Assembly: GCF_029582805.1 (NCBI RefSeq) | Contig: NZ_JAKKUT010000002.1 | Span: forward strand, 1,202,001-1,266,000 | Source of the DNA: Candidatus Synechococcus calcipolaris G9 | Lineage (GTDB): Bacteria > Cyanobacteriota > Cyanobacteriia > Thermosynechococcales > Thermosynechococcaceae | Length of the DNA stretch: 64,000 nucleotides | Direction: 5' to 3' | Part shown: positions 1-64,000 of the stretch, in pieces | Layout of the letters: the number at the start of each line of letters is the position of its first letter | Position numbering within the stretch: the stretch's first letter is position 1 | The notes under the pieces: generated by a model | Told to the model about the DNA's origin: nothing | Database searches by the model: none | Seen by the model: the letters and a program-made list of their open reading frames with translations, nothing else | Translations under genes and position numbers: made by a program

Positions 1-233
1 CGGCCCTAGAGTTATGGCAGGCCTTGAGTACCCGTCCCGCCGAGATTTTGGGGCAAACCCCGGCCCAACTCGTCCCTGGTCAACCCTCGGAAGTGATTCT
101 CTTTGATCCCAACCCGGTCTGGACGGTTACAGCGGATGCGCTCCATAGCCATGCCCAAAATACGCCCTTTTTAGGAAAAACACTCCAGGGTAAAGTTGTG
201 ACCCACCTCCTCTACGATCGCCCAGGAGATTAG
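1..233 (+). CDS. pyrC: dihydroorotase, C-terminal end (partial at left edge)
   Basis: Only the last ~76 codons are in the window; the frame is open to the left edge (first whole codon at base 3) and stops at 231-233. The tail reads ALELWQALSTRPAEILG, then PGQPSEVILFDPNPVWTV and NTPFLGKTLQGKV, the typical end of a dihydroorotase: helix with TRPAEILG, amidohydrolase composite beta domain, and the NTPF-G-L-G-V closing motif. The family cyclises carbamoyl aspartate to dihydroorotate in pyrimidine synthesis. None of the zinc ligands lie in this piece, so catalytic competence cannot be judged. Other cyclic amidohydrolases (allantoinase, dihydropyrimidinase) share the fold, but the NTPF ending favours dihydroorotase. 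Confidence 0.85.
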   Translation, partial: ALELWQALSTRPAEILGQTPAQLVPGQPSEVILFDPNPVWTVTADALHSHAQNTPFLGKTLQGKVVTHLLYDRPGD

Positions 234-276
234 GGCATAATCAGAAACGTTCACCAAATTACCCCTAGGCATTGTC

Positions 277-1542
277 ATGAATCCTGCCCTCTCCCCCATT
301 GGTCTGCAAATGTCGTCTCTGACAGGGGTACGGGCGATTATGAAAGATATTATCGAAACCCTGCGATCCAATCGGGGTCAGGATCTGATTAATCTCAGTG
401 CTGGTAATCCCCTGATTGTCCCAGAGGTGGAACAGTTATGGCGGGATTGTACCCAGGAACTCATGGCCAGTCCCGAATTTGGCCAAGTGGTCTGTCGCTA
501 TGGTACAAGCCAAGGCTATGAACCCCTCATTGAGGCGATCGTCGAAGATTTTAATCGTCGCTATGACCTGAATCTGACGGAACGAAATGTCTTGATTACC
601 CCTGGGAGTCAGTCCATCTATTTCTTTGCCGCCAATGCCTTTGCGGGCCCCCTCGGCAATGGGGAATCCAAAAAAGTCGTTTTACCCCTTAGCCCTGAAT
701 ATACGGGGTATGGCGGCGTTAGTTTAAGCCCGGAAACCGTGGTTGCCTACCGGCCGCGCCTAGATATTGCCGAGACCCAGCATTACTTTAAGTACCGTCC
801 CGATTTTCGGCAACTCCAGATTGATGGTACGACGGGCTGTGTTATTTTTTCCCGCCCCTGTAACCCCACAGGTAATGTCCTCAGTGATGGGGAAGTGCGC
901 CAGATTGCAGATTTAGCCATTCCCTACGGTGTCCCTGTTTTGGTGGATGCCGCCTACGGCCCTCCCTTTCCCAGTTTGAATTTTACGGAACTCGTACCAG
1001 TCTTTGGCGGTAATATTGTCCATTGTTTAAGTCTATCCAAGGCCGGCCTGCCTGGGGAGCGGGTGGGTATTGCCATTGGCGATAGTGGCATTTTAAGTGT
1101 CCTAGAGGCCTTTCAAACCAATGCCTGTATCCATTCATCCCGTTTTGGCCAGGCGATCGCCGCCCTTGCCATTGCCAATGGGGCCCTGGCAGATGTGTCC
1201 CTAAATGTGATTCGACCGTTTTACCAGAAAAAATTCACGGTCTTAGAAACCACCCTCAATCAGTTTTTACCCGATCACCTCCCTTGGTTTTTACATCGGG
1301 GCGAAGGGGCAATTTTTGCCTGGTTATGGCTACGGGATTTGCCCATTTCTGACTGGGATCTCTATCAAGAGTTGAAACAAGCGGGTGTGATTGTTGTTCC
1401 CGGTAGTTCCTTTTTCCCCGGACTCCAGGAAGAATGGCAGCATAAACACGAGTGCCTACGGATTAGCCTCACCGCCAGTGATGAAGAAATTGCCCTGGGC
1501 ATGGAACGCCTCGCCCAAACGGTCACAGCCGTCTATCGGTGA
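277..1542 (+). CDS. valine--pyruvate type aminotransferase (fold-type I PLP enzyme)
   Basis: 421 aa, ATG start. The order of motifs is that of class I/II aminotransferases: INLSAGNPLIVPEVE near residue 40, CRYGTSQGYEPLIEAI near 75, the cofactor-stacking region LITPGSQSIYFFAANAFAG near 110, RPCNPTGNVLSD near 195, PVLVDAAYGPPFPSLNF near 222, and the PLP lysine in LSLSKAGLPGERVGIAIG near 252. The C-terminal arginine for the substrate carboxylate is in ECLRISLTAS. The pattern and length fit the AvtA (valine-pyruvate transaminase) group, which moves the amino group between valine or alanine and keto acids. Substrate is inferred from family resemblance only; a related aminotransferase specificity is possible. 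It follows the pyrimidine gene with a 43-bp gap. Confidence 0.8.
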   Translation: MNPALSPIGLQMSSLTGVRAIMKDIIETLRSNRGQDLINLSAGNPLIVPEVEQLWRDCTQELMASPEFGQVVCRYGTSQGYEPLIEAIVEDFNRRYDLNLTERNVLITPGSQSIYFFAANAFAGPLGNGESKKVVLPLSPEYTGYGGVSLSPETVVAYRPRLDIAETQHYFKYRPDFRQLQIDGTTGCVIFSRPCNPTGNVLSDGEVRQIADLAIPYGVPVLVDAAYGPPFPSLNFTELVPVFGGNIVHCLSLSKAGLPGERVGIAIGDSGILSVLEAFQTNACIHSSRFGQAIAALAIANGALADVSLNVIRPFYQKKFTVLETTLNQFLPDHLPWFLHRGEGAIFAWLWLRDLPISDWDLYQELKQAGVIVVPGSSFFPGLQEEWQHKHECLRISLTASDEEIALGMERLAQTVTAVYR

Positions 1543-1571
1543 AGTTAGCTAGCTGGCAGTAGCACCCACCA

Positions 1572-2024
1572 CTAGGCTTGGCACGGATCATCTCCTGGAG
1601 GGTGCAATTTAGTTTGTATCCAAAACCGTCTTGTTGATCGAATAGAATCGTTCTCAGGATAACGGGAATCATTCAAATCAAGACGCAGGCAAGTTGCGCG
1701 ACCAATTGGTGAAGTTCCTTCTATAACAACACCTTGATTTAGCCAAACAAAATGTTGTCCCCACTTCTGTTTACGCGGGTTGAAAATAGGAACAATCTCT
1801 TGAGTATCTGGATCAATACCAGCTACAAAGTTGTATCGCCTCTCGTTGCAGCGACGACAGGCAAGTGCAAGATTATCAAGTTCATCAGAACCACCCAAAG
1901 ATTTTGGAATGACATGATCAAAGGTAAATCGATTGGCGCTCAACCGCTCTGGTGAATGACAATACTCGCACACATATTTAGCTCGCTCTCGAATGGCTTG
2001 CTTGAGTTCATCACTGATTGGCAT
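1572..2024 (-). CDS. HNH endonuclease
   Basis: 150 aa from an ATG at 2024; a TTG four codons upstream is the alternative. Two zinc knuckles frame the HNH core: VCEYCHSPERLSANRFTFDH supplies C-x2-C and the first histidine region, and LALACRRCNERRYNFVAG gives the second C-x2-C, with N in LDNLALAC between them. HNH proteins of this size cut DNA with a single divalent metal. The start overlaps the end of the 80-aa gene upstream by 14 bp, so the two are probably translated together. Together with the Mrr-like gene it forms a minus-strand cassette with few HIP1 sites and an AT-richer base composition than the flanking metabolic genes, which suggests acquisition by transfer. Biological target unknown; a role in DNA defence is inferred. 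Confidence 0.85.
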   Translation of the reverse strand: MPISDELKQAIRERAKYVCEYCHSPERLSANRFTFDHVIPKSLGGSDELDNLALACRRCNERRYNFVAGIDPDTQEIVPIFNPRKQKWGQHFVWLNQGVVIEGTSPIGRATCLRLDLNDSRYPENDSIRSTRRFWIQTKLHPPGDDPCQA

Positions 2025-2253
2025 TTTGAGCAGCAAGCATTGCGTTGATATGGGTAAAAATGCGATCTAACTCTCCGATCGCATCCAGTTCTGCAATTTC
2101 ATCAGGCGTGATCTGATCAGCTTTTTGCTTCTCTAGAAGGTTCTCCATTTGCAGTTGCAGAGATTCACTGAATTTGAATAAATTCCAGTTGTCAACTTTT
2201 TCAAGTCGGATTTCATGGATTAAAGAAGATGGTTTATTAAGAGTTGTAACCAT
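2011..2253 (-). CDS. 80-aa protein of unknown function paired with HNH nuclease
   Basis: 80 aa, ATG at 2253. The product starts MVTTLNKPSSLIHEIRLEKV and ends in an acidic helical stretch with DEIAELDAIGELDRIFTHIN. No enzymatic motif, signal peptide or membrane segment is visible; it looks like a small, mostly helical protein. It ends inside the start of the HNH nuclease gene (14-bp overlap with the preferred HNH start), an arrangement seen for accessory or antitoxin-like partners, but nothing in the sequence proves such a role. Its leader is short: the Mrr gene stops 15 bp upstream, so all three genes are likely one transcript. Confidence 0.65.
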   Translation of the reverse strand: MVTTLNKPSSLIHEIRLEKVDNWNLFKFSESLQLQMENLLEKQKADQITPDEIAELDAIGELDRIFTHINAMLAAQNANQ

Positions 2254-2268
2254 TTAGCCCCCATTGTA

Positions 2269-3129
2269 TTAAATTTTTGCAAACCAATCTGTATCGACTT
2301 CCACTGACTCAATTACTGTGATCTTGACACCAAGCCCCAATTCTTTCAAGCGTTGAACTAACTGTTCTCCATCGATCAGATCAATCGGTGGTGCCCCATC
2401 GCGTGTTGCCTCCTTGATCGCATCTCTGGTGAATGTGCCAGTCGTGATCAACAACCCTTTGTCAGTTCGCCCTTGCATGGCTCCACGAAAATCTCGAATT
2501 TGACCTGCCGTTACTGAACCTTGATAACGCTTACATTGAAAAAGAACGTGAAAGCTTAGGAAGCCATTAATCCGAGCAATGCCAACTCCATCAATTCCAC
2601 CGTCACCAGATTTCCCTGTAACTTGAACTTGAATAAATCCGGACTCACGCAGTAGACGTTGTGCCAAACGCTCAAACGCTGATGGCTCAAGAGTTAATAG
2701 CATTTTGTGCAACTGTTGATGCCATGCTAACTCTTCCAAGGTTTCGATGGATTCAACAGTTTCAGTTATTGGGTCTGAAGAAACAACCTTGCCCTTCTCT
2801 GTATCTCGAACAGCTTTAACAATTTCTTTGGCATCCAGGTCGTCAGGATTAAGTGAGGTTGATACTAACGACCATACGCCACGTGCTGAATTTTGCAAAA
2901 GCCCATACTTCTTCAAATAGGTACGGCTCCAGGCAAGACGGTACTCAACTTCACTTTGGGAGGTACTACCATGGGGAATTTCAAGCACCTTATCCGGCAA
3001 ATTAAGAATTTGTGCTACTTTGTCGTAAATCTCCTCAGTCGTCCCAGACCCACCAAGGACTTGCAGAGCCTGAATTGTGGGTATGAGCATTGAATCAAAT
3101 GTTGGGACTGAGGAGGCAGATCGCTTCAT
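2269..3129 (-). CDS. mrr: Mrr-type restriction endonuclease
   Basis: 286 aa. The N-terminal ~85 residues form an Mrr_N winged-helix domain (PTIQALQVLGGSGTTEEIYD, then a helix ending YLKKYGLLQNSARGVWSL). The C-terminal half is the Mrr catalytic domain of the PD-(D/E)xK superfamily: AFERLAQRLLRESGF, then the metal-binding aspartate in GKSGDGGIDGVG and the variant QxK of FQCKRYQGSV; the usual DFRGAMQG and KGLLITTGTFT segments follow. Enzymes of this type cut modified or foreign DNA. It is the first gene of a three-gene minus-strand set with the 80-aa protein and the HNH nuclease. Unlike the neighbours it has almost no HIP1 octamers. Function as methyl-directed restriction is family knowledge, not shown here. 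Confidence 0.88.
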   Translation of the reverse strand: MKRSASSVPTFDSMLIPTIQALQVLGGSGTTEEIYDKVAQILNLPDKVLEIPHGSTSQSEVEYRLAWSRTYLKKYGLLQNSARGVWSLVSTSLNPDDLDAKEIVKAVRDTEKGKVVSSDPITETVESIETLEELAWHQQLHKMLLTLEPSAFERLAQRLLRESGFIQVQVTGKSGDGGIDGVGIARINGFLSFHVLFQCKRYQGSVTAGQIRDFRGAMQGRTDKGLLITTGTFTRDAIKEATRDGAPPIDLIDGEQLVQRLKELGLGVKITVIESVEVDTDWFAKI

Positions 3130-3178
3130 ACAAAGGAGCTGATTTACAGAAATGTTCTTTACAAATATAAATCGCTAC

Positions 3179-3345
3179 TCAAATTATGTAACTGATTTGC
3201 GATCGCCCATCATAAGCATCCCATTGATAATCTGGATGTAAACTCAACCCAGAAACGTAGCCAGCTAACAACGTCACAAATAAAGTGCCAAATAAACCCA
3301 GTACCGTTCTAACGGGTTCCCATGGCGGCGATCGCCGTCGTCAGA
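3179..3345 (-). pseudogene. possible gene remnant: hydrophobic open frame behind ctaB
   Basis: Downstream of ctaB on the same strand, in another frame, about 55 codons stay open and end at a stop at 3179-3181. The translation contains a clear membrane-like stretch, VLGLFGTLFVTLLAGYVSGL, then SLHPDYQWDAYDGRSQ. There is no ATG; only weak GTG/TTG candidates exist. It overlaps the end of ctaB. It may be the tail of a membrane-protein gene whose 5' part was lost when the Mrr island arrived, or a chance open frame. No function can be assigned. Confidence 0.25.
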
Positions 3346-4271
3346 GAGGTTAAGCATTCCTGGGTAAAGGGCAAGCTATCGATCGCCATGGCCGCGCACA
3401 GCAGCATCATGTATAAAATGGAAAACTTAAACAACGATCGCGCTTCATCTTTATCACTGGGGGCCTGCATTAATTCCCAGGCCCGATAGATAAACATCCC
3501 GCCCAAAACCAGAGCGATCGCCCCATAGAGGAAACCCGATACACCAAAGGGATAGACCAATAGCAGGGTTGTGGGCACTAGGGCCAGGGTATAGATAAAA
3601 ATCTGCTTAGCCGTCACCCCATCCCCATCCACTACGGGCAACATCGGCACATTCACCCGGGCATAGTCATCCTGAATCAGCATCGCCAGGGGCCAAAAAT
3701 GAGGCGGAGTCCAAATAAAAATAATGGCAAACAAAACCCAGGCGGGCCAAGCTAATTCTCCAGTGACCGCCGCCCATCCCACCAAGGGAGGAATCGCCCC
3801 CGCTGCGCCACCAATGACAATATTTTTGGAGGAAGATCGCTTCAGCCAATGGGTATAGACCCCCACGTATACCGCAATCCCCGCCATGGCCAAAAGACCA
3901 CTCAGCAGATTGGCAAAAATGGTGAGTAACAGGAAAGATGTCATCGCCAGGGCAATGGCAAAGACCAATGCCTCCCAGGGTTGAACCCGGCCCGAGGGAA
4001 GGGGGCGGTGGCGAGTTCGCTCCATGATCCCATCAATATCTCTGTCATAGAGGCAGTTAATCGTATTCGCAGAGCCGGCAGCTAGGGCACCACTGACCAG
4101 GGTAACGAGAAATAACCAAGGATTCACTTCGCCCTGACTGGCCAGTTCCATGGAGGCTGCGGTGGTAATCAAAAACAAAAGGATCAGGCGCGGTTTCGTG
4201 AGTTGATAGTAATCATTGAGCAGGGAAAGAAAGCCACGTTGATCCGCCGATGTCCAAGTTGTTTCTTGCAT
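3309..4271 (-). CDS. ctaB: protoheme IX farnesyltransferase (heme O synthase)
   Basis: 320 aa from the ATG at 4271 (an in-frame TTG lies four codons upstream). An integral membrane UbiA-family prenyltransferase with about eight membrane segments. The first Asp-rich motif is [18 protein letters not shown] near residue 75, followed by RHRPLPSGR; the second is [16 protein letters not shown] near 205. It attaches a farnesyl group to protoheme to give heme O, the precursor of heme A for cytochrome c oxidase. It lies 18 bp downstream of ctaA on the same strand, so the two consecutive steps of heme A synthesis are probably cotranscribed. The structural genes of the oxidase are not in the window. Confidence 0.95.
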
Positions 4272-4289
4272 AGGAAGTGCCAAAAATTT

Positions 4290-5282
4290 TTAAGCTGAGG
4301 TCAGTTCAGAGTGATTATCACGCCAGGCCAAGGTTGTAAAGGCGACAAGCAAGCCAAGGAGCGTTGCCCCAATCATTTGATGGGCAACCGTGAGGGCCGG
4401 GACTTGTAATTTAAGTTGGTAGGTTGCACTACCCAAGAGTAGTTGTAACACCAAAGCCAGGCAAATAGCTTGGGTTAACCGCCGCAAAAGAGGATGCAGG
4501 GCTGCCCGTCGCCAGGCTACCACAAGGACAGCGATAACACTCAAGGTTGCCGGCACAACCCCAATGAGGTGACTATTCATGATGCTACAGAGGCGATCGC
4601 CGTAGAGGCACTGATGCAACGCCCACTGGGATGAGACTAAACCACCTAAAATGCTTTGACCATAGATGAGTAACCCGGCTACCAGACCCCAGGCCGTTAA
4701 GTTTCCGGCTGTACCGGTTCCCTGATAGGGGGATAAAAATACAGCCATCTTGATCAACACACAGAAAAAAAGCAGGCCGGTACCCAGGTGAGCCGTAACA
4801 ATTTCAAACCGTAGCAGTTCCGTCACCGTCAAGCCCCCTAAAATTCCTTGGGCAATGACTAAGACAAGGGCAAAGGATGCCACCCAGGTAAATCCCTGGG
4901 GTAAGGCTTTACGCCACCACCAGGCTGCGGCGGTTAGGCCGATGGTGAACAGGCCCAGGGAGGTGGCCACCAGGCGATGAAACCACTCTAAAAAGACTTG
5001 CAGATTCATCTGCCGTTGGGGAATCAGTTCACCAAAACACAGGGGCCAGTCAGGGCAGGCCAACCCCGCTTCCATCACGCGAGTCGCACTCCCCACCGCC
5101 ATCAAAAATAGGGTGAGTACAGTCATGAGAACGACCCAGCGAAAGATCCAGACCTGGGCCGACCCCGATGGTTTATTTTCCGTGGGTTCTTCGGGTTGTG
5201 GATTGGAAAGTGTGAACCGGCTTAACACGGCGTACCCCTGTATTTCAACACATCCCCATGGTAAAGAAGCTAAGGGCGACAT
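4290..5282 (-). CDS. ctaA: heme A synthase (COX15/CtaA family)
   Basis: 330 aa from an ATG at 5282; a GTG at 5228 would give 310 aa and is equally plausible, because the first 20 residues have no obvious role. Eight hydrophobic segments are visible. The heme-ligand histidines sit in EWFHRLVATSLG, IVTAHLGTGLLFF, SQWALHQCLYGDRL and LTVAHQMIGATLL, and the extracytoplasmic cysteine pair appears in CPDWPLC and CLYGDRLC. The enzyme hydroxylates the C8 methyl of heme O to form heme A in the membrane. Upstream gene of the ctaA-ctaB pair; the 150-bp region before it, shared with divergently oriented mtnA, must hold its promoter. Confidence 0.93.
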   Translation of the reverse strand: MSPLASLPWGCVEIQGYAVLSRFTLSNPQPEEPTENKPSGSAQVWIFRWVVLMTVLTLFLMAVGSATRVMEAGLACPDWPLCFGELIPQRQMNLQVFLEWFHRLVATSLGLFTIGLTAAAWWWRKALPQGFTWVASFALVLVIAQGILGGLTVTELLRFEIVTAHLGTGLLFFCVLIKMAVFLSPYQGTGTAGNLTAWGLVAGLLIYGQSILGGLVSSQWALHQCLYGDRLCSIMNSHLIGVVPATLSVIAVLVVAWRRAALHPLLRRLTQAICLALVLQLLLGSATYQLKLQVPALTVAHQMIGATLLGLLVAFTTLAWRDNHSELTSA

Positions 5283-5432
5283 TCGCAAGAATGTGAAAAT
5301 CTATAGCTTTTCTTTAAGTTTGAGGTGTAGTATAAATTTTTGTATCAATAGACCCGTATTTGGATGATGCCTGTGATACCAAAAAATAAATAGTTCACAA
5401 ATAATTTATATTTTTTAGGGTCGGGAGTAGGA

Positions 5433-6497
5433 ATGGATTCAATTTTTCCAGTGATTTGGTTTGAGGATCGGGTTCGACTCATTGATCAAACTCGCCTGCC
5501 CAATGAGTACACGTTTGTGGATGTGCGCCTATCCAGTGACATGGCCGAAGCCATTCGCACCATGATTGTCCGGGGCGCACCCGCCATTGGTGTAGCAGCG
5601 GCCTTTGGCATAGTTTTAGGGTCCCGGGAATATACTGGCGATCAGGGGGATAAAACGGCGTTCTTGGCCCATTTAGAAACTGTGGCGGCAGAGTTGCGAC
5701 AAACTCGGCCCACGGCTGTAAATCTTTTCTGGGCGATCGCCAAAATGCTGGAGGCAGCCAAGGGGCATTCCGGTTCGATTCCTAAGATTCAAGAAGATCT
5801 GCTCAAAACCGCCCAATCCATTGCCACAGAGGATGTGGAAACCTGTCGCGCCATTGGGGGCCATGGCCTGCGGGTGTTGCCGCCTACACCGGAAAAACTG
5901 CGAATTCTCACCCACTGTAATGCGGGGGCCTTGGCCACAGCGGGCTATGGAACGGCCCTAGGGGTGATTCGTTCTGCCTGGGGTAGCGATCGCCTTGAGC
6001 GGGTCTATGCCGATGAAACGCGCCCCCGGATGCAGGGAGCCAAACTCACCACCTGGGAATGTGTTCAGGAGGGCATTCCAGTAACGTTGATTGCCGATAC
6101 CATGGCCGCCCACTGTATGCAGCAGGGGTTAATTGATGCGGTGGTGGTGGGAGCTGATCGCATTGCCCGCAATGGGGATACCGCAAATAAAATTGGTACC
6201 TATAGTGTTGCCCTCGCCGCCCAGGCCCATGGGATTCCCTTCTATGTGGCAGCCCCCGTTTCCACCATTGATTTTAAGCTTGGCAGTGGCGTAGAAATTC
6301 CCATTGAGGAGCGAAATCCCCAGGAAATCTATCAAGTTGGGTTTAGTCGCATTTGCCCCGCAGGGGTTGATTTTTATAACCCCGCCTTTGATGTCACTCC
6401 GGCCCACCTGATTACGGGCATCATTACGGAGCATGGGGCGTTTTCCCCTGGAGAGTTAGCGTCGGGTTTAGGGGAAATGAATCTTATCCAGGATTAA
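5433..6497 (+). CDS. mtnA: S-methyl-5-thioribose-1-phosphate isomerase
   Basis: 354 aa, ATG start. The catalytic motifs of the family are present: [18 protein letters not shown] near residue 45, the cysteine loop [18 protein letters not shown] near 160, and the aspartate loop [20 protein letters not shown] near 235. It converts methylthioribose-1-phosphate to the ribulose form in the methionine salvage pathway; the fold is shared with eIF2B-like proteins, but the C and D residues mark the isomerase. No other salvage genes are in the window. Its 3' end overlaps the 3' end of the convergent sufD gene by 30 bp, so there is no room for a conventional terminator between them. Confidence 0.95.
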
Positions 6498-7817
6498 CTG
6501 CTCTAGCCGCAGGCGCAAATTAGGCATCGGAATTTTATCCAGTTGCTCGATCGCAAAGGCTTTGACCAGTAAATCCTGAGCTTGCTGCGGATCTAAACCA
6601 CGACTTTGCAGATAGAAAATATCCTCAGGATTGAGTTGGCTCACCGTAGCACCGTGGGCACATTTGACATTATCCGCCACAATTTCTAGCTGGGGCTTAG
6701 TATCCACCCGCGCCTTCGGTGACAGCAACAAGGTTCGGCTCATTTGGGCCGCATCCGTGAGTTGGGCCGCCTTGGGAACATCAATTTTGCCATTGAAAAC
6801 TGCCCGGGCGCGATCGCCAACAATACATTTATGCACCTGCTGACTACGGCCATGGGGGGCACTAAAGTAAATCCCGGAATGGGTATCCGCCAACTGCTCT
6901 CCCGTGGCAACCACGAGGCCATGGAGTTGGGTATCCGTTTGCTCTCCCTGGCAGAAAACGTGCCAATTATGACGACCGACAAGACCGCCCACACTAATGC
7001 TATTCCCCTGGTAGTGGCTATCCCGAGCCTGAGAAATCACCGTTTTGCCCACGATGACACTGCGATCTCCCAGATTTTGCATCCGCACATGATTGATGTG
7101 GGCATTCGTCCCTAGGTAAATTTCCGTTACGCCATTAATGAAATGCTCATCCCTCCCCTGGGAAAGATACTCTTCCACCAAGGTTACGGTACTGTTGGCA
7201 GCCCCCAGCACCAAAAGACGGGGTTGAATCACTTTGGCAGGGCCGGGGGTGAATAAATGGACAATATGAATGGGGCGGCTAATGGCCTGGTTCCCCAAAA
7301 CCTGTAAAATTGCCGCATCCTGAAATCGAGCCGTATTCAAGGCCGTAAAAACCTCGTCCCCGTCGGGTAATTGCCCCAAGTAGGGCCGCACCTGGTCAAC
7401 CTGGCCCCTAAGATTTGTCAGGGTCACTGTGGCCGTGGGGGGGACATGGCTGAGATGGCTGGCAAAATGGCCATCGACAAAAATTAGGGTATAGGCGTCA
7501 TCCAGGGTGCGATCGCCCAAAAAGCAATGGGCCGATTCTAGGGTGGCCCCATCTGGCTCGGTTTCTAGGGGATCAAATTTTCGAGAGACCAGGGGAGATA
7601 GATCCGTAAATCGCCAATCCTCATCCTTTGTCGTGGGTAGGGACTGCTCATGTAAAAAATCTAAGGCCCGATCCCGCAGCCCTTCCAGGTAGACCACCCC
7701 ATCCCCACCAATTTTTTCGTCATCTAAGGGGGCCGGCAGAGCCAAGAGATCCGCCAACTGGGTGACACCAGCGATCGCCCGGGTTTCCGCCCGATCCGAG
7801 TTAGCAACAACTGACAT
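6468..7817 (-). CDS. sufD: Fe-S cluster assembly scaffold protein SufD
   Basis: 449 aa. The beta-helix core typical of SufB/SufD is seen from about residue 190, with [31 protein letters not shown], the segment [20 protein letters not shown], the conserved [20 protein letters not shown] and [16 protein letters not shown], and [29 protein letters not shown] near 390. SufD joins SufB and the ATPase SufC in the SUF complex that builds Fe-S clusters. The start codon overlaps the stop of sufC by one base (TAATG), which implies translational coupling. Unusually for cyanobacteria, sufB does not precede the pair and sufS does not follow it; mtnA converges on this gene instead. Confidence 0.95.
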
Positions 7818-8605
7818 TATTTAACCGCCACCTCAACATCTTCCTCCCGTACCCAGTCGTAGCCGCGAGCTTCTAACTCCAAAGCCAATTCTTTGGGCCC
7901 CGTTAAAATAATCCGACCCGCCTCCATCACGTGAACATAGTCGGGGATGATGTAGTCCAGTAAACGCTGGTAGTGGGTAATCAATAAAATGCAATTATCG
8001 TCCTTGGCCAGTTGATTAACCCCATTGGAGACAATCCGCAGAGCATCAATATCTAAGCCGGAGTCCGTTTCGTCCAAAATGGCGAGGGTTGGCTCAAGAA
8101 TAGCCATTTGCAGAATTTCATTGCGCTTCTTTTCACCGCCGGAGAACCCTTCATTGACCCCCCGACTCAGGAATGCACTATCCAGCTTGACAATATCTAG
8201 TTTTTCTTGAACCAAGTCATCAAAGTCAAAGACATCCAATTCCTCTAGACTGTTGTGTTTCCGCTTGGCATTGTAGGCCACCCGCAGAAAATCTAGGTTG
8301 CTCACCCCAGGAATTTCCAGGGGATACTGAAAGGCCAAGAATAGGCCGGCTCGGGCCCGCTCCTCTGGGGGAAGCTCCAGCAAATTTTGCCCCTGATAAA
8401 TCACTTCACCGCCGGTGATGGCATAGGCAGGATGCCCCGCCAGAATCTTGGAAAAGGTGCTTTTACCAGAGCCATTGGGGCCCATAATGGTATGGATTTC
8501 GCCGGCCCTGATCTCTAGGTTTAGCCCCTTGAGGATGGGAGTACCGTCGACCTCCGCCGTCAGTTCACGTACTGCTAAAATGACATCACTCTCGGCTCGA
8601 ATCAC
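7817..8605 (-). CDS. sufC: Fe-S cluster assembly ATPase SufC
   Basis: 262 aa, GTG start; no ATG is available in frame near the conserved beginning. It is a stand-alone ABC ATPase: Walker A in [18 protein letters not shown]-loop [20 protein letters not shown], signature [15 protein letters not shown], Walker [16 protein letters not shown] and the switch histidine [13 protein letters not shown]. The GEKKRNEI signature and the Q-loop sequence are specific for SufC. ATP hydrolysis by SufC drives rearrangement of the SufB-SufD scaffold. It is the first gene of a two-gene unit with sufD. The 184 bp upstream, before the P-type ATPase gene, should carry the promoter; no SufR-type CAAC-N6-GTTG palindrome was spotted by eye. 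Confidence 0.96.
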
Positions 8606-8789
8606 CCATTGACCTCCAAAATTCTGCTGCTCTACCCCAACATTCCCGAAATATTCGTAGGGTATGGCAAAACGGTATTCTCATTATTTCGTAAGGCCAT
8701 CTTAACGTAAAAGTTGCTGCTCCCTAGGGTGGACAGGATTAGAGATACCGTAGTTCTAGAATTTACAATGCTCAATCATGGCGGCATCC

Positions 8790-11600
8790 TTAACTACGGC
8801 TGCGTCGCCAAAATCGTAAAACAATTTTTTCTAGCTCAACCCAAACAAAGATCAAAAAGCTACAGCCAACACAAATCGCCAATTCCCGCAGGGAGAGCCA
8901 ATAGGTACCAAAGAACAGTCGTAGGGGTGTGACATAAATCAACAGTAGTTGCAAAACGGTTGTTAACAGAACGGCGGCCCAAATATAGGGATTGGTTAAG
9001 GGGTTCATTTCTAGGGTTAAGCGTGTATCGGAGCGCACGGCAATGGCATGACCCATTTGGGCCAGACAGAGGGTGGTAAAGACCATGGTTGTCCAACGTT
9101 CCCGATGGAGCCATTCGGTTTGGTAGACATTGGTATAGCTGTAGGCCCACACCATGAGGGCAATACTGACGATCGCCAAGATTAGGCCAACCCGCACCAT
9201 ATACATTCCTAAGCCATCGGCAAAGATACTATCCTTGGGCTTGACGGGCGATCGCTTCATCACATTGGCACTGCCGGGTTCAACCGCTAGGGCAAGGGCC
9301 GGTAAGCCATCGGTGACGAGGTTCATCCATAGGATTTGTAAGGGGGTCAGGGGTACACCTCCCAACCCCAACAAAGGGGCCGAGGCAATGGTAATGACTT
9401 CACCAATATTAGAGCCGAGAATATATTTAATAAAGCGGCGGATATTGCCATAGATGACCCGGCCTTCTTCGGTGGCGGCAACAATGGTGGCAAAATTATC
9501 ATCCAGTAACACCATCTCACTCGCTTCTTTGGTGACATCGGTGCCGGTAATGCCCATGGCCACGCCAATATCTGCCTGTTTAAGGGCAGGGGCATCATTG
9601 ACCCCATCCCCCGTCATGGCTACCACTTGATTTTGCCGTTGTAGGGCCCGCACAATGCGCAACTTGTGTTCGGGGGAGACACGGGCATAGACACTGACCT
9701 CATTCACCGACTGTTCCAATTCCTCGGAACTCATTTTTTCGATCTCGCGGCCGGTTAGCACCCGATCGCCCCGTTGACAAATGCCAATACTAGCGGCGAT
9801 CGCCTGGGCCGTGAGTTGATGATCCCCCGTAATCATAATGGGCCGAATACCCGCAGAACGACAGGTTTCCACCGCAACCTTTACCTCTGGGCGCGGCGGA
9901 TCCAAAATACCCACTAATCCCAGCCAAACCATCTCCTGTTCACTGGTATCTTCAGAGCCTAGGGGCGGTAGTTCCTGCCAACCGCGATAGGCCAATCCTA
10001 AAACCCGCAGGCCTTGGGCCGCCAATTCATTATTCTGTTTAATAATTTCTTGGACTATCTCTGGGGTCAACGTTGCCTGATCTTCGCCAATCTGAATGTA
10101 ACGACAGCGATCCAGGATGGATTCGGGAGATCCCTTCGTCACCATGAGGTAGGACGGGTCTTGGGGTAGGGCATAGTCATGGTCTACGGGTAGCGTCACA
10201 AAAACACTCATGCGTTTGCGATCGGAATTAAAAGGAAATTCCCCCACCCGTGGAAAGGCTTCCCGCACTCGGTCTAGATTTAACCCTCCCTTTATGGCCA
10301 AGGGCAGTAGGGCCGCTTCCGTTGGATCCCCCAAAATCCCCCATTTTCCGTCCTCCTGCTGTAATACCGCATCGTTGCAAAGGACACCGCCTAAAAGTAA
10401 AAGTTGCTGTTCCGCCCTAGTTGCTACGGTCTCTTCTAGGGTGGCCTGTAAATTGCCCTGGGGATGATACCCTTCTCCGCTGGCGATCGCCTCGCCTTGG
10501 TAGGTGCGGATCCCTTGAACCACCATTTTGTTTTGGGTGAGGGTTCCGGTTTTATCAGAGCAGATGGTCGTGACACTCCCCAGGGTTTCCACCGCTGGTA
10601 GCCGCCGAATCAGGGCATTGCGTTTAACCATCCGCTGGGTTCCTAGGGCCAGGGTAACGGTAATCACTGCCGGTAAGCCCTCTGGTACCACCGCCACCGC
10701 CATACTCAGGGAAACTTTAATCAGATGGCCAAAAAGTTCAGGATTATAAAGGGTTCCCCCCCCTACCACGAGGGTGACTAAGACCAACGCCATCCAAACC
10801 AGCTTGTTGCCCAATTCCGTCATGCGTTTTTGCAGGGGGGTTGGCTCCTGTTGAACGGACTGCAAGGCCGTAGCAATCTTCCCCAGCTCCGTATCCATAC
10901 CAATACTGGTTACAAGGGCAACCCCACGCCCATGGGTGATCTCCGTTCCCGAAAAGACCAGATTCACCCGATCGCCCAGTTCCGTATCTTCCGGGAGAAC
11001 AACCTCAGCCTTTTTGTTCACCGCCTCTGCTTCCCCCGTGAGGGCAGACTCTCTAACCTGTAAATTCATGGCCTCTAGGAGCCGCCCATCCGCCGAAATT
11101 TTCACCCCTGCCTCTAGGAAGACAATATCCCCCACCACCAACTGGGGCGAATCAATTTCTTGGCTGCGCCCTTCCCGGAGAACTCGAACCTTGGGAGCCG
11201 ACATATTTTTCAGGGCAGCTAGGGCTTCTTCCGCCCGACTCTCTTGGACATACCCCAAAATGCCATTGAGGATCACCACAATTAGGATCGCAAAGGCATC
11301 CTTGGGAAAGACCAAGGCTTGTTCTACCTGAAAACCCTCGGCAATATCTATAATGGCGGAGATCACGGCCACCACGAGGAGCATGATCAGCATCACATTC
11401 CGAAACTGATCGATGAAAATATCAAACTTACGACGCCGGTTCTGTTCCTTTAGCTCATTGGAGCCGTAGGATTCCTGCCGCCGCCTGACCTCAGCCTCTG
11501 TGAGTCCCTGATCAGGATTGCTTCCTAGGGAGGTTAGGGCAGTATCAATACTTGCATGGTGCCAATGATTGGGAATAGAGACAGGCGAGGAAAATTGCAT
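8790..11600 (-). CDS. P-type cation-transporting ATPase (P2A, Ca2+-ATPase type)
   Basis: 936 aa, the length of cyanobacterial PacL-like pumps. Order of motifs: N-terminal cation ATPase domain ([20 protein letters not shown]), actuator loop [12 protein letters not shown] near 190, M4 ion-binding [15 protein letters not shown] near 310, phosphorylation site [15 protein letters not shown] with the catalytic Asp near 350, nucleotide-binding [11 protein letters not shown], hinge [21 protein letters not shown] near 665, and a C-terminal bundle of six membrane segments starting [17 protein letters not shown]. The actuator loop reads TGEA where TGES is usual; the glutamate needed for dephosphorylation is kept. 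PEGLP and the overall order point to Ca2+ (or Mn2+) export across the plasma membrane; exact ion not provable here. Confidence 0.92.
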
Positions 11601-11709
11601 AGATGGAGATCAAATTGCGTCTACATCTTCTAGTATTGCTATTCCTCAAGGAGATTGCCTGTTTTTAGCTTTTAGGAAAAAAGGGGGCGTTTAGGAGATA
11701 AGGGAGCTT

Positions 11710-11946
11710 TTAGTAGGCTAGGGTTTCCAGGGCTTGACGCAGGTAGGCAGAAACCTGGGTGTCCAAATCCGTTTTGGAATAGTTGACTTTGGAGTCATCC
11801 ACGTTAGACTGGCTGATTGAGTAATGAATATCTTCTTCCTGTTGCCAACGCTGAAATCCAGAACTATGGGCGATCGCCCGTTTCAGAGAAGTCCAGATTG
11901 CCTCAGATTCTATGGGGCTTTGGGCCTCAATAATTGGCGTTTCCAT
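11710..11946 (-). CDS. conserved hypothetical protein, 78 aa
   Basis: 78 aa from the ATG at 11946, which has a good GGAGAG ribosome-binding site; a TTG 16 codons upstream would extend it. The product (METPIIEAQSPIESEAIWTS ... HSSGFQRWQQEEDI ... LDTQVSAYLRQALETLAY) is acidic, without membrane segments, and predicted helical. I do not recognise a named family, though proteins with an amphipathic AIxxSxGFxRW segment occur in cyanobacteria. It stands alone between the P-type ATPase and the cupin gene, all on the minus strand. Confidence 0.65.
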   Translation of the reverse strand: METPIIEAQSPIESEAIWTSLKRAIAHSSGFQRWQQEEDIHYSISQSNVDDSKVNYSKTDLDTQVSAYLRQALETLAY

Positions 11947-12112
11947 AGAGATCTCTCCATTACTGCTGTCGTCAAGGTAAAATTTCAAGGTCAAACTGCA
12001 CGTCTAACAAGCTGTATCTATAACAGTGCATTTATAACAAGGTAGCCGAATTTATCAAGGGACTCCGTATGCTACGTTACGATTTTTTACATTTTTCTCA
12101 TTAAATCACAAC

Positions 12113-12526
12113 TTAAATCACAATCGTCACATCTACGCGATCGCCCTCATGGGACAGGGGGGCAATATTTAGGTAATAGAGGGGTTGATCCCCAGAGAGA
12201 TTGCGAATCCAATGGAGGCACTGGGCATCCACATGGAAATAGGCCCCGGTTTGCACCGGCCGGCGGGTGAGCGCGTCCATAGCAATGGTGTCAGCGGGGG
12301 GAACCATATCACAGGTCAACAGTTCACCTTCTCCGGCCACAATTAAAAAAATATCGCCCCCTTCGTGGTGATAGTGGGGATAATTGGCCTGGCCTGGCTC
12401 TATCTTATACAGGCTAGAGGCCAAATCTGGATTTCGGTGATCGAGGGGACAGGCAGAATATCCAGGACGCTTGGCTGACCAATCTTGAAAATCCTTGATC
12501 AATCCTGGAAATGAAAAAACAGTCAT
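12113..12526 (-). CDS. cupin-fold protein
   Basis: 137 aa from an ATG at 12526 (a TTG five codons upstream is the alternative). A single cupin domain is visible: PGQANYPHYHHEGGDIFLIV carries the first cupin box with histidines and glutamate, and AYFHVDAQCLHWIRNLSGDQ the second box with its histidine. Such proteins bind one metal and serve as small dioxygenases, isomerases or sugar-binding regulators. No substrate can be inferred; neighbours (78-aa protein, DUF1517) do not help. The start lies against a HIP1 site. Confidence 0.8.
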   Translation of the reverse strand: MTVFSFPGLIKDFQDWSAKRPGYSACPLDHRNPDLASSLYKIEPGQANYPHYHHEGGDIFLIVAGEGELLTCDMVPPADTIAMDALTRRPVQTGAYFHVDAQCLHWIRNLSGDQPLYYLNIAPLSHEGDRVDVTIVI

Positions 12527-12694
12527 GGGCGATCGCGGCAATAAATGGCAACAAATTTAGAACAACGTTGAGGAGAACTTAACTCTGGGTACGACAATGG
12601 CAAATTTGCAAAGACTAGAATTTACAAAGACTAGATCTGACCAACACGATACACTGGAGATACGTTCAGAGTAAGTCTATCGCAAGACTGGATC

Positions 12695-13642
12695 ATGATT
12701 AAAAATATTTGGCAAAAATTTAAGCCCCTTTTGACTGTGATTATTATTGCAGTCTTTATGGCCCAGATCGTCCTCGATGCCGGTAGTGCCTTGGCAGCCC
12801 GCAGTGGTGGCCGCATCGGTGGCGGTTCCTTTTCCCGTCCCTCTCCGAGTCGCTCCTACAGTGCCCCCCGTGGAAACAGTAGTTATGGCTACGGCCGAGG
12901 GTATGGTGGTGGCCTAGGGTTTCCCTTCTTGATTCCGTTCTTTGGGTTTGGGGGTGGTTTTGGCGGATTATTCACGATTATTCTTTTAGGAGTCGTCGCC
13001 AATTTTCTGTTTTCCGCCTTTCGTCAGTTCCGTGATGGTGGCACAGAAGAGAATGAATTTAGCCCCAATCCCGCCGTTTCCCTACAAACGGTGCAAGTTG
13101 GCCTAGTTGCCGAGGCGCGATCGCTACAGACGGATCTCAATCGCCTTGCCCTCAGTGCCAATACCCAAACCCCAGAGGGTTTAACCAAGGTTCTCCAGGA
13201 AACCACCCTGGCCCTTCTCCGCCACCCCGATTACTGGGTCTATGGCCGCACCGCCAAACAAGATACCCAACTTCAGGGGGCGGAAACCCAATTCAATCAG
13301 TTGGCTCTGATGGAGCGGGGCAAGTTGGCCGCCGAAACCCTCTCGAATTATCGCCAAGAGGTCCAGGAATCAGCGATCGCCGTGGCAGATTCCAGGACAG
13401 ATACCGTGGGTGACTCGGTGGGTGAATATATTGTGGTGACCCTTCTAGTGGCTACCCTGGGTAAGTTGACACTACCAGCGGTGAATAGTTCGGCGGATCT
13501 GCGCTTGGCTCTACAGACCCTAGGGGGCGTGAGTAGCGATCGCCTCCTGGCGGTAGAGATTCTATGGCAACCCCAAGCCGACGGCGACACCCTTAGTTCC
13601 GATGATGTCCTGTTGGCCTATCCCGAACTCAAACTGATCTAA
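12695..13642 (+). CDS. DUF1517 membrane protein
   Basis: 315 aa. An N-terminal hydrophobic segment (LLTVIIIAVFMAQIVLDAGS) ends in ALAA, so it is a signal peptide or anchor. A Gly/Ser/Tyr-rich stretch (RIGGGSFSRPSPSRSYSAPR) and a second hydrophobic region GLFTIILLGVVANFLFSAF follow. The soluble C-terminal ~200 residues begin VSLQTVQVGLVAEARSLQTD and hold the DUF1517 core, including LLRHPDYWVYG. This family is widespread in cyanobacteria and plastids; biochemical role unknown. Transcribed away from the cupin gene, 150 bp apart, and followed by a short hairpin with a T-run before xth. Confidence 0.85.
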   Translation: MIKNIWQKFKPLLTVIIIAVFMAQIVLDAGSALAARSGGRIGGGSFSRPSPSRSYSAPRGNSSYGYGRGYGGGLGFPFLIPFFGFGGGFGGLFTIILLGVVANFLFSAFRQFRDGGTEENEFSPNPAVSLQTVQVGLVAEARSLQTDLNRLALSANTQTPEGLTKVLQETTLALLRHPDYWVYGRTAKQDTQLQGAETQFNQLALMERGKLAAETLSNYRQEVQESAIAVADSRTDTVGDSVGEYIVVTLLVATLGKLTLPAVNSSADLRLALQTLGGVSSDRLLAVEILWQPQADGDTLSSDDVLLAYPELKLI

Positions 13643-13666
13643 ACCCACCCGTTGTCGATATTATGG

Positions 13667-13691
13667 CCTCGTCTCCTTGGCGGGGTTTTTT
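13667..13691 (+). terminator. rho-independent-like terminator after DUF1517
   Basis: CCTCG at 13667-13671 pairs with CGGGG at 13681-13685 (one G-T pair), followed by six T residues at 13686-13691. It separates the DUF1517 gene from xth and argues that xth starts at the ATG at 13693 rather than at the upstream ATG at 13663, which lies before the hairpin. The stem is short, so confidence is moderate. Confidence 0.4.
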
Positions 13692-13692
13692 G

Positions 13693-14493
13693 ATGGAAAT
13701 TGCAACCTGGAATGTGAATTCAATTCGGACACGCCTGGAGCAGGTCTGCCAATGGCTAGAGCACCATCCCGTTGATTACCTGTGCTTGCAGGAGACCAAA
13801 GTGGTGGATGAACTCTTTCCACACCAACCCTTTCTAGAGCGGGGCTATCAGGTCTATTGTGCCGGACAAAAATCCTACAATGGCGTGGCAATTGTCAGCC
13901 GTCGTCCCCTAGATCGGGTCGAGGTTGGCTTTGCTTCCCTCCTACCCGACCGGGAAGAATTCCTAGATGAGCAAAAACGGTTGATCATGGGTTGCCCCTT
14001 GCCCGATGTGGCCTTAATTAACGTCTATATTCCCAACGGCTCCAGTGTGGGTAGCGACAAATATGCCTATAAATTGGCCTGGCTAGAGGCCCTCCGCATC
14101 TATCTGGATACCCTTCAGGGCCAATCCCAAACTCGGATTATCCTCTGTGGTGACTTTAATATTGCCCCGGAGGATCGGGATATTCATGATCCCAGCGATC
14201 GCGAGAATCATATTATGTCCTCGGAACCGGAACGCCAGGCCCTGGAGGCTATTCGCCAGGGGGGATTGGTGGATGCTTTTCGCCATGGCAACCCAGAGAC
14301 CGGTCATTATTCTTGGTGGGACTACCGCCAGGGATCCTTTCGGCGGAATCGGGGCTGGCGCATTGATCACCACTACATTAGCGAAGCCCTTTTGCCCGAT
14401 CTAATTGGCTGCACCATTGATGTTCAACCTCGCGGTTTACCCCAACCCAGTGATCATGCCCCGGTCATTCTAAGTCTGGGCCTGGAATGGTGA
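13693..14493 (+). CDS. xth: exodeoxyribonuclease III
   Basis: 266 aa from the ATG at 13693, where the conserved first strand MEIATWNVNSIRTRLEQV begins; an upstream ATG at 13663 adds ten residues unlike the family and sits before a terminator-like hairpin. Signature residues: LCLQETKVVDELFP (metal-binding Glu near 33), YCAGQKSYNGVAIVSRRPL, INVYIPNGSSVGSDKYAYK, IILCGDFNIAPEDRDIHDP (catalytic Asp and Asn), GHYSWWDYRQGSFRRNRGWR and PQPSDHAPVILSL (catalytic Asp-His). The enzyme incises abasic sites and degrades DNA 3' to 5' in base-excision repair. Complete and of the usual length. Confidence 0.95.
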   Translation: MEIATWNVNSIRTRLEQVCQWLEHHPVDYLCLQETKVVDELFPHQPFLERGYQVYCAGQKSYNGVAIVSRRPLDRVEVGFASLLPDREEFLDEQKRLIMGCPLPDVALINVYIPNGSSVGSDKYAYKLAWLEALRIYLDTLQGQSQTRIILCGDFNIAPEDRDIHDPSDRENHIMSSEPERQALEAIRQGGLVDAFRHGNPETGHYSWWDYRQGSFRRNRGWRIDHHYISEALLPDLIGCTIDVQPRGLPQPSDHAPVILSLGLEW

Positions 14494-14563
14494 ATATTGG
14501 GCCCTAAAATCCTTACCCAGGCATATTTCCGTATAACTATAAACCCCTAGGAAGAGTTCCACC

Positions 14564-15607
14564 ATGGTGTCACACCTTGCGAATCCTGTCTCTATTCAGC
14601 GCGATCTCCAGAGCGATCGCCTCCATCTGCAACATTTTGCCAGTCCCCAAGCAGAGGATTGCTCCGGTCAAGATGTCCTAGAGGGCCTCACTCGCCACCC
14701 CATCAAAACTATCCCGGCTCAATACTTTTACGACGATCGGGGGTCCCAACTCTTTGAACAGATCTGCACCTTGCCCGAATACTATCCCACCCGCACAGAG
14801 ATCAGCATTTTAGCCTCTTCATCGGCGGCGATCGCCCAGGCCATTGGCCCCTGTGAAGTGGTGGAACTCGGCAGTGGTAATTCCAGCAAAATTCGCCATC
14901 TCCTCAATGCCCAGCAAACCCTTAATTTTCCGCTCCGCTATCTCCCCCTAGATGTCAGTGGAAGTATTCTCAAGGACAGTGCCCTGGGCCTGTTGGCGGA
15001 CTATCCTTCCCTCACCATTGCTGGTGTGGTGGCAACCTACGAACTGGGGTTAGCCCATTTACCGCCCCTACAATTGCCGAAGCGCATCATCTGCTTTTTT
15101 GGCAGTACCCTAGGCAACTTAACCCCGGATCAGTGCGATCGCTTTTTTAAGTTAATCCATCGAAGCTTGAAACCAGGGGAATACTTTTTACTGGGGGTAG
15201 ACCTACAAAAATCCACGCCCATTCTAGAAGCCGCCTACAACGATTCCCAGGGAATAACCGCCGCCTTTAACCTGAATATGCTGCAACACTTAAACTGGCG
15301 ATTTCAAGGGAACTTTTGCCTGGAGAACTTTTCCCATCGAGCCATTTACAATCCCCAAGCGCAGCAAATTGAAATGTACCTAGACTCCCGCACCGATCAG
15401 CGGGCCACCTTGTCCGCCCTAGGCCTAGAGATTGAACTGGCACAGGGGGAAGCCATTCTCACGGAAATTTCCCGTAAATTTGATCTTGCCAGTCTGCGTC
15501 AAGACCTCACTGCCGCCGGATTACCGCCCCAACAGATTTGGCAGGATCCCCAGGGTTGGTTTGCCCTGATCCTTTGCCAGGCTCGATCCCTAACCCGGAG
15601 AGGATAG
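14564..15607 (+). CDS. egtD: EgtD-type L-histidine N-alpha-methyltransferase
   Basis: 347 aa, ATG at 14564. The N-terminal signature TIPAQYFYDDRGSQLFEQI-CTLPEYYPTRTE is characteristic of the EgtD/DUF2260 methyltransferases, followed by the SAM-binding VVELGSGNSSKIRHLL near 105 and ICFFGSTLGNLTPDQCDRFF near 185; LGVDLQKSTPILEAAYND follows. EgtD trimethylates histidine to hercynine, the first step of ergothioneine synthesis. The partner egtB (sulfoxide synthase) is not adjacent here. The call is by motif resemblance; related family members modify other substrates, so specificity is inferred. It lies 70 bp after xth, with dxs next on the same strand. Confidence 0.85.
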   Translation: MVSHLANPVSIQRDLQSDRLHLQHFASPQAEDCSGQDVLEGLTRHPIKTIPAQYFYDDRGSQLFEQICTLPEYYPTRTEISILASSSAAIAQAIGPCEVVELGSGNSSKIRHLLNAQQTLNFPLRYLPLDVSGSILKDSALGLLADYPSLTIAGVVATYELGLAHLPPLQLPKRIICFFGSTLGNLTPDQCDRFFKLIHRSLKPGEYFLLGVDLQKSTPILEAAYNDSQGITAAFNLNMLQHLNWRFQGNFCLENFSHRAIYNPQAQQIEMYLDSRTDQRATLSALGLEIELAQGEAILTEISRKFDLASLRQDLTAAGLPPQQIWQDPQGWFALILCQARSLTRRG

Positions 15608-15678
15608 GCGGAACAGGGCGACGAATTTGGTATGATAGCTAAAATATCCCCGATTTACGTCTGCGAGGCCCAGTGCTT

Positions 15679-17592
15679 ATGCATTTGAGTGAACTCACCC
15701 ACCCTAATCAGCTTCATGGACTGTCTATCCCCCAACTTAAGCAAATTGCGGCGCAAATCCGTGATAAACACCTAGAAACAGTGGCTGCGACGGGGGGGCA
15801 CTTGGGGCCCGGCTTAGGGGTTGTGGAACTCACCTTAGCCCTGTATCAAACCTTAGACTTAGAGCAGGATCGGGTGATCTGGGATGTGGGTCACCAAGCC
15901 TATCCCCACAAAATGTTGACGGGCCGCTATCACAATTTCCATACCCTGCGGCAAAAGGATGGCATTGCTGGCTACCTCAACCTGCGGGAAAGTTCCTTTG
16001 ACCACTTTGGTGCGGGCCATGCCTCCACCAGTATTTCTGCGGGCTTGGGCATGGCGATCGCCCGGGACATGAAGGGGGAAAATTTCAAGGTGGTCTCCAT
16101 CATTGGGGATGGGGCCCTCACCGGCGGCATGGCCCTAGAAGCCATTAACCATGCAGGACATTTACCGGATACACGCCTCCTAGTGGTTCTCAATGATAAT
16201 GAAATGTCCATTTCCCCGAATGTGGGGGCCATTCCCCGCTACCTGAATAAAATGCGCCTCTCTCCCCAGGTGCAATTCCTCACCGATAACCTGGAAGAGC
16301 AGTTTAAGCACATTCCCTTTGTGGGGGAAAGTCTCACCCCAGAGATGCAGCGGATTAAGGAAGGCATGAAGCGATTGGCCGTTCCCAAAGTCGGAGCCGT
16401 CTTTGAAGAATTGGGCTTCACCTATGTCGGCCCCGTTGATGGCCATAATTTGGAGGAAATGATCCACACCTTCAATCATGCCCATGGGTTGACTGGCCCC
16501 GTCTTGGTTCATGTGGCCACCACCAAAGGTAAGGGCTATGCGATCGCCGAAAAAGATCAGGTGGGCTACCACGCCCAAAATCCCTTTGATCTGGTGACAG
16601 GAAAGGCCAAGCCCTCCGGCAAGCCCAAACCCCCCAGCTATTCCAAGGTTTTTGGCCAAACCCTGACAAAACTAGCGGAGGCGGATCCCCGCATTATTGG
16701 TGTCACCGCTGCCATGGCCACCGGAACTGGCCTGGATATTTTACAAAAACGGGTTCCCCAGCAATACATTGATGTGGGCATTGCCGAACAGCACGCCGTC
16801 ACCATGGCTGCAGGCCTGGCAACCCAAGGGATGCGCCCCCTTGCAGTAATTTACTCCACCTTTTTGCAGCGGGCCTACGACCAAATCATCCATGATGTGT
16901 GCATCCAAAAGCTGCCAGTCTTTTTCTGCCTCGATCGGGCCGGGATTGTCGGTGCCGATGGCCCCACCCACCAAGGGATGTACGACATTGCCTACCTGCG
17001 CTGCCTCCCCAATATGGTCTTGATGGCTCCCAAGGACGAAGCCGAACTCCAGCGCATGTTAGTTACCGGTATTGCCCATACCCAAGGCCCCATTGCCATG
17101 CGCTATCCCCGGGGAAGTGGCTATGGCGTGGCGTTGATGGACGAAGGCTGGGAACCCCTGCCCATTGGTAAGGGGGAACTTCTCCGCCAGGGAGATGATC
17201 TATTATTAGTGGCCTACGGTTCCATGGTGTATCCCGCCATGCAGGTGGCCGAATTACTGATGGAGCATGGTGTCAATGCCTCGGTGGTCAATGCGCGGTT
17301 TGCCAAACCCCTGGATCGGGATTTGATTTTGCCCCTAGCTGAAAAAATTGGCCGCGTTGTCACTGTGGAAGAGGGCTGTCTCATGGGCGGATTCGGTACG
17401 GCAATTTTAGAAGCCCTTCAGGATGCCGGGCTACTTTTGCCTGTATTGCGCCTGGGCATTCCCGATCTATTGGTGGAGCACGCCACGGCGGATCAGTCCA
17501 AGGCCGATTTAAGTCTCACCCCGGCCCAGATGGTGGCTAAGATTTTAGCCCAATTTCCCGTCCCCCAAACTGCGGTCACCATCCAAAGTTAA
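15679..17592 (+). CDS. dxs: 1-deoxy-D-xylulose-5-phosphate synthase
   Basis: 637 aa from the ATG at 15679 ([20 protein letters not shown] matches the usual cyanobacterial start; an in-frame GTG lies two codons upstream). Thiamine-diphosphate enzyme: [19 protein letters not shown] near 38, [15 protein letters not shown] near 68, the GDG...N motif [18 protein letters not shown] then [16 protein letters not shown] near 150-180, the catalytic Glu region [17 protein letters not shown] near 370, [19 protein letters not shown] near 420. It condenses pyruvate and glyceraldehyde-3-phosphate, the entry step of the MEP pathway that feeds carotenoids, phytol and quinones. Complete; very similar in sequence to Thermosynechococcus Dxs as I recall it. 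Confidence 0.97.
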
Positions 17593-17611
17593 CCCTTGAG
17601 ACCGTTAACCC

Positions 17612-18217
17612 ATGAATCCCGATATTGAAATTCGTCGTTTATTAGATGTGATGCCAGCATCGGGACGGATGCGATGTAAACTCCTCAATCGCTCCAATCA
17701 ACCCCTTGTGATCCACTACCAGCCTCCCCTTCCCTGGGGAGATCGCCTGATTGAGATTAACTTTCGCCTCTGGAGTCAGTTGTCCCGACCCCAACGAGAT
17801 TTACTCATTCTCCGGGCGGTGGCCTGGCTAAATCGTTCCAAGCTGATCAAACTAGATGTTTACCAAGGTCTGACCGTCGCTGGGGTAGTGGGGGCAACGG
17901 TACAATTTATCCAAGCAGATCCCGTCGGTGTTGTCTTGGCGGGGGGGCTGACGGCCTTTGCCGGACTACAGATCTGGCGGAATAGTCGGGGTCTGCCTGT
18001 GGATATAGATGCCGATAGTGAAGCCCTGCGAATTGCCCAGCGTCGCGGATATAGCGAAACCGAAGCCGCCGCGGCCCTACTCCAGGCGATCGCCACCGTT
18101 GCCACCCTTGAGCGGCGGGCCAATCTAGATTTTAATGAACTTGTCCGCAGTCAAAATCTGCGCCGGATTGCTGGACTTGAGCGGGCCGATGAACCCGAAC
18201 CCCTGCGATCGCCCTAG
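17612..18217 (+). CDS. DUF3318 protein
   Basis: 201 aa, 19 bp after dxs. Begins MNPDIEIRRLLDVMPASGRM, then PWGDRLIEINFRLWSQLSRP and QRDLLILRAVAWL. A hydrophobic double segment around residues 85-125 (GVVGATVQFIQADPVGVVLA) suggests membrane association. The C-terminal part is helical (AEAAAALLQAIATVATLERR). This is the cyanobacteria-restricted DUF3318 family; no biochemical role is known to me. Its position between dxs and psb29 suggests a plastid-type or thylakoid context, but that is weak evidence. Confidence 0.8.
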   Translation: MNPDIEIRRLLDVMPASGRMRCKLLNRSNQPLVIHYQPPLPWGDRLIEINFRLWSQLSRPQRDLLILRAVAWLNRSKLIKLDVYQGLTVAGVVGATVQFIQADPVGVVLAGGLTAFAGLQIWRNSRGLPVDIDADSEALRIAQRRGYSETEAAAALLQAIATVATLERRANLDFNELVRSQNLRRIAGLERADEPEPLRSP

Positions 18218-18299
18218 GCCGGTTTTGCCTCCCTTTGCGAAAGCGACAGTAACCAGGGAGAATAGGATTAAGTTAACTAAAATTTTGAATTTTGCCACC

Positions 18300-18986
18300 G
18301 TGGAAACTCCTCGCACCGTCTCCGATACCAAAAAAGCATTCTATACGGCCCATACCCGTCCCATCCACTCCATTTTTCGTCGCTTTATTGAGGAGCTACT
18401 GGTCGAAATCCACCTGTTACGGGTGAATGTGGACTTTCACTACACCCCCCTATTTGCCCTCGGGGTAGTCACCGCCTTTGAGAAGTTCATGGCAGATTAT
18501 CGACCGGAAGGCGATCGCCCATCAATTTTTACGGCCCTGTGCCACGCTGAAGAACTCGACCCCGATCAGCTTCAACGGGATGCGAGTAGCTGGCAAACTT
18601 ATCAAGGACAATCCCTAGATCACCTCCTAGATCAGTTAAATCAGGGAGAGAGCAGTCCCTTAGCTGCCGTTGCCCACCACCCAGGAAAATATAATCGCCT
18701 GACAGCCATCGGTCTATACGCCCTGATAGATTTGATCAACCCAGAAATGATCAGCGACGTCGGACAATTGAATGCCGGACTTGAACAACTGTGCCCCCCC
18801 CTCAACTTACCCACCGAAAAGGTGAAAAAAGACCTTGAACTCTACCGGAGTAATCTCGAAAAAATGGTACAGGCCCGCAAACTCCTCACAGAAGTCGCGG
18901 CCCTTGACCGCAAGCGGCGATCGCAGGCTGAGTCCCCCCTATCCGCAGCGGTTGATACCAATTCCGATACCCCTGCTTCCACCTAA
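18300..18986 (+). CDS. psb29: photosystem II biogenesis protein Psb29/Thf1
   Basis: 228 aa from a GTG at 18300, which places VETPRTVSDTKKAFYTAHTR at the N-terminus exactly where the family begins; the frame is open further upstream only by chance, overlapping DUF3318. Family signatures: RPIHSIFRRFIEELLVEIHL, VDFHYTPLFALGVVTAFEKF, IFTALCHAEELDPDQL, and a C-terminal helical coiled region DLELYRSNLEKMVQARKLL. Psb29/Thf1 is needed for thylakoid and PSII maintenance and interacts with FtsH proteases. Stand-alone gene; the GTG start may lower translation. Confidence 0.93.
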   Translation: METPRTVSDTKKAFYTAHTRPIHSIFRRFIEELLVEIHLLRVNVDFHYTPLFALGVVTAFEKFMADYRPEGDRPSIFTALCHAEELDPDQLQRDASSWQTYQGQSLDHLLDQLNQGESSPLAAVAHHPGKYNRLTAIGLYALIDLINPEMISDVGQLNAGLEQLCPPLNLPTEKVKKDLELYRSNLEKMVQARKLLTEVAALDRKRRSQAESPLSAAVDTNSDTPAST

Positions 18987-19112
18987 GAAAGCTTTACAAT
19001 ATTTAACCTGATTTAACCAGTATTCAGTCCCAGGAAGCGGCCACTGGATTAACTATTTCATAAGAGTTATTGCTACTATAGTAGGCAAGCCGTCCCCACC
19101 CAATTTGCCCCT

Positions 19113-21122
19113 ATGGTCAATACATCATCATCCCGTAGAGCCATTACCGTCCGTAAAGCCAGTAGCCCCACCGAGCGGTCTCTGGTTTCATCGGGGTATG
19201 CCAATCTCGAACAAGTGCGTGAAGCCCTAGCCACCAGTCGCAAAAATGGTACCTCCCTAGTACAGGTACTTCAGGACATCACGGGTGTGGCCATGCCCCC
19301 GGAGGTCATGCGCCAGTATAAAAAACAACAATTATTTGAACTAAAGGTCATCTATGGCGTAGATTGCCTTGATCCAGAGTTAAATCGTTTTCCCACGGAT
19401 CAAATTGGCGAACTGATTAAAACCATTTTGCCCATTGATACCTGTCGTACCTATCAAGCCATTCCCATTTCATTGCATCGCAATAGCGATCCCCCCTACC
19501 TCTTAGTGGCCATGGTGGATCCCGACAACCTACAAGCCGTCGATAATCTCACCAAGACGCTGCGGAGTCATAGCCTTAGCTTCAAACGCATGGTGATCAC
19601 CCAAGAAGATTACCAGCGATTGATTAACCCCTTCCTCGAAGAACAAGTTGCGGCGGCCACGACTCAACAACCCGCTGCGATGGGAGCCATTGATCTTGAT
19701 GATGACCTTGAAGCCATTGGCGGCCTAGAGGATGCCGAAGGGGATCAGGAAGTTGACCTCGTAGATGCGGTCAAGGGGGCAGAAGATGCACCGATTATTG
19801 CCCTAGTTAACAAAATTCTCGCCAAGGCTCTTCAGGATGGCATATCTGATATTCACATTGAACCCCAGGAAGAAGCCTTACGAGTTCGCTTCCGTAAGGA
19901 TGGTGTGTTGCAGCAAGCCTTTGAACCCTTGCCCAAGCGAATTATTCCGGCGGTGGTCTCCCGCTTCAAAATTCTGGCCGACCTAGACATTGCCGAACGG
20001 CGGGCCCCCCAGGATGGTCGGATTCGTAAAATATTCCAAGGTCGTCGCATTGACTTTCGGGTGAATACTCTACCTAGCCGTTGGGGCGAAAAAGTTGTAC
20101 TGCGGATTTTAGATAATTCCTCTACCCAACTCGGTCTAGATAAGCTGATTACGGATCCCGAAAGTCTGGAAATTGTTCGGGACATGACCAAGCGACCCTT
20201 TGGCTTGATTCTGGTGACCGGGCCGACTGGCTCTGGGAAAACCACAACCCTCTATTCAGCCCTAGCGGAATGTAACAGCCCTGGGGTAAACATTAGTACC
20301 GCAGAAGATCCCATTGAATATACACTGCCCGGGTTAACCCAGGTGCAGGTGATTCGGGATAAGGGAATGGACTTTTCCTCCATTCTCCGTGCATTCCTCC
20401 GCCAAGACCCCGACGTGATTCTGGTGGGGGAAACTCGGGATAAGGAAACCGCAAAGACGGCGATCGAGGCTGCCCTCACCGGTCACTTAGTGTTAACGAC
20501 GTTACACACCAATGATGCTGCCAGTGCCGTTGCCCGTCTCTCGGAAATGGACGTAGAACCGTTCATGGTATCAGCGTCGCTCCTTGGTGTTATTGCCCAG
20601 CGGCTAATGCGACGAGTCTGCTCAGAATGTCGTGTTCCCTATAATCCCAACCCAGAGGAACTGGCGCGCTTTGGACTATCGGCATCCAAGGATATTAGCC
20701 TCACCTTTTATAAGGCCAACAAACTAAGTGCCGAGCAAATTCAAGTAGCAAAAGCCAGTGGTCAACCCATTTGTTCTAAGTGTGGTGGCGTAGGCTACCG
20801 AGGACGGTGTGGGGTCTATGAAATCATGCGGATTACAGAGCGGCTGCAAACCCTGATCACCGAAGGTGCCCCCACGGAGCGAATCAAGGAAGCGGCGGTG
20901 GAAGATGGCATGAAAACCCTTCTAGCTTACAGTCTCAAGCTCGTTCAGGATGGTCATACCACCCTAGAGGAGGTGGAGCGGGTTACCTTTACGGATACCG
21001 GGCTGGAGGCAGAACTCAAAGCCAAGCGGAAAAGCTCCCTCACCTGTCGAGTGTGTGGAGCCGAAGCCCAACAGGAATGGTTGGAGTGTCCGTATTGCAT
21101 GACTCCCCGCTTTGAGGATTAA
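19113..21122 (+). CDS. pilB: type IV pilus assembly ATPase PilB
   Basis: 669 aa. N-terminal MshEN/GspE N domain (ERSLVSSGYANLEQVREAL; later QLFELKVIYGVDCLDPELN). The catalytic core has DGISDIHIEPQEEALRVRFR, Walker A VTGPTGSGKTTTLYSAL near 372, Asp box STAEDPIEYTLPGLTQVQ, Walker B FLRQDPDVILVGETRDKET, and His box LTGHLVLTTLHTNDA. A tetracysteine zinc site (CSECRVPYNP, CSKCGGVGYRGRC) is followed by a second C-terminal zinc ribbon (CRVCGAEAQQEWLECPYC). It powers pilin polymerisation for motility and DNA uptake. First gene of pilB-pilT-pilC with spacings of 55 and 35 bp. Confidence 0.97.
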   Translation: MVNTSSSRRAITVRKASSPTERSLVSSGYANLEQVREALATSRKNGTSLVQVLQDITGVAMPPEVMRQYKKQQLFELKVIYGVDCLDPELNRFPTDQIGELIKTILPIDTCRTYQAIPISLHRNSDPPYLLVAMVDPDNLQAVDNLTKTLRSHSLSFKRMVITQEDYQRLINPFLEEQVAAATTQQPAAMGAIDLDDDLEAIGGLEDAEGDQEVDLVDAVKGAEDAPIIALVNKILAKALQDGISDIHIEPQEEALRVRFRKDGVLQQAFEPLPKRIIPAVVSRFKILADLDIAERRAPQDGRIRKIFQGRRIDFRVNTLPSRWGEKVVLRILDNSSTQLGLDKLITDPESLEIVRDMTKRPFGLILVTGPTGSGKTTTLYSALAECNSPGVNISTAEDPIEYTLPGLTQVQVIRDKGMDFSSILRAFLRQDPDVILVGETRDKETAKTAIEAALTGHLVLTTLHTNDAASAVARLSEMDVEPFMVSASLLGVIAQRLMRRVCSECRVPYNPNPEELARFGLSASKDISLTFYKANKLSAEQIQVAKASGQPICSKCGGVGYRGRCGVYEIMRITERLQTLITEGAPTERIKEAAVEDGMKTLLAYSLKLVQDGHTTLEEVERVTFTDTGLEAELKAKRKSSLTCRVCGAEAQQEWLECPYCMTPRFED

Positions 21123-21177
21123 ACCTATACAGTATCCATTCATTGCCCCTAGGAAGCCCTAACTGAGGATAACGCCC

Positions 21178-22272
21178 ATGGATTTAATGATTGAAGACTT
21201 AATGGAGCAGGTGGTGGCCAACGGTGGTTCTGACCTCCATATTTCCGCTGGATTGCCCCCCTACATTCGCATTAGTGGTAAGCTCACGCCCACGGACTAT
21301 GAGCCTCTCACCCCTGAGCAATGCCAGCGGCTCATTTTTAGTATGCTGAATAACACCCAGCGCAAACATCTGGAGCAAAACTGGGAACTGGATTGTTCTT
21401 ACGGGGTACGGGGACTGGCCCGTTTTCGGGTGAATGTCTATAAAGATCGGGGAACCTATGCCGCCTGTCTACGGGCCTTAAGTTCTAAGATTCCTACCTT
21501 TGAACAGTTGGGCTTACCCAATATTGTCCGGGAAATGAGTGAGCGACCCCGGGGATTGATTCTCGTGACGGGGCCGACCGGTTCTGGGAAAACGACCACC
21601 CTGGCAGCGATGATTGACCTGATCAACAAAACCCGTGCCGAGCATATTTTGACCGTTGAAGACCCGATTGAGTTCGTCTATGAACCCATTAAGAGTCTGG
21701 TTCACCAGCGACAGGTGGGGGAGGATACCAAGAGTTTTTCCAACGCTCTCCGGGCCGCATTACGGGAAGACCCAGATATTATTCTGGTGGGTGAAATGCG
21801 TGACTTAGAAACCATTCAGTTAGCCATCTCGGCGGCGGAAACCGGTCACTTGGTTTTTGGAACCTTGCACACCAGTTCTGCACCCCAAACCGTTGACCGG
21901 ATGGTGGATGTGTTTCCGCCAGAACAACAAACCCAAATTCGGGTTCAGTTGTCCAACTCCCTAGTGGCCGTATTTAGCCAAACCTTGGTATCTAAGAAAA
22001 ATCCCAAGCCCGGTGAATTTGGTCGGGTGATGGCCCAGGAAATCATGGTCGTAACCCCAGCCATTTCCAACTTAATTCGGGAAGGTAAAACCTCTCAGAT
22101 TTACTCTGCGATCCAAACTGGGGCAAAATTGGGAATGCAAACCCTGGAAAAAGTGTTAGCAGATTATTATCGTGCTGGCGTGATTGGTTATGAAGCAGCG
22201 ATGTCTAAAACGTCCCGTGCCGATGAGCTTCAACGCTTGATTGGGACTGGTACAACCGCCGCAGTTCGTTAA
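21178..22272 (+). CDS. pilT: type IV pilus retraction ATPase PilT
   Basis: 364 aa. Begins MDLMIEDLMEQVVANGGSDL with the LHISAGLPPYIRISGKL strand. Motifs: Walker A VTGPTGSGKTTTLAAMIDL near 137, Asp box LTVEDPIEFVYEPIKSLVHQ, Walker B LREDPDIILVGEMRDLETI, His box ETGHLVFGTLHTSSAPQTVD, and the retraction signature PAISNLIREGKTSQIYSAIQ (AIxNLIRE). PilT depolymerises pili during twitching and natural transformation. Central gene of pilB-pilT-pilC, almost certainly cotranscribed. Confidence 0.97.
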   Translation: MDLMIEDLMEQVVANGGSDLHISAGLPPYIRISGKLTPTDYEPLTPEQCQRLIFSMLNNTQRKHLEQNWELDCSYGVRGLARFRVNVYKDRGTYAACLRALSSKIPTFEQLGLPNIVREMSERPRGLILVTGPTGSGKTTTLAAMIDLINKTRAEHILTVEDPIEFVYEPIKSLVHQRQVGEDTKSFSNALRAALREDPDIILVGEMRDLETIQLAISAAETGHLVFGTLHTSSAPQTVDRMVDVFPPEQQTQIRVQLSNSLVAVFSQTLVSKKNPKPGEFGRVMAQEIMVVTPAISNLIREGKTSQIYSAIQTGAKLGMQTLEKVLADYYRAGVIGYEAAMSKTSRADELQRLIGTGTTAAVR

Positions 22273-22307
22273 ATGCTTGGAGTAGATTACTTAATGGGGA
22301 TTGACTG

Positions 22308-23534
22308 ATGGCTACCTACGAGGTTCGCATTCGGGATGCTCAGGGCAAATATAAGACACTAAAGGAAGAAGCTGCCACACCCAAGGAAGCTCGCTTGAGT
22401 GTGCAAATGCAAGGAGGGGTGCAGGTTTTAGAGATCAAGGAAGCGCAAAAGTTTACGCTGAAGTCCGACCTTGATCTAAGCTTTCTATCTAAGATTACCG
22501 TCAAGGACCGGGCAATTTTTTCCCGGCAATTTTCAGCCCTAGTGAATGCGGGAGTTGCCTTGGTACGGGGTCTGGGGGTCATGGCGGATCAGTGTACCAA
22601 TCCAAAGCTGAAGAAGGTGCTGATGGCCGTCAATAATGACATTCAGCAGGGGGGAAGCCTGTCTGAGTCTATGCGGCCCCACCCAGAGGCCTTTGATGAT
22701 CTCTACGTGGCGATGATCCAAGCAGGGGAAACCGGTGGGGTACTCGATGAGGTTTTGAATCGGCTCTCCAAACTTCTGGAGGATCAGGCGCGCTTAAATA
22801 ACCAAATCAAGTCTGCCTTGGCCTATCCTGTGGTCGTCGGACTCTTGGCGGTGAGTATTTTCCTGGGGATGGTGATCTTTTTGATCCCCGTCTTTGAAGG
22901 GATTTTTACCCAGCTTGGGGGAGAATTGCCGGCGTTTACGCAGCTTATGGTGAACTTGAGCGAATTTCTACGCAATCCGTTGAACATGAGCATTCTGATT
23001 GTTACCGTGATTGGCATTGTATTTGGGGTGCGGATGTACTATAAAACCCCAGCGGGTCACTTGATGATTGATCACATGATGCTCAAGCTGCCTCTGTTTG
23101 GTGATTTAGTGGAAAAAACCGCCGTTGCCCGCTTCTGCCGTACCTTTGGTTCTCTATCCCGATCGGGAGTGCCGATTCTACGCTCCCTGGAAATTGTCAG
23201 TCAAACGGCTGGGAATCAGGTTATTTCCAATGCCATTGATAATGCAGCGAAGGAAGTGCAAACCGGTGGAATGCTTAGTATTGCCCTGCAACAGGCCCGG
23301 GTGTTTCCTGTGTTGGCAACCCAAATGATCAATGTGGGGGAAGAAACGGGGGAACTGGACAAGATGCTGATGAAGGTGGCGGACTTCTACGAGGATGAGG
23401 TGGAGCAGGCGGTGAAGTCTCTCACCAGTGTGATGGAGCCACTGATGATTGTGGTGTTGGGGGGCATGGTGGGTTCCATCTTGATTGCGATGTACTTGCC
23501 CATGTTCAAAATCTTTGAACTCATTGAGGGATAA
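22308..23534 (+). CDS. pilC: type IV pilus inner-membrane platform protein PilC
   Basis: 408 aa, two GspF/T2SSF domains. The first spans residues ~70-195 (FSRQFSALVNAGVALVRGLG; NQIKSALAYPVVVGLLAVSI) and the second ~275-400 (RFCRTFGSLSRSGVPILRSL; MINVGEETGELDKMLMKVAD). Three main membrane segments are visible, the last near the C-terminus (PLMIVVLGGMVGSILIAMYL). PilC couples the PilB/PilT motors to the growing pilus at the plasma membrane. The N-terminal ~60 residues (MATYEVRIRDAQGKYKTLKE) form the usual PilC start. Third gene of the cluster. Confidence 0.96.
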   Translation: MATYEVRIRDAQGKYKTLKEEAATPKEARLSVQMQGGVQVLEIKEAQKFTLKSDLDLSFLSKITVKDRAIFSRQFSALVNAGVALVRGLGVMADQCTNPKLKKVLMAVNNDIQQGGSLSESMRPHPEAFDDLYVAMIQAGETGGVLDEVLNRLSKLLEDQARLNNQIKSALAYPVVVGLLAVSIFLGMVIFLIPVFEGIFTQLGGELPAFTQLMVNLSEFLRNPLNMSILIVTVIGIVFGVRMYYKTPAGHLMIDHMMLKLPLFGDLVEKTAVARFCRTFGSLSRSGVPILRSLEIVSQTAGNQVISNAIDNAAKEVQTGGMLSIALQQARVFPVLATQMINVGEETGELDKMLMKVADFYEDEVEQAVKSLTSVMEPLMIVVLGGMVGSILIAMYLPMFKIFELIEG

Positions 23535-23585
23535 GCACTCCGGCAACTATTAGGGATATAGCATGTGGTCTAGTGTGGTGGGGTG

Positions 23586-24053
23586 ATGATGCCTGAAAAA
23601 AACGCCCAAGGGTTGACCTATTACCAACTTTTAGAGGTTGAACCAGGATGCTCTCTCCAAGAGCTACGGCGGGCCTATCGGGAAAAAAGTAAGGTTTATC
23701 ACCCAGATACCACGACATTGCCCATGGCCCTTGCCCGCGATCGCTTCGATCGCCTGAAGGAGGCCTATGCTACCCTAACAAATCCTGAGGAGCGTTTGCG
23801 CTACGATCGCCACCTACAGACCAAAAGGATGATTCGTTCATCTGATCTGGGGGAAGGATTGCCCCCTAAATCCCTGGATGTGGAGTATGGTTTACCGTCT
23901 CGACCCTATCGAGAGCGACCTCTTTCACCAGGAGAGATTTTTGCATTATTTATCCTTGGGTTGACGTTTGTGGGATGCTTGGTACTCGCAGTTATTGTTG
24001 GTTTTACCCGGGGTGACTGGATGCTCCAGGCGTTGCACTATTTTTCGAGTTAG
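23586..24053 (+). CDS. J-domain protein with C-terminal membrane segment
   Basis: 155 aa from the ATG at 23586 (GTG at 23583 and ATG at 23589 are adjacent alternatives). Residues ~10-75 form a J domain: TYYQLLEVEPGCSLQELRRA, the HPD loop KSKVYHPDTTTLPM, and RFDRLKEAYATLTNPEERLR. A membrane segment IFALFILGLTFVGCLVLAVI lies near the C-terminus. J domains stimulate Hsp70 ATPase; this one is probably membrane-tethered, recruiting DnaK to a specific site. It follows pilC by 51 bp and precedes DUF3143 by 2 bp. A role connected with pili is possible but unsupported beyond position. Confidence 0.9.
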   Translation: MMPEKNAQGLTYYQLLEVEPGCSLQELRRAYREKSKVYHPDTTTLPMALARDRFDRLKEAYATLTNPEERLRYDRHLQTKRMIRSSDLGEGLPPKSLDVEYGLPSRPYRERPLSPGEIFALFILGLTFVGCLVLAVIVGFTRGDWMLQALHYFSS

Positions 24054-24055
24054 TT

Positions 24056-24328
24056 ATGGTTGATTTGCCCGCGGCTACCACTCCTCTCTATAATCATGGA
24101 TTGCCCCAAATTGAATTTTGGCTAACACAAAAGGGTTGTGTTCAGAATCGTACAAATTTACACTGTTGGCAGTTTGAGCGACCGGCTTGGGAAGCGGAAA
24201 TTTGCCTGGATATTGAGGAGTTAATGGTGCGCTATCACGATCGCCAGGGGGGAGATACGGTACAGCGATCCTTTAAGTATTCCCTGAGTCGTCAAGATAT
24301 TGAAGCGGCTATTTTTGCGGGGCCCTAG
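24056..24328 (+). CDS. DUF3143 protein
   Basis: 90 aa, starting 2 bp after the stop of the J-domain gene, so translationally linked. Sequence YNHGLPQIEFWLTQKGCVQN, WQFERPAWEAEICLDIEELM and VQRSFKYSLSRQDIEAAIFA matches the cyanobacterial DUF3143 family. Soluble, no signal. Function unknown; the consistent pairing with a J-domain protein suggests a co-chaperone-linked role, which is inference. Convergent with uppS, 13 bp between stops. Confidence 0.82.
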   Translation: MVDLPAATTPLYNHGLPQIEFWLTQKGCVQNRTNLHCWQFERPAWEAEICLDIEELMVRYHDRQGGDTVQRSFKYSLSRQDIEAAIFAGP

Positions 24329-24341
24329 AGTTGCAGACCCC

Positions 24342-25091
24342 CTAAAGACGACCAAAACGGCGATGACGTTGTTGATATTGGAGAAGAGCTTGGTGGAACG
24401 CACGGCGATCGAAGTCGGGCCAGAGGGTCTCTGTGACATAGATCTCAGCATAGGCAACTTGCCAGAGTAAAAAATTACTGACCCGCATTTCCCCACTGGT
24501 ACGAATCAACAGATCCGGATCGCAGATACCCGCCGTGTAGAGGTGACGTTCAAATAGGGCTTCGTCAATATCTTCGGGGTTGAGTTGCCCCTGACTGGCT
24601 TGGGTGGCGATCGCCCGACAGGCTTGAATGATTTCCCGCCGCCCCCCATAGTTTGTTGCGACAACAAATTGAATTTTCTGATTATGCTGGGTAGCCTCCA
24701 TCGCCCGTTCAATTTCTGCTTGCAGGGAAGCAGGTAAACAGTGGAGATCGCCCACAAAGTGAATTTGTACCCCTTCGTCAATCATTTCATTGATTTCCCG
24801 GCGGAGAACCCGCTCAAATAGGGTCATCAAGAAATCCACTTCCGGCAGGGGTCGACCCCAATTTTCGGTGGAAAAGGCATACGCCGTCAGGGCTTGAATA
24901 CCCCAATCTTTGCAACAGCGCAGCAGATCCTTGAGGGTATCAACCCCCCGCTGATGGCCCATGATTCGGGGTAGGTTACGTTGCTTGGCCCAGCGACCAT
25001 TCCCATCCATGATCACCGCCACATGGCGGGGAATCCGCTGAATATCAAGATCCGGCGGTAAGATTGTTAAGTGTTGGGGCTGGGTCGTCAT
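24342..25091 (-). CDS. uppS: isoprenyl transferase (undecaprenyl diphosphate synthase family)
   Basis: 249 aa. Catalytic start [20 protein letters not shown] with the Asp and following NGRW motif, then [54 protein letters not shown] and the diphosphate-binding [20 protein letters not shown]. It makes cis-polyprenyl diphosphate, the lipid carrier for peptidoglycan and other envelope glycans; cyanobacterial members may also make shorter products. Last gene of lysA-cdaA-uppS on the minus strand. Confidence 0.95.
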
Positions 25092-25125
25092 GGTGGGTCT
25101 TTGGGGGTGTCTAAATAGGGAAGTG

Positions 25126-26025
25126 TTAGCGAAGGGGCCAAACCATTTTTAAGAATTTCAAAGGGAATCGACGGGGGCTACTGGTTAAGGTTCCACTAGG
25201 ATTTCTTTTAAGGTACTGCTCTAACAACTCCCCTAGTTTACTGCTAGTCAGGGGACGTTGTAGTTCTCCTTTAATCGCTAGGGAAATAGAACCCGTTTCT
25301 TCGGAAACCACCACACATAAACAATGGCTAAACCGTTCCGTCATGCCAATGGCAGCCCGGTGACGAGTGCCCAATTGCCAGGGACCGGTGCGCTCTGAGA
25401 GGGGCAAGATCAGTTTGGCCGCCAAAATTTGGGAACCACGGATGAGAATGGCACCATCATGGAGGGGGGAACTGGTTTGGAAAATGGTATGGATTAACTC
25501 CTTGGATAGGGCCGCATTTAGTCGCACACCGGCATGGGTAAAATCCTGGGCAGTGAGATTTGTATTGGTTTCCAGTAAAATCAATGCTCCGGTACGATTT
25601 TGGGATAGATCTTTGACTGCTGCCACAATAATACTGATGGGGTCTTCGGTAGTGTTGCGACTACTGATGGGGGGACGTAATAGCTCAAAAATTTTACCCC
25701 GTCCCAGTTGCTCTAAAAAGTAGCGAATTTCCGGTTGGAGAATGACCGCTAGGGCTACCGCCGATCCTACTACCAGATTATTGAGGACAAATGCTAAAAA
25801 CTTTAAGCCAATCCAATTGCTCAGGGACGCTGCAAAAATCAAGAAAATAAATCCCCGTACCATCCAGAGGGTACGCCGTTCGGCAATCACCAGCAGAACA
25901 ATATAGGTGAGAGCTAAAACTAAACCAACATCGGCTAAGGTACGCACCAACACCCAGGTCCGTGTTGAAATAACAGGCCAGGTAAATCCCCAGAGCCAGT
26001 AGGCAAGGGTCATGCTGCTGGTCAT
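25126..26025 (-). CDS. cdaA: diadenylate cyclase CdaA
   Basis: 299 aa from the ATG at 26025 (a further ATG at 26013 and a TTG at 26043 are alternatives). Three N-terminal membrane segments ([53 protein letters not shown]) lead to a DAC domain with the catalytic DGA motif in [19 protein letters not shown] near 202 and the RHR motif in [15 protein letters not shown] near 232. It condenses two ATP to c-di-AMP, a messenger for potassium/osmotic control and night survival in cyanobacteria. It follows lysA with 18 bp and precedes uppS with 34 bp, an order recurrent in cyanobacteria. Confidence 0.95.
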
Positions 26026-26043
26026 CAAGCCGCTCCACTCCAA

Positions 26044-27480
26044 TTACAGTTTGGGATCAGTTTGGTGGGGATCAGTGGGGTTGGATCCTAGGCGCGAGGG
26101 CAACACATCCTGACGAATTAAATCCCGATAGGTTTCCCGAATGAGGATTAAATTTGCTTCTCCTCCTTGAACCAGTACCGCTGCCGGTCGAGGGACTCGG
26201 TTGTAGTTGGAGGCCATACTTGCGTTGTAGGCCCCCGTGGCTAAGACCACAAGAATATCCTCGGGCTGTAAGGGCGGTAATTCAATATCTTTCAAAAGAA
26301 TATCTCCCGATTCACAATGTTTACCAGCAATGGTGACAACTTCCGCTAGGCTCTCGGTCATCCGGTTTCCGACAACGGCACTGTAGTCTGCCTGGTAGGT
26401 AATGGGGCGGGGATTGTCGGACATGCCACCATCCACGGCCACATAGGTGCGGATTTCCGGAATCTCTTTGCGTCCCCCCACCGTGTAGGCGGTAACTGTT
26501 GCCGGCCCAATCAGCGATCGCCCCGGTTCACACAATAGTTTAGGTAAGGGTAGGTTGCGACGTTGACAAGCGGCGGTGATATTTTTGGCAATCTGTTCCA
26601 CCCAGGTGGCGATCGCCGGCGGCTCGTCCGTTGAGGTATAGCGGATTCCCAGTCCCCCGCCCACATTTAGCTCCTGCATGGGTAATCCAATATCCTGGGC
26701 CGCCAAAAGCCAATCTGCCAGCACCTCCGTCAAGTCCTGGTGGGGCTGGAGTTCAAAGATCTGGGAACCAATGTGGGCATGGAAGCCGACCCAATTTAGC
26801 TGGGGATGATTCAGGGCAAAATCAAACAACTGGGGAAGTTGCTGGGGATCAAAGCCAAATTTATTATCTAGATGCCCGGTGCGAATATATTCATGGGTGT
26901 GGCACTCAATGCCGGGGGTAATTCGCAGCATCACCCGGGGGGGTGTCCCCCCTAGGGTTTGGCCGTAGTCCGCTAAACGCTCCAGTTCTAGCCAGTTATC
27001 GGCCACCAGGGTGCAGCCCACCTCTAGGGCAAATAGCAGTTCATCCGGTGATTTATTATTTCCATGGAAATAGATGGCATCGGCGGGTACTCCTGCTTCT
27101 AGGGCGGTGTAGAGTTCACCACCGGAGACCACATCAATGCCTAGACCTTCACTGTGGGCCAGGGCGCAGGTAGCTAGACAATTCCACGCCTTCGAGGCAA
27201 AGAGAACTAAACTTTCCCCGCCATACTGTTGTTTTAGGGTGCGGTGGTATTGTTGGCAGGCGGTGCGAAACGTGGTCTCATCCACAATGTAGAGGGGAGA
27301 GCCAAAGCAATGGACTAAATCCACCACATCACATCCACCAATTTCCAGATGGCCGCGGCTGTTGGTAAGGGCAGTGAGGGGAAGTAACTGCTGATTGGCC
27401 GCCAAAGGGGGAATAGCAGCATCGGCGATCGCCCCAGAAGGAATGCCCGAGGAAAGGGTGGTGCTAGGAGAAGAAATCAT
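26044..27480 (-). CDS. lysA: diaminopimelate decarboxylase
   Basis: 478 aa from the ATG at 27480 (a TTG nine codons upstream is possible). Fold-type III PLP enzyme: the PLP lysine in LVLFASKAWNCLATCAL near 95, HGNNKSPDELLFALEVG near 140, substrate-binding GFHAHIGSQIFELQPH near 235, phosphate loop ELNVGGGLGIRYTSTDEPP near 275, LLCEPGRSLIGPATVT near 315, and DILLKDIELP then GAYNASMASNYN near the C-terminus. It makes lysine from meso-diaminopimelate. The first ~45 residues are a variable extension seen in cyanobacterial forms. Heads a lysA-cdaA-uppS unit; lysC, which starts the pathway, is 28 kb away. Confidence 0.95.
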   Translation of the reverse strand: MISSPSTTLSSGIPSGAIADAAIPPLAANQQLLPLTALTNSRGHLEIGGCDVVDLVHCFGSPLYIVDETTFRTACQQYHRTLKQQYGGESLVLFASKAWNCLATCALAHSEGLGIDVVSGGELYTALEAGVPADAIYFHGNNKSPDELLFALEVGCTLVADNWLELERLADYGQTLGGTPPRVMLRITPGIECHTHEYIRTGHLDNKFGFDPQQLPQLFDFALNHPQLNWVGFHAHIGSQIFELQPHQDLTEVLADWLLAAQDIGLPMQELNVGGGLGIRYTSTDEPPAIATWVEQIAKNITAACQRRNLPLPKLLCEPGRSLIGPATVTAYTVGGRKEIPEIRTYVAVDGGMSDNPRPITYQADYSAVVGNRMTESLAEVVTIAGKHCESGDILLKDIELPPLQPEDILVVLATGAYNASMASNYNRVPRPAAVLVQGGEANLILIRETYRDLIRQDVLPSRLGSNPTDPHQTDPKL

Positions 27481-27771
27481 ACCGTCAGTAGTGAGGTGAA
27501 AGGACAAAAGTATCCCAGGGGACGTTTATCTTGTGGGATAAAATTAGGCTGTGACCAGCAGTGAAATACCTACTTCCAGTTTGACATTCTCCCTGCGGAT
27601 TCAGGGGAAATCCAACAAAAATTAAGTCGATTCAGGGGTTTTTCTGAATATCTATGGGTTATGGGTATGATTGAGACATCAGGGGGAAAGTCATCTAAAC
27701 CCAAGGTTAACAGATGCAATCGTTTCCTCAACTGGTCAATATTTTTACCCATCGGAGTTAGTACGCATTTT

Positions 27772-28374
27772 ATGGTTGCCTCAGCTTGGCCCTACGTGAC
27801 TCCTGGAATCCCCGATCGCGAGTTTGAGCGTTTACCAGGCATTCCCTTAACCAAGCGGGAAACGCGACTACTAATGCTATCCCATTTACGCCTAGAGGCC
27901 GACTCGACACTGTGGGATATTGGTGCGGGCACGGGCACAATCGCCGTGGAAGCCGGTTTATTAGCATCCCAAGGGAAAATTATTGCCATTGAGCGGGATG
28001 AGGAAGTGGCCAGCTTAATTCAACGGAATTGCGATCGCTTTGGTGTTAGTAATGTGCAGATCATTCAAGATAGTGCCCCGGAATGCCTGGCCCAGTTAGC
28101 CTTTCCGCCCCAGCGAATTTGTTTGGAGGGGGGGCGACCCATTAAAGACATTTTGGAGCAGGCCTGGCAATACTTGATTCCCGGAGGTCGGTTAGTGACT
28201 ACCACCAGTAGCCTGGAGAATCTCTATGCTATTTCTGAGGCATTGGCCGCCGTTCAAGCCCGTAGTTTAGAGGTGGTGCAGTCGGTAATTAATCGCCTAG
28301 AAACTCGGGGCGGTCATCAAATTTTTGCGGCAGTGGAGCCGATCTTTATCCTCAGTGGCGAGAAAGTTCTGTGA
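27772..28374 (+). CDS. cbiT: precorrin-6B/cobalt-precorrin methyltransferase CbiT
   Basis: 200 aa from the ATG at 27772 (MVASAWPYVTPGIPDREFER aligns with CbiT starts; the frame is open further upstream but unlike the family). Motifs: PGIPLTKRETRLLMLSHLRL, SAM-binding LWDIGAGTGTIAVEAGLLA near 50, IIAIERDEEVASLIQRNC, and CLEGGRPIKDILEQAWQYL. In the corrin pathway it methylates C15 with decarboxylation at C12. The stop overlaps the GTG start of rsmI (GTGA), so the two are coupled translationally though functionally unrelated. Confidence 0.9.
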   Translation: MVASAWPYVTPGIPDREFERLPGIPLTKRETRLLMLSHLRLEADSTLWDIGAGTGTIAVEAGLLASQGKIIAIERDEEVASLIQRNCDRFGVSNVQIIQDSAPECLAQLAFPPQRICLEGGRPIKDILEQAWQYLIPGGRLVTTTSSLENLYAISEALAAVQARSLEVVQSVINRLETRGGHQIFAAVEPIFILSGEKVL

Positions 28375-29270
28375 TCTCGGAGCCGTCCGTCTCTTTGGTT
28401 GAAAACGATACGGGCGATCGCCTCGACCCTAAATTGGGACAACTATATATTGTTGCAACCCCCATCGGCAATCTACAGGATATAACTCCCCGCGCCCTGG
28501 AAATATTGAGCCAGGTTGATTTAATTGCCGCCGAAGATACCCGCCATACGGGCCGCCTGTTAGAACATTTTCAGATTAAAACCCCCCAGGTTAGTTTTCA
28601 TCAGCATAATGTCGCCCAACGCCTGCCTCTATTACTGAATCGCCTCCAGCAGGGGCAACGGTTGGCCCTGGTTAGTGATGCGGGCTTACCCGGCGTGGCA
28701 GACCCAGGGTATGAGTTGATCCGTGTCGGTATTGATCACCAGATTGCCATCTGTCCTATTCCTGGGGCCAATGCGGCTTTAACGGCCCTGGTAGCCTCCG
28801 GTTTACCCATGGATCGTTTTACCTTTGAAGGGTTTTTACCCCGCAAAGCGAGTCATCGCCGCGATCGCCTCCAAGAGTTAGCCCAGGAATCGCGCACCAT
28901 GATTCTCTATGAAGCTCCCCACCGTTTACGCAAAACCCTCAGGGACTTAGCCGATAGTTTCGGGGGCGATCGCCCCATTGTCATTGCCCGAGAACTCACC
29001 AAACGCTATGAAGAATTTTGGCGCGGTAGTTTGACCCAAGCCTTAGTAAATTATGGTGAAAAAGACCCCAAAGGGGAAATAACCTTAGTCATTGGTGGCT
29101 ATGGTGGGCAGCCAAATTCAATGGAAGAATATCAATGGCAAGATCACCTGCGCGATCGCCTAGAGCAAGGTATTCCCCTCTCCCAAGCTACCCGTGAACT
29201 CGCCCAGGAAATGGGTTTATCACGACGAAAATTGTATCAAGCGGCCCTAAAATTGAATCTAGAAAATTAA
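28371..29270 (+). CDS. rsmI: 16S rRNA (cytidine-1402-2'-O)-methyltransferase
   Basis: 299 aa, GTG start overlapping the cbiT stop by 4 bp. The first ~25 residues are variable; the conserved part starts LGQLYIVATPIGNLQDITPR, then QVDLIAAEDTRHTGRLLEHF, LVSDAGLPGVADPGYELI, CPIPGANAALTALVASGLP and FTFEGFLPRKASHRRDRLQE, typical of the tetrapyrrole-methylase fold used by RsmI. A C-terminal helical HTH-like tail (SQATRELAQEMGLSRRKLYQ) is present. It methylates the decoding-site cytidine with SAM. Confidence 0.95.
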   Translation: MISEPSVSLVENDTGDRLDPKLGQLYIVATPIGNLQDITPRALEILSQVDLIAAEDTRHTGRLLEHFQIKTPQVSFHQHNVAQRLPLLLNRLQQGQRLALVSDAGLPGVADPGYELIRVGIDHQIAICPIPGANAALTALVASGLPMDRFTFEGFLPRKASHRRDRLQELAQESRTMILYEAPHRLRKTLRDLADSFGGDRPIVIARELTKRYEEFWRGSLTQALVNYGEKDPKGEITLVIGGYGGQPNSMEEYQWQDHLRDRLEQGIPLSQATRELAQEMGLSRRKLYQAALKLNLEN

Positions 29271-29310
29271 TACAAAAATAACAACGATTTTTTGAGGCAA
29301 TGATTTTAAG

Positions 29311-30222
29311 TTATTTCTCGTTAATTGATTTTCCCTGAATCCATTCATCAGGAACTCTAGAAATTTTCTCTCTACCCGTGGGTTGGTGCAGAGGTTTACC
29401 CAGGGGGCGCAACTTTAATTCACCCCTTTGAAATTGATTGATCCTCTCTTTGGCAATATCAATATACTGACGTTCACGTTCAATGATCATACCGCGTCGA
29501 TCATGCTTAATTGCAGCAATCAATGTCGAGCCAACGCCACCAAAGGGATCTAGCACCCAGTCCCCTTTATTACTGAAGGCCAATACACATCGTTCAACCA
29601 ACTCCACTGGAAACTGACATGGATGAATCGTTTTCTCGGGATGATTGGATTTTACATTGGGAATATCAATAATGCCTTGACTCCATTCTTCTTCCATGAT
29701 CGCCCAGAAGTCAGATGGATTTTTTCCCAGGGGATTACCACTCGGTTTACCAATATTTTGCCCTTTATAATGGCGTTTACCAGGGTATTTGGCGGGAACA
29801 CGCACTGCATCCAAATTGAAGGTATAGTCTTTTGTTTTAGTAAACCAGAGAAGGACTTCGTACCGCCCAGATAGCCGCTTAGAAGCGTGCAAACCATGAT
29901 TGAAGTGCCAGATAATACGATTGCGTAACTGCATTCCCAGAGACTTAAAAATGGGATAAACATAAATATCAAGGGGAAACACTTCGCCATTTTGTACATA
30001 ATTCCCCACTTGCCAAACAATACTTCCTTGGTTGGAACAGAGACGAACCTGCTCCCTTAGTATGTTTTTCTGCCAATCTAAATATTCATCCAGACCGACG
30101 TGCTTTTCATAGCTTTTGCCAAGATTATAGGGGGGGGATGAAATAATTAACTGAAAAGACGCATTGGGCAACTGTTTTGAGATTTCTAGGGTATCCCCCT
30201 CTGTCATGACGAGATGGGCCAT
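29311..30222 (-). CDS. beta-class DNA amino-methyltransferase (N4-C or N6-A), apparently orphan
   Basis: 303 aa from the ATG at 30222; a GTG at 30258 would add 12 residues. Motif order is that of the beta class: motif IV IISSPPYNLGKSYEKHVGLD near residue 25, the target-recognition middle (IIWHFNHGLHASKRLSGRYE; VRVPAKYPGKRHYKG), then motif X/I at the C-terminus with HPCQFPVELVERCVLAFS and DWVLDPFGGVGSTLIAAIKH. SPPY is most common in N4-cytosine enzymes but some N6-adenine enzymes use it. No restriction endonuclease gene is adjacent, so it looks solitary, perhaps regulatory like the several orphan methyltransferases of cyanobacteria. Immediately upstream lies mobile-element debris. Confidence 0.88.
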   Translation of the reverse strand: MAHLVMTEGDTLEISKQLPNASFQLIISSPPYNLGKSYEKHVGLDEYLDWQKNILREQVRLCSNQGSIVWQVGNYVQNGEVFPLDIYVYPIFKSLGMQLRNRIIWHFNHGLHASKRLSGRYEVLLWFTKTKDYTFNLDAVRVPAKYPGKRHYKGQNIGKPSGNPLGKNPSDFWAIMEEEWSQGIIDIPNVKSNHPEKTIHPCQFPVELVERCVLAFSNKGDWVLDPFGGVGSTLIAAIKHDRRGMIIERERQYIDIAKERINQFQRGELKLRPLGKPLHQPTGREKISRVPDEWIQGKSINEK

Positions 30223-30396
30223 TGATCGATAGGACTGCTCAATACAAAGGGGATTCACCCATGCCTCCCTAGGCTGATTGAGTAAATAACAGAAGGATGA
30301 AATTTGCGTTATACGGAGAGAGAGTCATTGTAAATAGGACTTGAAACAACTTATATGACTGGGTTCACATGGAGGGTGAGTCTTAATGTGCTCACA

Positions 30397-30572
30397 AAAA
30401 TGCCCCCAGATTATTGTCGCTGGGAAAAGATGGGAGTAGAGGTTTTGAGATACTGCTGGGCGTAGACTTCCTGTCGATGGCATTTCATCTGCCGGCCCTA
30501 GAACCATTATGGACAGTAAGATGTCAGCTTATCATTTTGTTGTAAAAGTTTGAAGATTCACTCGGACATGGG
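30397..30572 (-). repeat. dispersed ~175-bp element, copy A
   Basis: Read on the minus strand, this stretch aligns almost ungapped with 57828-58000 at roughly 75-80% identity by eye, including an identical 16-mer (ATAAGCTGACATCTTA). Two helices are conserved by paired change: CCCAG/CTGGG here (30405-30409 with 30420-30424 on the plus strand) is CCCAA/TTGGG in copy B, and CT-a-GGGC/GCCCAG here is CC-g-GGGC/GCCCGG in copy B. A 60-codon frame on the minus strand (30325-30507; LRPAVSQNLYSHLFPATIIW inside) is open here but broken by stops in copy B. Could be a structured RNA, a mobile-element end or a decayed gene. Confidence 0.75.
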
Positions 30573-30661
30573 TGACCTTGTCTCGAAAAAGTGGACAGTG
30601 AAATTAAGCGGAAATGGGTGAAATTAGGGAGCGGTAATAATGATCCTCCAATTGAGCAGCC

Positions 30662-30853
30662 GTAGAAATCCGAGAGAATCTCAAGGAAGAGTTTGAGGTG
30701 GGCGCAAAGCGTTGGGTCGTAGAGCGTACGTTTGGGTGGTTGAATTTTTATCGACGATTGAGTAAAGACTACGAGTTGTTGCCTGAAGTCTCTGAGTCAG
30801 CCATCTATGCGGTAATGGTTCACCTGACACTACGCTACCTTGCCCCTGCTTAA
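30662..30853 (+). pseudogene. transposase remnant (IS5-like DDE, C-terminal end)
   Basis: About 63 codons ending in TAA at 30851-30853 translate to a typical DDE transposase tail: [40 protein letters not shown]. The VERTFGWL...RRLSKDYE motif with the catalytic Glu is the C1 region of IS5-family (IS1031/IS4-like) transposases. An in-frame stop lies just upstream and no N-terminal catalytic region is present, so only a relic of the 3' end remains. No terminal inverted repeats were found around it. The 800-bp gap between the methyltransferase and ychF is otherwise without genes apart from repeat copy A. Confidence 0.85.
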
Positions 30854-30974
30854 TCTTTCTTTTTAAACAGCCTCTTAGGGGAATTGTGGAATGAAGTGAT
30901 GGCAGAACTACCAAAAAGTTGAGGATCAAGGGCTGATTTTAGGCAAACTTTAGGCAAGATTTTTTAGGCAGGGC

Positions 30975-31005
30975 TTGTAACCCTTACTAGAATAGGGTTT
31001 ATAAT
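30975..31005 (+). promoter_or_regulatory. putative sigma70-type promoter of ychF
   Basis: TTGTAA at 30975-30980 and a perfect TATAAT at 31000-31005 are 19 bp apart, 54 bp before the ychF start. A short inverted repeat (AACCC/GGGTT) sits between the two boxes. By-eye call without transcript data. Confidence 0.4.
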
Positions 31006-31058
31006 GTTGGCTCAACGGATGCCCCGTCCCCAAGCCCCCTAGTGATTGAGATGCCATT

Positions 31059-32150
31059 ATGCTGCGAGCCGGAATTGTCGGCCTCCCCAATGTGGGAAAA
31101 TCCACCCTGTTTAATGCCCTCGTGGCCAATGCGAAAGCGGAAGCGGCTAACTTTCCCTTTTGTACAATTGAACCCAATGTGGGTGTTGTGGCTGTGCCTG
31201 ATGAACGTTTGGCAGTCCTGGCAGACATTTCTAGCTCGGCGGAGATTGTCCCTACGCGGGTTGAGTTTGTGGATATTGCCGGATTGGTAAAAGGAGCCAG
31301 TAAGGGAGAAGGTCTGGGAAATCAATTTTTAGCCAATATCCGGGAAGTAGATGCCATTGTCCATGTGGTGCGTTGTTTTGATGATGAGGATATTATTCAT
31401 GTGGCGGGGATGGTGGACCCCCAGCAGGATATTGAAGTGATCAACCTGGAACTAGTGTTGTCAGATTTGTCGCAGATTGAACGTCGCATCGATCGCACCC
31501 GCAAGACGGCCCGAAATAACAAGGAAGCCCAGATCGAATTAGCCGGTCTCGAAAAACTAGAAGCCATTCTCAATGAAGGCCAACCGGCCCGCCTCTGTAC
31601 CCTCAGCGAAGACGAAGAGGAAGCCACCCGCTTTTTAGGACTGTTAACCCGTAAGCCCGTGGTCTATGCTGCAAACGTGGCCGAGCAGGATCTCGCCACT
31701 GGCAACGCCTGGGTCGAACAGGTGAAAACCATTGCCCAAGGAGAAGGGGCGGAAGTGGTCGTTGTCTCTGCCCAAGTGGAGGCGGAACTCGTGGAACTCC
31801 CCCAGGGCGATCGCCAGGATTACCTAGACAGCTTAGGGGTCAGTGAAGGGGGCCTCAAATCCTTGATCCATTCCACCTATACCCTTTTAGGATTGCGAAC
31901 CTTTTTTACCACCGGGCCCAAGGAAACCCGTGCCTGGACAATTATTGCAGGGGCCAAGGCTCCCCAAGCAGCGGGAACAATTCACACAGATTTTGAACGG
32001 GGATTTATTCGGGCAGAAACCATTAGTTATCCAGATTTAGTGGCCACCCGCTCCATGACCACCGCCAAGGAAAAAGGCCTGGTGCGTAGTGAAGGAAAAG
32101 ACTACATCGTTCAGGAAGGGGATGTCATGCTGTTTCGCTTTAATGTTTGA
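31059..32150 (+). CDS. ychF: redox-regulated ATPase YchF (Obg-like GTPase family)
   Basis: 363 aa. G1 motif AGIVGLPNVGKSTLFNAL at residues ~5-22, G3 in VEFVDIAGLVKGASKGEGLG, and the NxxE variant of G4 (VYAANVAEQDLATG), which marks YchF and explains its preference for ATP over GTP. A central coiled segment and the C-terminal TGS-like domain (GLRTFFTTGPKETRAWTIIA ... GFIRAETISYPDLVATRSMT ... DYIVQEGDVMLFRFNV) complete the protein. YchF binds ribosomes and is linked to stress responses. Length is normal. Confidence 0.97.
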   Translation: MLRAGIVGLPNVGKSTLFNALVANAKAEAANFPFCTIEPNVGVVAVPDERLAVLADISSSAEIVPTRVEFVDIAGLVKGASKGEGLGNQFLANIREVDAIVHVVRCFDDEDIIHVAGMVDPQQDIEVINLELVLSDLSQIERRIDRTRKTARNNKEAQIELAGLEKLEAILNEGQPARLCTLSEDEEEATRFLGLLTRKPVVYAANVAEQDLATGNAWVEQVKTIAQGEGAEVVVVSAQVEAELVELPQGDRQDYLDSLGVSEGGLKSLIHSTYTLLGLRTFFTTGPKETRAWTIIAGAKAPQAAGTIHTDFERGFIRAETISYPDLVATRSMTTAKEKGLVRSEGKDYIVQEGDVMLFRFNV

Positions 32151-32242
32151 GCCAAATTGTCTCAGTTAAATATCTAAATTAAATATCTAAATCGGTATTC
32201 TATAAAATTGTTCATTACACCTAAAAATTGTTGATCATACCT

Positions 32243-32737
32243 ATGCATCCTCGTCCATTTCCCATAGAACCAGGCCAAGAATCCGTTTGGGACTATCCCC
32301 GTCCACCGCGCTTAGAGCCAACATCCAAGCATTTACAAGTTATTTTCAACCAGGTCATCATTGCCGATACCCATCGGGGACAGCGCATTCTTGAAACCAG
32401 TCATCCCCCCGTTTATTATTTCCCACCAGAAGATGTAAAAGTAGCGTACCTAGAGCGATCGCCCCGACAAACCTACTGCGAATGGAAAGGCCAAGGGGCT
32501 TACTATCATATCTGTGTAACGGCTCAACGGATTCAAGATGCCGCCTGGTTCTACCCCCAGCCAACTGCGACCTTTGCGACCATTAGGGACTACATAGCCT
32601 TTTACCCCGACGGGATGGATGTCTGCTATGTGGATGGTATTTTAGTGACTCCCCAGCCAGGTCGCTTTTATGGGGGGTGGATTACACCGGATATTATTGG
32701 CCCCTTTAAGGGAATACCTGGAAGTTGGGGATGGTAA
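32243..32737 (+). CDS. DUF427 protein
   Basis: 164 aa from the ATG at 32243 (an in-frame TTG lies five codons upstream). Sequence PIEPGQESVWDYPRPPRLEP, IADTHRGQRILETSHPPVYY, RSPRQTYCEWKGQGAYYHI and IAFYPDGMDVCYVDG is the standard DUF427 pattern. The family has a small beta-barrel-like fold and no established reaction. It is convergent with the CDF transporter gene 43 bp downstream. Confidence 0.88.
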   Translation: MHPRPFPIEPGQESVWDYPRPPRLEPTSKHLQVIFNQVIIADTHRGQRILETSHPPVYYFPPEDVKVAYLERSPRQTYCEWKGQGAYYHICVTAQRIQDAAWFYPQPTATFATIRDYIAFYPDGMDVCYVDGILVTPQPGRFYGGWITPDIIGPFKGIPGSWGW

Positions 32738-32780
32738 ACCCGATATTTCCTCAATGGCTTCAGAACCAAGGCTGAACAGG

Positions 32781-33734
32781 TTACGACACATTTTGAAGCC
32801 ATTGTAGACAAGTACTTTTATTAATGATGGCAATAGATTCCTCATCTTGGGTGAAAATAATATCTACTTCGAGGCCAGGAATATCCTTCTGTAGGGCATG
32901 AGTAACCTGCGATCGCATTTGATCCAGTTCTGGGAGAGTGAAGGAGAGTTCTTCGGGCAATAACCAGTAGGCGTGGATATAGACAAACTTACCCATTTCA
33001 GCGGTACGAACCCAAATATGTTGGTAGGGAAGTGCAGAGATCAACTGATCAAAGCTACTTTTAATCTGGGTCTGGCGTTCAGAACTGGGCGCGCCCCAAA
33101 GAAGTTGACGCAGGTTTAATATGACAACTTTTAGGGGCATCGGTAAGGTCAAACCCGCTACAATCAGCACCAGTATCGAGTCGATATAGGGAACTAAGCC
33201 AGCTAGGGGCGTATTTTGAATCCAGCCTGCTATGGTAAAGGCCAAGCCAACACTCAAGCTAATCAAACCATTCAACAGCCAATTTTTTATATCTACCTGT
33301 AATAGTATGGATTGGGCTTTTTGATTGACCTTCCATTGATACAGAGTAATCAATAAACAAGTTGTTGCAGCAATGACTGAGTAAATAATTGCTAAGGTAG
33401 CATTAACTGCTCGTCCTCCCGCTATGATTGCCTGTACTGCTGAAAATCCGGCAAAGAGAGAAACAATACTGACCAGTAGACCCTTGAGAATATTGGTCAA
33501 GGGCACAAAACCCATATACCCAAACTGAAATAACTGATTTTCGGGTTGTTGTATTAACCACGTTACCCAAAGGGTGCCCAAAGACATCACAAAACTAAGC
33601 GCATTGTAAAAAGCATCTAATAGTATTGCATCAGAATTAATAAATAGGGAAAACCCTATTCCCAACAACGCTAAACAGCCCGTACCGATCGTTGAAACCC
33701 GCAGGGCCATGTTCTCTTGACCATGAGCATCCAT
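32781..33734 (-). CDS. cation diffusion facilitator family transporter with atypical metal-site residues
   Basis: 317 aa, about six membrane segments in the first ~215 residues and a soluble C-terminal domain (SSFDQLISALPYQHIWVRTA; SFTLPELDQMRSQVTHALQK) like the CDF dimerisation domain. The transport-site positions differ from Zn-type CDF proteins: the TM2 DxxxD position reads DAFYN, and the TM5 HxxxD position reads NWLLN (DIKNWLLNGLISLSVG). So two or three of the four canonical ligands are asparagine. The protein may carry another cation or have lost canonical zinc transport; both are inference. No metal regulator gene is adjacent. Confidence 0.8.
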   Translation of the reverse strand: MDAHGQENMALRVSTIGTGCLALLGIGFSLFINSDAILLDAFYNALSFVMSLGTLWVTWLIQQPENQLFQFGYMGFVPLTNILKGLLVSIVSLFAGFSAVQAIIAGGRAVNATLAIIYSVIAATTCLLITLYQWKVNQKAQSILLQVDIKNWLLNGLISLSVGLAFTIAGWIQNTPLAGLVPYIDSILVLIVAGLTLPMPLKVVILNLRQLLWGAPSSERQTQIKSSFDQLISALPYQHIWVRTAEMGKFVYIHAYWLLPEELSFTLPELDQMRSQVTHALQKDIPGLEVDIIFTQDEESIAIINKSTCLQWLQNVS

Positions 33735-33916
33735 GTACTCTCCTCAAAAATCACCCACGGCGGCTTCAATTATAAACTGGCCGTTGTTACCATAGCGTTA
33801 TTTTTTCGGTAATCTATTTTTGTAAATGATGGAGAGAAATAAGCGATTCATGCCATTGTCGCTGCCAAATGCAATGTTTCGTTGTAGTGCTGAATAACGT
33901 TCCAATATCTAGTCAT

Positions 33917-33951
33917 TTAACACAAAACTCGCTTCTATACATATAATGTAT
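33917..33951 (+). promoter_or_regulatory. brnTA promoter with palindromic operator
   Basis: ATACAT-ATA-ATGTAT (33937-33951) is a perfect inverted repeat with a 3-bp spacer and contains a consensus -10 box TATAAT (33942-33947). A -35-like TTAACA lies at 33917-33922, 19 bp upstream. The brnT ATG begins only 6 bp after the -10 box, so transcription probably starts at or very near the start codon. BrnA-type antitoxins repress their own operon by binding such palindromes. Confidence 0.6.
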
Positions 33952-33953
33952 GC

Positions 33954-34226
33954 ATGGAAATCGAATGGGATCCTAATAAAGCGGCTATTAATCTAAAAAA
34001 GCACGGTGTAAGCTTTTCGGATGCTGAGGCAGTTTTGTATGATCCAAATGCGCTTTCTTTTGAAGACACAACCGTTCAAGGAGAACAGCGATTTGTCGTG
34101 ATTGGAATGGGTCATCTCTGGCGATTGCTCGTCGTGATTTATACAGATCGAGGGAATTGCGTTCGCTTGATTTCAGCCCGCCCTGCAACACGTTCTGAGA
34201 AAAGACAGTATGAAAGTGGAATATGA
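33954..34226 (+). CDS. brnT: BrnT-family ribonuclease toxin
   Basis: 90 aa. The family pattern is clear: MEIEWDPNKAAINLKKHGVS, FSDAEAVLYDPNALSFEDTT, RFVVIGMGHLWRLLVVIYTD and RLISARPATRSEKRQYE. BrnT toxins have a RelE-like fold and cut mRNA; the conserved R in RLISAR and the KHG segment are part of the active-site set. It overlaps brnA by 17 bp, with toxin first, the usual BrnT-BrnA order. Complete; probably expressed from a leaderless or near-leaderless message. Confidence 0.92.
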   Translation: MEIEWDPNKAAINLKKHGVSFSDAEAVLYDPNALSFEDTTVQGEQRFVVIGMGHLWRLLVVIYTDRGNCVRLISARPATRSEKRQYESGI

Positions 34227-34470
34227 TTTTAGTCAAGCTAAACAAGGGGCTGTTATTCCCCAAACAGGTAAAACACGCATCACGATTTATATTGATGATG
34301 ATGTGCTAGAAACCTTCCGAGAGCGGAGTGAGTCTGCTGGAAAAGGTTATCAAACTATGATGAATGAGGCTTTACGGCAGTATTTAGAAAAAGTCAAACA
34401 GCCCTTAGATGAAGAAACACTACGCCGAGTTCTTCAGGAGGAACTTCAAGAACTTCGTGCAGAAAAATAA
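34210..34470 (+). CDS. brnA: BrnA-family antitoxin
   Basis: 86 aa, ATG inside the end of brnT (17-bp overlap). The N-terminal part KVEYDFSQAKQGAVIPQTGK is followed by a ribbon-helix-helix-type domain KTRITIYIDDDVLETFRERS-ESAGKGYQTMMNEALRQYLE, and an acidic helical tail. BrnA neutralises BrnT and represses the operon through the RHH domain. The tail (EELQELRAEK) is longer than in minimal BrnA. Confidence 0.9.
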   Translation: MKVEYDFSQAKQGAVIPQTGKTRITIYIDDDVLETFRERSESAGKGYQTMMNEALRQYLEKVKQPLDEETLRRVLQEELQELRAEK

Positions 34471-34586
34471 GTGGGAGGGAGATGGCAGAACAGCAGAACA
34501 GTTGTCCGTGGGATCCCAAAAATGGGTACCGCCGCACAACTTCACCGTTATGCGTCCGTGGAGTTTTAGCTCTCCATTACTCTACT

Positions 34587-35636
34587 CTAATCCTTACCTA
34601 AGGACTTTACCAATTCAAATAGATAGGCAACATTAGCTTCAGGGGTGCCTTGGAGGACACCATGACCAAGGTTAAAAATGTACTTTTGCTGACCTGCGGC
34701 TTGAATAATATCCTTAGCCCGATCGCCCAAAATTGATGGGGGCGCAAAAAGAGTAACGGGGTCTAAATTGCCTTGAATACCCACCTGGGGGCCAAAACGT
34801 TCCCGGGTTTCTTTTATGTCCACAGTCCAGTCAAGGCTGACAATATCTACTCCGGTTTTGGGCATTCGATCCAAGATGGCCGCACTGCCATTGATATAGA
34901 GGATCATGGGAACCTCTGGATAGACCGCTTTTACCTTTTTCACCACTTCCGTTTGGTAGGGCAGGGCAAAGGTATCGTAGTCTAAGGGACTCAACTGACC
35001 CGCCCAGGAATCAAAGAGTTGCACCACCTGGGCACCACTGTCAATTTGATAACAGAGATACTGGGCGATCGCCTCGGCTAAATGGCCTAAAAATTGATGG
35101 AGCAGGTCTGGCTCTCGGTAGGCCATACTCTTAATTTGGATATAGTCCTTAGAACTTTTCCCCTCAATGGCATAGGCGGCTAAGGTCCAGGGGGCCCCCG
35201 CAAATCCTAAGACCGTTGCCCGGTTGCCCACTTCTTGGCGGAGGGTCGATAAAATCGGCCGAATAAAGGGACAGGCCGCTTCTGGCTCTAGGGGCCGGAG
35301 TTGCTGGATCTGCTCCAGGGTACGAATGGGCGGATCAATAATGGGCCCCTTGCTTTCCACGATGTCAAAGGGAATGCCGATTCCTGGTAGGGGAGTCAAA
35401 ATATCGGAAAACAGGATGACACCATCGGGGGCAAAGGCGCGAAAGGGTTGCAGGGAAATTTCAATGGCCAGTTCAGCAATTTCAGAGCGATCTCGAAAAG
35501 AGGGGTAGCGATCGCGGAGGTCTCGATAAACTTTCATGTATCGGCCCGCTTGACGCATTAGCCAAATGGGGGGACGGTCTAATACTTCTCCCTTTGCTGC
35601 CCGCAACAACCGAGGCAATTCCTGGGTACTGGCCAT
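34587..35636 (-). CDS. hemE: uroporphyrinogen decarboxylase
   Basis: 349 aa. Signature [20 protein letters not shown] at residues ~22-41, with the arginines that bind substrate carboxylates; then [20 protein letters not shown] with the catalytic Asp, [51 protein letters not shown] and [15 protein letters not shown]. It decarboxylates uroporphyrinogen III to coproporphyrinogen III on the route to heme and chlorophyll. Transcribed toward brnA; 116 bp between the stops. Confidence 0.97.
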
Positions 35637-35745
35637 TTCTATTCCTGTGGTTTATGATGCTTGTCTAGTATACAGCACCCCCTTGCACCCAACCTCACGG
35701 CTATTTCTAGGTCTCTGCCAGTGCTACCCTAGTAAGGCTAGGTTA

Positions 35746-35783
35746 TTGGTCAAGAATTACGTTAATTGGTCACTAATTGGTCA
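35746..35783 (+). promoter_or_regulatory. three direct copies of TTGGTCA upstream of small membrane gene
   Basis: TTGGTCA occurs at 35746-35752, 35766-35772 and 35777-35783, the last two inside a larger AATTGGTCA unit. Start-to-start distances are 20 and 11 bp, close to two and one helical turns, so a regulator could bind one face of the DNA. They lie just before the 98-aa gene at 35807 and its ABC exporter. Function is inferred only from spacing. Confidence 0.35.
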
Positions 35784-35806
35784 TTAAGTCCATTGAGGAA
35801 GTTGTA

Positions 35807-36103
35807 ATGGTGTGGGTTACATTACCCTATTTTCCGCGCCCATTATCCCTAATTGGGGTGGAGGTGAGTTCTGTATCTGGAAACTTACTCCCCGTCTACG
35901 GTGTATTGCTATTGGGTTTAGTGGCCGCCGTTACATTGGGGTTGGTGGCTTTTTTCAATTCTAAACGTCCCCCAGGCTGGGAAGATGCCGAACGGCCCAG
36001 TTTTATTCCCAAAATAGAGACTGAAGAACTAGATAAAGAATTGAACTCTACAGAATTATCTAAGGATACTGATACCGACAAGAAACCCGAGGATCATAAC
36101 TAG
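35807..36103 (+). CDS. small single-pass membrane protein
   Basis: 98 aa from the ATG at 35807, preceded by a GAGGA ribosome-binding site; an earlier in-frame start at 35777 is less likely. One membrane segment, LLPVYGVLLLGLVAAVTLGL, is followed by a conserved-looking juxtamembrane block NSKRPPGWEDAERPSFIPKI and a highly charged hydrophilic tail rich in Glu, Asp and Lys. I do not recognise a named family with certainty; the design resembles small cyanobacterial assembly-type membrane proteins. The stop codon is directly followed by the GTG of the ABC exporter (TAG-GTG), so the two are coupled. Confidence 0.75.
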   Translation: MVWVTLPYFPRPLSLIGVEVSSVSGNLLPVYGVLLLGLVAAVTLGLVAFFNSKRPPGWEDAERPSFIPKIETEELDKELNSTELSKDTDTDKKPEDHN

Positions 36104-37732
36104 GTGAAGCTCTTTCGGATTCTGTTACGGGCTGCCTGGAAAACAGTGATCGGGGCAGCCATTGCCGGCCTCTTAAATGGGATAAGTACCGCTGGTTTGA
36201 TTGCCTTGATTAATGGTGCCCTCCACCACAGTCAAGTCCTAGGGGCTTTTTTGCCTTGGGCTTTTTTAGGTTTAGCCCTACTGCTACTGCTCACCCACTT
36301 TGCCTCCCAGGTGCTCTTGGTGCGGGCTGCCCAGCAGGCCCTCTTAGAGATGCGTTTACTCCTGAGTCGGCGAATTTTAGCCTCTCCCCTGCGGCAATTG
36401 GAGGGGATTGGTACTGCCCAACTGTTGGCAACCCTCACGGACGATGTGGATGCGGTCTCCCGTTCCTTTTCGGCCCTGCCCAATCTCTTTAATGCGATCG
36501 CCATTGTGTTGGGCTGCCTGCTCTATATGGGTTGGCTCTCCCCGATTTTGTTTTTTGCCCTAGTTGCCCTCATCGGCATTGGCACGAGTAGCTACCTATT
36601 TTTGGCCTCCAAGGCCCGCCGCTTTCTCAAACGGGCCCGGGATGAACAGGATCACCTTTTTCAGCATTTTCGGACGCTGACAGAGGGGAATAAGGAACTG
36701 AAGCTCAATCAAAATCGCCGCGTTGCTTTTATTAATGAAGACCTGCAACCGACGGCGGAAATCACCCGACAGCAAAATCAATTGGGCTTTACGGTCTTTG
36801 CGATCGCCGCCAGTTGGGGACAGCTACTTCTATTTGTCACCATTGGCTTTTTTCTCTTTACCCTGCCCCACATTTTAGGGGTTAGCTCCACGGTCTTGTC
36901 GGGCTATGTGCTGACCATTATTTACTTGATGCTACCCATGCAACAGGTGATTGATGCCATTCCCATTTTTAGCCGTGCCAGTGTTGCCCTCAGCAAGGTA
37001 GAGTCTCTGCAACTCACTCTGGCAGACAGTCCCCAGGATAGTCAGCTAAGTACCCATGAAACCGATGGCTTAAAACCTTGGCAAAAGTTACAACTGGTGG
37101 GAGTAACCCATAGCTACCATAGTGGCGGCGCAGAGCAGCCCATCACCTTTACCTTGGGGCCCCTCTACCTAGAATTTGCAGCGGGGGAGATTATTTTTAT
37201 TGTCGGCGGGAATGGCAGCGGTAAATCTACCCTAGCCAAGATCATTACTGGCCTCTATGTCCCCGAATCAGGGGATATTTTTCTAGATGCCCTGAAAATT
37301 GACGATCGCAACCGCGAGGCCTACCGCCAGCAGTTTGCCACGGTGTTTAGTGATTTCTATCTCTTCGATCGCCTCTTGGGGTTAGAGCCATCCCACCTGG
37401 TTGAACAGGTTCCCCAGTACCTTGAGCGGCTGCGCCTGAGCCATAAAGTGACACTCCAGGGCGATCGCTTTTCCACCACGAACCTATCCCAGGGGGAGCG
37501 AAAACGCTTGGGCCTATTGACGGCATACCTGGAAGATCGTCCCGTCTATGTGTTTGATGAATGGGCGGCGGATCAGGATCCCCTCTTTCGCGACTTTTTC
37601 TATCGCAAGCTCTTACCGGAACTGAAGGAACGGGGAAAAACCATCTTTGTGATTAGCCATGACGATCGCTACTTTGACCTGGGCGATCGCCTGATTAAGC
37701 TAGACTACGGCCAAGTTGCTGTGGCACACTGA
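36104..37732 (+). CDS. cyclic-peptide-type ABC exporter (SyrD/PvdE-like), fused permease-ATPase
   Basis: 542 aa, GTG start touching the previous stop. N-terminal permease of about six membrane segments (GAAIAGLLNGISTAGLIALI; HVLGVSSTVLSGYVLTIIYL region), then an ABC ATPase from about residue 325: Walker [19 protein letters not shown], signature TNLSQGERKRLGLLTAYL, Walker B region RPVYVFDEWAADQDPLFRDF and switch histidine TIFVISHDDRYFDLGDR. The FDEWAADQDP variant and the LSQGERKR signature are typical of the PvdE/SyrD (cyclic peptide transporter, TIGR01194) group. Substrate unknown; no peptide-synthesis genes are nearby. Confidence 0.85.
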   Translation: MKLFRILLRAAWKTVIGAAIAGLLNGISTAGLIALINGALHHSQVLGAFLPWAFLGLALLLLLTHFASQVLLVRAAQQALLEMRLLLSRRILASPLRQLEGIGTAQLLATLTDDVDAVSRSFSALPNLFNAIAIVLGCLLYMGWLSPILFFALVALIGIGTSSYLFLASKARRFLKRARDEQDHLFQHFRTLTEGNKELKLNQNRRVAFINEDLQPTAEITRQQNQLGFTVFAIAASWGQLLLFVTIGFFLFTLPHILGVSSTVLSGYVLTIIYLMLPMQQVIDAIPIFSRASVALSKVESLQLTLADSPQDSQLSTHETDGLKPWQKLQLVGVTHSYHSGGAEQPITFTLGPLYLEFAAGEIIFIVGGNGSGKSTLAKIITGLYVPESGDIFLDALKIDDRNREAYRQQFATVFSDFYLFDRLLGLEPSHLVEQVPQYLERLRLSHKVTLQGDRFSTTNLSQGERKRLGLLTAYLEDRPVYVFDEWAADQDPLFRDFFYRKLLPELKERGKTIFVISHDDRYFDLGDRLIKLDYGQVAVAH

Positions 37733-37793
37733 TCCCTTAGGGGTATTGATACCCAACCCTAAAAATCAACCCTAGGGAAACAGGAGAACATCC

Positions 37794-38255
37794 ATGGGGC
37801 AATCTATTTCTTCCGGTGACTATTCCTGGAACAGACTCCTCAAGTGGGCTGCTGGATTCCTGCTTTGCGCCTGTTTGGTGCTTCTGGCTCCCTTGCCTGC
37901 CTGGGCGGCGACCCAAATTCGTCTTTTTGATCTGACTTACCAAGACTGTCCTGCCGAGATTGGGGCGGGAGCCGTGACCCCCGGTGGCACCACCCTACGG
38001 GCAAATTGCTATCTGATTATTGGTCAGGCGGAAAACAAATCCGGTCGCACCGTGGTAGATGCCGATGTCTTTGGGCGCATCTATGATGCCAATGGCAATC
38101 CAGTAATGCAAAATCGCACTCGCCTTGGTGCCATTGAAGAAGTCCCCCCCGGCATTAGTGAGTTTCAAATTCGCGTGAGTGTTCCCTACGATCAGCCCAC
38201 ACCCCTCATTTTGGAGCAGTTCAAAGCCTCAGGTTTTACGACAAAGGTTCGCTAG
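37794..38255 (+). CDS. exported protein of unknown function
   Basis: 153 aa. N-terminal signal peptide: basic SWNRLLKWAAG, hydrophobic FLLCACLVLLAPLPAW, cleavage site WAA. The mature part has two cysteines (YQDCPAEIGAGAVTPG and LRANCYLIIGQAENKSGRTV) that could form a disulfide, and a beta-rich body (DADVFGRIYDANGNPVMQNR; EVPPGISEFQIRVSV) resembling small immunoglobulin-like exported proteins of cyanobacteria. Family not named with confidence. Next gene 76 bp downstream is also exported. Confidence 0.75.
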   Translation: MGQSISSGDYSWNRLLKWAAGFLLCACLVLLAPLPAWAATQIRLFDLTYQDCPAEIGAGAVTPGGTTLRANCYLIIGQAENKSGRTVVDADVFGRIYDANGNPVMQNRTRLGAIEEVPPGISEFQIRVSVPYDQPTPLILEQFKASGFTTKVR

Positions 38256-38331
38256 TTTTTTGTATTTTCCTACAAAAGTACCTGTCAACACCCCTACACC
38301 CGCAAGGGGATGGGTTTATCGGTGAAAAACC

Positions 38332-38691
38332 ATGAAATATTTCCTTGCTGTAATGCTTGTTTTGGCGACAGTGCCCCTACCTGCCCTAGGTCAGGGTCGT
38401 CCCCTACGGTGCCAGAATACAGAAAGCACATTTGTGGAAACGGAAACTAAAAACTACTGGGTTAATATCTGTGGCGGTGATTTTCCTGCCTACTATGTAG
38501 CCATGAACAAAGGCGATCGCAACCAATCCATTCGCCTCCGACTCAGTGACTACGATCCCCAAGGAAACTACTTTGAGGCAGTGAATCAGAGCTATATCTA
38601 TATCCTTTCAAAAACACCCCGAGGGATGTTTCTAACGGTGAGCCAGGGGACAAAGGAACTCTTGAGGGAACCGGTATTGCAACCCTGGTAA
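38332..38691 (+). CDS. small exported protein
   Basis: 119 aa. Clear signal peptide MKYFLAVMLVLATVPLPALG with likely cleavage after ALG or QG. The mature chain has two cysteines (PLRCQNTESTF and VNICGGDFPAYY) and a pattern of alternating hydrophobics (NQSIRLRLSDYDPQGNYFEA; QSYIYILSKTPRGMFLTV) suggesting a compact beta protein. No recognised family. Same strand as the preceding exported protein, so possibly one transcript. Convergent with the haemagglutinin gene. Confidence 0.7.
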   Translation: MKYFLAVMLVLATVPLPALGQGRPLRCQNTESTFVETETKNYWVNICGGDFPAYYVAMNKGDRNQSIRLRLSDYDPQGNYFEAVNQSYIYILSKTPRGMFLTVSQGTKELLREPVLQPW

Positions 38692-38727
38692 TTTCTAGAT
38701 ATTAATTCATGTCAGGAGACGCACAAT

Positions 38728-41700
38728 CTAGGGACAATCTAAGGCATCAAGCATTGCTGCCCACTGCTCAGGGGTGAGATCATTGAATGTTCCACCCGCG
38801 CCCTCCGCTTCGCTGTCTAGATCACACACCACCTCTTCATCATTAGAGGCGGATTCTTGTCCCTGAAGAATCGTGGCAATATCCGAGGGGCCATTGGTAT
38901 CAGGATCGTTGGGAACGACATCCACCTGGGGACTAGCCTCGAAACTGGTCGATGTGACTGGAGAACTGGCGGTAGCCGATGGTACAGAAGAGGAAGGCGT
39001 TGGCGTGGGGCTGATAGCCGTTGATTCTGAGGAGCTAGGGTCAGGGAGAACAGTATTAGGATTCAGTTGGCTGGGATCGATTTGATACAGAAAACCATTG
39101 CCAGTAAAGGTGGCTGGATCTGGATAAACCGTATTAAACTGTTCGGCTCCCACTAACCCGCCCTTGCTATTGGACGCTGGCGAAAACGAATAGACTAACC
39201 AGTCGCCCACAGTCGATTCAATTCCGTTTGCACCTGCATTATTAATAAAGCTACTGGGAGTAACCAAGGTAATTGAGTTTTGGGCTTGCACTGGCTCATT
39301 CAAGATTAAATTGCCTGACTGGGTGCGAATATTAACGCTATTGGCACCCGTCACCCCCGTTGGATTCACTTGACCAATGATCAATGTCCCTGAATTGACA
39401 AATTCAATATCACCCGTTGCATCACTGGCAAAGGTTTGAACCGTATTACCCGTGTGATCAAAGGTAAAGGAAACATTTCCGGAAAAGGCAAGTCCTTGAG
39501 CAACCACCGGCTGGGTTTGAGTAACGGCTCCCCCTGCATTGAGGGTAATTGCCCCCTGAGAGGTTAATCCATTTGTTGTACCAACGGTGCCAATCGTAAA
39601 GCCGCCACTATCTCGATAGCTAATGGCCCCGGTGGTATTTCCGGCCAGGGTGGCGATCGCATTGCCGGGATTCTCTAGTTCAACATTCCCCTGAGCGATT
39701 AACCCTAAATTAGCGATCGCTAAATTTGCACCAGCGGTTTGGTTAATCCCCTGCCCCGTGACCAATTGCAGTGTATTGGTATTTGTGGGCGATAGGAGAG
39801 CGGAAATTTCAATAGAACCACTGTTGGTGTCACCAATTTGCAGTATTCCAGCCGTAATTTTATTTAACTCAGCAGACACCAAACTCAATTTACCCGCCGT
39901 TTTTGTCCCCAGATCTATCTCATGACCATTGCTGAAGGGCCGCACCGTTACCTGATGGGTTCCGGCATTCACCGCTCCATTATTCAATGCCATTTCATTG
40001 GCAATAAGCGTCAGGTTGTCCCCTGACAGAATACTACCCGAGCTTATGGTGAGACTATTTCCTGCGGTTAGGGAAATGATGCCGCCGCTACTAGCTGTCC
40101 CGGTAGCAGAGCTAGAACTGGTATTAATGCCTTGAGTTGTAATATTGCCGTTTGTCGTTAGAGAAACACTCCCCCCTAAATTTGCATTACCAATCCCAGC
40201 ATTGATGCGACTAGAGTTAGCGTTAATGGCACCTACCTGAATATTGCCGGTTTGGGTAGTGATTGCCAGATTTCCAGCATCTCCGGCATTACCAGCACCG
40301 CCCTGAGTGCGTTGGGAATTGGTAGAAATTGCTGTGGTTGTTACATTCCCTTGGGCTGTTAAAGTCACTGGAGCAGCATTTCCAGCATTGCCACCCCCGG
40401 CTCCAGTGCGATTAGAATTAGCCGTAATCGCAGCCGTCGTAATTGTTCCAGCAGCGGATAGATTGATCGGAGCAGCATTCCCAGCGTTGCCACTCCCACC
40501 TCCAGTACGACTCGAATTAGCCGTAATTGCAGCCGTATTCAAACTACCCGCTGAATTTAAGGCAATGCTCCCCGCATTCCCAGCATTATGATTATTAATC
40601 CCGGTAGAAACCGTTGATCCAGAGTTCAAAGCCCCTGTAGAGGCAATATTCCCTGAGGTTTGGGTGGTCAAGGAAATAGCTCCACCATTATTGGCTGCAC
40701 CAGTTGCAGAGACGGAACTAGTATTAATGGCTTGGGTATTAATATTGCCGTTCGCCGTCGTCAGGGAAATGATTCCCCCTAAACCTGCATTCCCAATCCC
40801 AGTAGTGGGGCGATTAGAACTAGCATTAATGGCACCTACTTGAATATTGCCGGTTTGGGTGGCGATTGTCAGATTTCCGGCATCTCCGGCATTACCAGCA
40901 CCACCCTGAGTGCGTTGGGAATTTGTAGAAATTGCTGTGGTTGTTACATTTCCTTGGGCTGTTAAAGTCACTGGAGCGGCATTTCCAGCATTGCCACCCC
41001 CGGCTCCAGTACGATTAGAATTAGCCGTAATCGCAGCAGTTGTAATTGTTCCAGCAGCGGATAGATTGATCGGAGCAGCATTGCCGGCATTGCCACTCCC
41101 ACCTCCAGTACGACTAGAATTAGCCGTAATTCCAGTAGTATTCAAATTACCCGCTGAATTTAAGGTAATGTTCCCCGCATTCCCAGCGTCATGATTATTA
41201 GTTCCGGCAGAAACCGTTGATCCAGAGTTCAAAGCCCCTGTAGAGGCAATATTCCCTGAGGTTTGGGTAGTTAAGGAAATAGCACCACCATTATTAGCTG
41301 CACCAGTTGCAGAGGCAGAACTGGTATTAATGGCTTGAGTATTAATATTGCCGTTCGCCGTCGTCAGGGATATGATTCCCCCTAAACCTGCATCCCCAAT
41401 CCCGGCATTTGCGCGATTAGAGCTAACATTGATGGCACCTACTTGGATGTTGCCAGTTTGGGTAGTGATTGTAAGATTTCCAGCATTTCCGGCATCACCA
41501 GCCCCTGCACCCGTGCGACTCGAATTAGCCGTAATACCGGCCGTAGTTAAACTTCCAGCAGAACTAAAGGTAATGTCGCCTGCGTTACCAGCATTATGAT
41601 TATTTGTCGCAGCAGAAACCGTTGAACGAGAATTCAAGGCCCCTGTAGAAATATTATTTCCTGAAGTTTGGGTAGTTAGGGAGATAGAACCGCCGTCACT

Positions 41701-43938
41701 AGCTGCCCCAGTAGTAGAGTTAGTCCAGGTATTAATGGCTTGGGTAGTAATATTGCCATTTGCCGTCGTCAGGGATATGATTCCCCCTAAACCTGCACCT
41801 CCAATCCCGGCATTTGCGCGATTAGAACTAGCATTAATGGCACCTACTTGGATGTTACCGGTTTGGGTAGTGATTGTTAGATTTCCGGCATTTCCGGCAT
41901 GACCAGCACCACCCTGAGTGCGTTGGGAATTGGTAGAAATTGCTGTGGTTGTTACATTCCCTTGGGCTGTTAAAGTAACAGAAGCGGCATTTCCAGCATT
42001 GCCACTACCGCCCCCAGTACGACTAGAATTTGCAGTAATCGCTCCAGTAGTAATTGCAGCCGCAGAGTTGACGGTAATTGTCCCCCCATTACCCACATTG
42101 TCAGCGGTTGCTCCTGCTAAACTGGCCCCAGCCGCTAGGTTTCTTAGGGTAATATTACCAACGGTACTGGTTACGGTAATTGAACCAGCATCATTGCTAC
42201 CATTGCTCGTGTTTAAGTCTCGGTTGGGCAAGTCAATGGATGCGGCATTGAGTACAATATCGCCACCATTTGTCCGAATGGTTCTCACTGGGGTTCCTGT
42301 TCCTGTTCGTCGAATCATGCCATTGGGGTCAAAAGAGCCATAGCCTGATGTCGGGCCCGCCAGTAAACTAACGTCACCACCATTGGTTGTAATATTGGCA
42401 TCCAGGTAAATATCCCGCCCTGCTTGAGCCGTTAAAGAAACTCCTGAATTGGCTAAACTCACCGGGTTATTAAAGCGAATATCGCGTGTAGCCTGTAACG
42501 TTACGTTGGTTGTTGCTGCATTTAAGGTGGCAGTATTCAAGACACTATTGTTCGTGCCATTGTCAGTAAATAGAACATTAGGCGCATTCGGCACTCCCGA
42601 ATTTGCTCCCGTGCTAATAGTCAAGTCTTGGGGATCCAACAACAACATCCCCGCTTGCCCTTGGGGTGCAAGGGTGTTGACCTGTCCGTCAAAATGCAGA
42701 TACTTTTTCCCCGATACCTCCACAAACCCACCATCACCGCCCAAATCTCCCCCCCGGGCAGAGATCATTCCCTGAAATATCGTACTGTTATCCGCCCAAT
42801 TAATGACTGTCCCGCCGTTACCCTGAGTCACAGCATCGACATTCATGACGGTGTTGCTATCTACAAATAAGTTCTGGGCATTGAAACTACTATCCAGGCG
42901 ACCCGTGCCTGCACTACCTCCTAGGTAATCCCCACCCCCCAGAATCGTGCCGCCACCCGCACCACCAGAGGCATTCAACTGAGCATTGACAAAGGCGACA
43001 TTAGAGCCAAGGACATTAATCTGTCCTCCCACCCCCTCAGGATTCGACACATCCATCGTGCCACTGGCAACCGTTGTTGCCCCCTCCACTGGCACATTCA
43101 CCTTACTGGGGTCATGAACCAAGCTAATCGTGCCATCGGCATTGTGTACTACACTATTCACCCGTGGACGATCTTCTCCTCCCGTAATCAATCGGGGTAA
43201 ATCCACCGCTTCAATCACCCCATCTTCAGGAATCCGATCCGCTGGAATCTCTAAACTAAGGATCATTCCCTCCTGGGAAATCCGTACCATGCCCGTTTCT
43301 GGAACCGCCTGAATTGTGATCCGTCCCCCCGGAGCCGATAGGGTTCCTGTATTGAACACCTGATGACCCATCAATGTTAAATTCTGCCCTGGACCAACGG
43401 CTAAATTCCCTTCATTGACGATAATTCCCGTGCTTAAAAACTCAAACCCGGTGGGGTTCCCGACGAGGTTGGCGTAGTCATTAAACCCATTAATGTCAAA
43501 AATACCGCCGTCAAAATGCACCCGTTGGGCGGTGGAGGCATGGAACGCTGCTGGTACGTTTAACTGGGCATTGGGCCCGAAAACAATTCCCGCCGGATTA
43601 AGTAAATAGAGGTTGCTGTTCCCCCCCATTACCTGGATTAAACCATTGATATAGCTGACATCGCCGCCATTCACGCCAGCGAGGATATTTTGAACATTGG
43701 GCTTGGAGAGAAAGTTGGCAATCTGACCATCATTCAGACCAAATTGCCGAAACAGATGAAATAAATTTTTGCCATCCCTGGAAAATGCACCGCCGCCAAT
43801 GTCAAATTGCTGACCATTTACCGTCACGGTTGTATTTGTAGCGTTAGCCGCAGGATGGATCTGGGCGATCGCAGGTAAGGGAAGAAGGCAACCCAGAGCC
43901 ACAACAGGAGAGAACCACCGACAAATTGTGTTTAACAT
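38728..43938 (-). CDS. filamentous haemagglutinin-like TPS exoprotein
   Basis: 1736 aa from the ATG at 43938 (an ATG nine codons upstream is less likely). Signal peptide MLNTICRWFSPVVALGCLLP ending AIAQ. The TPS secretion domain follows (TNTTVTVNGQQFDIGGGAFS, LFHLFRQFGLNDGQIANFLS, NVQNILAGVNGGDVSYINGL, NSNLYLLNPAGIVFGPNAQL), then a long Asn/Gly/Thr/Ala-rich parallel beta-helix with repeats such as ITANSSRTGGGSGNAGNAAP. A Pro/Ser/Thr linker (STAISPTPTPSSSVPSAT) precedes an acidic C-terminal tail. Such proteins are exported through a TpsB pore and act as adhesins or surface proteins. No tpsB gene is present in the window. Confidence 0.92.
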   Translation of the reverse strand: MLNTICRWFSPVVALGCLLPLPAIAQIHPAANATNTTVTVNGQQFDIGGGAFSRDGKNLFHLFRQFGLNDGQIANFLSKPNVQNILAGVNGGDVSYINGLIQVMGGNSNLYLLNPAGIVFGPNAQLNVPAAFHASTAQRVHFDGGIFDINGFNDYANLVGNPTGFEFLSTGIIVNEGNLAVGPGQNLTLMGHQVFNTGTLSAPGGRITIQAVPETGMVRISQEGMILSLEIPADRIPEDGVIEAVDLPRLITGGEDRPRVNSVVHNADGTISLVHDPSKVNVPVEGATTVASGTMDVSNPEGVGGQINVLGSNVAFVNAQLNASGGAGGGTILGGGDYLGGSAGTGRLDSSFNAQNLFVDSNTVMNVDAVTQGNGGTVINWADNSTIFQGMISARGGDLGGDGGFVEVSGKKYLHFDGQVNTLAPQGQAGMLLLDPQDLTISTGANSGVPNAPNVLFTDNGTNNSVLNTATLNAATTNVTLQATRDIRFNNPVSLANSGVSLTAQAGRDIYLDANITTNGGDVSLLAGPTSGYGSFDPNGMIRRTGTGTPVRTIRTNGGDIVLNAASIDLPNRDLNTSNGSNDAGSITVTSTVGNITLRNLAAGASLAGATADNVGNGGTITVNSAAAITTGAITANSSRTGGGSGNAGNAASVTLTAQGNVTTTAISTNSQRTQGGAGHAGNAGNLTITTQTGNIQVGAINASSNRANAGIGGAGLGGIISLTTANGNITTQAINTWTNSTTGAASDGGSISLTTQTSGNNISTGALNSRSTVSAATNNHNAGNAGDITFSSAGSLTTAGITANSSRTGAGAGDAGNAGNLTITTQTGNIQVGAINVSSNRANAGIGDAGLGGIISLTTANGNINTQAINTSSASATGAANNGGAISLTTQTSGNIASTGALNSGSTVSAGTNNHDAGNAGNITLNSAGNLNTTGITANSSRTGGGSGNAGNAAPINLSAAGTITTAAITANSNRTGAGGGNAGNAAPVTLTAQGNVTTTAISTNSQRTQGGAGNAGDAGNLTIATQTGNIQVGAINASSNRPTTGIGNAGLGGIISLTTANGNINTQAINTSSVSATGAANNGGAISLTTQTSGNIASTGALNSGSTVSTGINNHNAGNAGSIALNSAGSLNTAAITANSSRTGGGSGNAGNAAPINLSAAGTITTAAITANSNRTGAGGGNAGNAAPVTLTAQGNVTTTAISTNSQRTQGGAGNAGDAGNLAITTQTGNIQVGAINANSSRINAGIGNANLGGSVSLTTNGNITTQGINTSSSSATGTASSGGIISLTAGNSLTISSGSILSGDNLTLIANEMALNNGAVNAGTHQVTVRPFSNGHEIDLGTKTAGKLSLVSAELNKITAGILQIGDTNSGSIEISALLSPTNTNTLQLVTGQGINQTAGANLAIANLGLIAQGNVELENPGNAIATLAGNTTGAISYRDSGGFTIGTVGTTNGLTSQGAITLNAGGAVTQTQPVVAQGLAFSGNVSFTFDHTGNTVQTFASDATGDIEFVNSGTLIIGQVNPTGVTGANSVNIRTQSGNLILNEPVQAQNSITLVTPSSFINNAGANGIESTVGDWLVYSFSPASNSKGGLVGAEQFNTVYPDPATFTGNGFLYQIDPSQLNPNTVLPDPSSSESTAISPTPTPSSSVPSATASSPVTSTSFEASPQVDVVPNDPDTNGPSDIATILQGQESASNDEEVVCDLDSEAEGAGGTFNDLTPEQWAAMLDALDCP
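40185..41390 (-). repeat. 603-bp tandem duplication inside the haemagglutinin gene
   Basis: Two copies, 40185-40787 and 40788-41390, are nearly identical; for example the block starting GTGCGTTGGGAATT near 40307 recurs near 40910 exactly 603 bp on. The unit encodes 201 residues and keeps the frame. Shorter diverged relatives occupy 41391-42010, where the GTGCGTTGGGAATTGG block appears again near 41918. The duplication lengthens the beta-helix stalk. Confidence 0.85.
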
Positions 43939-44040
43939 TTGACAGATAAAATAGTGGGAATACAAGAAACATTCTAGCGACTTGTGTCAACAGCCCCCTC
44001 ATGTGTCAAGAATTCGTTATATTTCTTATTGTTTTTATGG

Positions 44041-45630
44041 TCAGGAAGCCTGCTCTAGCAGCAATGGTTCTGATACAGATTTCATGGGTGGATGCAAGGG
44101 ATCATAGTGCAATTGCTCTGCAATCCGTTGCCGCGCCAAGACTCGGTATTCCCAAAAATGCTCACCTGCGGCACATAGGCCCAGATACATATTCAAGACT
44201 TGGGGTTTTTTCCAGAAAATCGTCCATAGTTGCCGCCAAAATTGCTGGCGGATTTCAGGGCGACGGATGCCCTGGAGCCAAAACACTTGGGCAATCAAGC
44301 GTAATCCCTTGCCTAGGGGAAACTGCATGGTTTGTTTTTTGGCATTGGCGAGGCGGATATTTAGACATTGGTTGAAACAACGGCGGAGATACTGGGCCGG
44401 ATCATAGAGATTCCAAAATGCCTGGACGTACTCTTCGGCAATCTCCTCGATGGGGCGGGTGGGAATGAAATTCATCAGGGTATTTTGATCCCCGGTTTGG
44501 TTTTCATGATCTACTAAAAGGCGATTTTCCTTTGCTAGGCGATCCCAAAGGGCTGTGTTGTGGGGGGCCTGAAGAATACCCAGCATCGGTTGGGGAATAC
44601 TGGTTTCCTCAACAAAGGCGCGAATTCGTTCCCCGGCTCCGGCCCGCTCACCATCAAAGCCAAGGATAAAGCCTGCATAGATCAGTAATCCAGCCTTATT
44701 GATCTTATTACAGGCCTCTACTAGGGGATTGCGGGTATTTTGTACCTTGCGGGTCACTTGCAGACTGTCTTGATCGGGGGTTTCAATGCCTAAGAAAACC
44801 GCATAGAAGCCGGATTTGCCCATTAATTCTAGGAGTTCATCGTCCTCGGCTAAGTTTACAGAAGCTTCAGTAATAAACGTAAAGGGAAAGTTCCGCTCCT
44901 CCATCCAGGGAATCAATTCCCGCAAAAATCGCTTCACATTGCGTTGATTGCCAATGAAGTTGTCATCCACAATGAAGAGGGAACCCCGCCAGCCTAAGTC
45001 ATAGAGAGCCTGGAGTTCGGCGATCGCCTGTTGGGGTTCCTTCGTGCGTGGTTTACGGCCATAGAGGGAAATAATGTCACAAAATTCACAGTTGAAGGGA
45101 CAACCTCGGGAAAACTGAACCGCCATCATCAGATAGGCATCCAAATCCAGGAGATCAAAACGGGGCATGGGACTTTGACTGACATCGGGTTTTTCTGTAG
45201 CCCGAAAGGTTCCCTGGCTCTCCCCCCGATTGACGGCCTCAATGAACAGGGGAATGGTAATTTCCCCCTCATCAAGAATCAGATAATCCACACCTGCATC
45301 AATGGATTCCTGGGTGACAGAGGTGGGATAGGGGCCACCAGCGGCTACCTTTTTCCCTAGTTGATGGGCTTTTTTGACCAGTTCCAAAAAGTCGGGCTTT
45401 TGCACCAACATGGCGGAAAGAATCACGAGATCACACCATTCCCAATCGTCCTCGGTTTCTTCTCGGACATTGCGATCGCAGAATCGAATATTCCACTCCG
45501 GTGGCAAAAGGGAGGCAACGGTAATAATTCCTAGGGGGGGAATGGTTGCCTTTAAGCCAGCGATCTCCATGAGGCGATCGTAGGACCAAAAGGACTGGGG
45601 AAATTTGGGATAGAGAAGGAGGACGTTCAT
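44041..45630 (-). CDS. B12-binding-domain radical SAM protein (DUF4070 type)
   Basis: 529 aa. N-terminal cobalamin-binding-like domain (MNVLLLYPKFPQSFWSYDRL; TIPPLGIITVASLLPPEWNI; VDYLILDEGEITIPLFIEAV). The radical SAM cluster motif CxxxCxxC is in FSRGCPFNCEFCDIISLYGR near residue 180, followed by LFIVDDNFIGNQRNVKRFL and GFILGFDGERAGAGERI. The C-terminal ~130 residues are the DUF4070 region (FNQCLNIRLANAKKQTM). Related proteins carry out methylations or other radical chemistry on lipids and tetrapyrroles; the substrate is unknown. Stand-alone gene. Confidence 0.88.
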   Translation of the reverse strand: MNVLLLYPKFPQSFWSYDRLMEIAGLKATIPPLGIITVASLLPPEWNIRFCDRNVREETEDDWEWCDLVILSAMLVQKPDFLELVKKAHQLGKKVAAGGPYPTSVTQESIDAGVDYLILDEGEITIPLFIEAVNRGESQGTFRATEKPDVSQSPMPRFDLLDLDAYLMMAVQFSRGCPFNCEFCDIISLYGRKPRTKEPQQAIAELQALYDLGWRGSLFIVDDNFIGNQRNVKRFLRELIPWMEERNFPFTFITEASVNLAEDDELLELMGKSGFYAVFLGIETPDQDSLQVTRKVQNTRNPLVEACNKINKAGLLIYAGFILGFDGERAGAGERIRAFVEETSIPQPMLGILQAPHNTALWDRLAKENRLLVDHENQTGDQNTLMNFIPTRPIEEIAEEYVQAFWNLYDPAQYLRRCFNQCLNIRLANAKKQTMQFPLGKGLRLIAQVFWLQGIRRPEIRQQFWRQLWTIFWKKPQVLNMYLGLCAAGEHFWEYRVLARQRIAEQLHYDPLHPPMKSVSEPLLLEQAS

Positions 45631-45904
45631 TATTTTTTTAGGTTAAGGGTTTTAGGTTAAGGGAATGAAGATATTTAGATATTAATTTTGGCACTCTAAA
45701 CATTTGACAGCCGAAAAACTGGCTTAGGATTTCAATTGTTAGGGATAGCTGACGTTTAGCTGTTCCTTTGAGTATAGCGGTCAGTCGAAAATCTGCCCCT
45801 TGGTGAGCCTACTAGGCTAATTTCAATGCCAGAATAACGACACACTGTACATTGGTTTACAGTTTTTCAATAAAGATATGTGATTTTCTGATGGTCAGGG
45901 TGAG

Positions 45905-46801
45905 ATGGAAGTGATGCGCTGGACTATTGTTCGATTTGCTTTGACGCTGGGCATGACCATGCTATGTTTGGCAGGACTGATGACTCTGACGGGCCAGCAG
46001 CCTCGGAGTCAGGAAGCCAATCTTCAGGTTCAGGAACAAATTTGGGCGGAGGTTAACCGCTATGTTCCCACCATTGAAACGGGCGTGCCTGTAGACGCTC
46101 GGTGTGAAGTTACCGCAGCACCCGCTATAGATGCTGCCCTAGATACCCTGGTGGAAACAGTGCCCCACTATCGACCCCAGGAAATTTGGCGGCGGGCAGA
46201 TCCCAGTAACTATGGCGATCGCGTCCGGCAAGATGTCTATGGTCGTCCGGTGAGTGAGTCCCTTTTAGTGGTGATTCATGAAACCGTTGGCCCTGCCGAG
46301 GGAACCGTTCACCTGTTTCAGACCTACCATCCCTACGACTATCAACAGGTGAGCTATCACACCATTATTGATCAGGATGGAACCCTCATTCATACCGTAC
46401 CCGCCAAGAATCGAGCCTACGGAGCAGGGAATTCTGAGTTTCAGGGGGAATCCGTGAAAACGAATCCAGAGATCGCGGCATCAGTAAATAATTTTGCCTA
46501 CCATATCTCCCTGGAAACCCCCGATGATGGCATCCACGAATACGATAGCCACAGTGGCTATACGGATGCCCAGTATCGCTCGTTGGCATGGCTGATTAGT
46601 CGTACCCATGTTGCTGAGGATCGGGTGGTGTTTCATAAGGACATCGATCGCTACGGAGAACGGAATGATCCCCGCAGTTTTGATCAAGCCCTGCTGGATA
46701 ACTATCTCAAGCCCTACCAAGGGATTCGCACTGCCTACTGTAGTCTTGTGGCCAAGGGGAAAGGGCTATCCGCCTCGAAATATCCCATAGAACTGAACTA
46801 G
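45905..46801 (+). CDS. N-acetylmuramoyl-L-alanine amidase, exported
   Basis: 298 aa (ATG 45905; ATG at 45914 is an alternative). An N-terminal hydrophobic segment IVRFALTLGMTMLCLAGLMT acts as signal or anchor. The amidase_2 (peptidoglycan-recognition) domain runs from about residue 115: SLLVVIHETVGPAEGTVHLF with the first zinc histidine, VSYHTIIDQDGTLIHTVPAK, YRSLAWLISRTHVAEDRVVF and a final HKDIDRYGERNDPRSFD segment carrying the C-terminal histidine/aspartate region. It cleaves the amide between MurNAc and the stem peptide. Located in the envelope; no clear operon partner. Confidence 0.87.
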   Translation: MEVMRWTIVRFALTLGMTMLCLAGLMTLTGQQPRSQEANLQVQEQIWAEVNRYVPTIETGVPVDARCEVTAAPAIDAALDTLVETVPHYRPQEIWRRADPSNYGDRVRQDVYGRPVSESLLVVIHETVGPAEGTVHLFQTYHPYDYQQVSYHTIIDQDGTLIHTVPAKNRAYGAGNSEFQGESVKTNPEIAASVNNFAYHISLETPDDGIHEYDSHSGYTDAQYRSLAWLISRTHVAEDRVVFHKDIDRYGERNDPRSFDQALLDNYLKPYQGIRTAYCSLVAKGKGLSASKYPIELN

Positions 46802-46846
46802 CCCCATCCATGACCATGGCCTATTCATCTAGAGATTAGACCGATC

Positions 46847-47374
46847 CTAGAGGGACATCTGACTGAGGTAATCACGGTAGCCCAGGGACTGAAGTTGATG
46901 ATTTTTTTCTCTGATGGTTTCTCTTAAGGCGTGACGGTAGGCGCAGACCCGCTCTAGGAGAGCAGGATCATGACTCGCTAAGATCTGTACAGCTAGTAAT
47001 CCAGCATTACGGGCATTACCGATCGCCACAGTTGCTACGGGAACACCGGTGGGCATTTGCACAATGGAGTAAAGGGAATCCACGCCCTGAAGATGACGGC
47101 TCGGTACGGGCACACCAATGACGGGTAGGGGGGTGAGGGCCGCAACCATTCCAGGTAAATGGGCTGCCCCTCCGGCTCCGGCAATAATAACTTTGATGCC
47201 GCGTTGATGGGCCCCTTGGGCAAACTCGTTCATTTCTAGGGGAGTTCGATGGGCTGAGAGAATCTGTACCTCCCAGGGAACGGCAAAATCTTCACAGATG
47301 GAGATCGCCCCCTGAAGGGTCGGTAAATCCGAATCACTTCCCATGACAATGGCGACGCAGGTGGTCTCATTCAT
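46847..47374 (-). CDS. purE: N5-carboxyaminoimidazole ribonucleotide mutase
   Basis: 175 aa from the ATG at 47374, giving [20 protein letters not shown] at the start; the upstream 15 codons are not family-like. Motifs: [38 protein letters not shown] with the catalytic His, [39 protein letters not shown] and [17 protein letters not shown]. Class I PurE moves the carboxyl group from N5 to C4 in de novo purine synthesis. purK is not in the window. Confidence 0.96.
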
Positions 47375-47612
47375 GCCCAAACCTGAAAAAATTGAAACAG
47401 TCTGTAATATTATTCCCACGGAATTGTACCGATTGGGCCCCCATCTTTATACATTTATTGCAATCTCTGTCATTTCTGAGAATTTTTATCTAGAATTCGA
47501 TTACTTTGGTTTTTCTGTATCTGAGTCTCAGACCCCCATTGACTCCCTAACTTAAGTCATTAAGTTAAGTTACGTAAATTCTTGCTCTCATCACTGCCTT
47601 GAGGAATCCCCC

Positions 47613-47933
47613 ATGCTCAATGACATTCAAAAATACCGTTTTGTCTGCACCCTCACCTTTGGTGATATTTACGGTCAAATTATCATTTGGTTGATTGTTC
47701 TATTTATTGGCCTGGCGGCCTCCGTCACCCTCTACAACAATCCTGTGCAGGCGTTCTTGGTGGGGGGACTGATTCTGGTGTTAACGTTGCCGTTTCTGCT
47801 CTTTGCCTTTGTTACGACCCTGTTAAACCATATTGAAATGCGCCCTGTTACCGCCAGCGATCGCAAAAAGGCACGCAAATCTAAAATGGCCCCCCAGCCC
47901 GGCCCAAGCTCTGAAGTGGCTCCCGCCAGTTAG
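47613..47933 (+). CDS. small two-pass membrane protein
   Basis: 106 aa with two membrane segments, IIIWLIVLFIGLAASVTLYN and AFLVGGLILVLTLPFLLFAF, and a basic C-terminal tail ending KKARKSKMAPQPGPSSEVAP. It resembles short conserved cyanobacterial membrane proteins without assigned function. 26 bp before nagA on the same strand. Confidence 0.75.
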   Translation: MLNDIQKYRFVCTLTFGDIYGQIIIWLIVLFIGLAASVTLYNNPVQAFLVGGLILVLTLPFLLFAFVTTLLNHIEMRPVTASDRKKARKSKMAPQPGPSSEVAPAS

Positions 47934-47959
47934 TTGGTTTTCCCCGACGAGTCAAAACC

Positions 47960-49138
47960 GTGGCCCATTGGCTGAGACAGGCAACCCTCATTGGTAATGA
48001 TCATCCCCAGCAACTTCTCATTGATCAGGGGGTGGTTGTTGCCATTGAGCCGGAAGCCAATGACCTACCATGGTTCGATCCATCCATTCAGGTTGTAGAT
48101 TTAGGGGGCGATCGCCTGTCCTTGGGTGGGATTGATGTGCAAATTAATGGGGCCCTCGGTCTACCCTTTCCCCTCTTGCAGCCCCAACATTTGCCCAAAC
48201 TACGGGAGATTGGCCGGTTTCTCTGGAATCAAGGGGTTGATGCCTATTTACCCACCCTCGTCACCTCAGCGATCGCCGATATTCACCGCGCCCTAGAAAC
48301 CCTAGCCACCGCATTCTCCTCTCAGCCGTCTATCCAGGAAGCCCACATCCTGGGCGTTCATTTAGAGGGCCCCTTCCTCAATCCCCAGAAACGGGGGGCC
48401 CATCCCCAAAAACATTTGCTGCCCCTCACGATCGATCAGGTGAAGCGGGTGCTGGGGGACTACGGCCCTATCGTCAAAGTAATCACCCTTGCCCCGGAAT
48501 TAGATGAAACCGGCACCGTCATTCCCTACCTACGGGAACAGGGGATCACGGTCAGCTTAGGCCACTCCTTAGCAACCGCAACCCAAGCCAGCCAAGCCTT
48601 TGACCAAGGGGCAACCATGGTCACCCACGCCTTTAATGCCATGCCCAGTTTGCACCATCGAAATCCAGGCCTATTGGCGGCGGCGATCGCCGATGAACGG
48701 GTTTGGTATGGTTTGATTGCTGATGGCCAACATGTGGATCCCTTAATGATCAATCTTCTCCTCCGCTGCGATCGCCCCCATCAAGCCGGTACCTTTCTAG
48801 TGAGCGATGCCCTTGCCCCCCTGGGTTTAGCCGATGGGGTGTACCCGTGGGATGAACGGGAAATTACCATAGATAACGGTACAGCCCGCCTAGAGGATGG
48901 AACCTTGGCAGGGACAACCTTACCCTTATTAGCGGCGGTCACAAATCTCGTCCAATGGCGCATCTGCTCTTGGGATCGGGCGATCGCCCTAGGAACCCTT
49001 GCTCCCCGTCAAGCCATCGGGGAATCTATTTCAGCCATCCATTCAGGAATCGGTGTCGGCACTCGGGCCGAACATCTACTGCGTTGGTCAACAGGTTCAA
49101 AAGGGCCGCAAGCCCAGCGACTTGACTTAGGGGGTTAG
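47960..49138 (+). CDS. nagA: N-acetylglucosamine-6-phosphate deacetylase
   Basis: 392 aa, GTG start. Amidohydrolase pattern: LGGIDVQINGALGLPFPLLQ (instead of the HxH-type opening), DAYLPTLVTSAIADIHRAL, HILGVHLEGPFLNPQKRGAH with the metal Glu near 137, VSLGHSLATATQASQAFDQG and VTHAFNAMPSLHHRNPG with metal histidines, and FLVSDALAPLGLADGVYPW with the catalytic Asp. It removes the acetyl group from GlcNAc-6-phosphate in amino-sugar recycling. The first-site motif is QIN rather than HxH, as in many NagA enzymes that use a single metal. nagB is not adjacent. Confidence 0.93.
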   Translation: MAHWLRQATLIGNDHPQQLLIDQGVVVAIEPEANDLPWFDPSIQVVDLGGDRLSLGGIDVQINGALGLPFPLLQPQHLPKLREIGRFLWNQGVDAYLPTLVTSAIADIHRALETLATAFSSQPSIQEAHILGVHLEGPFLNPQKRGAHPQKHLLPLTIDQVKRVLGDYGPIVKVITLAPELDETGTVIPYLREQGITVSLGHSLATATQASQAFDQGATMVTHAFNAMPSLHHRNPGLLAAAIADERVWYGLIADGQHVDPLMINLLLRCDRPHQAGTFLVSDALAPLGLADGVYPWDEREITIDNGTARLEDGTLAGTTLPLLAAVTNLVQWRICSWDRAIALGTLAPRQAIGESISAIHSGIGVGTRAEHLLRWSTGSKGPQAQRLDLGG

Positions 49139-49244
49139 CACGTTGTTGGGCTGCTCTACCCTAATTTTTAAGGAGGCAACCTGAAGCTTGTCCGTGGGCT
49201 TCAAGATCAAATCTTTCTAAAGAAAAACCACTAGCAGACATGAC

Positions 49245-50018
49245 TTAGATTGATAGTAGCTCCCTCAAAAAGATCGTCAGATTGTTGAGACTCAAAATAT
49301 GTTGCTCAGTCTGAGTGCTAACCCAAGCATTGTCTGAAATACTTGCTGTGTTTGTTTTACCTGGCTTAAGAATGCTTGCAATCGTTGCAACTGTCGCCTT
49401 TTCTTTGTCAAAAGGCTTCCAGCCAATTTGCTTAACTTCTTCTTCAGAAAATTGAGAAATGTAGGATTTAGCCCTTTCCATGTATGCAGGATAAGCTACT
49501 TCTCCACACGCACAGAGCAATGTATCCAGTACGCCTTGGTCAGAGTTGTTTGGCAGTATATAGATTCCCAACTTTGGCGTAGTTTTCGTTACAGCACCAG
49601 TTTCGCTAATTTCAGATGGAAAGTCAGGAAAATACTCACTCAATCCGTCACAATATTTCTTTGCGACTTCAGCAGGTTTTTGTTTGTCAGCATCAGCTAC
49701 AATTGCAAATGCTGACAAAGAGTTCAAATAATCAATATCAGCCAACTTGTCTTTTAAGTTATCTACTAATCTACTCCCTTCACCCGCATATATAGCTACA
49801 GATAAAGTGTCTGTATATAGAATTGACGGCATATCAAGCCTAAGATACAGCCTTCCTGTTTTCGAAGGATATACAGGAATGAACTTTTGCCACAAAGAAT
49901 CCAGCTTTGATTTATCGTCATTGAATTGGGAAAATCCTAGTAATTCACGTAAGACTTTGCATAGAAAAGCTTGATCATGGTTCCCCTCAACCCCAACTAA
50001 TACACATCTTCGGTTCAC
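49245..50018 (-). CDS. DUF3226-like TOPRIM protein, partner of AAA ATPase
   Basis: 257 aa from a GTG at 50018 whose GTG overlaps the ATPase stop as GTGA; a TTG one codon earlier is possible. The N-terminal strand CVLVGVEGNHDQAFLCKVL has the TOPRIM glutamate, and LSAFAIVADADKQKPAEVAK has the DxD pair; LGIYILPNNSDQGVLDTLLC follows. This fits the DUF3226 class of TOPRIM proteins, which occur next to AAA ATPases. TOPRIM nucleases of OLD-type and PARIS-type systems use these residues for metal-dependent cleavage. AT-rich, no HIP1 sites: probably acquired. Function in defence is inferred from architecture. Confidence 0.8.
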   Translation of the reverse strand: MNRRCVLVGVEGNHDQAFLCKVLRELLGFSQFNDDKSKLDSLWQKFIPVYPSKTGRLYLRLDMPSILYTDTLSVAIYAGEGSRLVDNLKDKLADIDYLNSLSAFAIVADADKQKPAEVAKKYCDGLSEYFPDFPSEISETGAVTKTTPKLGIYILPNNSDQGVLDTLLCACGEVAYPAYMERAKSYISQFSEEEVKQIGWKPFDKEKATVATIASILKPGKTNTASISDNAWVSTQTEQHILSLNNLTIFLRELLSI

Positions 50019-51190
50019 CAACGAACCTCCTGTCCTAATTCCTCACGCAATCGTTTCAATCTATCCCAGTCATGTCTCACTACTCGTGTTTGCATCTCCT
50101 TCGGCTCAAGGCGATAAAGAACTAAATCTGATTCATACTCAGTCACATCCAATAAGGCATCAACAGCTTCAAGACTATGTGTTGTTGCAAAGAGCTGCAC
50201 ATCCATTTCTTTGCACCATTTAACGAGCCAACCGAACGAATTTTGCAATGCTTCAGTATGGATTGTGGATTCAAGCTCATCTATTAAAAAAATTCCTCCT
50301 CTGACACTTGCAAGCTTAAGAGCTATATGCAGTAGGCGACGGACTCCATCACCGAATGTACTGACAGGTGCAAGTCCTAACCTTTCATGTTGAATGTAAA
50401 TGTTAAATCGAGAAGATATAGACTCTGGAGACAAAAGAATTTCTATGTCAGAAATATTATGATCCATCTGACGCAACAGATCTAACACATCAGCTTTAAA
50501 GTTATGAAACCGAGCTTCTGACAGCAGCCGAAACTGTCCAATATCTGAGCGATGAGATGCAGGTGTGACAACTGAAGTAAGTAGGCTAGGTTCTCTTTTC
50601 CCTGTTCTGGAAAAAAACTCATGCTCCCAAAGCTGGTAGTCCTCGATAATATCAGCTTCCTCACTATTAAATAAACTCAACTGTTCAGTGTATAGATCGA
50701 CTCTTAGGTCAATTCCTTTTCTCAATTCGAGGAGATCCTCGCTTTCACCTATCTGCTCGTCCTCAGATTCAGCAAGTTGATCATCTCCAGCAGCTAACCT
50801 TCTCCGCTTTTCAGAGACAAACATACCCTCCATTTCCTCATAAGTCGCTTTCATCTGCTTGACTGCAAATGATCCACTGCCAGAAATAGAGATGGTACCC
50901 GTCTTGAGTTTTTCACTATTCAATAGAAAATCATGTGAAAACAACCATTGAAGTGCATCAAGAGAGGGGGTACGAGATATCCTATACTCTTGCTCCCGTT
51001 GTCTCGCAGTACTTAGCCATACCCTTATATCTAATGGATGGCAATAGATAGATAAAGCCTCAAGAACACTTGTCTTACCTGAGTTGTTGATTCCAACGAG
51101 CAGGTTAATTTGTCCAAGACCTTTTAGTTCTAGATCTCGAATCCCCCTAAACTTATGAATTGCTATGCTTTCCAGGCTTACTGTGCTCAT
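50015..51190 (-). CDS. AAA/SMC-type ATPase of an ATPase-TOPRIM pair
   Basis: 391 aa, ATG at 51190. AAA_15/AAA_21-type ATPase: SIAIHKFRGIRDLELKGLGQ, Walker A INLLVGINNSGKTSVLEAL at ~30-48, a long middle part with acidic coil (DDQLAESEDEQIGESEDLLE), a degenerate signature VSTFGDGVRRLLHIALKLAS, Walker B GIFLIDELESTIHTEAL and switch histidine LFATTHSLEAVDALLDVTE. OLD, RecF and PARIS AriA proteins share this plan. It lies 9 bp after the VOC gene stop and overlaps the TOPRIM gene. Composition differs from flanking metabolic genes. Confidence 0.88.
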   Translation of the reverse strand: MSTVSLESIAIHKFRGIRDLELKGLGQINLLVGINNSGKTSVLEALSIYCHPLDIRVWLSTARQREQEYRISRTPSLDALQWLFSHDFLLNSEKLKTGTISISGSGSFAVKQMKATYEEMEGMFVSEKRRRLAAGDDQLAESEDEQIGESEDLLELRKGIDLRVDLYTEQLSLFNSEEADIIEDYQLWEHEFFSRTGKREPSLLTSVVTPASHRSDIGQFRLLSEARFHNFKADVLDLLRQMDHNISDIEILLSPESISSRFNIYIQHERLGLAPVSTFGDGVRRLLHIALKLASVRGGIFLIDELESTIHTEALQNSFGWLVKWCKEMDVQLFATTHSLEAVDALLDVTEYESDLVLYRLEPKEMQTRVVRHDWDRLKRLREELGQEVRW

Positions 51191-51199
51191 GTGCCTAGT

Positions 51200-51577
51200 T
51201 TAGCCTAAAACGTTGTTAGCCAAGAACGTTAGTTCAATCACATTGCCATCGGGATCCTGAACGAAAAACGCCGCACGGCCCGAGGCACTGGCTTGAATCC
51301 GGTAGCCCGCCGCCGTCAGTTGCTTGCCTATCCCCTCTAAATCATTGACGGCCAAGGCAATATGGGGATTTCGCCCCCATCGTTCCCGCTCCGCCAAAGC
51401 ATTTGAGCATTGATTCGTTTCAATGAGATGGATCTGCACTGGCCCCACCTGATACCACAGTCCCGGAAAACTCAACGGGCGATCGGCTAAAGTCAACCTG
51501 AGAAGATTGCCATAAAATTGGGCAGATCGTTCCAGATCCGTCACATGAATCGCAACATGGAGAACAGCGGAAATCAC
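51200..51577 (-). CDS. VOC (glyoxalase/bleomycin-resistance) family protein
   Basis: 125 aa, GTG start. Single VOC domain: LHVAIHVTDLERSAQFYGNL, LTLADRPLSFPGLWYQVGPV, IHLIETNQC, PHIALAVNDLEGIGKQLTAA and FFVQDPDGNVIELTFLAN, including the metal ligands His, His and Glu of the fold. Such proteins are metal-dependent lyases, dioxygenases or drug-binding proteins. It contains HIP1-like composition and looks native, unlike the ATPase just downstream. Confidence 0.87.
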   Translation of the reverse strand: MISAVLHVAIHVTDLERSAQFYGNLLRLTLADRPLSFPGLWYQVGPVQIHLIETNQCSNALAERERWGRNPHIALAVNDLEGIGKQLTAAGYRIQASASGRAAFFVQDPDGNVIELTFLANNVLG

Positions 51578-51625
51578 GATGGTTAAGTTAGTCCGGTTAA
51601 GTTACGTCCGAGTTAAAACCGTGGG

Positions 51626-52192
51626 TTATTCTGCCGGGGCTTGGGCCGTTGCCGCCGTAGGTGTGGCTGCTTGAGTCACTCCCAAACGAATTTCTGAGCA
51701 AAAGGATGCCATACTAAAGCCACCAAATCGCTTCAAAATACTGGTACGCAAACGTAAATTGGGGCTGGCAAACCAGATTCGCTCCTCGGAATACATGGTG
51801 TCATACTCCGTAATTAAGGTTAGGGCCCCATCACTCCCCATGACATACCGACCAGCAACGGGAGCTTTTTCCGCATAGCCCATTTCCCGCAGCAGTTTCC
51901 CTTCTGTTGAATGTTTTCCATCCGCCACCGGAACAATCACCGTTGAGCCTTCATGCTTTTCCTCATCCCATTCCATTGTGCCGTCCCAACTCACACGGGC
52001 ACCACAGAGAGCCTGACTCCCATCAATTTCGTATTGGTTACACAGAGCAATAACAGCCGGGTCAGTGACACTCAGAAATTCAATCGTCAATTGAGATTTA
52101 CCCGATTCTGACTGCTTGAAGGCCAAATGGTGACTCGTGCGTTGAGAAAACCAACGACCCGCACTTTGCTCAAAAAAGGTTTGGATATCCAT
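51626..52192 (-). CDS. cpcS: phycobiliprotein chromophore lyase CpcS/CpeS family
   Basis: 188 aa. Starts [25 protein letters not shown], the characteristic CpcS/CpeS opening, followed by [40 protein letters not shown] and [20 protein letters not shown], then [13 protein letters not shown]. Lipocalin-like enzymes of this family attach phycocyanobilin to Cys-82-type sites of allophycocyanin and phycocyanin beta subunits. A short Ala/Thr-rich tail ([16 protein letters not shown]) ends the protein. Confirms a phycobilisome-bearing cyanobacterium. Confidence 0.92.
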
Positions 52193-52413
52193 GCCGTATA
52201 ATTGAAACTAAATTTTGAATGGAGATGCTGCTCCATTATATAGCCCCAGGGAAGCCTAGGGATCGGCAAGCAGGCAAGAAGACTTCAGTTTTTAAAGAGT
52301 TTGGTGAAGCAAAATATTTCCTAAAGTTACATGCCAATGCATAGAAATATGAGGCAACACAATAATTTGCACTACACTAAAAAAATAGTTAAAATACAGA
52401 AAAAATCAATCCA

Positions 52414-52754
52414 TTGAAACTCTACGGTGATGTCAATGTTCTTGATTTTAATCCTTTTGTTCCGCTCAGTGATGAGCAATGAAGTGGCTCCCGGAAGCTG
52501 AACAGAACCTTATTCTTTCAGCCGGTCAATCCTGGAGAAGTGTTAGGAGGAAAATCTTTCAAGTTGTCAATGGTAAAAAGCTCTTATTTGAAAATTTAGA
52601 CTCTCTTTTTCAATATCTTAAAGCTTATAAGTTATCAATGCAGCTAACTTCATTGGAGTTGAATTATAAAATAGTTACAGCCAGTATAACTATAGATGAA
52701 ATTCACAAAGACGTTCATCAATCCTTTAATACGTTAAGTCAATTTCTCATCTAG
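52414..52754 (+). pseudogene. AT-rich unknown gene, possibly frameshifted
   Basis: A 91-aa open frame (ATG 52479 to 52754) reads MKWLPEAEQNLILSAGQSWR-SVRRKIFQVVNGKKLLFENL and ends in IDEIHKDVHQSFNTLSQFLI. Directly before it, in another frame, TTG 52414 to 52482 reads LKLYGDVNVLDFNPFVPLSD. The two abut at an ATGA overlap, so this may be one older gene broken by a small indel, or two tiny genes. No family is recognised. The 240 bp before it are AT-rich and hold no gene. Base composition differs from both neighbours. Confidence 0.35.
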
Positions 52755-52797
52755 ATTAAAATATCATCTTCGGTTAAACTAGAAAAAATATTGGTTC

Positions 52798-54591
52798 GTG
52801 CTGATTGTGCCCTCACTCCATCCCTTTGCTCGTCTACTCACCCATACTCGACAGTATCAAACCCAGGTTTGGCAAGCCTCTGCTTGTTCCGTACTCAACA
52901 AAATCTTTGATCTTGCGCCGCCGGTCTTAATTGGGATTGCGGTAGATATTGTCGTCGAGCAACAGGACTCTATCCTCGCCCGCTGGGGACTTGTTAGTGC
53001 CCGGCAACAACTTTTAGCTTTAGCCCTAGTCTCTTTTTTGATCTGGAGTTTAGAATCCCTGTTTGAGTATGCCTACGATCGCCTGTGGCGGAATTTAGCC
53101 CAGCAGATTCAGCATGATTTGCGATTGGATGCCTACAGCCATTTGCAGGAGATGGAATTAGCCTATTTCGAGGATCGCAGTAGTGGGGTTCTCCTCTCGA
53201 TTCTGAATGATGATATTAACCAGTTAGAGCGATTTTTAGATCAGGGTGCGAACGAAATTCTCCAAGTGACGACCACAGTGATTGTTATTGGGGCAATTTT
53301 CTTTTTCTTGGCTCCAACCGTGACCATTTGGGCGATGCTACCCATGCCATTTATTCTTTGGGGGTCGATTATTTTTCAACGGCGATTAGCCCCTCGCTAT
53401 GCCCAAGTTCGGGAGAAGGCAGGGTTATTAAATGAACGTCTTGCCAATAATTTAGCGGGTATGCAAACAATTAAAAGCTTCACTGCTGAAGAGTATGAAT
53501 TGGAACGTCTTCGCCTCGATAGTTTGGCCTATCGCCAGAGCAATCGTGGGGCGATCGCCCTGAGTGCGGCCTATATACCCCTAATTCGCTTCGTGATTCT
53601 GTTTGGCTTTACCGGAACCCTAATTTTAGGCGGTTTTGCGGCGATCGCCGGCCGCTTAGATGTGGGGGCCTATAGCGTTATGGTCTTTTTAATTCAACGG
53701 TTGCTCTGGCCCCTGACTCGATTGGGAGAAACCCTAGATCAATATCAGCGAGCAATGGCATCCAGCCAACGGGTGATGAATTTACTGAATGCAGAAATTA
53801 GAATTCATCCGGGACATCGCGTCCTTGTGCCCCAGGACGTCAAGGGTGAGTTGCGGTTTGAACAAGTCAGTTTTGCCTACGGTGGCCGCGACACCATACT
53901 CCACAGCATTGATCTATACGTTCCCGCTAGTCAGACCATTGCCATTGTCGGCGCAACCGGCTCTGGTAAAAGCACGCTAGCGAAACTGCTGCTGCGATTT
54001 TATGAGATTCATGGGGGACGCATTCTTTTGGATGGCATTGAAATCCATGAATTACGCCTAAAGGATTTGAGAGCAGCCATTGGATTGGTGAGTCAGGATG
54101 TTTTTCTATTCCATGGCACCGTGTACGACAATATTGCCTACGGTACCTTTGAAGCGACCCTTGCAGAAGTAATAACGGCGGCGAAGATGGCGGAAGCCGA
54201 TGAGTTTATCCGTCAGCTTCCCCAAGGGTATGACACGGTGGTGGGGGAGCGGGGACAAAAACTATCGGGAGGACAGCGTCAACGCCTGGCGATCGCCCGG
54301 GCTATTCTCAAGGATCCACCCATTTTAGTTCTGGATGAAGCCACCTCAGCGGTGGATAACGAAACGGAAGCGGCCATTCAACGCTCCCTCGCCCAAATCA
54401 CCCAGCACCGTACTACCATTGCCATTGCCCACCGTCTCTCCACGATTCGCCATGCAGATCGTATCTATGTGATGGATGCCGGTCGATTTGTCGAACAGGG
54501 AACCCATGAAGAACTCATTGAGTTGGCTGGCATCTATAGTCACCTATGGGATGTGCAAACAGGCCACTTACCTGCCACTTTACTCCCGTAG
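52798..54591 (+). CDS. MsbA-type ABC exporter (fused permease-ATPase)
   Basis: 597 aa, GTG start. Six-segment ABC type-1 permease ([60 protein letters not shown]) with the coupling motif [13 protein letters not shown], then the ATPase: Walker [21 protein letters not shown] near 385, Q-loop [20 protein letters not shown], signature [20 protein letters not shown], Walker [17 protein letters not shown] and switch [20 protein letters not shown]. The protein likely works as a dimer exporting lipids, peptides or drugs. Convergent with lysC. Confidence 0.93.
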
Positions 54592-54633
54592 AACTTTATT
54601 CCTGTAGAAATTTTAGAACCTGATCGGTTAAGT

Positions 54634-56418
54634 TCAGGCGCCAAGGTGAAAGGCCCTATGAATTGCTTGCAAGGCGGCAATACCATCGGCTTCTGCAACA
54701 ACGCAACTGACCCGGATTTCTGAGGTGGCAATCATCTGAATATTGATGTTGGCCTGGGCTAGGGCCGCAAACATCTGAGCTGCCACCCCCGGCCGGTGGA
54801 TCATGCCCACGCCGACAATACTCACCTTGGCGATCGCCCGATCTAGTAGAACCTCGCCCCAATGGTAATCCCTTTGAGCATCCTTGAGCAGATGATGGGC
54901 CCCGTCACCGTCTCCCTCGGCCACCGTAAAGGCAATATCCCGACTGATCACCCCATTCAAGGATCGCGATCGCTGGGACTGAATAATCATATCCACACTG
55001 ATGCCCGCATCGGCTAAACGCTGAAAAATGGTTGCCGCCATCCCGGGGCGATCGGGTACATCGCGAATGGCTAAACGGGCCTGCTTGCCATCTAGGGCTA
55101 CCCCCCGCACCGCTGGATATTCCGTCGTTTGATCAGGCCAATCTGGCTGGGAAACCATCTCTACATCAAAGGTTTGGGATAGGAGGGCAACGGCCCGGCC
55201 AGCATCCACCGCCATGACCGTACAACTAACGTTCACTTCAGAGGTGGAAATCATTTGCAGATTAATGCCCGCCGCCGCTAAGGCCGAAAACATCTGGGCA
55301 GCTACCCCCGGGCGGCCAATCATGCCGGCTCCCGTAATACTCACCTTGGCAATATCCCGGTCAATGAGAACTTCGGCACTATCGCGAGTAGAACCATTTT
55401 TGTTCCGCAGCAGGGGACTAAAGGCCGTTGCCACCGCTTCCGCTTGGTTTAGGGAAGCTTTTTGAACGGTAAAGGCAATATCATTGGTGTTCCCCTCATG
55501 GATGGATTGAATAATTAAATCCACATCCAAGTCCTGTTGGGCCAGTTCTCCAAAGAGTTGGGCCGCCACCCCAGGGCGATCGGCAACCCGCAGTAGGGCC
55601 ACTTTGGCCTGATCTGTGTCCAGTTTCACCCCATCTACGGGCCGGCCCAGTTCCAGATTTTCCACGGGACGAGGTTGGCGCACTGGCGAGATCACCCGAG
55701 TACCAGGCTCATCAGTCCAACTGGAGCGAACCACTAAATCCACCCCATAGTTACGGGCAATTTCAACGGCACGGGGATGGAGTACCTTGGCTCCCAAACT
55801 CGCTAATTCCAGCATTTCATCACAGGTAATGGCATCCATTAACTGGGCATCGGGCACCAGTCGGGGATCTGTGGTGAGAATGCCAGGGACATCTGTATAA
55901 ATTTCGCAGCAGTTGGCAGCTAAGGCAGCCGCTAGGGCCACCGCAGAGGTATCAGAGCCGCCCCGCCCGAGGGTAGTTACTTCAAAATCTTCGGCGGCGG
56001 TCACCCCCTGAAAACCAGCAACAACAACGACTTTGCCTTCTTTGAGGTGGCGTTCTAAGCGTTGGGTTTCAATATGCAAAATCCGGGCACGGGTGTGGGC
56101 CGGTTCCGTGACAATGCCCACTTGGGCCCCGGTGAGGGAAATGGCGGGCTGACCAAGGGCCTGAAGGGCCATACTGAGTAGGGAAATGGACACCTGCTCC
56201 CCGGTGGACAAGAGCATATCCATTTCGCGGCGACAGGGATTGGGACTAATGTCTTGGGCTAACTTGACCAGACCATCGGTGGTTTTACCCATGGCGGAGA
56301 CAACGACCACCACTTGATGCCCTGCTTGAACCGTCGCTTTGACCCGTTGAGCCACCGCTTGAATGCGCTCAACACTACCAACGGAGGTGCCACCATATTT
56401 TTGAACAATTAATCCCAT
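54634..56418 (-). CDS. lysC: aspartate kinase with four ACT domains
   Basis: 594 aa. Catalytic domain opens [20 protein letters not shown] and includes [57 protein letters not shown] and [20 protein letters not shown]. From about residue 280 come two tandem pairs of ACT domains, seen as repeated segments ([80 protein letters not shown]). The doubled regulatory region is typical of cyanobacteria and binds lysine/threonine for feedback control. It phosphorylates aspartate, entry to Lys, Thr and Met synthesis. Confidence 0.96.
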
Positions 56419-56448
56419 GAGTTTGATAATGCCATAAAAATCAATGGA

Positions 56449-57069
56449 TTACTTGGAGGGTAGCAGACGCAACCAAGGTTTATTTTGCCGTCGTCGCTCT
56501 ACATGACACTCCAGGCCAAACTGAGTATAGTCTGCTGGGTCAATTAATCGCTTGAATTGGGAAAACTTGATGGCGCGATCGCCCTGGGTTGATGTAATTT
56601 CTGATTCGGGGTTATTAACATCACCGCCTAGATAATTAAAGGCAATTTCCGCCGTCATCCATACCGTTCTATCTAGGGTTTCCGCCGTGGGAATGGTTTC
56701 TTCTAGACGGCTTAGTTTTTGGGACAGATCACTCCAGAGATTAGAGGATCGGCCTTGCTTCTGGTTTGGATCGGATTTCTTTTTACGGAACAGTACTGTA
56801 AATTGCGTCCATTTTTGGCGAATAATTAAGCCAATATAGGTTGAAAATCGGCGGATAATCCGAAAAAACAGGGCAATAATATTCCCTGCTCCTGTCTTAT
56901 TGGTGGGTTTTGCCGGGGATTGGCTGGGTTGATTTCCTGGAATGGGCTTACCCGTTTGGGGCGATCGCTCAATGACCACATCACTCCAGCCACAGTTGCT
57001 ACATACCTGCCGTCCCGATTTCAAGGGGGGGCCGATTTTGGAATAACAGCGGGGACAGCTTTCAAACAT
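56449..57069 (-). CDS. zinc-ribbon protein of unknown function
   Basis: 206 aa. N-terminal zinc ribbon with two knuckles, MFESCPRCYSKIGPP and RQVCSNCGWSDVV. A low-complexity Pro/Ser/Lys linker follows, then a moderately hydrophobic basic segment (GNIIALFFRIIRRFSTYIGL), and a C-terminal part that includes WMTAEIAFNYLGGDVNNPES and SQFKRLIDPADYTQFGLECH. The last segment resembles short conserved cyanobacterial proteins. No enzyme motif. 30 bp upstream of lysC on the same strand, so perhaps cotranscribed. Confidence 0.75.
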   Translation of the reverse strand: MFESCPRCYSKIGPPLKSGRQVCSNCGWSDVVIERSPQTGKPIPGNQPSQSPAKPTNKTGAGNIIALFFRIIRRFSTYIGLIIRQKWTQFTVLFRKKKSDPNQKQGRSSNLWSDLSQKLSRLEETIPTAETLDRTVWMTAEIAFNYLGGDVNNPESEITSTQGDRAIKFSQFKRLIDPADYTQFGLECHVERRRQNKPWLRLLPSK

Positions 57070-57208
57070 AGATGGTATCGCTTGGGTGGACGTTCAAAAT
57101 TTTATCGAATTTTTATTTTGCTATTTTCTAACATTGTATAGCCGCCCCCGCTTACGCGAAAATTAGGAGTACCCTTAACGGACGCAATATGGCATAATAA
57201 GCCTCTGC

Positions 57209-57290
57209 GGGCGAGTGGCGAAATGGTAGACGCACTACACTCAAAATGTAGCGGGGTTTCCCCATGTCAGTTCGAGTCTGACCTCGCCCA
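57209..57290 (+). tRNA. trnL-CAA: tRNA-Leu (anticodon CAA)
   Basis: 82 nt. Acceptor GGGCGAG (57209-57215) pairs with CTCGCCC before the discriminator A at 57290. The D arm GCGAAATGGTAGACGC, anticodon stem CTACA/TGTAG with loop CTCAAAA (CAA at 57242-57244), a long variable arm CGGGGTTTCCCCAT and the T arm GTCAG-TTCGAGT-CTGAC all fold. CCA is not encoded. It reads UUG codons. Confidence 0.95.
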
Positions 57291-57339
57291 TAGTAATAGC
57301 AATGCTTCCATGCAACGCCTAGGGCGGGATGTTTTTCTT

Positions 57340-57361
57340 TGGCTGGGCGATCGCCCAGCCA
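57340..57361. repeat. 22-bp perfect palindrome centred on HIP1
   Basis: The 22 bases from 57340 to 57361 are self-complementary, with GGGCGATCGCCC at the centre. The hairpin lacks a T-run on either side, so it is not a standard terminator. It lies 49 bp after tRNA-Leu. Extended HIP1 palindromes are common in cyanobacteria; this is one of the longest seen here. The rest of the 57291-57474 interval shows no gene. Confidence 0.7.
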
Positions 57362-57474
57362 GGCACATCAACCCCATCACCGGCGGCGGATGTTTCCCCA
57401 TCCTCTGAGATGGCAGAGCAGCCTGCCAAGCGTAAGTGAGGGCGACCACGGAAGACCTCTATGGAGTCAAAGCC

Positions 57475-57771
57475 ATGAGTGAGCAGATCACAGCCAGTGA
57501 AGCCAAGCAAATCATGGACTTACTGCAATCCATGGATAAGAAGCTAGATGTCCACATTGCAGAAACGAAGGGGCAATTTAATACAGTTCATACCGAGATT
57601 AAGGCTCTCAATGACAAGGTTGATGGCTTACGCTCTGAACTGCGGGATGACATTACCGAACTGCGTGGACAACAGAAAACGACTGATGCAAGGTTATGGG
57701 GCTTCATTGTGGCCCTGGTGACTCTGGTTGGCAGTGGCGTGATTAAGGTTCTCTGGTTTGACCGTGCCTAA
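57475..57771 (+). CDS. coiled-coil protein with C-terminal membrane anchor, copy 1
   Basis: 98 aa from the ATG at 57475 (MSEQITASEAKQIMDLLQSM); the frame upstream is not family-like. Residues ~10-70 are heptad-patterned (KKLDVHIAETKGQFNTVHTE; IKALNDKVDGLRSELRDDIT), followed by ARLWGFIVALVTLVGSGVIK, a membrane anchor, and a short tail. The C-terminal block QQKTTDARLWGFIVAL is closely matched in the gene at 63213-63590 (RQKTVDSRLWGFIVTL), so these are paralogues. The layout resembles XhlA/holin-associated and Bdr-like coiled-coil proteins; function unknown. Confidence 0.72.
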   Translation: MSEQITASEAKQIMDLLQSMDKKLDVHIAETKGQFNTVHTEIKALNDKVDGLRSELRDDITELRGQQKTTDARLWGFIVALVTLVGSGVIKVLWFDRA

Positions 57772-57798
57772 AAAAATACCCAGACCTGCAAGTCTGGG
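57771..57798 (-). terminator. hairpin with T-run on the minus strand
   Basis: CCCAGAC (57779-57785) and GTCTGGG (57792-57798) form a 7-bp stem with a 6-nt loop. On the minus strand the stem is followed by TATTTTTTT, a classic terminator; on the plus strand there is no T-run. Leftward transcription from the repeat B region would end here. It also lies just after the stop of the coiled-coil gene. Confidence 0.5.
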
Positions 57799-57827
57799 TG
57801 GATTCAATAAATTCTCAAGGTGATTTT

Positions 57828-58000
57828 CCCATGTCTGAATGAGACTTCAAAACCTCACAACTAAATAATAAGCTGACATCTTATGTCCATACCAGTTCCG
57901 GGGCTGGCAGATGAAACGCCAATGACAGGGACTTTACGCCCGGCGGTATCTTAAAAAGTCTATTCCCATCTTTCCCAAGCAACGATCATTTGGGGGTAAT
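57828..58000 (+). repeat. dispersed ~175-bp element, copy B
   Basis: Homologous to 30397-30572 in opposite orientation, with blocks such as ATAAGCTGACATCTTA and GGCAGATGAAA shared. Helix 1 is CC-g-GGGC (57898-57904) with GCCCGG (57938-57943); helix 2 is CCCAA (57974-57978) with TTGGG (57990-57994). The reading frame that is open in copy A is interrupted here by TAA after the PAVS codons and again further on, so this copy cannot encode the same peptide. It ends 85 bp before an IS3-type orfA remnant. Confidence 0.75.
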
Positions 58001-58084
58001 TCTGGGGGTATATCGTGAACAGGCTTCAGAAGAAACCCATTTATATCAACGGTTTGAATGGTCTAGCTGGATGGAGACCTCGCC

Positions 58085-58215
58085 ATGGCCACCATTCGCG
58101 GTGAAAAGACGGAGTCTGAGTTAGTGAGCCAATGGAAATTTACCCAACGATGCTTCACACTTGGAAGTACCAGCTTGACGCTTGGTTTGAACAAAGCTTT
58201 CTTGGTCAGGAGTGA
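58085..58215 (+). pseudogene. IS3-family orfA transposase remnant
   Basis: MATIRGEKTESELVSQWK begins at the ATG at 58085 and matches the helix-turn-helix of IS3 OrfA proteins (consensus style: A-L-R-G-E-K-T-x-x-E-L-A-S). A frameshift near 58132 then continues the same domain as EIYPTMLHTWKYQLDAWFEQ and stops at 58213-58215, matching the HPxQIxxWKKQLLE region. No orfB or terminal repeats are visible. Only a relic remains, upstream of petH. Confidence 0.7.
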
Positions 58216-58400
58216 GACTCATGATCATATACACTTCTTATCCAGACGACCAGTTATTTTAAGCTGTTCTCCCATCTATTCTAGGTATAGAATGGCCTCG
58301 CAGAGATTCTAGTCAACCGGTTGCCTGTAACATTGTAGTTGGCGAGAGGAACGTTCTGTTGCAAAATGTAAAGCTGAATTTAGCATTGGAGATGGTGTAA

Positions 58401-59625
<1,225 letters not shown>

Positions 59626-59654
59626 TCCCGCGTCCCACGAAATCCAAGGAACGA

Positions 59655-59685
59655 TCCCCCTACGTGAGAGCGTGAGGGGGTTTTT
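59655..59685 (+). terminator. rho-independent terminator of petH
   Basis: CCCCCT (59656-59661) pairs with AGGGGG (59675-59680), with extra pairing between ACG and CGT inside, and five T residues follow. It terminates petH and reaches the edge of the convergent gene ending at 59684. Confidence 0.75.
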
Positions 59686-60424
59686 ATTGATAACCGTGTG
59701 GCATTAAGACTCCTTCCGGAATACCTTCAGCCTTGAGCAGACGGGGCAGGGGAGGTAAAATTCGGCTACAACGGGCAACAAAATCCGCCAGCCAGGATTC
59801 TAGCAGGGATTTTTCCTCAATGGTAAGATGCTGTTGTGTCCAAGTCTGTTGAGATGTCACCTGATTGACCTCTGGACTCACGGCCACCACATTAAAGGAT
59901 TGCAACCAGTGATGACTGGGGCGGGTGACGAGCCAATAGTTGCTCACTAGCATCTTGCCAAGGTAAGTTTGGGCGATTTGGCCAGCTTTTTGAAAATACT
60001 CTAAATATTCGTCCAAGGTGGGCATGGCTGTTGGTTTATAGGCATAGGTCTGATGGGGCGCGATCGCCATGTCTGGTTCAAAGAAATTAGTAAATTCCTC
60101 CTCCGGGCTATCCATGGGGGCCTCACTCAGCCCGAGGAGGGCAAACAATTTGGTTTCTAACTCGTGGAGATGTTCTGGTTTTGTGGATTGACGATCTTTG
60201 ATTTTTTGGTGCAGGTTGACCAGTAACTCCAATTCACCGGTCTGGAGATCGGACAGATGGATGAGATGAATCAAATGCTCTAGGAAACGATTTACGGTAA
60301 GGGATTCCCCTGACATCGAAGCTCTGTGAACTGACGCAGGTGTATTACGGAGGAGATCATCAATATCCCCGCGTTCAGCGAGAAGGTGGCATAAATAATA
60401 ACGAGTCATAGGGGAAACATTCAT
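59684..60424 (-). CDS. cyanobacterial protein of unknown function, 246 aa
   Basis: 246 aa from the ATG at 60424 (MNVSPMTRYYLCHLLAERGD); the 23 codons upstream are less likely. It is soluble, largely helical, with LVNLHQKIKDRQSTKPEHL in the first half, a conserved-looking block PTLDEYLEYFQKAGQIAQTY, a tryptophan-rich segment YWLVTRPSHHWLQSFNVVAV, and a helix SLLESWLADFVARCSRIL. I recognise no named domain. It is convergent with petH and shares its terminator. Confidence 0.7.
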   Translation of the reverse strand: MNVSPMTRYYLCHLLAERGDIDDLLRNTPASVHRASMSGESLTVNRFLEHLIHLIHLSDLQTGELELLVNLHQKIKDRQSTKPEHLHELETKLFALLGLSEAPMDSPEEEFTNFFEPDMAIAPHQTYAYKPTAMPTLDEYLEYFQKAGQIAQTYLGKMLVSNYWLVTRPSHHWLQSFNVVAVSPEVNQVTSQQTWTQQHLTIEEKSLLESWLADFVARCSRILPPLPRLLKAEGIPEGVLMPHGYQ

Positions 60425-61409
60425 AGCATTATCCTCATGGTCGAAGAAAACGAACACAACGACTGATAAAACCGATAGGCCAATTGATCCCACAAAAGGA
60501 GGAACACAAGAGGTATATGGATCACACCAGTCCGGTGATTATTTAGGTAAGCCCACAGGAGTATAAAAATACTCGCAGATAAAATAAGTTCCAGGTTGGC
60601 GATAACTTAAGAAACTCGCAAGAATCAGTGATCCCGTCGGAACGACATAAAAAATCTGAAAAAAAAATAATCAAACTCTTATGAGATTAAATAAACCCAG
60701 CGATCGCCGTGATGCTCAGATGCTCTAGAACCTCGGTGGATTCTAGCAAATCCTGCTCCGGCCCAACTCCTAACAAACTGCTATACCTCGTAACTGATTT
60801 CCGCTATAGCTGAAACCTACAGTGATCTCCAAAGGTCAAGATTGAATTAACCTGGGTATTGGCTTATGGGACTGTTATAACGTTCTTTACTGTAAGAGAC
60901 AAGTAACAAGGACTACAAAACGACAATATTTACAATACAGAAAGATTATTTTAATAATCAGAGCTACTTATGACTGGGAGCATTTTACCTGGATTTGGCA
61001 ATGAAATGGGAGATAGATTAGACAGGGTGGGCGATCCCCATTGGAGATCGCTAGTTTAATGACTCGGCTATTACAAGAATAAGGTTAAAAACGTTACGGA
61101 ATAAGGGGTGTGTTCTCAACATTTTATAAATTAACTTAATGAAAAACCATGAAATACCAATAAAAATCCAAATCTAAATAAAATCTTAAGATATGTTTAG
61201 GAAAGATATAGAAATCGTGGCTAATTTTACTTTACATTTGTGGGCGATCGCCTTTGGAAATCCTAGTTCCAAAGGAATTTAGTGCCTAGGACACCTTGGC
61301 GAAGGAGGGGACTTACCCCTACAATACGGGCAGATTTTCCTAGATATGTTTGCATAAAAGAACCCTTAGGTAGCAATATCTTAAGCAGTAGGAGTGATTG
61401 GGTGCGGTA
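60425..61409. other. ~985-bp AT-rich intergenic region
   Basis: No credible gene was found on either strand. A 29-codon open frame at 60970-61059 (MTGSILPGFGNEMGDRLDRV inside) has no ribosome-binding site. A 9-bp stem CCTTTGGAA/TTCCAAAGG at 61251-61275 next to a HIP1 site is the most evident structure, lacking a T-run. The region must hold promoters for both divergent neighbours; its length leaves room for an untranslated RNA. Confidence 0.6.
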
Positions 61410-63158
61410 ATGGCGACTTGGGAATTTTTATTACAGAAGGAGGGCGATCGTGCGTGGCTCCCCCTTGAACCCCCCTCGGTGGAAATTTTAGAGGGCTGTT
61501 ATCGGCTCATGGCCCGTTGTCCATCGGCGGAAACACCCATTGAGGTACAAATCAAACATTATTATGAGCAAGAGGGGCAACCGAAGCAACGCTACCAACG
61601 CCGCACCCATCGCACCAGTCCCTCCGGTCTAATGGGGATCATTCCCTTTACCTATTTAGAGCCGGGTCGCTGGGAATTGTCCTGTCGTCTGACTCAAGAG
61701 GGTGTCATTCAAGGGGGTACCTTTGAGATCAGGTTGGATGTATTAGCCCAAGTGGAAGATTGGGACTGGATGCCAACAATTCCCGTGACGGCTACCGAAG
61801 AACCGCCCGTGATGTTATCCGCTGGGTTACCGGAGGAAGAAAGTTGGTCTGGGCCATCTGAATCAAGGGACATTGCTGCCCCAGCTATACCCGTACTTGA
61901 ATCCTCCCCCGAATCCGATGTGTTGGTTCCCATTACCCAAACCTCACAGAAATCGGTGGAAAACTTGACCGATCCCCAACCCTTAGATGCGGAGACGGCC
62001 CAACAACCCACCCAACCTGCCACCCTGATTACCTTGCCCCAATGTGCCTATACGGTATTTTCCGATGAATCCTTAACTATTCGTGGCCAGGTTCTAGTTC
62101 CGGGAACGGTTGTGATTCGCCTGCGGAATCCCCTTACCCGCGAAGTGATTCTTGAAGATTCTATTGAACCAGTGGGAGTAGCTCCCAACCTAGAGTTTGC
62201 CTATGAAATGCCCCAATTAACCCATATCTCTGTGGTGGTTGGTGAAGCACGGGTGATCCCAACAACGGAACTGGGGCGATCGGAAATTCGCCAATCTCAA
62301 GCTTTTATGGTGACGATCTTAGCGGCCCCTGATTTACCCCTTGCGTCCACCGCCCCGAAACCGAAGGATGAGTCTAAATCGACTATACCGGTGAAGCCAC
62401 TCCAATCCTCTCCAGTGATTCAAACCCCGGTTTCCCCTGCCCAACCTTTACCCTTGCATCCTCCGAAACCCCCTCGATCGCCCCTGGATCAGCCCTTAGT
62501 GAAACCCTTAGCCAGCCCGCCTCTCCTGCCCCGTCGCCGTAGTCCCGAACTGCCGGTATTGGCTCCCGTGCAATTGACTCCGTCACCATCTCCAGGGATC
62601 ACCTTACCGCCTCGATTAGGAGCCATCTCGGAGTCAAAGAGACAACGGCGGGTGAGTTTACCAACATTTTGCCAACCGCTTTCAGTTGTGGATGTGCCCG
62701 TTACACCTCCTCCCTTTTCATCCGCTGGCAGCCAGGAGCGGTTTTGGTCAAATTTACAACGATTAGCCCAGGTGGAGGCTTCCCAGGTTGGTTATCAGAA
62801 TGAAGATGGGCCAATTGCAGAGGATTTTCCACTCCTGCCCCCCATTCTCACATTGCCCGAAGCAGATATGGTTGCCAATGAATCGATGGAGATTCGCGTC
62901 AAACTTAGCCAGAGTAAGGAACGAGTTTGTGTAAAGTTGTGGGTTACAAATGCAGAAACAGGGGATTTAATTGCTGGGCCCCGCTGGCTGGTGGATTTTG
63001 ATTTCCAGGATAACCATAGTGAACGGGAAACAATCGTAAGGATTGATATTCCTAGTGATGCCCAAGCCTTGGCTATCATGGCGATCGCCGTGAATCAAGA
63101 TACCTGCCAAGAAAGTCCTACGGTAGCTCTGCGACGTTCAGTGATTAAGGGAAGGTGA
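61410..63158 (+). CDS. proline-rich protein of unknown function with repeated beta modules
   Basis: 582 aa from the ATG at 61410 (a TTG at 61398 is in frame). No signal peptide. A compact N-terminal domain (MATWEFLLQKEGDRAWLPLE; EILEGCYRLMARCPSAETPI; GIIPFTYLEPGRWELSCRL) is followed by an acidic linker, a second beta domain (CAYTVFSDESLTIRGQVLVP; VVIRLRNPLTREVILEDSI), a long Pro/Ser-rich linker (PAQPLPLHPPKPPRSPLDQP), and a last domain (LPEADMVANESMEIRVKLSQ; VCVKLWVTNAETGDLIAGPR). The two later domains look alike, so an Ig-like fold repeated is likely. It resembles a cyanobacterial family of unknown role; not named with certainty. Confidence 0.75.
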   Translation: MATWEFLLQKEGDRAWLPLEPPSVEILEGCYRLMARCPSAETPIEVQIKHYYEQEGQPKQRYQRRTHRTSPSGLMGIIPFTYLEPGRWELSCRLTQEGVIQGGTFEIRLDVLAQVEDWDWMPTIPVTATEEPPVMLSAGLPEEESWSGPSESRDIAAPAIPVLESSPESDVLVPITQTSQKSVENLTDPQPLDAETAQQPTQPATLITLPQCAYTVFSDESLTIRGQVLVPGTVVIRLRNPLTREVILEDSIEPVGVAPNLEFAYEMPQLTHISVVVGEARVIPTTELGRSEIRQSQAFMVTILAAPDLPLASTAPKPKDESKSTIPVKPLQSSPVIQTPVSPAQPLPLHPPKPPRSPLDQPLVKPLASPPLLPRRRSPELPVLAPVQLTPSPSPGITLPPRLGAISESKRQRRVSLPTFCQPLSVVDVPVTPPPFSSAGSQERFWSNLQRLAQVEASQVGYQNEDGPIAEDFPLLPPILTLPEADMVANESMEIRVKLSQSKERVCVKLWVTNAETGDLIAGPRWLVDFDFQDNHSERETIVRIDIPSDAQALAIMAIAVNQDTCQESPTVALRRSVIKGR

Positions 63159-63212
63159 TTCGGGGGAAATGATAGATTTACCCAAACTTAGGTTAAAGAT
63201 GATTTTCATGAA

Positions 63213-63590
63213 TTATCCCAACCGTTGATCAAAGAATGACAGCTTAATGAGATAGGCGATAATCGCACCAGTGAGGGTAACAATAAATCCCCAAAGGCGC
63301 GAATCAACGGTCTTTTGGCGATCTTGAAGGTCAATGACTTTGTCATCTACTGCTTTGATTTGACCCGACAGCTTATCGTCTACGGCTTTGATTTCAGCCC
63401 GCACCGTGTTGATCTCTCCAGATAGTCGCTCCTCTAGCGTGTTGAACTTTTCGCTAGTCTCAGCTTGGCTGACCTTCACCTCTATGGTTAAGTCGTGTAT
63501 CTGTGTCTGCATAGCCCTGATGTCAGTCTGCATGGACTTGACTGCATCTAATACTTGCCCTATCTCTGACCTAGTGGCTGGCTCACTCAT
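63213..63590 (-). CDS. coiled-coil protein with C-terminal membrane anchor, copy 2
   Basis: 125 aa. Starts MSEPATRSEIGQVLDAVKSM; residues ~15-95 are a long heptad coil (SMQTDIRAMQTQIHDLTIEV; EKFNTLEERLSGEINTVRAE) with a short internal duplication, IKAVDDKLSGQ then IKAVDDKVIDL. The anchor is SRLWGFIVTLTGAIIAYLIK. It shares RQK-T-D-RLWGFIV with the protein at 57475-57771. The gene starts 57 bp from the first CRISPR repeat and is transcribed away from the array. Role unknown; a cas function is not suggested by sequence. Confidence 0.75.
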   Translation of the reverse strand: MSEPATRSEIGQVLDAVKSMQTDIRAMQTQIHDLTIEVKVSQAETSEKFNTLEERLSGEINTVRAEIKAVDDKLSGQIKAVDDKVIDLQDRQKTVDSRLWGFIVTLTGAIIAYLIKLSFFDQRLG

Positions 63591-63647
63591 GGCTTATTCA
63601 CTCTCGCTACTTTGACAGTAGCACTCCCAAGGATGCGATCGCCCAAG

Positions 63648-64000
63648 GTTTCCATTAGTTCGACTTCTTGGGATAGAAGCCATTCTAAAAAGTGGATTCA
63701 ACCTAAACCATTGGCAAAGCCGTTTCCATTAGTTCGACTTCTTGGGATAGAAGCCATGTATATGCTACTCACACTAACTTGCTTTTTTATTCGTTTCCAT
63801 TAGTTCGACTTCTTGGGATAGAAGCCATCAGATACTGCATGGCATGACAGCTAAGATCAACGTGTTTCCATTAGTTCGACTTCTTGGGATAGAAGCCATG
63901 TATATGCTACTCACACTAACTTGCTTTTTTATTCGTTTCCATTAGTTCGACTTCTTGGGATAGAAGCCATCAGATACTGCATGGCATGACAGCTAAGATC
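63648..64000 (-). CRISPR. CRISPR array, trailer end (continues past right edge)
   Basis: Five identical 36-bp repeats (63648-63683, 63722-63757, 63793-63828, 63864-63899, 63935-63970) beginning GTTTCCATTAGTTCG and ending GATAGAAGCCAT, with an internal CTTCT/AGAAG stem. Spacers are 38, 35, 35 and 35 bp, plus a partial fifth. Read on the minus strand, the repeat ends in ATGGAAAC, a usual crRNA 5' handle, so transcription is probably leftward and the leader lies off the right edge. Spacer 4 is identical to spacer 2 and the visible 30 bp of spacer 5 match spacer 3. No cas gene is in the window. Confidence 0.97.

Follow-up and report, generated by a model that had tools for sequence, protein, structure and literature searches.

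Described ATPase–Toprim systems and the pair in the window

To our knowledge, PARIS is the one split pair of an ATPase and a Toprim protein for which both trigger and target have been worked out. Here, a hexamer of AriA holds AriB, a tRNA-cutting Toprim nuclease (available text of PMC12409363), which is freed by a trigger such as Ocr; PARIS requires the two genes as well as the two catalytic sites (available text of PMC9122126). In OLD proteins of class 1, ATPase and Toprim parts belong to one polypeptide; Gabija (OLD class 2) has the single protein GajA with an adjacent GajB helicase, and the retron OLD proteins (class 3, as in retron-Eco8) are single proteins with an adjacent RT and ncRNA. 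The ATPase PtuA of Septu and of retrons is partnered by PtuB, an HNH protein. Finally, in a 2026 survey of BREX, as far as its available text goes, TOPRIM-linked OLD-ABC pairs are a known class whose members serve, once recruited, as backup effectors; the survey cites a 2020 classification of ABC ATPases (PMC12839542).

The 64,000-nucleotide stretch of DNA analyzed here (the window) contains two adjacent genes on its minus strand, A (50015..51190), encoding a 391-residue OLD/SMC-type ABC ATPase of the AAA_21/AAA_15 kind, and B (49245..50018), encoding a 257-residue DUF3226 protein with a Toprim fold, a probable nuclease. The stop codon of A (TGA) and the start codon of B (GTG) overlap in the four nucleotides GTGA (50015..50018), and translational coupling is expected; the longer ORF of B starts at a TTG one codon upstream of the GTG. 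The ORFs thus bear out the layout given in the initial annotation, which had also described the pair as AT-rich and embedded between ordinary genes. Both descriptions hold: the GC content of the pair is 0.406 vs 0.495 for the whole window, with values as low in only ∼0.08% of 1242 sliding windows of equal length, and the flanking genes encode an amidohydrolase-like protein ("nagA-like," for which Pfam gives no match at 1e-3), a glyoxalase-family (VOC) protein, and CpeS. The annotation had further pointed to a lack of HIP1 sites. There are indeed none in the pair, but the 64 kb hold 74 sites, which gives an expectation of just 2.25 for the pair (Poisson probability of none, 0.105), and long stretches without HIP1 are also present elsewhere in the window, so their absence carries little weight and was dropped as a mark of foreign DNA. 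Two weak pairs of inverted repeats were found at the edges of the pair, neither framing A and B together, and an Rfam scan of the window returned tRNA only. AT-rich stretches elsewhere in the window hold genes for an Mrr-type restriction endonuclease (2269-3129, minus strand; Mrr_cat, 1.2e-30) and a DNA methylase (29311-30258, minus strand; N6_N4_Mtase, 1.2e-51).

Families, residues, and predicted folds of A and B

In line with the initial annotation, A scores above the Pfam cut-offs for both AAA_21 (65.9 bits, cut-off 27; 8.1e-18) and AAA_15 (54.8 bits, cut-off 32.1; 1.6e-14). Its best PADLOC family is PDC-M38A (PDLC04608, 2.6e-69, residues 5-390 of 391), followed by AbiLi (a weaker match, at 4.7e-35), AriA, and GajA; AbiLii is absent among the eight families listed for B. 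The protein has a Walker A motif (GINNSGKT), a Walker B DE (304-305), and a TTH motif (336-338). Walker A, D304-E305, and an invariant C-terminal R390 are kept in alignments of 19 diverse and 35 closer sequences, and H338 is invariant in the former and replaced by glutamine in one (L105) of the latter. Among solved ATPases, a profile of A reaches PtuA at 2.7e-16, OLD at 2.3e-13, GajA at 2.3e-6, and AriA at 2.4e-6, and the predicted model (pLDDT 80.4) is matched by the heads of Rad50, SMC, and PtuA. By profile, no solved ATPase comes closer than PtuA, which also ranks with the best matches in fold, but the partner in the window is a Toprim protein and not PtuB.

Gene B matches DUF3226 (105.3 bits, cut-off 27; 5e-30); DUF4435 is absent at E ≤ 1, and the other Pfam match, BLIP, is at noise level. 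Across 23 sequences representing several cyanobacterial DUF3226 types, residues E11, G12, D109, D111, P156, N158, G162, L164, K207, and P219 are invariant, and E11, D109, and D111 are also invariant in 33 closer sequences, that is, B has the conserved Glu and DxD of the Toprim nuclease fold. Alignment shows that the subfamily to which the window copy belongs has an N-terminal insert that is missing from short DUF3226 proteins. The predicted model (pLDDT 89.9) is best matched by 2p62 (PH0156 of Pyrococcus horikoshii; Z = 15.5, rmsd 3.5, 221 residues aligned), which is also the sole match above noise when a B profile is run against solved chains (2.7e-7); the structure is titled as a hypothetical protein, and a literature text search found no paper naming PH0156. 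Against the Toprim domains of OLD proteins the model gives Z values of 8.2-9.4 (for 6nk8, Z = 9.4, rmsd 4.6, 172 aligned), vs 7.5 or less for unrelated GTPases, consistent with an OLD-Toprim-like fold. AriA and AriB are absent among the 50 structural matches listed for each model, which excludes nothing. Taken together, residues and model suggest that B is probably a nuclease.

How does the pair compare with the described systems? According to the available text of PMC9122126, a PARIS ATPase passes AAA_15 (32 bits) or AAA_21 (27 bits), as A does with 54.8 and 65.9 bits, and the two are also alike in having an adjacent Toprim protein and in the profile match between A and AriA. The PARIS partner, however, is defined by DUF4435 (PF14491, 27 bits), whereas B belongs to DUF3226, a difference that the initial annotation had recognized; AriB is also missing from the solved chains that the B profile reaches at E ≤ 1. 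Membership in PARIS was rejected because B lacks DUF4435. With class 1 OLD proteins, GajA, and the OLD protein of retron-Eco8, the pair has in common an OLD-type ATPase head and an OLD-like Toprim fold, but the two parts are split between two ORFs, there is no GajB beside them, and neither an RT nor an ncRNA is nearby.

The HMM search that the annotation had proposed led to a closer counterpart, PDC-M38 of PADLOC-DB 2.0.0, where PDC stands for "phage defence candidate" (available text of PMC11514479). Gene B matches PDC-M38B models alone, the best being PDLC04614 (5.6e-17, partial). Because A and the adjacent B both match PDC-M38 (B partially, and by E-value rather than by PADLOC's cut-offs), the pair type is already listed, with candidate status only. 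Other DUF3226 pairs match PDC-M38 strongly, with B down to 3.7e-76; the match of the window B is weak, and at 1e-8 there is no match to PDC-M38B for a Verrucomicrobia member of its subfamily (L123). In addition, NCBI annotation already names DUF3226 partners on plasmids; a literature text search, with most subscription papers outside its scope, found no paper naming DUF3226 or PDC-M38. The idea of an undescribed variant finds no support in view of the PADLOC listing, the NCBI names, and the BREX survey (available text of PMC12839542), while the proposal of a candidate anti-phage pair survives: it is an OLD/PARIS-like ATPase-Toprim pair, it is mobile, and it is sometimes found beside defence genes. 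The present analysis adds evidence for its mobility and fold, for the obligate pairing, and for embedding in BREX.

Pairing, patchy distribution, and transfer

In cyanobacterial genomes, an ATPase ORF lies directly upstream of DUF3226 in 39 of 40 loci, the exception (L082) being at a contig edge, and in a second set, drawn from named genomes and limited to B's own subfamily, 48 of 49 loci have the ATPase beside B, the exception (L127) being a contig that begins inside B. Every DUF3226 locus in the two sets with enough contig thus has an adjacent ATPase. The 4-nt overlap (GTGA or ATGA) is found in 32 of 44 related loci checked, and A and B distances are correlated (rho = 0.67 over 32 loci, a value reached by 0 of 2000 permutations). 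Hormoscilla sp. GUM202 has three tandem ATPase copies before one B gene (L104:4280-8001).

The distribution of the pair is patchy. In the phylum, 68 of 386 sampled genomes and 36 of 139 genera have DUF3226, and, outside cyanobacteria, B's subfamily is found in Sorangium, a Chloroflexaceae MAG, a verrucomicrobial MAG, Candidatus Hatepunaea (Electryoneota), and a Desulfobacterales genome. Among 58 relatives, A is present in 3 and B in 7 (own genome included, 3 of them only weakly); within the same family, B is present in 2 of 29 genomes. This pattern bears on the possibility that the pair is a DNA-repair accessory, with a RecF-like ATPase and a RecR-like Toprim protein acting at breaks or replication forks. 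Sequence and fold do link A to the RecF, Rad50, and SMC families, but the RecF score of A (TIGR00611) is 43.1 bits against a cut-off of 172, and B keeps the Toprim acidic residues, as in OLD nucleases, while RecR is a non-nuclease scaffold. Given also the patchiness, the horizontal transfer, and the presence or absence within a single genus described below, we consider a repair role improbable. Neither outcome that the initial annotation had named as arguing against a defence role, clear assignment to a known housekeeping ATPase or conservation as a core gene pair in all relatives, was observed.

Comparison with a genome of a different family (G036) provides evidence of transfer: identity between the two genomes is 93% for A and 80-90% for B, vs 69% for PurE, 67% for an ABC transporter, 60% for the nagA-like protein, and 54% for the VOC protein. 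The DNA similarity to four other genomes stops at window position 51208 or 51209, 18-19 nt before the start of A, and at the opposite end it stops between 49145 and 49339; the approximate transferred unit, as delimited by similarity to the pair in Pegethrix (L083), is 49145..51209 on the minus strand. The pair is patchy in distribution and has been horizontally transferred as a unit of ∼2 kb. In G036, the near-identical pair (L062:5737-9131) has its B gene split by ∼2.6 kb with transposase ORFs (DDE_Tnp_1, ISL3).

The 19 nt upstream of A (51191..51209, minus strand), common to unrelated genomes, contain a -10-like hexamer, TAAACT, six nucleotides before the ATG of A. Of 42 related loci, 14 have such a hexamer beginning 12 nt ahead of the ATG, compared with at most 5 for any other position, a count that is suggestive only, since the loci are related. 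Upstream of A, a scan with the sigma-70 promoter consensus came up empty, so the idea of a -10-only promoter comes from the hexamer data; these are suggestive of a leaderless promoter from which transcription might start at the ATG itself.

Because the nagA-like and VOC genes that flank the pair lie apart in other genomes of its own family, which therefore offers no clean empty site, we turned to Dolichospermum. A 6-kb region (L053) served as the reference for 16 genomes of the genus, its own included, compared by DNA similarity, a measure by which a diverged pair could escape notice. In 7 of the 16 genomes the pair adjoins a DUF4336 gene, and in the three of these that were mapped (G190, G424, G109) a BrnT/BrnA-like pair or its remnant lies on the other side of A and B. 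In G425, most of B has been lost, with a transposase-like ORF in its place (an identity read from the ORF, which has no Pfam match), and most of A is kept. Four genomes (G430, G196, G427, G117) retain both flanks without the pair, which in G427 is present at another place; three (G146, G428, G429) keep the left gene alone, and one (G168) gives short matches only. The empty site in G430 has BrnT (6.5e-22) and a type IIG restriction gene (Eco57I, 6.4e-27). The pair thus comes and goes at one Dolichospermum site, beside a BrnT toxin gene and a type IIG restriction gene.

Defence, viral, and plasmid contexts and the proposed mode of action

A defence context is seen at the Verrucomicrobia locus L123, where the gene order is BrxC, PDC-M28A/B/C, A, B, PglX, HEC-01A, and HEC-01B; this is a BREX-type locus with a pair of B's subfamily inside. 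Downstream of PglX, HEC-01A and HEC-01B form a second pair of an ATPase and a small partner (L123:13862-15699). In the Desulfobacterales genome (L129), a NACHT-TPR protein is encoded downstream of the pair, and the neighbours in L124 have no PADLOC match. We also compared 105 neighbours at 20 loci of mixed DUF3226 types with 105 of 137 listed control proteins from the same contigs. The PADLOC families matched by at least one member at 1e-10 number 86 vs 19, a difference that we do not count as enrichment, since the counts are of families rather than proteins and a few proteins match many models. Most neighbours at the 20 loci look ordinary and those in the window are housekeeping genes, which counts against an immune module.

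On viral contigs with a relative of A, 15 of 29 have a B-profile match directly downstream, mostly a distant one; the A relatives are mostly 21-31% identical to A, and in some of these pairs the ATPase is 744-752 aa long. Several (L214-L217, L222, L223, L225, L237) have an ATPase of 730-752 aa with a long extra N-terminal part, followed in most cases by a Toprim-like protein of 283-296 aa, and the end of one IMG/VR contig classed as viral (L210:8001-8159) carries a fragment that shares 81% identity with the window ATPase. A sequence search with the window's B in viral contigs, plasmids, and phages returned nothing, as did searches with three distant viral-contig B proteins in phages (one also in plasmids). 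A type-1 DUF3226 protein, by comparison, matched 9 plasmid records, and in 4 of 4 plasmids examined an ATPase gene adjoins DUF3226: a 6.4-kb mobilizable ColE10 plasmid, an Acinetobacter plasmid with BrnA/BrnT next to the pair, a Plesiomonas plasmid with the pair near phage tail genes, and a 9.7-kb Acinetobacter plasmid. Carriage by phages and plasmids therefore rests on more distant relatives, not on B's own sequence subfamily.

Plasmid carriage bears on two further explanations. If the pair's target were plasmids, or mobile DNA of another kind, instead of phages, the pair would have a precedent in Wadjet, an anti-plasmid system with a related Toprim protein and an ABC ATPase (available text of the review PMC10568477), and in the window the pair is indeed chromosomal; distant pairs, however, are themselves carried on plasmids and viral contigs, and we regard this target as unlikely. 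The pair could also be a selfish, toxin-antitoxin-like stability module in which B is toxic, A is the antidote, and loss kills the cell. The coupling of the genes, their mobility, the distant pairs on small plasmids, and the nearby BrnT/BrnA genes in Dolichospermum and on one Acinetobacter plasmid all fit, but at six loci (L110, L118, L125, L126, L129, L130) B is broken with A intact or both are broken, as for a dispensable system, and in PARIS deletion of either gene is non-toxic (available text of PMC9122126). Addiction is an improbable primary role, albeit one that is not mutually exclusive with defence.

We give a probability of roughly 0.6 to the reading that A and B are a split OLD-type immunity module that moves between genomes. 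It is supported by the pairing, the catalytic residues, the predicted fold of B, transfer, gain and loss, the BREX locus, and the carriage of more distant pairs on viral contigs and small plasmids. By analogy with PARIS, Gabija, and OLD, from which we infer complex formation, sensing, nuclease activity, abortive infection, and anti-phage activity, A would keep B inactive and sense infection; B would then be released or activated and might cut tRNA, other RNA, or DNA, leading to growth halt or death of the infected cell. An immune role is likely rather than certain, given that the OLD-family ATPase-nuclease Cran1 of archaea has a cell-cycle role and no detected antiviral effect (available text of PMC12796447). 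That A and B form a housekeeping or cell-cycle nickase of this kind is nevertheless very doubtful: Cran1 consists of one fused protein and is refractory to deletion, whereas the pair is split, patchy, and often broken.

Somewhat short of an even bet, in our estimate, is the more specific proposal that DUF3226 pairs form a separate split-OLD immunity class, spread over many cyanobacterial genera and at least five other phyla, with distant relatives on viral contigs and small proteobacterial plasmids and with a trigger and a nucleic-acid target of its own, distinct from those of AriB, the cyanobacterial version being a ∼2-kb cassette that brings its own minimal promoter, with transcription beginning at the ATG. 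Candidate immune modules of the split ATPase-Toprim kind are widespread, and the compact, obligately paired, and often transferred DUF3226 version offers a second case in which to ask how the ATPase senses infection and what the Toprim protein targets. Presence and absence in Dolichospermum provide naturally matched strains of bloom-forming bacteria for which phage ecology matters. Beside the pair's site in this genus there is also a ∼93-nt repeat (L053:7221-7313) that recurs many times across Dolichospermum genomes.

Follow-up and report, generated by a model that had tools for sequence, protein, structure and literature searches.

Genomic context of the repeat

The window, i.e. the whole 64,000-nucleotide stretch of DNA analysed here, contains two copies of a repeat: copy A (30397-30572, minus strand; conserved core 30440-30547; locus L004) and copy B (57828-58000, plus strand; locus L001). 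The copies share 78.7% identity over 178 nt in a pairwise alignment of 30395-30572 (minus) with 57828-58004 (plus; E 6e-35). The homology core of ~95 nt corresponds to positions 57860-57959 of the window, and weaker homology continues onward to ~58075. Copy B is located beside petH and is preceded by a tRNA-Leu(CAA) gene (57209-57290, plus), a gene 1 remnant just downstream of it (57345-57454, plus), gene 2 (57475-57771, plus) and a hairpin with a T-run on the minus strand (57779-57798). The gene 1 remnant has a broken reading frame and corresponds to the C-terminus of a small RHH-like/AT-hook-like protein characterized by a WLRRVITEAAxREL motif, with a KRRGRKPKG-like C-terminus in longer members. 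Gene 2 encodes a 98-aa protein with a coiled coil and a C-terminal TM segment. As an A-run precedes the hairpin on the plus strand, we interpret it as a minus-strand terminator, in agreement with a preliminary description of this DNA. The same description had reported transposase debris of two families close to the repeat. Beside copy A, an IS5-type DDE transposase remnant (30662-30853, plus), which is not part of the element, was identified in Pfam (DDE_Tnp_1_2, 1e-12), whereas the IS3 OrfA-like scrap beside copy B (58085-58220) was seen by eye only and had no Pfam match.

A nucleotide search of the source genome recovered four copies with 79-100% identity. The two outside the window are found on contigs C2 (699165-699334, minus; 90% identity) and C8 (33120-33290, plus; 84% identity; L003). 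Among relatives, the repeat occurs three times in G009 and once in G022, giving a total of eight copies in three genomes of the family; the two-copy element of ~75-80% identity described initially was thus correct in its identity but not in its copy number. A sequence model of the core retrieved the same eight copies alone from 29 family genomes, with everything else at chance level. Furthermore, an exact 21-mer from the core had no match in genome and viral contigs and hence revealed no further copies. In seven of the eight copies, gene 1, gene 2 or both precede the repeat, usually with a hairpin in between, while the far side differs in each copy and mostly contains a chromosomal gene. Gene 2 is found in the same order at L003, L006 and L008 and is represented by a paralogue at L005, and hairpin equivalents were recognized by sequence in the corresponding position at L002, L003, L005 and L008. 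The gene 1 remnant of the window shares 91.8% DNA identity with the end of gene 1 in the tRNA-Ser island (L002) described below. The gene 2 family as a whole comprises up to 24 matches per genome, and at one locus several copies are arranged in tandem (L047; G018:C1:453440-455358).

Coding potential and RNA structure

All six reading frames are broken in most of the eight copies and one-base indels are present, which argues against a decayed gene, i.e. the remains of one protein-coding frame, and agrees with the earlier observation that the sizeable frame is not kept open across copies. Substitutions are slightly uneven over the three phases (0.31, 0.19, 0.21) and copy A contains a 60-aa ORF, as might be expected of a former gene; however, the most variable phase yields no open frame common to the copies, and the other family genomes yielded no group of homologues sharing an open frame. 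We therefore regard a decayed gene as highly improbable.

The preliminary description had proposed a structured RNA as one of two readings, based on two stems that keep pairing despite changes on both sides. This is true for copies A and B alone, with stem 1 pairing in both only after a one-base register shift, but the case weakens when all eight copies are considered: the proposed stems are 80.5% paired compared with 77.5% in shuffles, and their covariation score was equalled by 43 of 500 shuffles. Stem 1 in the copy-A register has zero both-side changes among the eight copies, and the RNAalifold covariation term is only -0.5. On neither strand did the repeat fold better than shuffled sequences (z +1.1, +0.6, +1.2), and Rfam comparisons at the gathering threshold and at E 10 gave nothing convincing on the element and no match covering the core. 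Because Rfam gave no match and both stability and covariation were near shuffle level, RNA was rejected as the main reading. An RNA encoded on the plus strand, or a minus-strand sRNA ending at the hairpin 57779-57798, would be consistent with the few both-side changes in the stems and with the minus-strand terminator-like hairpin kept beside five copies. As the covariation is register-dependent and the attR position of the repeat (see below) would already account for its conservation, we consider such an RNA quite improbable.

Displaced fragments of target genes

Seven of the eight copies are followed, 52-75 nt beyond the repeat, by the displaced 3' fragment of a target gene; at the remaining locus (L006), other genes, including an IS110-type one, follow before any fragment could be seen. 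In the tRNA-Ser island (L002), the element is followed by a near-identical 113-bp repeat that opens with the 3' end of tRNA-Ser(GCT); the tRNA-Ser(GCT) gene itself is located 11.6 kb upstream and has the same orientation as the fragment. At L005, 55 of 55 nt correspond to the 3' part of tRNA-Val(GAC), the intact gene of which is 45 kb away, and at L008 the fragment matches the neighbouring tRNA-Met (11/11 nt). The fragment at the C8 copy (L003) is identical to tRNA-Ala(CGC) over 13/13 nt, and that of copy A (CTCTCTCTCCGTAT; 30311-30324, minus) comprises the tRNA-Ser(GCT) 3' end and two flanking nt (14/14), the cognate tRNA being located elsewhere in both cases. Behind copy B, the putative attR fragment GACCTCGCC (58076-58084, plus) matches the 3' end of tRNA-Leu(CAA) over 9/9 nt, which is weak alone but found at the same position as in the other copies. 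Judging from this match, tRNA-Leu(CAA) is probably the target of copy B, and the tRNA-Leu(CAA) gene upstream of the gene 1 remnant would be its attL-side target. In G009, a broken integrase belonging to the family of the island integrases lies behind tRNA-Leu(CAA) (L172:4637-5390).

At L007, the target is a protein-coding gene, namely that of a rhodanese: 12/12 nt of its 3' end recur behind the repeat, 27 kb from the gene. The interrupted gene now ends in SMSFKSETV and the attR side reads DWCSYQI followed by a stop codon, while all 19 family homologues have SWSDWC[SA]Y after the insertion point. As read from these sequences, the normal C-terminus of the rhodanese is restored at the L007 attR junction. 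Altogether, an intact target on one side, with an identically oriented displaced fragment on the other, was observed at L002, L005, L007 and L008, and weakly at L001. A comparison of the flanks of tRNA-Ser, petH and htpG with stretches of G009 for empty sites yielded no homology.

Copies that are scattered over the genome with transposase debris close by could also represent a MITE-like non-autonomous transposon or the end of an IS. However, one fixed side of the repeat faces the target gene fragment, the order gene 1 - gene 2 - hairpin - repeat is constant, the transposase debris lies outside the element, and searches of plasmid and phage DNA collections with the repeat gave no match, making this explanation extremely unlikely. 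The suggestion that the element is not part of the neighbouring ISs was correct. Likewise, the mobile-element end that had been offered as an alternative to RNA is supported by the displaced fragments and the integrases described below, as an attR-side island end and not as an IS end.

Islands and their integrases

L002 and L007 represent islands of 11.6 and 27 kb, respectively, with a P4-type integrase adjoining the target. These integrases (L097:10836-12104 for L002 and L173:8225-9439 for L007) are located at the opposite ends from the repeat, contain Arm-DNA-bind_3, Phage_int_M and Phage_integrase domains and are 80% identical to each other; that of L007 lies directly behind the rhodanese gene. 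With the exception of the rhodanese case, integrase loci with an intact 5' flank lie directly behind a tRNA or tmRNA gene. Integrases of this kind were identified in 11 of 291 genomes of the class, while none is left at the tRNA-Leu remnant in the window and at the tRNA-Met remnant.

The tRNA-Ser island encodes AlpA, a DUF5906 primase, RusA and a TerS-like protein, in addition to SWIM and Rho_N proteins and to ORFs at 6047-6502 that we read as HicAB. No capsid protein was recognized among the scanned ORFs of this island, which thus combines an integrase, an AlpA-type regulator and a primase without a capsid gene. In its size, P4-type integrase, AlpA, primase, TerS-like protein and lack of a recognized capsid gene, the island resembles P4-like phage satellites and PICIs, from which it differs by the presence of RusA, SWIM and Rho_N proteins and by having no known helper phage. 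Two islands of G009 carry defence systems: BrxB, BrxC, PglX and PglZ (BREX) are encoded in the tRNA-Val island (L005), and DrmA, DrmB, DrmC and DrmMI (DISARM) in the rhodanese island (L007).

Tycheposons are tRNA-integrated elements of marine picocyanobacteria with a tyrosine recombinase. By description alone, the islands resemble Tycheposons as cyanobacterial tRNA-integrated elements with such an enzyme.

Putative arm-type sites

The tail of the repeat contains TTGGGG(G)-type repeats, often 12 bp apart, at 60-86 nt from the crossover, and TTGGGGG or CTGGGGG is found 70-86 nt ahead of the fragment in most copies. In copy B, the tandem putative arm-type site TTGGGGGtaattCTGGGGG (57990-58008, plus) has a 12-bp spacing, its two units being 86 and 74 nt ahead of the putative crossover; it is the sole match to YTGGGGGYANNNYTGGGG in the window, with 0.01 expected. 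Copy A contains a single putative arm-type site, CTGGGGG (30403-30409, minus), 85 nt before the crossover, and the tandem of L002, again with a 12-bp spacing, is located 72 and 60 nt ahead of the fragment. No clean arm motif was found at L005, which diverges after the core, and L008 has a mutated form, TTTGAGGG, at the site.

The motif was found by inspecting these copies and was then tested on further islands; being drawn from the same sequences, the consensus is post hoc for the copies of the repeat itself. In other genomes, attR was located by tRNA fragments (17, 12, 13 and 14 nt) and by comparison of two islands of G088. In G035, G111, G098, G088, L001, L002, L003 and L007, [TC]TGGGG and the att core are separated by 70-76 nt; in the four other genomes, the motif lies 72-76 nt ahead of the fragment. 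The exact 12-bp tandem was detected within a 41-nt window in G035, G098, G088, L002 and L001, compared with 0.001 expected per window; G111 lacks the exact tandem and G062_Val lacks the motif. Furthermore, the attL (P') arm of the tRNA-Ser island contains the same 12-bp tandem (CTGGGGGCACAATTGGGG). Putative arm-type direct repeats at a fixed distance from the crossover are hence present in both arms, though not in every island. With the exception of L001 and L002, the P arms are at most weakly alignable to one another. As TTGGGG(G) repeats recur at the same distance in other cyanobacterial islands, we read the repeat as the P arm of an attP.

The repeat as the probable attR-side end of tRNA-integrated islands

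We conclude that the repeat is very probably the attR-side end, i.e. the P arm of attP, of tRNA-integrated islands with a tyrosine integrase and makes up their last ~250 bp, in line with the attP size of ~250 bp described for such islands (PMC4383910). In this model, the island in its circular form carries attP, and a P4-type tyrosine integrase would recombine this site with the 3' end of a tRNA or tmRNA gene or, in one case, of a protein-coding gene. After integration, attL at the integrase end would contain the restored target gene, and the original 3' fragment would be left past the opposite end (attR), at a distance of 52-75 nt from the repeat. The N-terminal arm-binding domain of the integrase is expected to hold the one or two TTGGGG(G) sites in the repeat tail, and the ~95-nt core is likely to contain additional accessory sites for an AlpA-like excisionase and a host bending protein. 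The sequences show directly that the repeat is located at island ends, that target fragments are displaced, that integrases are present and that the motif is conserved together with its spacing and distance; we infer from them the binding of proteins, a role of the repeat in excision and the function of its core. In the attP of the tRNA-Ser island, the repeat tail would be joined to the integrase-side arm across CTCTCTCTCCG. Copies A and B would represent scars of islands that were lost or rearranged, with copy B as the putative attR-side terminal segment of an island remnant.

A different cis-acting site, such as pac/cos, a replication origin or a transfer origin, might also be located at the island end by coincidence. 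The TerS-like, primase and AlpA genes of the tRNA-Ser island, as in phage satellites, and the conservation of the ~95-nt core beyond what arm sites alone require are compatible with this possibility. However, the portion shared with islands of other genera is the motif, whose distance from the crossover is fixed in the way that an attP arm would be expected to show, and remnant islands without such genes still keep this end; we thus consider a different cis-acting site unlikely.

As an attR-side island end, the repeat belongs to a kind of DNA that is already known and is a further member of that kind. The islands share the features of those identified by the Islander principle (PMC4383910), namely a tRNA or tmRNA target, a restored gene at one end and a displaced 3' fragment at the other, and a tyrosine integrase at the tRNA end. 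They differ in that one arm sequence occurs here at several targets, including a protein-coding gene, and in that several copies are scars without an integrase. Arm-type direct repeats at a fixed crossover distance in both arms, beside an arm-binding integrase, are known for modules of the KplE1 type (PMC2951348). The KplE1 prophage (IntS/TorI, argW tRNA) likewise has arm- and core-type sites, a tRNA 3' end as target and sites for an excisionase (RDF) near att, but its sites were mapped by experiment, whereas those with the motif TTGGGG(G) are deduced here from sequence (PMC2951348). The repeat thereby turns from an unexplained intergenic repeat into a marker of island ends in this cyanobacterial family. 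In combination with the TTGGGG(G) tandem, it could be used to locate scars of lost islands and the exact borders of islands, including BREX and DISARM defence islands.

Exchange of island ends

G088 contains two near-identical islands of ~9.5 kb on contig C1, around 1258.7-1268.3 kb and 2715.5-2724.7 kb (L205-L210). The tmRNA island ends with a tRNA-Ala fragment, and the tRNA-Ala(GGC) island ends with a tmRNA fragment. As both islands are oppositely oriented, recombination between them would have inverted a segment of the chromosome. An exchange of ends must also be assumed for L003 and copy A, which are far from their cognate tRNA genes, and the case of G088 offers, by analogy, an explanation for both. 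That one end is common to many targets and that attR ends have been exchanged within one genome (G088) is mildly surprising. We tentatively hypothesize, as a possibility we do not favour over others, that islands sharing one conserved attP arm could freely retarget (Leu, Ser, Ala, Val, Met, tmRNA and rhodanese) by a change of the short core alone, that paired islands could give rise to large inversions in which attR ends are exchanged (G088 being one case, copy A and the C8 copy perhaps others), and that the islands could spread BREX and DISARM cargo. The islands provide a system for testing how tyrosine integrases switch their tRNA target yet keep their arm sites.

Apart from the repeat, the window contains an 11-bp tandem, TTTTAGGCAAACTTTAGGCAAG (30937-30958; 0.01 expected by chance), which differs by two mismatches from a repeat in the spacer between tRNA and integrase at a tRNA-Ala(CGC) integrase on contig C1 (L170). 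This site, next to ychF, probably represents the scar left by a different type of island. Long tandem repeats, the copies of which are mostly 75-90% identical, are present at 40066-42099 and 63648-64000.
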